In this document: piece after piece, positions 1 to 26,589 of the stretch | Layout: each line of letters begins with the position of its first letter | Position numbering within the stretch: position 1 is the first letter of the stretch | Source: Bacteroidales bacterium | GTDB taxonomy: Bacteria; Bacteroidota; Bacteroidia; Bacteroidales; UBA932 | Assembly (NCBI GenBank): GCA_017548445.1 | Contig: JAFYZZ010000069.1 | Location: 1 to 26,589 of the forward strand | Reading direction: 5' to 3' | Length of the DNA stretch: 26,589 nucleotides | Position numbers and translations under genes: made by a program | The notes under the pieces: generated by a model | Database searches by the model: none | What the model was told of the DNA's origin: nothing | The model's input: only the letters and a program-made list of their open reading frames with translations

Positions 1-182
1 GGGGCGGCCTGGGCGGCAGGCGAGGCTGCCACGGGGGCGGCTGCGACGGCGGGGGACACCTCGTTTTCGAGTTCGACCTGATAGTTCACGCCATTGACGG
101 TCACGTCGGCGTTCTTTCCTTCAATTCCGTTGACGGCTACGTTGTATTCCTTGCCGTTGATCTTGAACTTGTATTCTTTCAT
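1..182 (-). CDS. Biotin carboxyl carrier subunit of sodium-pumping decarboxylase (3' part beyond window)
   Basis: Only the first 60 residues are visible. They start [15 protein letters not shown] and run into an Ala/Pro-rich linker (APVAASPAAQAAP), the usual hinge before a biotinyl-lysine domain. The domain with its expected MKM lysine lies outside the window, so biotinylation is inferred. The protein would carry CO2 from the carboxyltransferase to the membrane decarboxylase. Its ATG overlaps the stop of the upstream membrane-subunit gene in an ATGA overlap (179-182), which implies translational coupling. Because the linker is cut, it could equally be named the oxaloacetate decarboxylase carrier. 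The methylmalonyl-CoA assignment comes from the carboxyltransferase gene two positions upstream. Confidence 0.8.
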   Translation of the reverse strand, partial: MKEYKFKINGKEYNVAVNGIEGKNADVTVNGVNYQVELENEVSPAVAAAPVAASPAAQAA

Positions 183-610
183 TTTCTGGGTAATTTTCTG
201 AAATTCAACTGCTTGTCATCCCAGGCCGAAGCGGCCTTGCGAATGGTGATGATGCCCGGCTCGATGTCGTGCACGGCGTCGGACAGGAACAGGTGCAGGG
301 CCGTGGCGATGGCCACTTCGGTCTCGCCGCCCGCTTCCGCCTCCAGGGCGAGGGCGATGGCGGCCGCCACCGCGCCGTCAACCTCTCCGTTCTTCGCCTT
401 CTTCCGTTTCTCCGGGCCCTTGGACTTGCGCTTGTACTTGCCGGAGAAGATGTTGCCGGAGAAGTTGTAGATGAAGTAGAGGATGATGAGGGCGGTGAAG
501 ACCGTGGTCACGCTGATGAGCGTGAGGGTCCATCCGTGAGGATCGATCTCCGCCATCCTGTCTCCGCCCGCGGTGAGCGGCAGGAGAAGGTTAAAGAGGA
601 AGGTTGTCAT
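179..610 (-). CDS. OAD gamma-family membrane subunit of methylmalonyl-CoA decarboxylase
   Basis: The 143-residue protein has one strong membrane segment at about residues 28-52 ([19 protein letters not shown]), followed by a Lys/Arg-rich stretch (about 57-72) and a soluble tail. This is the layout of the oxaloacetate decarboxylase gamma family, which anchors and stabilises sodium-pumping biotin decarboxylases. The first ATG overlaps the end of the carboxyltransferase gene by 20 bp. A second in-frame ATG at 556 (MAEIDPHGW) follows a purine-rich GGAGACAGG and would remove the overlap, so the start is uncertain. It is translationally coupled to the downstream biotin carrier. The tail is longer than in minimal gamma subunits. 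Confidence 0.8.
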
Positions 611-2153
611 GTTTCTTCGCGGGGATTTCCTGACGTTTTCCTTCGAGGGCTGCGAGGGCGCGGATCACGCGGAAGCGGGTGTTGCGCGGCTCGATGACGT
701 CTTCGATGTAGCCCTTCTGGGCAGCCTGGTAGGGGTTGCAGAAGAGGTCGTTGTATTCGTTCTTGCGCGCCTCGGCGAGTTCGGCCTGCTTCGCGGGATC
801 CGTCTCGGCCTTGAGCTCTTTGCCGTAGAGGATGTTCACGGCGCCTCCCGCGCCCATCACGGCGATGTTGGCCGTGGGCCAGGCGTAGTTGACGTCGCCG
901 CGGAGCTGCTTGCAGCTCATCACGATGTGCGCGCCGCCGTAGCTCTTGCGCAGGGTCACGGTGACCTTGGGGACGGTGGCCTCGCCGTAAGCGTACAGGA
1001 GCTTCGCGCCGTTGGTGATGATGGCGCCGTACTCCTGCTGGGTGCCCGGCAGGAAGCCCGGCACGTCCACGAGGGTCACGAGCGGGATGTTGAATGCGTC
1101 GCAGAAGCGCACGAAACGGGCGCCCTTGCGGGAGGCGTTGATGTCCAGCACGCCGGCGAGCACGTCGGGCTGGTTGGCCACGACGCCCACGCTGCGGCCG
1201 CCCATATGGGCGAAGCCGACGATGATGTTCTTCGCGAAGTCCTTGTGGACCTCGAAGAACTCGCCGTCGTCCACGATGCTGCGGATCACGCCGTACATAT
1301 CATAAGCCTTGTTGGGGCTGTCGGGCACGATATCGTTGAGGACGTCGTCGATGCGGTTCACCGGGTCTGCGGTTTCGCGCACGGGCGCCGTCTCGAGGTT
1401 GTTCTGGGGAAGGAACGAGAGGAGCTTCTTGATGGCGGCAATGCCTTCCTCCTCGGACGGGGCGCTGAAATGCGCCACGCCGGACTTGGAGGCGTGCACC
1501 TTGGCGCCGCCGAGGCTCTCCTGGTCCACGTCCTCGCCGGTGACGGACTTGACCACCGCCGGGCCGGTCAGGAACATATAGGAGGTATTCTCGACCATCA
1601 GGGTGAAGTCGGTCAGGGCGGGGGAATACACCGCGCCGCCCGCGCAGGGACCGAAGATGCCGCTGATCTGGGGCACCACGCCGCTGGCGAGGATGTTGCG
1701 CTCGAAGATTTCGCCGAAGCCGGCCAGGGAGTCGATGCCTTCCTGGATGCGGGCGCCGCCCGAATCGTTGAGGCCGATGACCGGGGCGCCTGCCTGCACG
1801 GCCATATCCATCACCTTGCAGATCTTCTCGGACATCGTCTTGCTCAGGGAACCGCCGTTCACGGTGAAGTCCTGCGCGAAGACGAAGACCGTGCGGCCGT
1901 CCACGGTGCCGCGGCCGCTGACGACTCCGTCGCCGTCGGGATGCGTGGCGTCCATCCCGAAATTGGTGCAGCGGTGCTGCACGAACATATCGAATTCTTC
2001 GAAGCTGCCCGGGTCAAGCAGCAGGGCGAGACGCTCGCGCGCGGTGAGCTTGCCTTTCTGGTGCTGGGCGTCGATTTTATCCTGCCCGCCACCGAGTTTC
2101 GCAATGGCGCGACGCTCGACCAGTTCCCGGATTTTGTCTTGCTGGATGCTCAT
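591..2153 (-). CDS. mmdA: Methylmalonyl-CoA decarboxylase carboxyltransferase (alpha) subunit
   Basis: The 520-residue acyl-CoA carboxyltransferase transfers the carboxyl group of (S)-methylmalonyl-CoA to the biotin carrier, giving propionyl-CoA. It has two crotonase-like halves. Oxyanion-type glycine motifs are visible in the N half ([11 protein letters not shown] and [13 protein letters not shown]) and in the C half ([17 protein letters not shown] and [11 protein letters not shown]). Length matches the family. The start at 2153 ([11 protein letters not shown]) was chosen over one nine codons upstream because it matches the usual N-terminus and is preceded by AT-rich AAATAT. The neighbouring gamma subunit and biotin carrier favour the Na+-pumping decarboxylase over a propionyl-CoA carboxylase beta subunit, which has nearly the same sequence signature. 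The beta membrane subunit is not in the window. Confidence 0.88.
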
Positions 2154-2177
2154 ATATTTGAAAAGCGTAAAATCGGA

Positions 2178-2185
2178 CAAATATA
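2178..2185 (-). promoter_or_regulatory. -7 promoter box upstream of mmdA
   Basis: On the minus strand this reads TATATTTG, a full match to the Bacteroidota -7 consensus TAnnTTTG. It would place the transcription start about 15-20 bases ahead of the mmdA ATG. No clear TTTG -33 box sits 19-21 bases upstream, so support is from the -7 box and position alone. Confidence 0.45.
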
Positions 2186-2212
2186 GTGAAAAATCCTGGA
2201 TATCCTACCTGA

Positions 2213-3580
2213 TTAATTGACGATTCCCGCGCGCGTCCAAGGTTCCGCAGCTTTTTCGCAGAGCTTGTAGAAATGCGCCCTGAGTTCGGGCCAGCTGTAG
2301 TAGGGGCCGGAGACGGGCTCGATGCCCGGCAGGAGGATTTCCTTCTCGTTGTAGAGGATCTTGGTGAGGACGTCGCCCTTGTTGTTGCGGTAGAAGATTA
2401 TCTGGCAGTTGGTGGCCATCGGAACCTGGAAGAATGCGTACCAGTCGTGCCTGGAGGCTTCCTGGGAGGGGAAATGGCGGTACTGCGGGTCATCCACGCC
2501 CAGCAGGGCGAACAGCGGAAGGATCGAGGTGTCGTGGCCGAAACGGAGGTCGGCGGCGCGGTGGCTGCCCGGCTGCAGGGCCGCATCGGCCTTCTCCACG
2601 AAGTCCATCAGCAGCGGACGGATGGCGTAGCGGATCACGTCGCCGTTTTCGATGGAGCCGCCCCACATCCGGTAGATGTTGTTGTTGCCGTCCACCCACA
2701 GATAGGCGAGTTCCTCGGGGGTGAAGTGGCGGTAGATGTCGATGCCCAGGAAGTCGACCAGCTGGCACAGGCCGGCGGTGGTGAAGATGGCCCGGACGAA
2801 CGGCTCGGGATTGCCAAGCACGCGCATCGCGGCACCCATATCCGTGAACAGCGGGCGCAGGAAACGCGAGAAGTCATAGCCCGGCAGACCGGGCGCAGGC
2901 GCATAGGCGGGGCGCTGGTCGGCGGCGGGACGGCCCATCATCGGGTAGCCGCCTGAAGGACGCGACGGAGCGGGCTGGCCGGGCCGCCGGACGTTCAGGC
3001 TCGGATTGATGTAGCTCATATATTTCTCCGCGCTGGTGAACGTGAAGTCGTGGTCGGGGCACTGCTCCTTGAGTCCGTAGGCGAAATTCGTCATACTCAT
3101 TATGCAGCGGAAGTTGGTGCTGGAGAAGCAGTCGACCTCCTTGCGGGACTTGTCCTTGAACACCTGCGGGAAACGGTTGTACATCCGCTCCGCCAGCATC
3201 CGGTGCTCACGGGCGCCGCGCGGGGTGAGGGAACCCTCCATCCCCTTGTGGGCCTCCACGACCGCTTCCACGTCGGCGCGCAGCGCCTTGCCGGTCTCGG
3301 TCAGCAGGCCGAGCGAATCCAGCACGAAGAACGCCCCCTGGGCGTTGCGGGCGAAGGTGGAGTTCTGCTCGTAGCGGGAGCCGTGACGGCCGTAGTGCGT
3401 GATGTAGAAGGGTTTGAACCCTTTGGGGGCGGGCGTGTCCACGATGGGGTCGAACTCGTAGGAGTGCATATTGTTCGTGGCTCGGTCGGGGTTTTCGGCG
3501 AGCAGGCGGACGATGGGCGTCTGGGCGCCGAGGCTGAGGCAGAGGGCCGTCAGCAGGGAGAGGGTAAACAATCGTTTCAT
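2213..3580 (-). CDS. Secreted histidine-type acid phosphatase (MINPP/phytase-like)
   Basis: The 455-residue protein starts with a type I signal peptide (MKRLFTLSLLTALCLSLGAQ). The nucleophile motif RHGSR is at residues 65-69, and a late His-Asp pair (FGHDTS, 349-350) is the usual proton-donor position of histidine acid phosphatases. The family hydrolyses phosphomonoesters such as inositol phosphates outside the cytoplasm; the substrate here is not determined. A Pro/Arg/Gly-rich low-complexity segment lies at about residues 197-233. Start 3580 was chosen because the longer frame (to 3622) puts extra polar residues before the signal peptide. A near-consensus -7 box (TTTATTTG, minus, 3635-3628) lies upstream. 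It follows the secreted glycosidase-like gene on the same strand after a 66-bp gap. Confidence 0.8.
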   Translation of the reverse strand: MKRLFTLSLLTALCLSLGAQTPIVRLLAENPDRATNNMHSYEFDPIVDTPAPKGFKPFYITHYGRHGSRYEQNSTFARNAQGAFFVLDSLGLLTETGKALRADVEAVVEAHKGMEGSLTPRGAREHRMLAERMYNRFPQVFKDKSRKEVDCFSSTNFRCIMSMTNFAYGLKEQCPDHDFTFTSAEKYMSYINPSLNVRRPGQPAPSRPSGGYPMMGRPAADQRPAYAPAPGLPGYDFSRFLRPLFTDMGAAMRVLGNPEPFVRAIFTTAGLCQLVDFLGIDIYRHFTPEELAYLWVDGNNNIYRMWGGSIENGDVIRYAIRPLLMDFVEKADAALQPGSHRAADLRFGHDTSILPLFALLGVDDPQYRHFPSQEASRHDWYAFFQVPMATNCQIIFYRNNKGDVLTKILYNEKEILLPGIEPVSGPYYSWPELRAHFYKLCEKAAEPWTRAGIVN

Positions 3581-3646
3581 AAAAAGTGGGTGTTCGGTGC
3601 GGAAAACCGGATTATCCCGCAATATAGCAAATAAACGCGAAGAAAA

Positions 3647-5524
3647 CTAATTTGCGCCGCTGAATTTATCGTAGCGGAAAGCGCGGTAGGAGTGTGCGGG
3701 GACCGTAAAGGCGATCCGGCGGGGAGGACGCCCGCCATCGCGGACCGTCGCGACGGAAACCATTTCCTCGCCGCTCTCCAGGTCGGTAAGCCGGTGCAGC
3801 GACTCATAGCCCACCAGGGCCGCGTCCACCGCTTCGTCGTTGAAGTTCTCGACGATGACGGTGTCGTTGTCGTACACGAACAGGCTCAGTTTGGAAGGTC
3901 CTTCCAGGTACAGGTCCAGGTCCTTGCACAGGTGGCGCCGGATCTCGTTCAGCGCAGGGGCGGGGTAGTCGTACAGGTTGCCGAAGTCGTCCGGGACGGT
4001 CAGCACGTACAGGGTGCCCCGGGAATAACTTGCGCGGTGGAGGATGGGGTAGCCGGACACGCCGCCCGACAGCGGCCTTCCGGCGCTGACGACCTCCCAG
4101 CTGTCGTTGGTCAGGTATTGCAGCTGCGGGATAAGGATGTCCCGTTCCGCCTTGCCGTAGCGGCCGAAGTCGTTGACGATGGCCTTGAGGTCGGAGCAGC
4201 GGAGTTCGCAGATGTCGGCGATCTTTTCCGGGATGGCTTTCAGCAGCCCCGTGGTGATGACCACGTCGCCGCCGCCCCGGAGCTGCTCCCGGATCCTGTC
4301 CGCGATGCCGGGATCGCCGGCAGCCTGCTGCGTGAGCAGCACGGTCCGGCGTCCCTGCGGGAAGACGGAATACATATCCATCGGCAGGCCGATCATCCCC
4401 AGATAGTTTTGCAGGAATTCCTCACCCGGGGCGTGGAAGGCCTTGAAGGACCGGATGCCCACCGGGTTGCCCAGCTTGCCCGCCAGTTCGTCGGCCTGGC
4501 GGAGCACCACGTCGGCGATGCGGGCCATCGTCGAGGGGGTCACTTCCTGCCGCCCTTTTCGGAAGGGTGCGGTCATCTCGTCGTAGTTCCAGCTGGTGGT
4601 TCCGTCCTGCCAGGGGGCACGGAACCTGTCGTTGAGCTGCACGTTCAGCAGCTGCCGGTAGTCGAAGAGCATCACGTCGCGGGCCTTGGCGATGGCGGTG
4701 AGGAACAACTGTTCCGCATAGCGGTCCATACTCATATAGATGCCGCCCGAGTCCACCCAGCCGCCGCCGTTGCGGCCGCCGGAGATGTTCTCGAAATAGC
4801 GCATAATGTTGTAGCTCAGATAGTTCTGCAGGTGCTGGCTGCTGCCGGGGTCACGGGTTTCCGTACCGGTCCACACCCCGTCGAAGATCTGCGGACCGTC
4901 TTCGAGGTTGAAGCCCAGCCCCTGGAAATGGTCGTACCAGTTGGGGTACTTGATGATGACCTTGACCTTGGGATTGACCGCCTTGGCGGGACCCGTGACC
5001 AGGTTGCGTCCTGCCTCGCTCATCAGCTCCAGGCGGTATTGCGTCCAGCTCCGCTCTCCCTTGGCGTCGATCTCCACGTCCTTCTTGCTGCTGGTGAAGA
5101 AGAAGTCGTCCAGCAGGAATTCGTCGAAGTGGCGGGCGGTATGCTCGGCCACGCGCCGTACCCAGGCCCGGTCTTCCGGGTCGGAATAGCTGAAGGTCTC
5201 GAAGTCGTTGGACTCGTCGATGGTGTAGGTAATGCCCCCGGCAACCTCCAGCCCCTGTCGCAGAAAGAAGGTCTTGGCCTTTTCCAGGGTCTCGTCGTCC
5301 ACAAGGAGCTTGTCTCGGTGGGTCTCCAGGTAGATCTTGTCCACGTCCAGCTGGTCGGAGATGGTCTTCCAGGTGGACTTGAGCCACTCCGTGTCCTTCA
5401 TCTTGTCCACCTCATAGGCGCGGACATAGACGGAGACCTTGAAATTCTTGTGGCGCGCCGCTGCGGGCACCACGCACAGGAGCGCCAGAACGAACGGCAG
5501 GATCCTGGATGAAAAACGGTTCAT
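3647..5524 (-). CDS. Secreted glycoside-hydrolase-like protein, unassigned family
   Basis: The 625-residue protein has a signal peptide (cleavage after about residue 23, AAA-RH). The N-terminal half looks like a TIM barrel: SVYVRAYEV, KIYLETHRD, GLEVAGGITYT, then FDEFLLDDFFF at 133-143, an acidic strand end resembling catalytic positions of glycosidase-like barrels, then VKVIIKYPNW. A middle segment near residues 385-430 (RRTVLLTQQAAGDP, GGGDVVITTGLL) resembles the Rossmann-like trimerisation/amidotransferase-like domain of GH42-type enzymes. The C-terminus is probably a beta sandwich (VIVENFNDEAVDAAL). I cannot assign a CAZy family. It lies 19 bp after a Gfo/Idh/MocA oxidoreductase gene on the same strand, so the two are probably co-transcribed and may act on one carbohydrate. 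Confidence 0.6.
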   Translation of the reverse strand: MNRFSSRILPFVLALLCVVPAAARHKNFKVSVYVRAYEVDKMKDTEWLKSTWKTISDQLDVDKIYLETHRDKLLVDDETLEKAKTFFLRQGLEVAGGITYTIDESNDFETFSYSDPEDRAWVRRVAEHTARHFDEFLLDDFFFTSSKKDVEIDAKGERSWTQYRLELMSEAGRNLVTGPAKAVNPKVKVIIKYPNWYDHFQGLGFNLEDGPQIFDGVWTGTETRDPGSSQHLQNYLSYNIMRYFENISGGRNGGGWVDSGGIYMSMDRYAEQLFLTAIAKARDVMLFDYRQLLNVQLNDRFRAPWQDGTTSWNYDEMTAPFRKGRQEVTPSTMARIADVVLRQADELAGKLGNPVGIRSFKAFHAPGEEFLQNYLGMIGLPMDMYSVFPQGRRTVLLTQQAAGDPGIADRIREQLRGGGDVVITTGLLKAIPEKIADICELRCSDLKAIVNDFGRYGKAERDILIPQLQYLTNDSWEVVSAGRPLSGGVSGYPILHRASYSRGTLYVLTVPDDFGNLYDYPAPALNEIRRHLCKDLDLYLEGPSKLSLFVYDNDTVIVENFNDEAVDAALVGYESLHRLTDLESGEEMVSVATVRDGGRPPRRIAFTVPAHSYRAFRYDKFSGAN

Positions 5525-5543
5525 AGACGGTATGGGTTTGTGC

Positions 5544-6887
5544 TTATTCCAGGCTGTAGCCCGGGCGATAGGCGTAGTGGAGGAGTTTCGTGGCTTCCGG
5601 ATCGTTCCTGAACTTCTCGACGATCGGGTTCCAGACGATGGGGCGCCCGAGTTCCATCGCGATGTTGCCGAGGATGCAGAACGTACAGGAGCTGTGTCCG
5701 ACCTCTACGGGAACGTTGGGGTCGACGTGGGCCTTGACGGCGTCGATGAAGGCCCTGTAATGCTTGTCGTTCGAGTAATAGGGGATATCGCCGTCCGTCA
5801 TCGGCCCCGTCATCTCGAGCCGCTTGTCCGATGCCGCGTACCTGCCCCTGGAGACCTTGATCCATCCGTCGTCTCCATAAATTTCCACGCCCTGGCCGCG
5901 GGCCTCGCAAGGCTCTTCGGAAACGACGATGCCGTTGTCGTACTTAAAGGTAAGATGCTCGTAGTAGCTGTACCCGGGAGGGATGATTTCTACGGGACCG
6001 GACCGGTCCTTGCCCACCGCCCACTGCACGACGTCGAACATATGGGCGCCCCAGTCCGTGGTGAAGCCGCCGCCGCAGCCCTTGAAGAAGCGCCACTTGG
6101 CCCAGAACGGCTCCCGCCCGTCGGGGCCGAAACCCGGGTTGAGGTCGGGATGGTAGTGGAAGGAAGTGGGAAGGGGCCCCAGCCACTTATCCCAGTTCAG
6201 GCCCGCGGGTACGGGCATCTCCGGCAGGTTGTACGGGATGGGGGCGGAGGAGTCGGGATTGGTCCTGTCCCTGCCGACGTAGGCCTTGATCTTGCGCACG
6301 GTGCCGAGCTCGCCTTCGCGGACCATCCGGGTCGCGTGGATGAACTCGTTGCTGGAACGCTGCATACTGCCGACCTGGAGGATGCGGTTGTACTTGCGGA
6401 CGGCCTTGACCAGCTGCTGGCCCTCGTAGATGGTCAGGGTCATAGGTTTCTCGAGGAAAATGTCCTTCCCGGCCTTGCAGGCGGCGATGGAGATGACCGC
6501 GTGCTGATGGTCCGGGACGGCGATGACGACGGCGTCGATGTCCGGACGCGCGAGCAGGTCCTGATAGTCCTCATAGACGTCCACCTTGACCTTCTTCTCT
6601 CCCTTTTCCTTGTAGAAGTCGGCGACCTTGCGGGCGAAACGCTCGCGCTTGATGTCGTAAACGTCGCATCCTGCGACGACGCGGACGTCCTGCATCGGCA
6701 GGAACAGGTCGAGCAGGAGAAGCACCTGCTGCCCCAGGCCGATGAAGCCGAGAGTGACTTTGTCGTTGGCCGGCTGACGGGTGTTTTTGGCGGAGGCCGG
6801 TGCCTCAGCGGCCTTCAGGATGCCGGATGGCATAAGGATGCCGGCCGCTCCGACGGCGGATACTTTCAAGAAATCCCTGCGTTCCAT
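5544..6887 (-). CDS. Tat-exported Gfo/Idh/MocA family oxidoreductase
   Basis: The 447-residue protein opens with a twin-arginine signal (MERRDFLKVSAVGAAGILMP), so it is probably exported folded with its cofactor. The NAD(P)-binding glycine motif GFIGLGQQ is at 47-54, the family's EKP signature (FLEKPMT) at 144-150, and GGGFTTDWGAHMFD at 272-285 matches the substrate-side motif with its conserved Asp and His. Members oxidise or epimerise sugars, and some (GH109) are NAD-dependent glycosidases; which applies here is open. It is first in a probable two-gene unit with the glycosidase-like gene downstream. Upstream on the minus strand, TATCTTTA (6921-6914) matches seven of eight positions of the -7 consensus. 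Confidence 0.85.
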   Translation of the reverse strand: MERRDFLKVSAVGAAGILMPSGILKAAEAPASAKNTRQPANDKVTLGFIGLGQQVLLLLDLFLPMQDVRVVAGCDVYDIKRERFARKVADFYKEKGEKKVKVDVYEDYQDLLARPDIDAVVIAVPDHQHAVISIAACKAGKDIFLEKPMTLTIYEGQQLVKAVRKYNRILQVGSMQRSSNEFIHATRMVREGELGTVRKIKAYVGRDRTNPDSSAPIPYNLPEMPVPAGLNWDKWLGPLPTSFHYHPDLNPGFGPDGREPFWAKWRFFKGCGGGFTTDWGAHMFDVVQWAVGKDRSGPVEIIPPGYSYYEHLTFKYDNGIVVSEEPCEARGQGVEIYGDDGWIKVSRGRYAASDKRLEMTGPMTDGDIPYYSNDKHYRAFIDAVKAHVDPNVPVEVGHSSCTFCILGNIAMELGRPIVWNPIVEKFRNDPEATKLLHYAYRPGYSLE

Positions 6888-6954
6888 ATTTCGGATGAAT
6901 TGTTAGTGCGTGATAAAGATAATGAATAATCGGATAATAAGAAAACCGCACGGC

Positions 6955-6985
6955 TTGCATTTCTGCCGGATTATGGCCATTTTTG
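6955..6985 (+). promoter_or_regulatory. Possible promoter for the 7010 gene
   Basis: TTG at 6955-6957 is followed after 20 bases by CATTTTTG (6978-6985). This is an acceptable -33/-7 spacing, with one mismatch in the defined positions of TAnnTTTG. The start codon follows 24 bases later. Confidence 0.35.
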
Positions 6986-7009
6986 TAAAACACATAACAC
7001 TTGACGGAT

Positions 7010-7456
7010 ATGATAGCCCTTCCTCCTGTAGATCCTGCCGATTTCATTATGAAGGCCGGCGACGAGATGCGGAAATGCATCAACAAGTATTTTGACGAGA
7101 TTACCTTGGAAGAGGCCTTGCAGGCCGGGCCCCTGGACCCGAAATATTCTCCGGAGCTGCTGGATAAGATCCGGTCGGAATATTACGGGGAACTGAAGCA
7201 CATCTGGAACACCATCCCCACTTTTACCGGTTCCTTTGAGGATTTATACCAACTTCCGCCCGTGGAGGCGGCCGGAGACCTCGACGCCCTGCAGAAAGCC
7301 TATGATGCAGCCCTCAGACGCACCTTGCGGGAAAGGCTGGGCAATGATTATAAGGATGTCGTGGCGTACAAGCTCCTCCTCAAACAGTACGGCGAGGAAC
7401 TTCTCCGGACAATGCACGGCCGCTTCGTCGACATCGCGGCCGAAATCGGGAGGTAG
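7010..7456 (+). CDS. Hypothetical helical protein
   Basis: The 148-residue protein (MIALPPVDPADFIMKAGDE...) has no family I recognise. There is no signal peptide or membrane segment. Sequence character suggests mostly helix, with acidic/basic amphipathic stretches (LDALQKAYDAALRRTLRERLG, about residues 90-110, and KLLLKQYGEELLRTM). The ATG at 7010 was chosen over a TTG at 7001; neither has a Shine-Dalgarno sequence. The gene stands alone on the plus strand, divergent from the oxidoreductase and convergent with the small-protein unit, whose last stop is 8 bp away. Confidence 0.6.
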   Translation: MIALPPVDPADFIMKAGDEMRKCINKYFDEITLEEALQAGPLDPKYSPELLDKIRSEYYGELKHIWNTIPTFTGSFEDLYQLPPVEAAGDLDALQKAYDAALRRTLRERLGNDYKDVVAYKLLLKQYGEELLRTMHGRFVDIAAEIGR

Positions 7457-7464
7457 TTACCCTC

Positions 7465-8163
7465 CTACCTCTTCGTGACACTTATTCCGAAAATATAATA
7501 ATGCGGAATCAGGGACAGTATTTTTGACGACATATCAGCCTCGAGTTCGCTCTCTCCGCAGAAGCGGAAATAACCGGCCTCTTCATCGAACCAATACGAA
7601 CCGAACATCACGAGCGGAATGAATTCTCCGAGTCGGATCTCGTCCACGCTGAACGGGAAATGATCATACATATACTCTTTCTTCCCCGGAGAGACTTCCT
7701 GCGGTTTCAAGGAAAGCAACTTCCTGACGGCCCCGATATTCTCAACCATCATATTCAAGGTTCTCAGGGAATCGGCAGAAGGAGCAAAGCCGATGGAGAT
7801 TTTCTCCCCCAGGGTAAGGATTCCTTTATCCAAGTCATAGATAGGTCCCTCAGCTATGATTTCATCCCAGTATTCCTTCGGAAAGTCGGAAAGCATTCTC
7901 CTGTTTCTGAGAATGAATCTGGGGCGCTCATCCTTTAATGGATCCTCGACCAATGCTCCCTTGGCATACTCCCGTATGTCGAACTCTATGTTGTAGGTTT
8001 CATCTTTCAGGGAAGAAATGTCGAATGTGTACACATCATATCCTGCTGCGTTCAGGAGAGGAATGTAGTCTGACAGGTCAGGCTCCGTTCTCTTCAGCGC
8101 CTGTGCATTTGCACCGAAACAGAAGACGATACCGGTAAGGATGATGAAGATGAAATGTCTCAT
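7465..8163 (-). CDS. Secreted protein of unknown function (DUF5041-like by recall)
   Basis: The 232-residue protein has a clear signal peptide (MRHFIFIILTGIVFCFGANAQ). The mature part opens with TEPDLSDYIPLLNAAGYDVYTFDISSL, which I associate from memory with the Bacteroides family DUF5041; this is unverified. No catalytic motif is visible. Start 8163 is used because the longer frame adds 20 polar residues before the signal peptide. It begins 8 bp after the previous gene's stop and is the last gene of a probable four-gene minus-strand unit starting at 9513. Lysine and AT content are higher than in the flanking core genes. Confidence 0.65.
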   Translation of the reverse strand: MRHFIFIILTGIVFCFGANAQALKRTEPDLSDYIPLLNAAGYDVYTFDISSLKDETYNIEFDIREYAKGALVEDPLKDERPRFILRNRRMLSDFPKEYWDEIIAEGPIYDLDKGILTLGEKISIGFAPSADSLRTLNMMVENIGAVRKLLSLKPQEVSPGKKEYMYDHFPFSVDEIRLGEFIPLVMFGSYWFDEEAGYFRFCGESELEADMSSKILSLIPHYYIFGISVTKR

Positions 8164-8171
8164 ATCTTTTG

Positions 8172-8603
8172 TTATTTGTGATTCCTGCTTTTCTCCAAGG
8201 CATCGTATATTTCCGAAAGCCACCCGTTATGGTAATCATAGGGAGCCCGGGTCCACTGGTCTAAAAGCTTGTTCAAAGACACGATGTCTTCTTCGATGCT
8301 GGTGCACTTGTACTGTTCCGGATCGCGGTTGACCTTTACGATGTGTTTATGATCTTCTTTGAAGTCAATCTGATAAATACAGTATCCCGTCCAGCTGCGG
8401 TGTGCCCGGAGGGTGGATTTCTCCATATACCAGAACCACTTGTCCTCCATCGCCTGCGGAACATTGCCGCAACGGAGCACATCCATTTCCGCATCGCTGA
8501 AAGACCTGTCCAGCACGAAAGTCCCGTGCCGCTCAGGCATAGGCTCCGTTTTCCAGTCTTCGCGACGGGCGATGCGTTTCGTGTCTTTATTCTTATCAGG
8601 CAT
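8172..8603 (-). CDS. Conserved hypothetical cytoplasmic protein
   Basis: The 143-residue protein has no signal peptide or membrane segment. The core contains VPQAMEDKWFWYMEK and LRAHRSWTGYCIYQIDF, a Trp/Tyr-rich pattern that looks like a conserved small-domain family; I cannot name it. The start at 8603 (MPDKNKDTKR) is preceded by TAGATAT, like other starts in this window. The longer frame to 8630 is less likely. It sits between a lipoprotein gene (54-bp gap) and a secreted-protein gene (8-bp gap). As the only cytoplasmic member of the unit, it may have a role different from its exported neighbours. Confidence 0.6.
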   Translation of the reverse strand: MPDKNKDTKRIARREDWKTEPMPERHGTFVLDRSFSDAEMDVLRCGNVPQAMEDKWFWYMEKSTLRAHRSWTGYCIYQIDFKEDHKHIVKVNRDPEQYKCTSIEEDIVSLNKLLDQWTRAPYDYHNGWLSEIYDALEKSRNHK

Positions 8604-8657
8604 ATATCTACGAATTCCCCATAATAACACAAAACATCTGCTTCTTTGTCCTGGTGC

Positions 8658-9167
8658 TCACTTCCCGCTCTTGCTGTAGGTGAAATCGCCGATCTTTATC
8701 TGCCCGTTGCCCAAGAATGAAATGGGAGAGCCTTCGTCAAATTCACCGGAACCTTCTTCGAGAACATCGGGAGAACAGTTGATGAATGCACCCATAGGCA
8801 ATTCGCAGTAGAGTTTCCCGTTTTCGACCCTGTACAGGAGTGGTTTTCCAATCTCATTATGGGGAGAGTCCTTGTAGAAAGAAATGAAAACATCTTCCCC
8901 GTTCTTCCGGAAAAAGCGGATTCCCGTGATTAAGATAGTAGTCGGGTCATACTTTATATCAGGGTTTATTTTGCCCACCATCGCCGCCGGAATCTGTCCG
9001 TGCTCATCGACAGGCCCGTCAAAAGAGTAAATGTAATCACCAAATTCATACATACCGGAGCCATATATGGGTACCCACCGGCCTTGCAAACTGTCGGGAG
9101 ATGCTTTTTCGCAACCGACCAGAAGAATCAGCCCGGCGAATAGCAGAATGATTTTGAGTGGTTTCAT
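8658..9167 (-). CDS. Small lipoprotein, unknown function
   Basis: The 169-residue protein has a lipoprotein signal (MKPLKIILLFAGLILLVGC) with the lipid-attachment Cys at 19. The mature protein begins with LQGRWVPIYGSG, which resembles the first strand of small lipocalin-like lipoproteins. Later segments alternate hydrophobic and polar residues as beta strands do (ILITGIRFFRKNGEDVFISF, near 79-98). No catalytic motif is visible. It starts 16 bp after the stop of the lipoprotein gene at 9184-9513, so the two are almost certainly co-transcribed. The lipocalin-like reading is a weak similarity, not an assignment. Confidence 0.65.
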   Translation of the reverse strand: MKPLKIILLFAGLILLVGCEKASPDSLQGRWVPIYGSGMYEFGDYIYSFDGPVDEHGQIPAAMVGKINPDIKYDPTTILITGIRFFRKNGEDVFISFYKDSPHNEIGKPLLYRVENGKLYCELPMGAFINCSPDVLEEGSGEFDEGSPISFLGNGQIKIGDFTYSKSGK

Positions 9168-9183
9168 AATTACTGTATCAAAT

Positions 9184-9513
9184 TCACCCCTTTTGAATAA
9201 TCATCTCGACAGAGCCCTCTTCGAGCGAATTATAGTCATCATAATGGATATGACTGCCGACACTTTCATCCGCCAAGGCCGTCAACTGTCTGGCCAGAGA
9301 CAGAAGACCTTCCCGGTTCGCTGAAATCACGACGGCGTTGTCCATATCGATACCCACCTCGATCTTGAAGCCGTCTTCCCATTCTACTTTCATAAAGCAA
9401 CTCTCATTTTTATTCACCGTATCCTCGCCGCTCGATGCGGGCCTGTCGCTGGTGTATTTCTCACAAGCCATAACCATTGTCGCCAATGCGGCAAGAATCA
9501 CGAGTCTCTTCAT
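9184..9513 (-). CDS. Small lipoprotein with Imm32-like C-terminal segment
   Basis: The 109-residue protein has a lipoprotein signal (MKRLVILAALATMVMAC) with Cys at 17. The C-terminal part, with GLLSLARQLTALAD followed by SHIHYDDYNSLEEGSVEMII, resembles the pattern of the Imm32 immunity-protein family as I remember it (a helix, then an H-x-H...L-x-x-x-S-x-E-hydrophobic end). This is recall, not a search result. It is the first gene of a four-gene minus-strand unit and follows a TATCTTTG box. No toxin gene is adjacent, so an immunity role would have to concern a toxin encoded elsewhere; a structural or housekeeping role is also possible. Confidence 0.6.
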   Translation of the reverse strand: MKRLVILAALATMVMACEKYTSDRPASSGEDTVNKNESCFMKVEWEDGFKIEVGIDMDNAVVISANREGLLSLARQLTALADESVGSHIHYDDYNSLEEGSVEMIIQKG

Positions 9514-9563
9514 ATGGATATGATCTTACACCTATTCAACGGCCAACTCTTTTTTCACTGCCT

Positions 9564-9571
9564 CAAAGATA
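9564..9571 (-). promoter_or_regulatory. -7 promoter box for the small-protein unit
   Basis: Minus-strand TATCTTTG matches TAnnTTTG exactly and lies 50 bases ahead of the first lipoprotein ATG. No -33 box is evident. It lies close to the end of the inverted-repeat element at 9593-9749, so the element may supply upstream sequence. Confidence 0.4.
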
Positions 9572-9592
9572 ACCCTTTTTTGAATATATCGA

Positions 9593-9749
9593 CCTTGTTT
9601 AAAATGATCGGGGACGGCGACCCCGTCCAGAAGGCCCTCCAGGGGCATATGCCGTGCCTGATGAGGCCATTCTGTGGCTATGGGGGACGGTCGTCGGCCT
9701 CTCAATGGCGCCGGTGGCACACTGCCGTCCCTAATGATTTTGAACAAGG
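9593..9749. repeat. MITE-like or structured element with 25-bp imperfect terminal inverted repeats
   Basis: The left arm (9594-9618, CTTGTTTAAAATGATC then GGGGACGGC) and right arm (9724-9748) are inverted copies with four mismatches in 25 positions, and one further pair (9593/9749) extends them. Inside are smaller inverted repeats: GGACGG/CCGTCC (9612-9628), the palindrome GGCATATGCC (9644-9653) and GAGGCC/GGCCTC (9663-9668 and 9696-9701). No convincing protein is encoded and no transposase is present. No clear target duplication is visible at the edges. It could be a non-autonomous mobile element or a structured RNA. It fills much of the gene-free 345 bases between 9513 and the tRNA. Confidence 0.55.
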
Positions 9750-9783
9750 CCAGCAGTCATTCCATTCTGCAGGCGTAAGCCGG

Positions 9784-9805
9784 AAAACTGCGACAAAACT
9801 GCGAC
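9784..9805. repeat. Perfect 11-bp tandem duplication
   Basis: AAAACTGCGAC occurs twice in direct succession, just downstream of the tRNA 3' end and its terminator. It may be a remnant of an integration site or simple slippage; no function is assigned. Confidence 0.5.
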
Positions 9806-9810
9806 CGGTC

Positions 9811-9852
9811 ATAAAAAACAAAAATCAAGCACCGTTGCCAGTGCTTGATTTT
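9811..9852 (-). terminator. Rho-independent terminator of tRNA-Pro
   Basis: A perfect 12-bp stem (AAAATCAAGCAC at 9821-9832 with GTGCTTGATTTT at 9841-9852) encloses an 8-base loop. On the minus strand it is followed by a T-rich run (TTTTTGTTTTTT). It begins 7 bases after the tRNA 3' end, so it terminates the tRNA transcript. Confidence 0.85.
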
Positions 9853-9858
9853 CAAATG

Positions 9859-9931
9859 TCTGGGTGACTCGACTTGAACGAGCGACCTCCTGGTCCCTAA
9901 CCAGGTGCGCTACCAACTGCGCCACACCCAG
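9859..9931 (-). tRNA. tRNA-Pro with anticodon AGG
   Basis: A full 73-base cloverleaf is visible on the minus strand. It has acceptor CTGGGTG/CACCCAG (7 perfect pairs), D arm GCGC/GCGC, anticodon stem CCTGG/CCAGG with loop TTAGGGA, and T arm GCTCG-TTCAAGT-CGAGT. The discriminator is A, and CCA is not encoded. C1-G72, A73 and G37 fit proline identity. The loop gives anticodon AGG at positions 34-36, which reads CCU, and possibly CCC/CCA if A34 became inosine. An unmodified bacterial tRNA-Pro would normally have GGG, TGG or CGG. A TATCTTTG promoter box lies upstream and a strong terminator downstream, so the gene looks expressed. Confidence 0.92.
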
Positions 9932-9950
9932 ATGCCCTCGAAAGGGACTG

Positions 9951-9958
9951 CAAAGATA
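9951..9958 (-). promoter_or_regulatory. -7 promoter box of tRNA-Pro
   Basis: Minus-strand TATCTTTG matches TAnnTTTG exactly and is followed by GCA, 19 bases ahead of the tRNA 5' end. No TTTG lies at the -33 distance. Confidence 0.55.
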
Positions 9959-9997
9959 GTCATTTTTTCGGAAAAGCATCGGCTTTCCGGAAAAAAC

Positions 9998-11491
9998 TTA
10001 CTGATGCGCGTCGCGGAGCAGGTCCAGCACCACCTTCACCGGGTTGAAGGTCTCGACGGGCACCTCCACGAAGAGGGTGTTCCAGTCGGACATCGAACCG
10101 TTCCACAGGCCCGGCAGTTCGAGGGCCTTGAGCTCGCGGCCCTGGTAGCTCTTGGAACTGATGAGGCCGGTCTCTTCGTCCACGTAGTCCAGCAGGTTGA
10201 ACTTGCTGCCGTCGTGGCGGCGCAGGCAGCACACCAGGTCCACCGGATTGAAGTGCGTGGCGGCCTTCAGGGCGGCTACGGCCTGCGGGTCGTCGGGGTT
10301 GATCTGCGCGCCCTCGAGGATCTGCAGGGAAGTGGCGCCGTCCTTGTCGCGGATGATGAAGGGGCCGCCGCCGGGCTCGCCGAGGTTCTTGACCATACCG
10401 CACACGCGGATGGGGCGGTCCAGCTTGGCGCGGAGCATCTCGGCGCGGTCGCGGCTGTCCCTGGCCTCCGGCAGTTCGATGCAGAGCTCGTCGCGCAGGA
10501 AGTCCTCGATCTCGTTGCAGAGTTCCTGGCACTCCGGCGTGGCGAAGGGGTCGTCCAGGAACACGTTGTTGCCCGGGATAAAGGCGAAGTCCCGCATTTC
10601 CTTGCGCATCAGGGTGAGCTGGTCCAGGGCGAAGATGTAGCCGTGGATGCGGTCGCGCAGTTCCAGCGCGCGGCCCATCAGAACCTTCTTCCAACGGTAG
10701 GTGGCGGGCTGCAGGCGCTCCACGCACACGTTGTCTATGTTCTTGATGCTCACGAGTTCGGCGTCCAGCGCGTTCAGGTTGTAGATGAGGGCGCCGTGGC
10801 CCGCCGGGCGCGTGAGGATGCTGCCGTCTTCCTTGAGGAAGGGCTTGTTGTCCTTGTCCACCGCGAGGGTGTCGGTCTCCTTGTCCTGGTAGGTGAAGGT
10901 GACGTTGTAACGCACGCCGTAGCGCGCCTCATATGCCGGCTTGATCTCCTCCACGGCGGCCTCGAACAGCGCACGGTGCTCCGGCGAGATGGTGACCACG
11001 AGGTCCACCGTGCCGTCGGCGTTGCGCATATAGGCCTGCCCCTCGACGAAGTGCTCGGCGAGGGCGGTGCGCGTCTCTTCCGCATAGCGGTGGAACTTCA
11101 GCACGCCCTTGGGCTTGCTGCCGTATGCCAGGCCGGCGTCGGTGAGGAGCTTGCGGGCGGTCGCCGCGGGATCGAAGGGGGCGGTGCCGAACACCTCGGG
11201 GGAATAGAAGGCGAACCTTTCCAGATTGGCGGCGAGCTTCTCCGTGGCGGCGTTGGGGGTTTCCATCCCGGCGAAGATGTCCTTGAACATCCGCGAGGCG
11301 GCGCCGGAGGCGGGCACGAACTTGCAGCGGCCGTCCACTTCGGCTTCGTCGGCATAGCGGACGGCTTCGTCCTGCCGCGCCTCGTCCATCACCTCGATGC
11401 CGCGGCCCGGGGTGGCGGGGGCGACGATCGACAGCCAGGGGAATCCCTTGCGGAAGCGTTCTACCTGAGCATTCATTTTGGCTTTTTCCAT
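9998..11491 (-). CDS. DUF4301 family protein (nucleotidyltransferase-like)
   Basis: The 497-residue protein carries the pattern of the Bacteroidota family DUF4301: ATPGRGI near residue 27, KFVPASGAASRMFKD near 57-71, HGALIYNLN, and SIKNIDNV near 260. The glycine-rich early motif and the late Asn/Asp motif recall UDP-sugar pyrophosphorylase-type nucleotidyltransferases, but no substrate is known to me and catalysis is inference. The start at 11491 (MEKAKMNAQVERF) lies 22 bp after pdxB's stop. A longer frame would overlap pdxB and is rejected. It is the last gene of the recF operon. A hairpin (GGAAAAGC/GCTTTCC, 9969-9990) follows its stop but lacks a proper T-tract on this strand. Confidence 0.8.
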   Translation of the reverse strand: MEKAKMNAQVERFRKGFPWLSIVAPATPGRGIEVMDEARQDEAVRYADEAEVDGRCKFVPASGAASRMFKDIFAGMETPNAATEKLAANLERFAFYSPEVFGTAPFDPAATARKLLTDAGLAYGSKPKGVLKFHRYAEETRTALAEHFVEGQAYMRNADGTVDLVVTISPEHRALFEAAVEEIKPAYEARYGVRYNVTFTYQDKETDTLAVDKDNKPFLKEDGSILTRPAGHGALIYNLNALDAELVSIKNIDNVCVERLQPATYRWKKVLMGRALELRDRIHGYIFALDQLTLMRKEMRDFAFIPGNNVFLDDPFATPECQELCNEIEDFLRDELCIELPEARDSRDRAEMLRAKLDRPIRVCGMVKNLGEPGGGPFIIRDKDGATSLQILEGAQINPDDPQAVAALKAATHFNPVDLVCCLRRHDGSKFNLLDYVDEETGLISSKSYQGRELKALELPGLWNGSMSDWNTLFVEVPVETFNPVKVVLDLLRDAHQ

Positions 11492-11513
11492 ATCGTTCAG
11501 TGTTTTTGTGGTT

Positions 11514-12545
11514 TCAGAAATAGAATTCGCGGCGGTAGCTGTAGTTCGCCCGGAGTTCGCTGAAGCGGCCCGGATCCAGGCGGAACATAAAGTCGTCCGT
11601 GAAAATGGGGTAGTTGTACTGGATGATCGAGGCGATCTGCCCCTGCGACTTGTCGTGGGCGTCGATGCCAACGGCCTGGTACTCCACGATCTCCGTGGTG
11701 GGGAAGAAGTCGTACAGTTCCGGAATCCCGAAGAAGCGGGCCACGGAGCGGATGGCGAGCGAGGTGCCGATCTGCTTTCCCTGCAGGGTGTAGCCGGCGA
11801 TGTGCGGGGTGGCGATGTCCACCAGGGCCATCAGTTCGCGGTTGATGTCGGGCTCGTGGCACCAGGTGTCCAGGGCCACGGGGCCGAGGCGGGGGATGGC
11901 GTCGATCAGGTCCTGCTCCACCACCAGTTCGCCCTGAGCGGTGTTGATGAAAAAGGCGCCGGGCCTCATCGTGGCGAAGAAAGCGGCGTTCGCCATTCCC
12001 CGGGTGGTGTCGTTCACCGGGATGTGCATCGTGACGACGTCCGAGCCGGCCAACACCTCTTCCAGCGGGTGGAAGTCGGCGGGGCCTTCCGCAGCCGCCC
12101 GGAGCGGGTCGTAGCGGAGGATCTTGAACCCGAGCCGGGAGCCCATCTCCTCCACGCGCGAGCCGGCGGAGCCGAGCCCGATGATGCCGAGCGTGGCGCC
12201 GGCCAGGGAGATGCTCCTGCGAGCCGCGGTGCCGTACAGGGCGGAGAAGACGTAGTTGGTCACGCCGCCCGCGTTGCAGCCGGAGGCGTTCTTGACATAG
12301 ACGCCGTGCTCCGCGCACCAGGCCTGGTCGATGTTGTCGAGGCTGACCGTGGCCGTGGCGATGAGCTTGACGGCGGTGCCTTCCAGCAGGGCGGCGTCGC
12401 AGCGGGTGCGCGTGCGGATCACGAGGGCGTCGGCGTCAAGCAGGTCCTCCCGGCGGATGTCGGGCCCCTCTTTGTAGAGTACCTCGGCGTAGGGCTCGAA
12501 GACTCCTTCCACGAAAGGGATGGCGCGGTCGATGACGAACTTCAT
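11514..12545 (-). CDS. pdxB: Erythronate-4-phosphate dehydrogenase-like protein
   Basis: The 343-residue D-2-hydroxyacid dehydrogenase would oxidise 4-phosphoerythronate in the DXP-dependent pyridoxal-phosphate pathway. The NAD motif GLGSAG is at 123-128. The sequence ASGCNAGGVTNYVFSAL and the end motif TPHIAGYTLQGK (246-257) are characteristic of PdxB. The C-terminal part holds the PdxB-type dimerisation region (SIIQYNYPIF, YRREFYF). Of the catalytic triad, Glu231 (DTWCHEPDIN) and His248 are present, but the expected Arg in the N-x-x-R-G motif is Gln204 (INTAQGELVVE; codon CAG at 11936-11934). Activity is therefore uncertain. Its ATG overlaps the DUF721 stop in ATGA (12542-12545). Confidence 0.85.
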   Translation of the reverse strand: MKFVIDRAIPFVEGVFEPYAEVLYKEGPDIRREDLLDADALVIRTRTRCDAALLEGTAVKLIATATVSLDNIDQAWCAEHGVYVKNASGCNAGGVTNYVFSALYGTAARRSISLAGATLGIIGLGSAGSRVEEMGSRLGFKILRYDPLRAAAEGPADFHPLEEVLAGSDVVTMHIPVNDTTRGMANAAFFATMRPGAFFINTAQGELVVEQDLIDAIPRLGPVALDTWCHEPDINRELMALVDIATPHIAGYTLQGKQIGTSLAIRSVARFFGIPELYDFFPTTEIVEYQAVGIDAHDKSQGQIASIIQYNYPIFTDDFMFRLDPGRFSELRANYSYRREFYF

Positions 12546-12868
12546 TTCAGGATCAGTTCTCGGACGAAACCGGTGCCGGTGCCGTCCCGGGTGAAAAGCT
12601 CGTCTTCGGCGAGGATGGCGTTGACCTTCTCCAGCAGGGCCTCCCGCTGGAAGGACAGCTGGCTGCGCACCACCGACGAGTCTACGGTGATGTAGAGCCG
12701 TCCGTCCCGGAAATAGCGGCGGACGGTGTAGCGGGCGGCGCCCGAAGCGGCGTCCCAGGCTGCGTAGATGCGGTGGGTGTTGAGCCCGCCCGTCAGGTGG
12801 GCGGCCTTGAGGTATTCCTTGATCAGCTGGTCCAGGGGGACGGCGGTCTTGCGGGCGACGCGGCTCAT
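12542..12868 (-). CDS. DUF721 (DciA-like) family protein
   Basis: The 108-residue protein starts MSRVARKTAVPLDQLIKEYL and contains the KH-like DUF721 pattern: YAAWDAASGAARYT, LYITVDSSVVRSQLSFQREALLEKVN. Some family members (DciA) help load the replicative helicase; small Bacteroidota members next to recF are usually annotated only as DUF721. Start 12868 was chosen because it gives the family N-terminus and an ATGA overlap with the recF stop (12865-12868). It also overlaps pdxB downstream by the same four-base arrangement. Longer frames run antisense-like through recF and are not real. Context with recF fits a replication or repair role, but this is inferred. Confidence 0.85.
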   Translation of the reverse strand: MSRVARKTAVPLDQLIKEYLKAAHLTGGLNTHRIYAAWDAASGAARYTVRRYFRDGRLYITVDSSVVRSQLSFQREALLEKVNAILAEDELFTRDGTGTGFVRELILK

Positions 12869-13965
12869 TGGCGGGGGGTGAAGACGCCTCCTGCCGTCTC
12901 GAAATAGCTGCGGTCCGAGGTGAGCGCGTCCACGATGGACTCGGTGCGCACCTTGTTGGAGTCGGTCAGGAAGATCTGGCCGAATTCCTTGTCGGCGACC
13001 ATCCGGAGCAGGTTGCCCACGCGGGCCATATCCAGTTTGTCGAAGAGGTCGTCCAGCAGCATCACGGGCGGGCAGCCGCAGGCCGCCTTCATCACCTCGT
13101 ACTGCGCGAACTTGAGCGCCACGAGGAAGGACTTCTGCTGCCCCTGCGAGCCGCAGCGGCGGATGGGGTGGCCGTCCATCGTGAAGAGGAAGTCGTCGCG
13201 CTGGACGCCCGCGGTCGTGTAGCGGAACACGCGGTCGCGATCCCGGCGGACGGCCAGGATCTCCGCCAGGTTCCCGGAGGCGAGGTCGGAGCGGTACTCG
13301 ATGCCCACCTGCTCGCGTCCGCCGGAAATTTCGCGGTAGTACTGCTGCACGATGGGGAGCAGGCTGTCGCGGAACGCCGCCCGCCGCTCGTAGATGGGGG
13401 TGGCCAGGGCGGCGAGCCGCTCGTCGAAGGTGCCCAGCAGGGTCTCGTCCCACACGCCGGCCTTGAGCAGCTTGTTGCGCTGAAGCAGGTAGCGGTTGTA
13501 TTGCTGGACGTCGGAGAGATAGCCGCGGTCCATCTGCGAGAGCACGGCGTTCACGAAGCGGCGCCGCTCCTCGCCGGATTCGCTGACCATCGCGGTGTCG
13601 GCGGGCGAGACCATCACGATGGGCAGTACGCCGATGTGGTCCGCGATGCGTTCGTAGGGTTTGTCGTCGCGCTTGACCAGCTTCTGCCCGCCGTCCGAGA
13701 CGCGGACGCTGAAGCGGGCGGACGTCCCTCCGGGCATCGCGTAGGTGCCGGACAGGGCGAAGGCGGAGGTGCCGTAGCGGAAGTTGAAGCGGTCGGAGGC
13801 CGAGAAGGCGCTTTTGGTCATCGAAAGGTACCAGATGGCGTCCAGCAGGTTGGTCTTGCCCTCGCCGTTTCCGCCGCTGATGCAGTTGATGTTCGGCGAG
13901 AAGGAGAGTTCCTGTAACTGGATGTTGCGGAAATCCTGTATGACGATTTTCTGAAGCGTGGCCAT
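12865..13965 (-). CDS. recF: DNA replication/repair protein RecF
   Basis: The 366-residue SMC-like ATPase helps load RecA at gaps through RecFOR. The Walker A motif GGNGEGKTNLLDAIWYL begins at residue 31. The ABC-type signature GSQGQQKSFLVALKFAQ and Walker B PPVMLLDDLFDKLD are intact in the C-terminal part, and RRRFVNAVLSQMDR in the middle is typical. Length is standard. It heads a minus-strand operon (recF, DUF721, pdxB, DUF4301) joined by four-base overlaps, not the dnaA-dnaN-recF arrangement of many bacteria. A TAACTTTG box (13978-13971) lies only 5 bases ahead of the ATG, so the mRNA may be nearly leaderless. Confidence 0.95.
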   Translation of the reverse strand: MATLQKIVIQDFRNIQLQELSFSPNINCISGGNGEGKTNLLDAIWYLSMTKSAFSASDRFNFRYGTSAFALSGTYAMPGGTSARFSVRVSDGGQKLVKRDDKPYERIADHIGVLPIVMVSPADTAMVSESGEERRRFVNAVLSQMDRGYLSDVQQYNRYLLQRNKLLKAGVWDETLLGTFDERLAALATPIYERRAAFRDSLLPIVQQYYREISGGREQVGIEYRSDLASGNLAEILAVRRDRDRVFRYTTAGVQRDDFLFTMDGHPIRRCGSQGQQKSFLVALKFAQYEVMKAACGCPPVMLLDDLFDKLDMARVGNLLRMVADKEFGQIFLTDSNKVRTESIVDALTSDRSYFETAGGVFTPRQ

Positions 13966-13967
13966 TG

Positions 13968-13998
13968 TTGCAAAGTTAAAGTATTTTTTCTAATTTTG
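13968..13998 (+). promoter_or_regulatory. Promoter of the TPR-protein/YebC unit
   Basis: TTG at 13968-13970 is followed after 20 bases by TAATTTTG (13991-13998), a well-spaced -33/-7 pair with a full TAnnTTTG match. It lies 36 bases ahead of the ATG at 14034. A minus-strand TAACTTTG (13978-13971) inside the same segment would serve recF, so this is a compact divergent promoter. Confidence 0.65.
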
Positions 13999-14033
13999 CG
14001 GGCTAATTGAAACGGAAATCAAATAAAACTAAT

Positions 14034-14711
14034 ATGGCTCAGAAGAATCTGAAAGACAAAGAAGCCGTGCGGCAGGAGAACATCGAGCAGACCGTGTCCG
14101 CAACGGAGCAGTTTTACAACGAACACAAGAAATTGATCTGGGGCATCGTGGCCGCCGTGCTGGTGATCGGCCTGGGCATCCTCGCCTACCAGAAGTTCAT
14201 CTACCAGCCCAAGTGCGCCGAGGCGATGGAGCAGAGCTATCCCGCCGAGATGAATTTCCAGGCTGAAGAATACGACCTCGCCCTGAGCGGCGACGGCAAC
14301 AACCTCGGTTTCGCCGACATCATCGACGAATACGGCAGCAAGGCCGGCAAGGCCGTCTATCTGTACGCCGGTATCTGCGAGCTCCGTCTGGGCAACTACG
14401 AGGAGGCGCTTTCCTACCTGAAGAAATACAAGGTGAAGGAGCCCATCCTCAGCGCCCGTGCCCGTGCCTGCGAGGGCGACGCCTATGTGGGCCTGGGCGA
14501 CTATGCCGCCGCCGTGCGCAGCTACAAGGCCGCCGTGGCCGTGGCGGACAACGTCTTCGCCGCCGGTTACCTCCTCAAGGAGGGTTCCGCCTACGAGGCG
14601 CTCGGCCAGAACGCCGAGGCGCTTGCCTGCTACAAGACCATCGAGCAGGATTATCCCCAGTCCCTCGAGGCCTACGATATCGCCAAGCACATCGCCAGAG
14701 TTTCCGAGTAG
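14034..14711 (+). CDS. Membrane-anchored tetratricopeptide protein
   Basis: The 225-residue protein has a short cytoplasmic N-terminus (MAQKNLKDKEAVRQENIEQT), one membrane segment at about 33-53 (LIWGIVAAVLVIGLGILAYQ), and a C-terminal region with TPR-type helices. The repeat is visible in KAVYLYAGICELRLGNYEEALSYL, GDAYVGLGDYAAAVRSY and GSAYEALGQNAEALACY. This architecture resembles YfgM-type envelope adaptors, but I would not assign that name. Start 14034 (AATATGGCT) is preferred to 14007, which lacks the AT-rich context and lies almost at the predicted transcription start. It is followed after 2 bp by yebC, so the two are co-transcribed. Confidence 0.8.
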   Translation: MAQKNLKDKEAVRQENIEQTVSATEQFYNEHKKLIWGIVAAVLVIGLGILAYQKFIYQPKCAEAMEQSYPAEMNFQAEEYDLALSGDGNNLGFADIIDEYGSKAGKAVYLYAGICELRLGNYEEALSYLKKYKVKEPILSARARACEGDAYVGLGDYAAAVRSYKAAVAVADNVFAAGYLLKEGSAYEALGQNAEALACYKTIEQDYPQSLEAYDIAKHIARVSE

Positions 14712-14713
14712 TT

Positions 14714-15466
14714 ATGGGAAGAGCATTTGAATTCCGCAAGGAGCGCAAGCTGAAGCGCTGGGGCCATATGGCCCGGACGTTCACCAAGCTGGGCAAGGAA
14801 ATCACCATCGCCGTCAAGCAGGGCGGCCCGGACGTGACCGGCAACCCGCGCCTCCGCGCCCTGATGGCCGAGGCCCGCGCCGAGCAGATGCCCAAGGAGA
14901 ACATCGAGCGCGCCATCAAGAAGGCCACCGAGAGCAAGCAGGGCGACTTCAAGGAGATCATCTACGAAGGCTTCGGCCCGCACGGCATCGCGTATCTCGT
15001 GGAGGCCGCGACGGACAACAACACCCGGACGGTGGCCAATGTCCGCAGCTACTTCAACAAGTGCGGCGGTTCGCTCGGCACCACCGGTTCGGTGAGCTTT
15101 ATGTTTGACCGCAAGTGCACCTTCCGCGTGAAGGAGAAGGAGGGCGTGGACCTCGAGGAACTCGAGCTCGAACTCATCGACTACGGCGTGGAGGAACTTT
15201 TCCGCCAGGAAGAGGAAGACAAGGACGGCAACGTCACCCCCGTGATCGTGATGTACGGCGACTACAGCGCCTACGGCCAGATCCAGAAGTACATCGAGGA
15301 GAACGGTTACGAACTGATCTCCGGCGGTTTCGAGCAGATCCCCAACGTGGACCTCAAGGACGTCACGCCCGAACAGCGCGCCACCCTGGACAAACTCATC
15401 GGGATGCTCGAGGACGACGAGGACGTTACCAGCGTCTACACGACGATGAAACCCGCCGAAGAGTAG
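14714..15466 (+). CDS. yebC: YebC/PmpR-family regulator (TACO1 family)
   Basis: The 250-residue protein is full length for YebC. The N-terminus MGRAFEFRKERKLKRWGHMARTF is the Bacteroidota variant of the usual MAGHSKW start. Core motifs GNPRLRALMAEARAEQMPKENIERAIKKA, YEGFGPHGIA and NNTRTVANVRSYFNKCGGSLG are intact. The family has been described both as transcriptional regulators and as translation factors acting at polyproline stalls, so the role here is left open. It follows the TPR gene by 2 bp and ends 38 bp ahead of a hairpin terminator. Confidence 0.92.
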   Translation: MGRAFEFRKERKLKRWGHMARTFTKLGKEITIAVKQGGPDVTGNPRLRALMAEARAEQMPKENIERAIKKATESKQGDFKEIIYEGFGPHGIAYLVEAATDNNTRTVANVRSYFNKCGGSLGTTGSVSFMFDRKCTFRVKEKEGVDLEELELELIDYGVEELFRQEEEDKDGNVTPVIVMYGDYSAYGQIQKYIEENGYELISGGFEQIPNVDLKDVTPEQRATLDKLIGMLEDDEDVTSVYTTMKPAEE

Positions 15467-15504
15467 GTTTTCAGGCGTTCGTCGAAGAAATCGGGCAATT
15501 CGTC

Positions 15505-15536
15505 GAAAAAGCGGACCGGAAGCGGCCCGCTTTTTC
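15505..15536 (+). terminator. Terminator after yebC
   Basis: GAAAAAGCGG (15505-15514) pairs with CCGCTTTTTC (15527-15536), with a T5 run in the 3' arm. It ends the TPR/yebC transcript. Confidence 0.75.
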
Positions 15537-15629
15537 TATGTTTGCACCTGGAAACCGAACGGTATTCCCAAGAAACGGAAATTAACTCAAACAAATTAAT
15601 TATAGGTAACATTTAATATTAACATTGCT

Positions 15630-15668
15630 CCGGAAAACGGCGGGGATCCTTCACAGGGTCCCCGCCGT
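15630..15668 (-). terminator. Terminator of the ABC/GntR/GIN operon
   Basis: ACGGCGGGGATCC (15637-15649) pairs with GGGTCCCCGCCGT (15656-15668) with one mismatch. On the minus strand the stem is followed by a short T run (TTTTCC). It lies 28 bases after the GIN lipoprotein stop. The AT-rich bases 15580-15632 between the two terminators hold nothing I can identify. Confidence 0.7.
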
Positions 15669-15696
15669 CGTTGTAGTATGTATAGTTTATCGTTGT

Positions 15697-16431
15697 TTAT
15701 CTGGGCTTCCTGATGGTGCCGATGCCGCGCACCTTGGAGTCGATGTCGGGGCAGTCGAGTTCCCGGGCGTCGATGTCGCCGGCGCCGCTGATGGTCAGGT
15801 CCGCCTTGGCGCTACGGCCGGCGAGAACCGCGTCGCCCGCGCCGTTGATGGACACCGTCAGGTCGTCGCAGTCGATGCCGCTGACGTTGGCGTCGCCGGC
15901 ACCGTTCACGGTGATGACGGCATTGCCGGCCTTCAGGCCGTTGATGTCGATGTCACCGGCACCGTTGACGATGGCGCTGAAATCCAGGGCGGTGACGCCC
16001 TGCGGGGCGTTGAAGTCCACGGCACCGTTGAAGAGCAGGCTTTCCATCACGGGACTCGAGACTGTGATGGTGATCTTCTTGAGGTTGCGGATGGTCTTCA
16101 GGTTGGATTTGATCTCCAGGGTGCCGTTCTCGTTGCGTACGGTCACGTGTTCCAGCACGTTGTCGGGCGCGTTGATGGACACGGCGCAGTCGCCGGGCGT
16201 GTAGATTATGTCGCCGGGCAGGTTGCACTGCAGGGAGTGGAACTCACCGGTCACCTGGTCGCGGGAGATGTAGTTGTCGCTGGCGTTGATGGTTTCGCTG
16301 CCGGCTTCACCGGCCCAGTCGAAACCCTCTTCCTTCATAGCTTCATTGAATTCATCACTGACGCGGACGAAGCGGCAGGAGGGGAGGAGAAGCAGCGCGC
16401 AGGCTGCCAGGATGCAGGGTATCTTTTTCAT
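15697..16431 (-). CDS. GIN-domain (DUF2807) lipoprotein
   Basis: The 244-residue protein has a lipoprotein signal (MKKIPCILAACALLLLPSC, Cys19). The mature part shows the repeated strand-turn pattern of the DUF2807/GIN beta helix: VNGAGDIDI, VNGAGDANV, INGAGDAVL and ISGAGDIDA, spaced about 20 residues apart. Function of the family is unknown; it is envelope-exposed and probably a right-handed beta solenoid. It is the last gene of an operon with an ABC transporter and a GntR-type repressor, starting 13 bp after the repressor's stop. That context suggests it belongs to an envelope-stress or efflux response controlled by the repressor. Confidence 0.85.
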   Translation of the reverse strand: MKKIPCILAACALLLLPSCRFVRVSDEFNEAMKEEGFDWAGEAGSETINASDNYISRDQVTGEFHSLQCNLPGDIIYTPGDCAVSINAPDNVLEHVTVRNENGTLEIKSNLKTIRNLKKITITVSSPVMESLLFNGAVDFNAPQGVTALDFSAIVNGAGDIDINGLKAGNAVITVNGAGDANVSGIDCDDLTVSINGAGDAVLAGRSAKADLTISGAGDIDARELDCPDIDSKVRGIGTIRKPR

Positions 16432-16444
16432 TATCTATGGGTGT

Positions 16445-16783
16445 TTAATCGATGAATTCCTTGAGGTTGATGCCGAGCAGGGCCGCCCGGCCGCGGAAAA
16501 GCGGGAGCTCCTCCTCGATGAACTTGCGGCGTTCCGTGTCGCGGATTACGTCCAGGGCGTCGCCTGCGACGAAGAAACCGATGCCGCGCTGGTTGAAGAT
16601 GACCTTGCGGTCCGTCAGGATCTCGTAAGACCTGGCGACGGTGTTGGGGTTGACCCCGATCTGAGCACCCCACTCGCGGACCGAGGGGATTCTGCCGCCG
16701 GGTTTGAATTCCCCGGAGAGGATCCGCTCGCAGAGGTTGTCCGCGATTTGGATGTAGATGGGTTTGTTGCTGTCGAATTCCAT
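16445..16783 (-). CDS. GntR-family repressor, YtrA subfamily
   Basis: The 112-residue protein has an N-terminal winged HTH (KPIYIQIADNLCERILSG, then RIPSVREWGAQIGVNPNTVARSYEIL, about residues 8-58) and only a short helical C-terminus (about 75-112). This is the YtrA layout, which usually represses adjacent ABC-transporter genes. It is third in the transcription order, after the ATPase and membrane genes and before the GIN lipoprotein. Its likely operator is the palindrome at 18424-18445 on the operon's start site, which would make control autoregulatory. Gaps to neighbours are 4 and 13 bp. The inducer is unknown. Confidence 0.88.
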   Translation of the reverse strand: MEFDSNKPIYIQIADNLCERILSGEFKPGGRIPSVREWGAQIGVNPNTVARSYEILTDRKVIFNQRGIGFFVAGDALDVIRDTERRKFIEEELPLFRGRAALLGINLKEFID

Positions 16784-16787
16784 ATAT

Positions 16788-17591
16788 TTAGTGTTTAAGT
16801 GTGCGGATGCGATAGTACAGACCGCCCATCAGGCCGCATATCACCACGGCGAAGGAGACGCTGAGGACCCAGTTGAGGGAGCTGGCGGCAGAGGCCGGGT
16901 CGTTGAAGTGGTCGAACCAGTTGAAGTAGAAACTCCCTCCGCTCTGGCCGAGGATGACCATTCCGATGGTGGAGAACAGGAAACTGAGGGCGAAGAGGCA
17001 GAGGAAAGTCTTCGCGATCTTGCTCTTCTTGAAGCAGACGGCTCCGAGGGTGAAGATCAGAACGGTCTCACACCAGTTCAGGAAGAGGATGGCAGGGAGG
17101 TTGACGTGCACGCCCGCCTCGTCCATAGCAGCCTCCAACTCCTGGAGGGGGACGAGCGCGAAGAGACGCTCACCATAGCTGTTCGGGAAGAGGAAGCTCA
17201 TCAGGGCGTCGCTGGCAAACTGAAGGACGAAAAATACGGCAGGCAGAACGATGCATACGATCAGGCACATCGAAAGCCACTTCTCGAAGGTGGATGCGGG
17301 GAGCATCAGGAAGTTGGATCCGGCGCGCTTTTCGGTAAGGGTACCATAAATCTTGGTACCGGCCGCCAGCATCGTGATCGGGCCGGCGAGGAAGAACTGC
17401 ACCCATTTCACGGACATTTCCAGCTCGCTGATTCCGTTGCCGAAGATCAGGCTGATGAGTTCATAGATGACGAAGAAGGTGACGGGCAGGGTGCCCAGGA
17501 TCAGCAGGCTGAGGCCGAAGTTGTTCTTCGTGTTGCGGAGGTCGTACAGGAAGTATTGGCCGAAGCGCTTGATATCGAATACGTTATTCAT
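16788..17591 (-). CDS. ABC-2-type transporter membrane protein
   Basis: The 267-residue protein has about six hydrophobic segments: LSLLILGTLPVTFFVIYELI (28-47), WVQFFLAGPITMLAAGTKIY, LSMCLIVCIVLPAVFFVLQF, NWCETVLIFTLGAVCF, TFLCLFALSFLFSTIGMVIL and WVLSVSFAVVICGLMGGLYY. It would be the membrane partner of the ATPase encoded just upstream; the genes overlap by 8 bp. The exported or sensed substrate is not evident. YtrA-controlled systems are often linked to cell-envelope antibiotics, but this is only analogy. No extracellular binding domain is present apart from a loop near residues 135-160. Confidence 0.75.
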   Translation of the reverse strand: MNNVFDIKRFGQYFLYDLRNTKNNFGLSLLILGTLPVTFFVIYELISLIFGNGISELEMSVKWVQFFLAGPITMLAAGTKIYGTLTEKRAGSNFLMLPASTFEKWLSMCLIVCIVLPAVFFVLQFASDALMSFLFPNSYGERLFALVPLQELEAAMDEAGVHVNLPAILFLNWCETVLIFTLGAVCFKKSKIAKTFLCLFALSFLFSTIGMVILGQSGGSFYFNWFDHFNDPASAASSLNWVLSVSFAVVICGLMGGLYYRIRTLKH

Positions 17592-18414
17592 TGCTGAAGA
17601 GTTTTTTGACGAGTTCTTTGTGCTTGTGGACGGTGTTGAAGAGAGCTTCGATGTTCACCTTGCTGTCGACCTTCTCCGTGTTCGGGAGGACCTGGATGAA
17701 ACCGCCGGGCAGCTGCTCGGAGTAGAGGGCGTCGGGATGCAGGGTGGTACCGTAGTCGAAGAAGAGTTTGTCGGCGATCTGCTCGATCGTGGCGTTCAGC
17801 AGGACGTCCCTGCGGTCCAGGATGATGATCGGGTCGATGATGTTCTCCAGGTCGCGCACCTGATGGGTGGAGATCACGATGGTGGAGTCTTCGGACGTGT
17901 ACTTCATCAGGGCGGAGCGGAACTGGGCCTTGGACGGGATGTCCAGGCCGTTGGTCGGTTCGTCGAGGTAGAGGTAGCGGGCGCCGCAGGCGAGGGCCAG
18001 GGCGATATAGGTCTTCTTGAGCTGGCCGGCGGACATCGCGTTCATCTTCTGCTGCGGGTCCACTTCGAATTCCTTGAGGATGGTCTCGAAGGTCTCCTGG
18101 GAGAAGCGGGGCCAGAACTTGCCGGTGGCCTTGGCCCAGCAGAGGGCCTTGTCATTGACCGGAGCCACCTCGTCGGGAAGGTAATACTGCTCCTGCAGGA
18201 GGAGGGGACTGCGCTTGTAGGGATCGTATCCGTCGGCGTCTATCGTGCCGGCCTGGGTTTTCTTGAGGCCGCAGAGGAGGGTCAGCAGCGTGGTCTTGCC
18301 CACACCGTTCTCGCCCAGCAGACCGTAAATCTTGCCGGGCTCGAGGTCCATCGAGATATTTTTGAGAACCTCTTCCTTGCCGTAGCTGAAAGCTAAATTT
18401 TGAATTTTTATCAT
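17584..18414 (-). CDS. ABC transporter ATP-binding protein
   Basis: The 276-residue ATPase has Walker A GLLGENGVGKTTLL, a signature degenerated from LSGGQ to MSAGQ (MSAGQLKKTYIALALACG), Walker B YLYLDEPTNGLD and switch histidine STHQVRDLE. The C-terminal 60 residues after the nucleotide domain (GGFIQVLPNTEKVDSKVNIEALF) are an extra subdomain, as in other drug or lantibiotic-type exporters. Start 18414 (MIKIQNLAFSYG) was chosen; longer frames cross the promoter. It is the first gene of the operon, with a full TTTG-N19-TACCTTTG promoter and a palindromic operator in its 5' leader. Confidence 0.88.
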   Translation of the reverse strand: MIKIQNLAFSYGKEEVLKNISMDLEPGKIYGLLGENGVGKTTLLTLLCGLKKTQAGTIDADGYDPYKRSPLLLQEQYYLPDEVAPVNDKALCWAKATGKFWPRFSQETFETILKEFEVDPQQKMNAMSAGQLKKTYIALALACGARYLYLDEPTNGLDIPSKAQFRSALMKYTSEDSTIVISTHQVRDLENIIDPIIILDRRDVLLNATIEQIADKLFFDYGTTLHPDALYSEQLPGGFIQVLPNTEKVDSKVNIEALFNTVHKHKELVKKLFSNE

Positions 18415-18423
18415 TGCTTTGTA

Positions 18424-18445
18424 GTGTATTAGTTCAATAGTACAC
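18424..18445. promoter_or_regulatory. Palindromic operator, probable GntR/YtrA site
   Basis: GTGTATTAGTT-CAATAGTACAC is an imperfect 22-bp palindrome with perfect GTGTA/TACAC ends and symmetric TA steps. It covers the predicted transcription start of the operon that encodes a YtrA-type repressor. That position suits repression by steric block. Confidence 0.6.
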
Positions 18446-18447
18446 CG

Positions 18448-18478
18448 CAAAGGTACAACAAAAAAACAAACTTCCAAA
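18448..18478 (-). promoter_or_regulatory. Promoter of the ABC/GntR/GIN operon
   Basis: On the minus strand, TTTG (18478-18475), 19 bases, then TACCTTTG (18455-18448) matches the Bacteroidota TTTG/TAnnTTTG promoter in both boxes and spacing. The ATG follows 33 bases after the -7 box. Confidence 0.75.
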
Positions 18479-18499
18479 TTTTTTTTGAGTTTTTTTCGA

Positions 18500-19456
18500 T
18501 CAGCGCAGGGGACGGTGCGCGGCGGCGCGGGAAGCCTTCTCGTTCTCGCGGATGCGGGGGAGCTCGGAGGGGACGGCGTACACGTCCAGGAAACGCTCCC
18601 AGATGATTTCCACGGCGGCCGGCGCCGGGTGCACGAGGTCCTCGGCGTAGAACCGGTAATCACGCAACTCGTCCATCAGGATCTCATACGCCGGGAAATA
18701 CTCGACATTGGCATTTTCGCCGGCGGACGGAAAAGCGGAGCCGGAATTGGTTTTTCGAGCTACCGCACGAAAAATAATTCCGGGCCGCCCGTCTGGAAGA
18801 CTCCGTCCGTCGGCAAGAATGTGCTGCACTGCAAGGTGGAGCGTGGATTTGGAAACGGTATTCGCGCGGGCGCCCTCGCCCAGGTGCCGGATAGGGGAAA
18901 CGGTGAAGATGAAACGCCTCTCCGGATGCGCCTCCACGATGCCGCGCAGCAGTTCCGCGCACTCGTCCGTAGAAAGAAGATCGTGCGCGAACTCGCGCGC
19001 GGGACGCTTCAGGCAGTTCGCGACCACGGGCCGGCCGGGCCGCCCGATCGCGCGCCACACATAAGCGGTGCCGAGGGAAAGGATGACCGTGCCGCACTCC
19101 CGCCACGCTTCCGCCGCCTCGGCGAGGGCGGCGTTGGCCGTCTCGAGGAACTCCGCGGCCGTGCTCCGGGCGAAGGAAGTATGGTGCCAGAAACTGCCGG
19201 TGCGGCCGTCGCCGGCGCCCAAAGGCACGCAGTCCTCCTCCCCGAACGGAACGGGACGGTCCAGCCTTGCCACGGCGTTGGCGATGGACGCGGCATTGTA
19301 GAGGGTGCCGAAAGGATTCGCAAGCACGCGGAAACCCGCGGCGGACATCTTCCGCCCGATTTCGTCGGCGAAACAGCTGCCCAGCAGGCAGACGGGACTG
19401 TCCAGGCTCACGGAAGCGGATCCTTTGCCGCAGATAACTTCGGTCGTCAGTTTCAT
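18500..19456 (-). CDS. GSCFA family protein carrying an in-frame palindromic insertion
   Basis: The 318-residue protein has the eponymous motif LLGSCFADEIG (GSCFA at 26-30), NPFGTLYN, FWHHTSFA, VILSLGTAYVW, FTVSPIRHL and the end motif VEYFPAYEIL. This SGNH-hydrolase-like family is common in Bacteroidota and has no firm function. Residues of about 217-249 (from RSLPDGRPG to GENAN) interrupt the usual transition from the helix SKSTLHLAVQHILADG to VEYFPAYE. They are encoded by a palindromic DNA element (18720-18813), and the reading frame stays open. Start 19456 was chosen because longer frames overlap the divergent nucleotidase. A TAAATTTG box lies just upstream at 19472-19465. Confidence 0.85.
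   Translation of the reverse strand: MKLTTEVICGKGSASVSLDSPVCLLGSCFADEIGRKMSAAGFRVLANPFGTLYNAASIANAVARLDRPVPFGEEDCVPLGAGDGRTGSFWHHTSFARSTAAEFLETANAALAEAAEAWRECGTVILSLGTAYVWRAIGRPGRPVVANCLKRPAREFAHDLLSTDECAELLRGIVEAHPERRFIFTVSPIRHLGEGARANTVSKSTLHLAVQHILADGRSLPDGRPGIIFRAVARKTNSGSAFPSAGENANVEYFPAYEILMDELRDYRFYAEDLVHPAPAAVEIIWERFLDVYAVPSELPRIRENEKASRAAAHRPLR
18720..18813. repeat. Palindromic element inserted in frame within the GSCFA gene
   Basis: Outer arms CCGGCGGACGGAA (18720-18732) and CTCCGTCCGTCGG (18801-18813) are inverted copies with 11 of 13 positions matching. Inner arms GCGG/CCGC and CCGGAATT..TTTTTCG (18741-18757) with CGAAAAA..AATTCCGG (18768-18783) continue the stem around a 10-base loop, with small bulges. 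The whole segment could fold into one long hairpin. It encodes about 31 residues that do not belong to the expected GSCFA pattern. The behaviour recalls Rickettsia palindromic elements; exact borders and any target duplication are not resolved. Confidence 0.6.
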
Positions 19457-19464
19457 ATTCTTCG

Positions 19465-19472
19465 CAAATTTA
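19465..19472 (-). promoter_or_regulatory. -7 promoter box of the GSCFA gene
   Basis: Minus-strand TAAATTTG matches TAnnTTTG, 8 bases ahead of the ATG, implying a very short leader. No -33 box is visible in the 31-bp divergent region, and no comparable box serves the plus-strand nucleotidase. Confidence 0.35.
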
Positions 19473-19487
19473 GTAAATTCGCACATT

Positions 19488-21200
19488 ATGAGAAACCTGC
19501 TGATAACCATTTTCTCCGCTATGCTCCTGCTCTCTGCCGCCTGCACCCCGCAGGAACGCACCCTGCATATCGTGACCACCGGCGACGTCCACGGCTCCTG
19601 GTTCGACCAGCCTTACGTGGACGGCGGCGGCACCCGGACCAGCCTGATGTCCGTCGCGGCCTGGGTGGACAGCCTGCGGCGTGCCGTGGGGCCGAAGAAC
19701 GTCCTGCTGCTCGATGCGGGCGACTGCCTCCAGGGCGACAACGCCGCCTATTATTACAATTATGTCGATACGCTCGGCGAACACGCGTTCGTCTCGCTGG
19801 TATCCTATATGGGGTATGATGCCATTGCCGTGGGCAACCACGACATCGAGACGGGGCATCCCGTCTATGACAAGCTGGACGCCCAGCTCGCCGCACACCG
19901 CATCCCCTTCCTGGCCGCGAACGCGGTCAGGACTTCCGACGGGGAGCCTTATTTCACGCCCTACAAGATCTTCCGGCGCGGCGGGCTGAAGGTGGCCGTC
20001 ATCGGCTTCACCAACCCCAATATGGAGGCCTGGCTTTCAGAGCCGGTGTGGAGCGGCATCGAGTTCAAGTCGCTGATTCCCTGCGCGCAGGAATGGGTGG
20101 ACCGCGTCCGCGAGAAGGAAAACCCCGACGTGGTGGTGGTCCTGACGCATTCCGGCACCGGCGAGGGCGACGGCTCGAGCCTGGAGAGCCAGGGACTGGA
20201 CCTGCTCGGGACCCTCAAGGGCGTGGACGTGCTGGTGTGCTCGCACGACCACCGTCCTTTCGTGAAGGAGCAGGATGGAACCTGGCTGGTCAACGGCGGT
20301 GCCCGGGCCGGCAATGTGTGCCACGTCGAGGTCGCCGGGCGGAAAGGGGACAAGACCGTTTCTGGGGAGACCGTCCGGATGGACAAGGGCAAGGTGGACG
20401 CCGCGATGGAAGAGCGTTTCCGTCCCGTTTTCGAGAAAGTGCGCGACTTCACCCTGCAGCCTGTCGGGAATCTGGCGATGGAACTGCGGACCCGCGACGC
20501 CTATGCGGGGATGTGCGACTACCTCAATCTGCTCCATACCGTGCAGCTGTCGGTCCCGGAGGCGCAGCTCTCCTTCGCCGCGCCGCTCACCTTCAACGGC
20601 ACCGTCAAGTCCGGCGAGGTGATCTTCAACGATATGTTCACGATCTATCCGTATGAAAACCAGCTATTTGTCGTGAAGATGAAGGGTTCGGAAATCGTCA
20701 ATTACCTGGAATACTCCTATGACCACTGGATCCGGACGCCCGGCAGGCACGTCCTGCTGATCGAGGATAGCCCGGATGCGCGGACCGGGGCCTCCCGCTG
20801 GTCCTTCGTGAACCGGAGCTACAACTTCGACTCGGCCGGCGGCCTGGTGTATACCGTGGACGTGACGCGTCCCGCGGGCAGCCGCGTGAAGGTGAAGTCC
20901 CTTGCCGACGGGTCGGCCTTCGACCCCGACGGCTGGTACAACGTGGCGATGACCTCCTACCGCGCCAACGGGGGCGGCGACACCATCATCGACGGAGCGG
21001 GCATTCCCCGGGAAGAGACAGACGCCCGCATCGTGGCCCGTTATCCGGAAATCCGCGATATGGTCTATGAGTTCATCAAAAAGCACGGAACCGTGGATTC
21101 CGTGCTCATTGGCGACCGCTCGGTCATCGGGGAATGGCATTTCGAGCCGGAGAATCTCGTCGCCCCCCTGATGAAGGCGGATATGGACCTGATTTTCTGA
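19488..21200 (+). CDS. 5'-nucleotidase/cyclic phosphodiesterase-type lipoprotein
   Basis: The 570-residue protein has a lipoprotein signal (MRNLLITIFSAMLLLSAAC, Cys19). The calcineurin-like metal motifs are in order: GDVHG (32-36), DAGDCLQGD (76-84), GNHD (116-119), THSG (220-223) and SHDHRP (252-257). The C-terminal 5'-nucleotidase domain shows TFNGTVKSGEVIFNDMFTIYPYEN and SYRANGGGD. The family removes phosphate from extracellular nucleotides or 2',3'-cyclic nucleotides, at the cell surface or in the periplasm. Start 19488 (TTATGAGAAAC) is preferred to the longer frame, which overlaps the divergent GSCFA gene. Its stop lies 3 bp from the convergent ffh stop with no terminator between them. 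Confidence 0.9.
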   Translation: MRNLLITIFSAMLLLSAACTPQERTLHIVTTGDVHGSWFDQPYVDGGGTRTSLMSVAAWVDSLRRAVGPKNVLLLDAGDCLQGDNAAYYYNYVDTLGEHAFVSLVSYMGYDAIAVGNHDIETGHPVYDKLDAQLAAHRIPFLAANAVRTSDGEPYFTPYKIFRRGGLKVAVIGFTNPNMEAWLSEPVWSGIEFKSLIPCAQEWVDRVREKENPDVVVVLTHSGTGEGDGSSLESQGLDLLGTLKGVDVLVCSHDHRPFVKEQDGTWLVNGGARAGNVCHVEVAGRKGDKTVSGETVRMDKGKVDAAMEERFRPVFEKVRDFTLQPVGNLAMELRTRDAYAGMCDYLNLLHTVQLSVPEAQLSFAAPLTFNGTVKSGEVIFNDMFTIYPYENQLFVVKMKGSEIVNYLEYSYDHWIRTPGRHVLLIEDSPDARTGASRWSFVNRSYNFDSAGGLVYTVDVTRPAGSRVKVKSLADGSAFDPDGWYNVAMTSYRANGGGDTIIDGAGIPREETDARIVARYPEIRDMVYEFIKKHGTVDSVLIGDRSVIGEWHFEPENLVAPLMKADMDLIF

Positions 21201-21203
21201 CCT

Positions 21204-22526
21204 TTATCTCCGGAAGGCTTTCAGCCGCTGCTGGAGCGAGCCATCCACGGCCATCTTCATCATCTTGCGGGTCTGCTCGAACTGCTTGATGAGTTTGTTG
21301 ACGTCTGCCAGGGTGGTGCCGGAGCCCTTGGCGATGCGGTTGCGGCGTGAGCCGTTCAGGCATTCGGGATGCTCTTTCTCATAGGGAGTCATCGACAGGA
21401 TGATGGCTTCGGTGGACTTGAAGGCGTCGTCGGGGATGTCTACGTCCTTAAGGGCCTTGTCCATTCCGGGAAGCATCCCGGCCAGGTCCTTCATATTGCC
21501 CATCTTGCGGACCTGCTGGATCTGGGCGTAATAATCGGCTAGGGTGAATTGGTTGTGCGCAATTTTCTTCTTGAGTGCGCGTGCTTCCTTTTCGTCATAC
21601 TGCTCCTGCGCCTTTTCCACGAGGGAGACCACGTCGCCCATACCCAGGATACGGTCCGCCACGCGGGCGGGATAGAAGATGTCGAGCGCCTCCATCTTTT
21701 CGCCCGTACTGACGAATTTGATGGGCTTGCCGGTCACGGCCTTGATCGAGAGCGCCGCACCGCCGCGGGTGTCGCCGTCCATCTTGGTGAGCACCACGCC
21801 GTCGTAATCGATGGCTTCGTTGAACGCCCTGGCGGATTCGACGGCATCCTGGCCGGTCATCGCATCCACCACGAAAAGCGTTTCGGTGGGGGAGACGGCC
21901 TTGTGCAGGGTGGCGATCTCTTCCATCAGTTCCCGGTCCACCGTCAGGCGGCCCGCCGTATCCACGATGACCACGCTGTAACCCTGCTTCCGTGCATACT
22001 GGATGGCGTTCTGCGCCACGGCGACGGGATCCTTCTCGCCGTCCTCCGCGTACACTTCCACGCCCACCTGGCCGCCCAGGGTCCTGAGCTGGTCGATGGC
22101 GGCTGGGCGGAAGGTGTCGCAGGCGGCCAGCAGGACCTTCATCCCGCGCTTGCTCTTGACGTGCAGGGCGAGCTTGCCGCTGAAGGTGGTCTTGCCGGAG
22201 CCGTTCAAGCCGGCCACGAGCACCACGGCGGGAGAGCCCTTGAGCTTGAGTTCGGCGTGTTCCGAGCCCATAAAGGCGGCCAGTTCGTCGTGGACGATCT
22301 TGACCATCATCTGCTGCGGCTTCACGGCCGTGAGCACATTGGCACCCATCGCTTTCGCCTTCACCTGGTCGCAGAAGTCCTTGGCGACCTTGTAGGAAAC
22401 GTCCGCGTCGAGCAGGGCCCGGCGGATTTCCTTGAGCGTTTCCGCTATGTTGACTTCGGTGATCTTTCCTTCGCCCTTCAGGATCTTGAAGGACCTTTCC
22501 AACCTGTCACTTAAATTTTCGAACAT
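21204..22526 (-). CDS. ffh: Signal recognition particle protein Ffh
   Basis: The 440-residue SRP GTPase targets nascent membrane proteins to the FtsY receptor together with 4.5S RNA. The N domain starts MFENLSDRLERSFKILKGEGKI. GTPase motifs GLNGSGKTT, DTFRPAAIDQL, DTAGR and TKMDGD are intact. The M domain carries SMTPYEKEHPECL, SRRNRIAKGSGTTLADVNKLIKQF and MMKM, the RNA- and signal-binding signature. Start 22526 matches the family N-terminus; the longer frame adds MRFLTRNK. A TATATTTG box lies 21 bases upstream. The 4.5S RNA gene is not seen in this window. Confidence 0.96.
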   Translation of the reverse strand: MFENLSDRLERSFKILKGEGKITEVNIAETLKEIRRALLDADVSYKVAKDFCDQVKAKAMGANVLTAVKPQQMMVKIVHDELAAFMGSEHAELKLKGSPAVVLVAGLNGSGKTTFSGKLALHVKSKRGMKVLLAACDTFRPAAIDQLRTLGGQVGVEVYAEDGEKDPVAVAQNAIQYARKQGYSVVIVDTAGRLTVDRELMEEIATLHKAVSPTETLFVVDAMTGQDAVESARAFNEAIDYDGVVLTKMDGDTRGGAALSIKAVTGKPIKFVSTGEKMEALDIFYPARVADRILGMGDVVSLVEKAQEQYDEKEARALKKKIAHNQFTLADYYAQIQQVRKMGNMKDLAGMLPGMDKALKDVDIPDDAFKSTEAIILSMTPYEKEHPECLNGSRRNRIAKGSGTTLADVNKLIKQFEQTRKMMKMAVDGSLQQRLKAFRR

Positions 22527-22547
22527 CTTGTTTCGAGTTAGGAACCG

Positions 22548-22555
22548 CAAATATA
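22548..22555 (-). promoter_or_regulatory. -7 promoter box of ffh
   Basis: Minus-strand TATATTTG matches TAnnTTTG exactly, 21 bases ahead of the ffh start. No clear -33 box is seen. Confidence 0.45.
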
Positions 22556-22565
22556 AACATTTAAT

Positions 22566-22961
22566 ATGAAAAAACTTTTCTGGAAGAAACTCCTGCGGCC
22601 CGTTTCAGGCGCCGCACAGAAAGAATGGGATGTCCGCACCGGCGAGGCCGTGGAGAAATGGGTGCGGGAAAAAGGATATCTGAAACCCTTTGCCACTGTG
22701 GAGGAGGTCGCCGCCGACATCGGCGTGCCGTCCGACCGGCTGACGGTCTGGTGCCGCGTGACGACGGGCCGGCCCGTGCTGCGGTGGCGCAAGGAGCTGC
22801 GCATCGAGGATGCGAAACGGCTTCTGCTGGAGTTTCCGGACCTGCCGGTGGCTACGGTAGGTCAGATGGTCGGCATCGACGACAAGTCCAATTTCAAGCG
22901 GCAGTTTACCGAGACGGTGCGCCTGACCCCTCGCCAGTGGCGCGAGAGCCACGGAAGGTAG
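22566..22961 (+). CDS. Stand-alone AraC-type helix-turn-helix protein
   Basis: The 131-residue protein is essentially one AraC/XylS DNA-binding domain. The first HTH region is around ATVEEVAADIGVPSDRLTVWCRVTTG (about 43-68) and the second is VATVGQMVGIDDKSNFKRQFTETVRLTPRQWRES (about 94-128), with the usual F-R/K-x-x-F...TP-x-x-W/Y-R ending. The N-terminal sensor domain found in most family members is replaced by about 35 basic residues (MKKLFWKKLLRPVSG). It starts 39 bp from the divergent ffh start. Its stop is followed immediately by an inverted-repeat element. Targets are unknown. Confidence 0.75.
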   Translation: MKKLFWKKLLRPVSGAAQKEWDVRTGEAVEKWVREKGYLKPFATVEEVAADIGVPSDRLTVWCRVTTGRPVLRWRKELRIEDAKRLLLEFPDLPVATVGQMVGIDDKSNFKRQFTETVRLTPRQWRESHGR

Positions 22962-22962
22962 A

Positions 22963-23091
22963 TGTCAGCCGGCAGCATTGCCTCTGCTGACCTTCCGCTT
23001 CGCTCCATCCCTCCCACGCCTTCGGCGCGGGCCCCTCCCGTTCATAAGCCACGGGCGGCTACGGTCTGCAGAGGCAATCTGCCGGCTGACA
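22963..23091. repeat. Inverted-repeat element filling a convergent intergenic region
   Basis: Arms at 22963-22987 (TGTCAGCCGGCAGC then ATTGCCTCTGC) and 23068-23091 are inverted copies that differ by one inserted base. The 80-base interior has smaller hairpins (CGCCTTCGGCG near 23009-23029; CCCGT/ACGGG near 23037-23055). It starts 1 bp after the AraC-type gene's stop and ends 2 bp before the CDF gene's stop. It could be a MITE-like insertion that now also acts as a bidirectional terminator. No coding capacity is apparent. Confidence 0.65.
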
Positions 23092-23093
23092 AC

Positions 23094-23696
23094 CTATTTG
23101 GCCAGCAAGGTCTTCAGGGCGTCGCGGATGATGCGGACGGTGTTGAAGAGGATGACGGCGGCGATGACGAGGCTCACCGCGGGGTCGATGACGTGCAGGC
23201 CGGTGAGGCTGATGACGATGCCGGAAATGACCACGCCCAGCGACAGCAGCGAATCCGTGGCCATATGCAGGAAGGCGGCGCGGGTATTGATGTCGCCGCG
23301 GTGCCGCATCAGCAGCCAGGCGCTCAGGCCGCTCACGATGATGCCCACTCCGGCCGTCCAGGAGATGGCGGCGCCGTTCACGGGCTCCGGATTGGAGAAC
23401 TTGGCGATGCTCTCGGCCACGATGATGGCCACGGCGACGAGCAGGATCAGGGCATTGAAGAGGGCGATGCCGGCAGAAACCTTGCCGTAGTCCTTTCCGT
23501 CGCTGCGGCGGGCGAGCCGGAAGCCCACGAGCGCGATGATCAGTGCGAAGACGTCGATGAGCTTGTGCCCGGCGTCGGACATCAGGCCGAGCGAGCGGCT
23601 GGCCAGCGCGACCGCCACCTCCAGGACCACGAAACCCACATTGAGCGCGATTGAAACCAGATATGCCTTGTCCAGGCGTTTTTCAGTCGTTTCCAT
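23094..23696 (-). CDS. Cation diffusion facilitator without C-terminal domain
   Basis: The 200-residue protein covers the six-helix CDF membrane domain only. Metal-site residues are visible as His44/Asp48 in TM2 (SDAGHKLID) and His144/Asp148 in TM5 (HMATDSLLS), the HD/HD pattern usual for zinc-type exporters. The protein stops at VRIIRDALKTLLAK, directly after TM6, so the roughly 90-residue cytoplasmic dimerisation domain of typical 290-300-residue members is absent. There is no His-rich loop. The ending looks natural, not frameshifted, because an inverted-repeat element begins right after it. It begins 4 bp after a DUF5686 gene and near a Zn/Cd-type P1B ATPase, which supports a role in metal efflux. 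Confidence 0.88.
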   Translation of the reverse strand: METTEKRLDKAYLVSIALNVGFVVLEVAVALASRSLGLMSDAGHKLIDVFALIIALVGFRLARRSDGKDYGKVSAGIALFNALILLVAVAIIVAESIAKFSNPEPVNGAAISWTAGVGIIVSGLSAWLLMRHRGDINTRAAFLHMATDSLLSLGVVISGIVISLTGLHVIDPAVSLVIAAVILFNTVRIIRDALKTLLAK

Positions 23697-23700
23697 AGAT

Positions 23701-26271
23701 TTACATCGAGATGTGTATGGATACCTTGAAGCCCTGCTTCATCTCGTCGGGTATCCAGTCGTTGTAGTTGATCCGGCGGACGTAGTCCACCCGGAGTATG
23801 TTGAAGATGTTTTCCAGGCCCACCGTGTATTCCATATACGGGGCCTTGCCCAGCAGGTGCGTCCCGTCGGGGAAGGCGTAGAGCCCGTCGCCGCCCAGGG
23901 CGGGATTGTTCTTGTCCGACAGCGAACCCGCCACGGCGCGGAACGAGACCACCTCTCGCAGGCCGAGCCGGTTGATGAGCGGGATGCGGTTCAGGATCCA
24001 TCCCTTGAGGTAGTAGGTGGCCGCGAACTCGGCGTAGCGGTCCATCACGAACTCCATCGGAGACATCAGGTTGAAGGCGTCGTTCTGCAGCAGGAAGGAG
24101 AGGTTGGCGTTGGGGGAGTAGAGCTTGGGCAGCGGAACCCGGTCCCAGATGATGCCGGCCTTCAGCGAGGCGTCGATGTGGCCGAAAGCGGACAGCCAGA
24201 GGCGTTTCTCTATGGAGAAATCCGTGCGGTTGTAGGTGAACGTGCGGTCGAAGCGCCCCAGGGTGTGGGTGAGGCTCAGCACCGGCGCGTCCTTGGTCAG
24301 GGTGAGGGGCGCTTCCTTGCCCAGCCGGTTGGAGTAGAGCGGTTCGCCCGGGGCGTAGCGCAGCCGGGTGGTCCAGCTGTAGTCGTCGAAGCGCATCACG
24401 GGCTCCAGGGCGCCGCCGGGGGCGTACCGCAGGTAGGCGAGCGTGCCGGCGGGCTCCACGCGGTCCAGCCGGAGCTGGGTGTCGAAGGTCACGCGCGAGA
24501 TCCATTCCCGGTCGTAGCGCAACTGCAGCCGGCGCACGTACTGGAGCGGTTGCGCCGTGATGGAACTCATCAGGAAGTGATCGCGGTCCATCAGCGCGAA
24601 ACTCTGCCCGGGGGCCTCCAGGTCGTAGCAGTACTTCAGCGAGAGGTTGTTGCGCAGCGCCTCATAGGGGTGGTAGTCCTTCGGGGTGAAACTGTGCACG
24701 TAGGTGAGGTCGTACTTGAAGCGCTTGTCCTTGAAGCCGTAGGCGGCGTATGCGCTCAGGAAGTTCTGCGGGTTTAGGTTGGCCGTGGTCATTCCGCCGA
24801 TGCGCAGGCGCAGCCCCTCCAGCGTGTTGTAGTGGATGGCGCTGGACAGCGGACCGTAGTCCCAGCGGCTCGCGCTTCGGTCGCGCGCGGTGGGCATAAA
24901 CTCGGTGGTGAGGGTCTCCACGGCATCGATGGCGTCGCTCAGGCGCGGCTCCCGCCGCACTTCCACCTTCAGGCTGTCCAGCACGCGCTCCTTGTCGGTG
25001 AGCGGAACGGGACGCACGTCGAACCAGTAGTCGTCGGGACGCCACCAGTCCGGGTTGTATACCAGGCGGTCCGGGTGGCTGTCCAGGCTGTCCGGCATCG
25101 CGGCGGCCTTGGGCGAGAACTCGTATTCGTGGTGGACGAGCTTGCGGTGGGCATAGAGCTGCTGCATCCACTTGAAGATGTAGAATCGGGCGAAGGTGTT
25201 CTTCTCCATCGACGCCCATACCCCGGAGGGCATCTTCTCGAAGTCCTCCTCGATGGCGAGCTCGCTCACGTAGTTGAGGTTGATGCGCGCGGGAATGCCC
25301 AGGGCGTACCGCTTGATGGCGTAGGTGCCGTCGTTCACGACGTACAGGTGCCCGGTGAATCCGAAGCTCCGGTTGTTGGCAGGCACGAAGGTGAGGTCGA
25401 TGCACTGCGTGCCGTCCACGGACAGTGTGTCGGAGATGTAGTATTTGTAGAAGGTGGTGGCGAGCGTGGGGTTCAGCGGGCTCACGAAGCGGTTGAGCAT
25501 CACCTCCACGTTGTCGTCGAAGATGTCGGAATCGGCGAAGATGGCCTCGATGTTGGCGCCGACGCCACCCTTGTCCAGGAACTCGGCGAATCCCAACAGG
25601 CGGCGGCGCACCACGTAGGTGCGGGCCTTCTTCGGCTGGCGGCGGTAGTAAGTCTGCTCCTCCTGCTCGCGCAGCGAGACCGTCAGCACGGGGGTGTTCT
25701 TGAACTGGGCGGTGTCCACGTATTTCTCGAAGAAGGGGAAGCGGCGCCAGAAGCGGCTGCTGTCGAAGTCCACGTTGAAGTCGTCCAGCGACAGGATGAG
25801 CTTGTCGTAATCGGCCGATTTGTACTGATCCAGGGAACGGACGTGGTTCTGCTCCTTGTGAGCGATCACGTTCCTGGCGAGTTCCACGGCGGGATTGTCC
25901 CGCCTGTGGTAGCGGCCCTCGCGTCCTTTCTTGGGCGTGACCACCGCGCTCTGGAGCCCGTAGGCATCCGGTTTGAGACGGACCTGGAGGCCTTCCGTGA
26001 GCCTGCCCGCCGTCACCGGAACGTTCAGGGTTTCGTAACCGAGCATCTGGAAACTCACCGTGGTCTGCTTCTGGAGGCTTTCCAGCGAGAAGTCGCCCTG
26101 CTCGTCGGTCATCGTGCCGATGCGCGTGCCCAGGAAGATGACGGACACGTAGGGCATAGGCTCGCCCGTTTCGGCGTCGGTGACGGTGCCGCGGACCCGC
26201 GTCGCGTTTTGGGCGGGCAGCAGGACGGTCCCGAGAAAAAGGAGCAATATGAGCAGGCAGGATTTCCTCAT
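23701..26271 (-). CDS. DUF5686 outer-membrane protein with carboxypeptidase-regulatory-like domain
   Basis: The 856-residue protein has a signal peptide (MRKSCLLILLLFLGTVLLPAQ). It is followed by a CarboxypepD_reg-like beta sandwich (about 25-110; VRGTVTDAETGEPMPYVSVIF, GTMTDEQGDFSLE, VSFQMLGYE) and then a long DUF5686 region. The C-terminal half alternates short strands rich in Tyr/Arg/Phe (LKYCYDLEAPG, LRYDREWISRVTFDTQL), as expected for an outer-membrane barrel. It ends at VSIHISM. Function of the family is unknown. The start at 26271 matches the signal peptide. It sits between a P1B ATPase and a CDF transporter, with gaps of 28 and 4 bp. A TATCTTTG box lies upstream. Confidence 0.85.
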   Translation of the reverse strand: MRKSCLLILLLFLGTVLLPAQNATRVRGTVTDAETGEPMPYVSVIFLGTRIGTMTDEQGDFSLESLQKQTTVSFQMLGYETLNVPVTAGRLTEGLQVRLKPDAYGLQSAVVTPKKGREGRYHRRDNPAVELARNVIAHKEQNHVRSLDQYKSADYDKLILSLDDFNVDFDSSRFWRRFPFFEKYVDTAQFKNTPVLTVSLREQEEQTYYRRQPKKARTYVVRRRLLGFAEFLDKGGVGANIEAIFADSDIFDDNVEVMLNRFVSPLNPTLATTFYKYYISDTLSVDGTQCIDLTFVPANNRSFGFTGHLYVVNDGTYAIKRYALGIPARINLNYVSELAIEEDFEKMPSGVWASMEKNTFARFYIFKWMQQLYAHRKLVHHEYEFSPKAAAMPDSLDSHPDRLVYNPDWWRPDDYWFDVRPVPLTDKERVLDSLKVEVRREPRLSDAIDAVETLTTEFMPTARDRSASRWDYGPLSSAIHYNTLEGLRLRIGGMTTANLNPQNFLSAYAAYGFKDKRFKYDLTYVHSFTPKDYHPYEALRNNLSLKYCYDLEAPGQSFALMDRDHFLMSSITAQPLQYVRRLQLRYDREWISRVTFDTQLRLDRVEPAGTLAYLRYAPGGALEPVMRFDDYSWTTRLRYAPGEPLYSNRLGKEAPLTLTKDAPVLSLTHTLGRFDRTFTYNRTDFSIEKRLWLSAFGHIDASLKAGIIWDRVPLPKLYSPNANLSFLLQNDAFNLMSPMEFVMDRYAEFAATYYLKGWILNRIPLINRLGLREVVSFRAVAGSLSDKNNPALGGDGLYAFPDGTHLLGKAPYMEYTVGLENIFNILRVDYVRRINYNDWIPDEMKQGFKVSIHISM

Positions 26272-26283
26272 CGTAAAACCCTG

Positions 26284-26291
26284 CAAAGATA
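26284..26291 (-). promoter_or_regulatory. -7 promoter box ahead of the DUF5686/CDF unit
   Basis: Minus-strand TATCTTTG matches TAnnTTTG in the 28-bp gap after the P1B ATPase, 12 bases ahead of the start codon. The DUF5686/CDF pair may therefore be transcribed separately from the ATPase. Confidence 0.4.
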
Positions 26292-26299
26292 ACAAAAAA

Positions 26300-26589
26300 C
26301 TACCGTAATGCGCGCATCGCGTTCACGACCGCGAGCACCGTCACGCCCACGTCTGCGAAGACGGCCATCCACATCGTGGCCAGTCCGCAGGCGGCGAGCG
26401 CCAGCACGGCGAGCTTGATGCCGATGGCCAGGTACATATTCTCCCGGGCGATGCGGCGGGTGCGGCGGGCGATCCCGATGGCGTCGGCGACCTTGGAGGG
26501 CTTGTCGTCCATCAGCACCACGTCGGCGGCTTCGATGGCCGCTTCGGAGCCCAGTGCGCCCATCGCCACGCCCAGGTCGGCGCGGGCGA
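26300..26589 (-). CDS. P1B-type heavy-metal ATPase, C-terminal part (5' end beyond window)
   Basis: About 95 residues are visible, open to the window edge. ARADLGVAMGALGSEAAIEAADVVLM is the end of the P domain after the catalytic hinge, and the Gly-rich pattern is that of Zn/Cd/Co-type pumps of the CadA/ZntA group. It is followed by the last two membrane helices (MYLAIGIKLAVLALAACG and WMAVFADVGVTVLAVVNAMR), where the Asp of FADVGVTVL corresponds to the TM8 metal-ligand Asp of ZntA. The pump would export divalent metal at the expense of ATP. The phosphorylation site and any N-terminal metal-binding domain lie outside the window. Confidence 0.85.
   Translation of the reverse strand, partial: ARADLGVAMGALGSEAAIEAADVVLMDDKPSKVADAIGIARRTRRIARENMYLAIGIKLAVLALAACGLATMWMAVFADVGVTVLAVVNAMRALR

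Follow-up and report, generated by a model that had tools for sequence, protein, structure and literature searches.

What kind of DNA is the long palindrome that lies inside a GSCFA-family hydrolase gene of a Bacteroidales bacterium, and how does it come to be there? The question is raised by a contig stretch of 26,589 nucleotides (JAFYZZ010000069.1), referred to here as the window. An initial annotation had described a long hairpin lying in frame within an intact gene of this family, and our results agree with this description. The gene product matches PF08885, the frame stays open across the insert, and the predicted DNA fold of positions 18700-18830 reaches -37.5 kcal/mol compared with -21.2 +/- 3.2 kcal/mol for 200 dinucleotide shuffles (z -5.1), none of which folded as well. 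The RNA fold of the segment is likewise better than that of all 200 shuffles (z -4.3). The predicted fold comprises three parts: the outer stem, a small side hairpin (GTCTTCCAGAC), and the long core hairpin (Table 1).

Table 1. Features of the GSCFA gene and of the palindromic segment within it (positions in the window)
Feature	Position	Strand	Basis and remarks
GSCFA-family hydrolase open frame	18503..19459	-	PF08885, 222 bits; ATG at 19456 is the likely start
Inserted segment, 34 codons, about residues 217-250	18710..18811	-	Absent from homologue P0002 (alignment)
Palindrome outer arm	18712..18731		Pairs with 18802-18821, 20 nt, 85% complementary
Palindrome outer arm, partner	18802..18821		Pairs with 18712-18731
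Inner inverted arms	18741-18754 / 18770-18783		14 nt, 86% complementary
Core hairpin, family-wide part, TTATTTTTCG ... CGAAAAACCAA, with A/CC asymmetric internal loop	18733..18791	-	Model R1, 76.2 bits, E 8.3e-21; this copy is among the 33 used to build R1
Side hairpin GTCTTCCAGAC (element strand), between outer stem and core hairpin	18791..18801		Sequence and DNA fold

The borders of the insert were placed by alignment with the homologue P0002, which is 87% identical to the window protein (BLASTP). The span from LHLAV to YFPAYE comprises 42 residues in the window protein and eight in P0002. The earlier claim that the hairpin adds residues between two adjoining segments therefore stands, and only its size (about 31 residues, or 94 bp) needs correction, because the alignment gives 34 residues or 102 nt. 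The peptide DGRSLPDGRPGIIFRAVAR lies in this insert. In the AlphaFold2 model of the protein (mean pLDDT 72.6, from an alignment of 42 sequences), residues 219-248 form the longest of five segments with pLDDT below 50; they coincide with the insert and are flanked by a helix (197-217) and a strand (252-254). The insert is a disordered stretch in this predicted structure. The best five Foldseek matches are putative hydrolases or GDSL-type proteins, none of them reaching E 0.001. Elsewhere in the window, a tRNA gene was identified at 9859-9931 on the minus strand (Rfam RF00005, 62.8 bits); across the five sources searched with Rfam at the gathering score, this tRNA was the only match.

Related genomes contain further copies. 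In the GSCFA gene of a reindeer MAG (locus L002, genome G001), a copy 91% identical to that of the window lies in reverse orientation, and the search output for it shows no stop. The same residues without DNA palindromy were not found in the relatives; this homologue, too, has palindromic DNA. The element was detected in all four relatives' genomes reached through loci L001-L004, strongly in G001, G003, and G004 and as weak fragments in G002. With matches accepted up to E 10, 62 pieces of the 1.6-Mb genome G003 were found. A 95-nt consensus matched eight of 61 genomes of the genus of G003, and the window copy used as query matched six of 61 genomes in the genus of G001. The core hairpin was searched for with a covariance model (R1; 59 positions), built from 33 copies aligned out of 38 distinct cores, a set that left out L060, whose pattern match was due to chance, and L091 on its second strand. 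With this model, the core was found in 30 of 200 sampled genomes of a relative's genus (E 0.01), with at least 27 copies each in G003, G129, and G286; the window itself has a single core place, matched on both strands, and no second copy. At the family level, the 95-nt form occurred in one of 99 genomes, which was G003 itself. R1, run with stricter filters than in the genus search, matched three of 199 genomes of the family (E 0.001; two of these by single weak matches) and one of 296 genomes of the phylum, again G003. Plasmid and phage records gave no match at E 1e-5. The copies found are in Bacteroidales MAGs, and the segment belongs to a dispersed repeat family that is concentrated in one gut Bacteroidales genus and almost absent farther out.

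Members of this family are built from common modules. The TTATTTTTCG ... CGAAAAACCAA hairpin with its A/CC asymmetric internal loop is common to the copies, and the element ranges from the core of about 58 nt through a short form of about 95 nt to a long form of roughly 130-140 nt, some copies consisting of core plus tail. Among 116 distinct cores, the GTCTTCC side hairpin (the GTCTTCCAGAC landmark) lies within 40 nt 5' of the core in 39 (fetched DNA), a CAACGCCAACGC-like tail is present on 38, and 13 represent the long form with one additional hairpin. Three copies in G003 (L152, L153, and L157) are composite, in that a structured module of some 100 nt stands in place of one core arm; the GSCFA homologue P0003 seems to contain a translated module of similar kind.

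Base pairing in the core is maintained across copies. Of 528 cells examined, 97.2% are paired, and changes on both sides of a pair (54 cells) far outnumber changes on one side (three cells). Four of five covariation measures exceeded all 500 shuffles, which ignore the relatedness of copies; the fifth, counting further pair types, was no better than shuffles (277 of 500). Because this covariation is strong and very few G-U intermediates occur in the core, it suggests that the hairpin is kept or copied at the DNA level. The outermost arms vary from locus to locus, yet the two arms of one copy match each other. In 51 copies the mean matching score was 8.41 versus 6.33 +/- 0.16 for permuted arms, and in an overlapping set of 73 copies, collected with a second pattern, it was 8.33 versus 5.71 +/- 0.15. 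None of 5000 permutations reached either mean, although, when partners were ranked, the 3' arm of the same copy came first in just 13 of 51 and 25 of 73 copies. Such matching may mean that the element entered hairpins that were already there, or that the flank was copied in inverted form.

Many copies occupy genes without breaking the reading frame, and between them they use several frames and either orientation. The regions read in detail were picked from the top matches, which means that the in-frame share is not an unbiased rate, and the scope comprised copies that keep the frame. The first set comprised 43 merged places, with two copies counted twice via the overlapping loci L094 and L098. 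In-frame copies with Pfam support were identified there in PrmC, RmlD, DapF (in both G004 and G003), TrpC, IspG, ManA, AtpG, and MBOAT genes, together with a radical-SAM UPF0004/TRAM protein, a U32 peptidase whose insert follows the last domain, and an OMP-like protein that holds two copies; the GSCFA copies of the window and of L081/L002 add to these. A second set of 40 further loci yielded TrpC, AtpG, and DapF (two each), IspG, PrmC, RmlD (with two copies), MBOAT, ManA, an ABC-F-like ATPase, GSCFA, and an OMP-like protein (L206) just under the family cut-off (25.8 bits versus 27). The third set contributed MetH-like and MutY-like genes, a citrate lyase ligase/CitG gene in two genomes, and a nucleotidyltransferase. 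Open frames lacking a Pfam match at 0.001 were not counted as genes (those around L131, L129, L086, L103, L110, L126:2691, L094, L154, L210, L213, L224, and L216), nor were L119, L197, L201, and L155, where the element lies solely upstream of the domain. The OMP-like frames, in which the element also lies upstream, were retained since the sequence to either side of the insert is common to G003 and G275.

Comparison with PDB structures indicates where such inserts fall. Only a few chain residues separate the segments flanking the insert in AtpG, in which the peptide AAESSRRAAGNYFSDKFAEKP lies, and in TrpC; in RmlD there are none, and for DapF the alignment ends at the insert. The RmlD protein of L090 (G001) has three extra segments relative to 1vl0 (22-71, 247-295, and 324-362), of which only the middle one is the element. 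Some frames are more complex. The citrate lyase ligase/CitG frame of L163:850-2901 (G138) is open across three core hairpins, two of them near each other and one reversed, and in the same gene of G129 (L160:1-1644) a core hairpin has CHSERSEES-type repeats on both flanks. One AtpG match (L248, G206) shows a TAG stop in the search output. The notion that the element has unusually many open frames was discarded: the consensus is open in five of six frames, yet about 40% of sequences in an order-1 Markov control reach at least five (2.4% with mononucleotide shuffles reach five or more).

The insertion sites themselves recur. At the site corresponding to that of the window, 114 of the 120 best GSCFA homologues could be parsed (the window's own protein, P0001, included); 39 of them have at least 20 residues there, and the rest have 6-18. 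When the peptides are compared by eye with the element's translated frames, some ten of the 39 long inserts are this element, in the frame of the window (P0001, P0008, and P0031), in another forward frame (P0005, P0006, and P0047), in reverse orientation (P0042, P0045, and, in a different frame, P0056), or as a composite (P0003); the insert of P0045 is the same as that in L002. Others among the long inserts are different repeats (VIPGLTRNPFP..., CHPERSEGS..., and SLPADAGTGFG...). Of 17 GSCFA loci in genomes, 15 were parsed: G275 and G001 have this element, G206 has another repeat, G195 has 24 residues, and the other eleven have 4-20. Of 25 AtpG loci, 21 could be parsed; the loop in them is 26 to 95 residues long, its sequence differs by genome, and like the GSCFA site it also hosts unrelated repeats. 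Some other inserts at these two sites, with peptides such as CHPERSEGS, HSGLDPES, and FRPERSVAEES, presumably resemble CGTC-type REPs.

For eleven genes, two or more genomes have the element in the gene, site correspondence having been judged by eye. At the same site, frame or orientation differs between genomes in eight of them (GSCFA, DapF, TrpC, IspG, PrmC, RmlD, MBOAT, and ManA), which implies that the sites were filled repeatedly or that their contents were replaced; the frame is the same between genomes in AtpG, the OMP-like gene, and citrate lyase ligase.

Taken together, the repeat family, its in-frame places, the insert-free homologues, the varied orientation and frame, the covariation, and the predicted disorder make it very probable that the segment belongs to a dispersed element, palindromic and mobile, whose copies survive in frame at tolerant sites, the present one as a disordered loop of the protein. 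In this explanation we infer that the element moves actively, that it is translated, that the insert is neutral, and that the hairpin acts as DNA. A mobile hairpin would land in many places of the genome, and copies in genes would persist only where the frame is kept open and the protein can accommodate 20-40 added residues, for the most part in flexible loops. If only tolerated in-frame copies survive, the same few permissive sites in core proteins would be occupied again and again, and such landing pads would be filled by this element in varied orientations and frames as well as by unrelated repeats. For the GSCFA enzyme, translation of the element would give a disordered loop with no part in catalysis. 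More tentatively, the nested DNA hairpins might insert into or beside one another, have their stems rewritten per locus at the DNA level, and repeatedly load about ten conserved landing pads in the core proteins of a single gut Bacteroidales lineage. Coding palindromes, read in various frames and in either orientation, would then be extending its proteome, and the form that moves or serves as template would be single-stranded hairpin DNA.

The variety at recurrent sites could also have arisen by turnover, if each site was occupied once ancestrally and later diversified by recombination between copies, nested insertion, and partial deletion. This is a possible reading, though we regard it as somewhat doubtful. 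It accords with AtpG, in which G003, G217, and G275 share one frame of the element and apparent remnants occur in G004 (a partial 5' part) and G248 (the tail without the hairpin). Nested elements, such as the long form with its extra hairpin and cores beside other palindromes, are in line with it as well, and content exchange by recombination at an old occupied site could also produce differing frames or orientations. However, at the GSCFA site the element is missing from 12 of the 15 parsed relatives, which have 4-24 residues there, and an orientation or frame that differs in eight of the 11 recurrent genes also weighs against a single ancestral occupation. Ordinary loop variability with a palindrome by chance is extremely improbable: the length of the site does vary within the GSCFA family, but no shuffle folds as well and the same DNA recurs in many genes and frames. 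Retention of the hairpin for a function, either as an RNA structure that regulates or terminates transcripts or as a loop useful to the protein, appears improbable. The strong covariation and the conserved A/CC internal loop would suit such a role, but both orientations and several frames occur at the same protein site, unrelated repeats occupy the same sites, the scarcity of G-U intermediates is unlike RNA selection, and no Rfam family apart from tRNA reached the gathering score in the five sources.

That the element is a known REP, GTAG- or CGTC-tagged and moved by a RAYT transposase, also seems unlikely. Dispersed hairpin copies do occur in the same genomes as RAYT-like Y1 proteins (about 290-320 aa), and known REPs can be intragenic (PMC3733652). 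Against this, no invariant tetranucleotide abuts the 116 cores (CAGA in 32, GAGA in 11, and CCCG in 11 on one side; TCCG in 41 and TCCA in 29 on the other), and the core of about 58 nt and whole element of about 95 nt exceed the 20-40 bp given for REPs in that paper. Within up to 450 nt of eight RAYT-like genes the core was not seen, their flanks containing other palindromes or none recognised as this one. RAYT-like Y1 genes are present in 143 of 200 genus genomes, in 26 of 30 with the core and 117 of 170 without it, a difference too weak to decide. With no flanking match at the eight genes and weak co-occurrence, RAYT is not favoured as the mobiliser. The RAYT-like proteins of L111-L118 have an HxH motif and several of their genes are flanked by other palindromes; tandem repeats lie upstream of the gene in L113. 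Read by eye, the 58-nt form seems to have CCTC-like direct repeats on its flanks, and in one AtpG site just the hairpin appears to be missing. No IS or other mobiliser could be tied to the element in the sampled relatives.

The reading as a mobile element tolerated in frame has practical consequences. Extra peptides in GSCFA, AtpG, DapF, TrpC, and other proteins should be regarded as repeat DNA and not as functional domains. Repeated use of the same protein sites in varied frames offers natural replicates for studying insertion tolerance, permissive sites, and hairpin movement.

Our literature search returned no report of such elements in Bacteroidales. The Rickettsia palindromic elements (RPEs), according to PMC3767692, are palindromic repeats of about 100-150 bp that occur in many copies inside ORFs without breaking the frame, and orthologues may carry different RPE groups near the same site. 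The initial annotation had suggested a Bacteroidales counterpart of these, and the dispersed copies, their in-frame positions in Pfam-supported genes, the insert-free homologues, and the disordered stretch in the model bear this out. Like the RPE and its Wolbachia counterpart, the Bacteroidales element is a repeated palindrome inside ORFs with the frame intact. In length, its short form of about 95 nt lies slightly below and its long form of roughly 130-140 nt within the 100-150 bp given there (PMC3767692), whereas some copies consist of the 58-nt core plus a tail. The host belongs to another phylum than Rickettsia and Wolbachia. The Bacteroidales element further differs in its modular nested hairpins, in outer arms that match per locus, and in its use of the same core-gene sites in other frames and orientations.

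GTAG/CGTC REPs are short palindromes of 20-40 bp, mostly intergenic and in some cases within coding genes (PMC3733652). The element shares with them palindromes that lie inside coding genes, but it is larger, the 4-mers abutting its core include no invariant GTAG or CGTC, and the core was not found beside the eight RAYT-like genes. MITEs and the RU elements of enterobacteria, the latter reported as intragenic, are small non-autonomous repeats (PMC10969869 and PMC2759123). Outer arms that match within one copy beyond permutation resemble the terminal inverted repeats of MITEs, whereas no cognate transposase was found and no target duplication established for the Bacteroidales element. By analogy, the element would work like RPE and intragenic REP elements, a resemblance that does not imply family membership. 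Palindromes that code for protein are on record in Rickettsia and Wolbachia, and REPs within genes in other bacteria; the Bacteroidales family would be an independent one.
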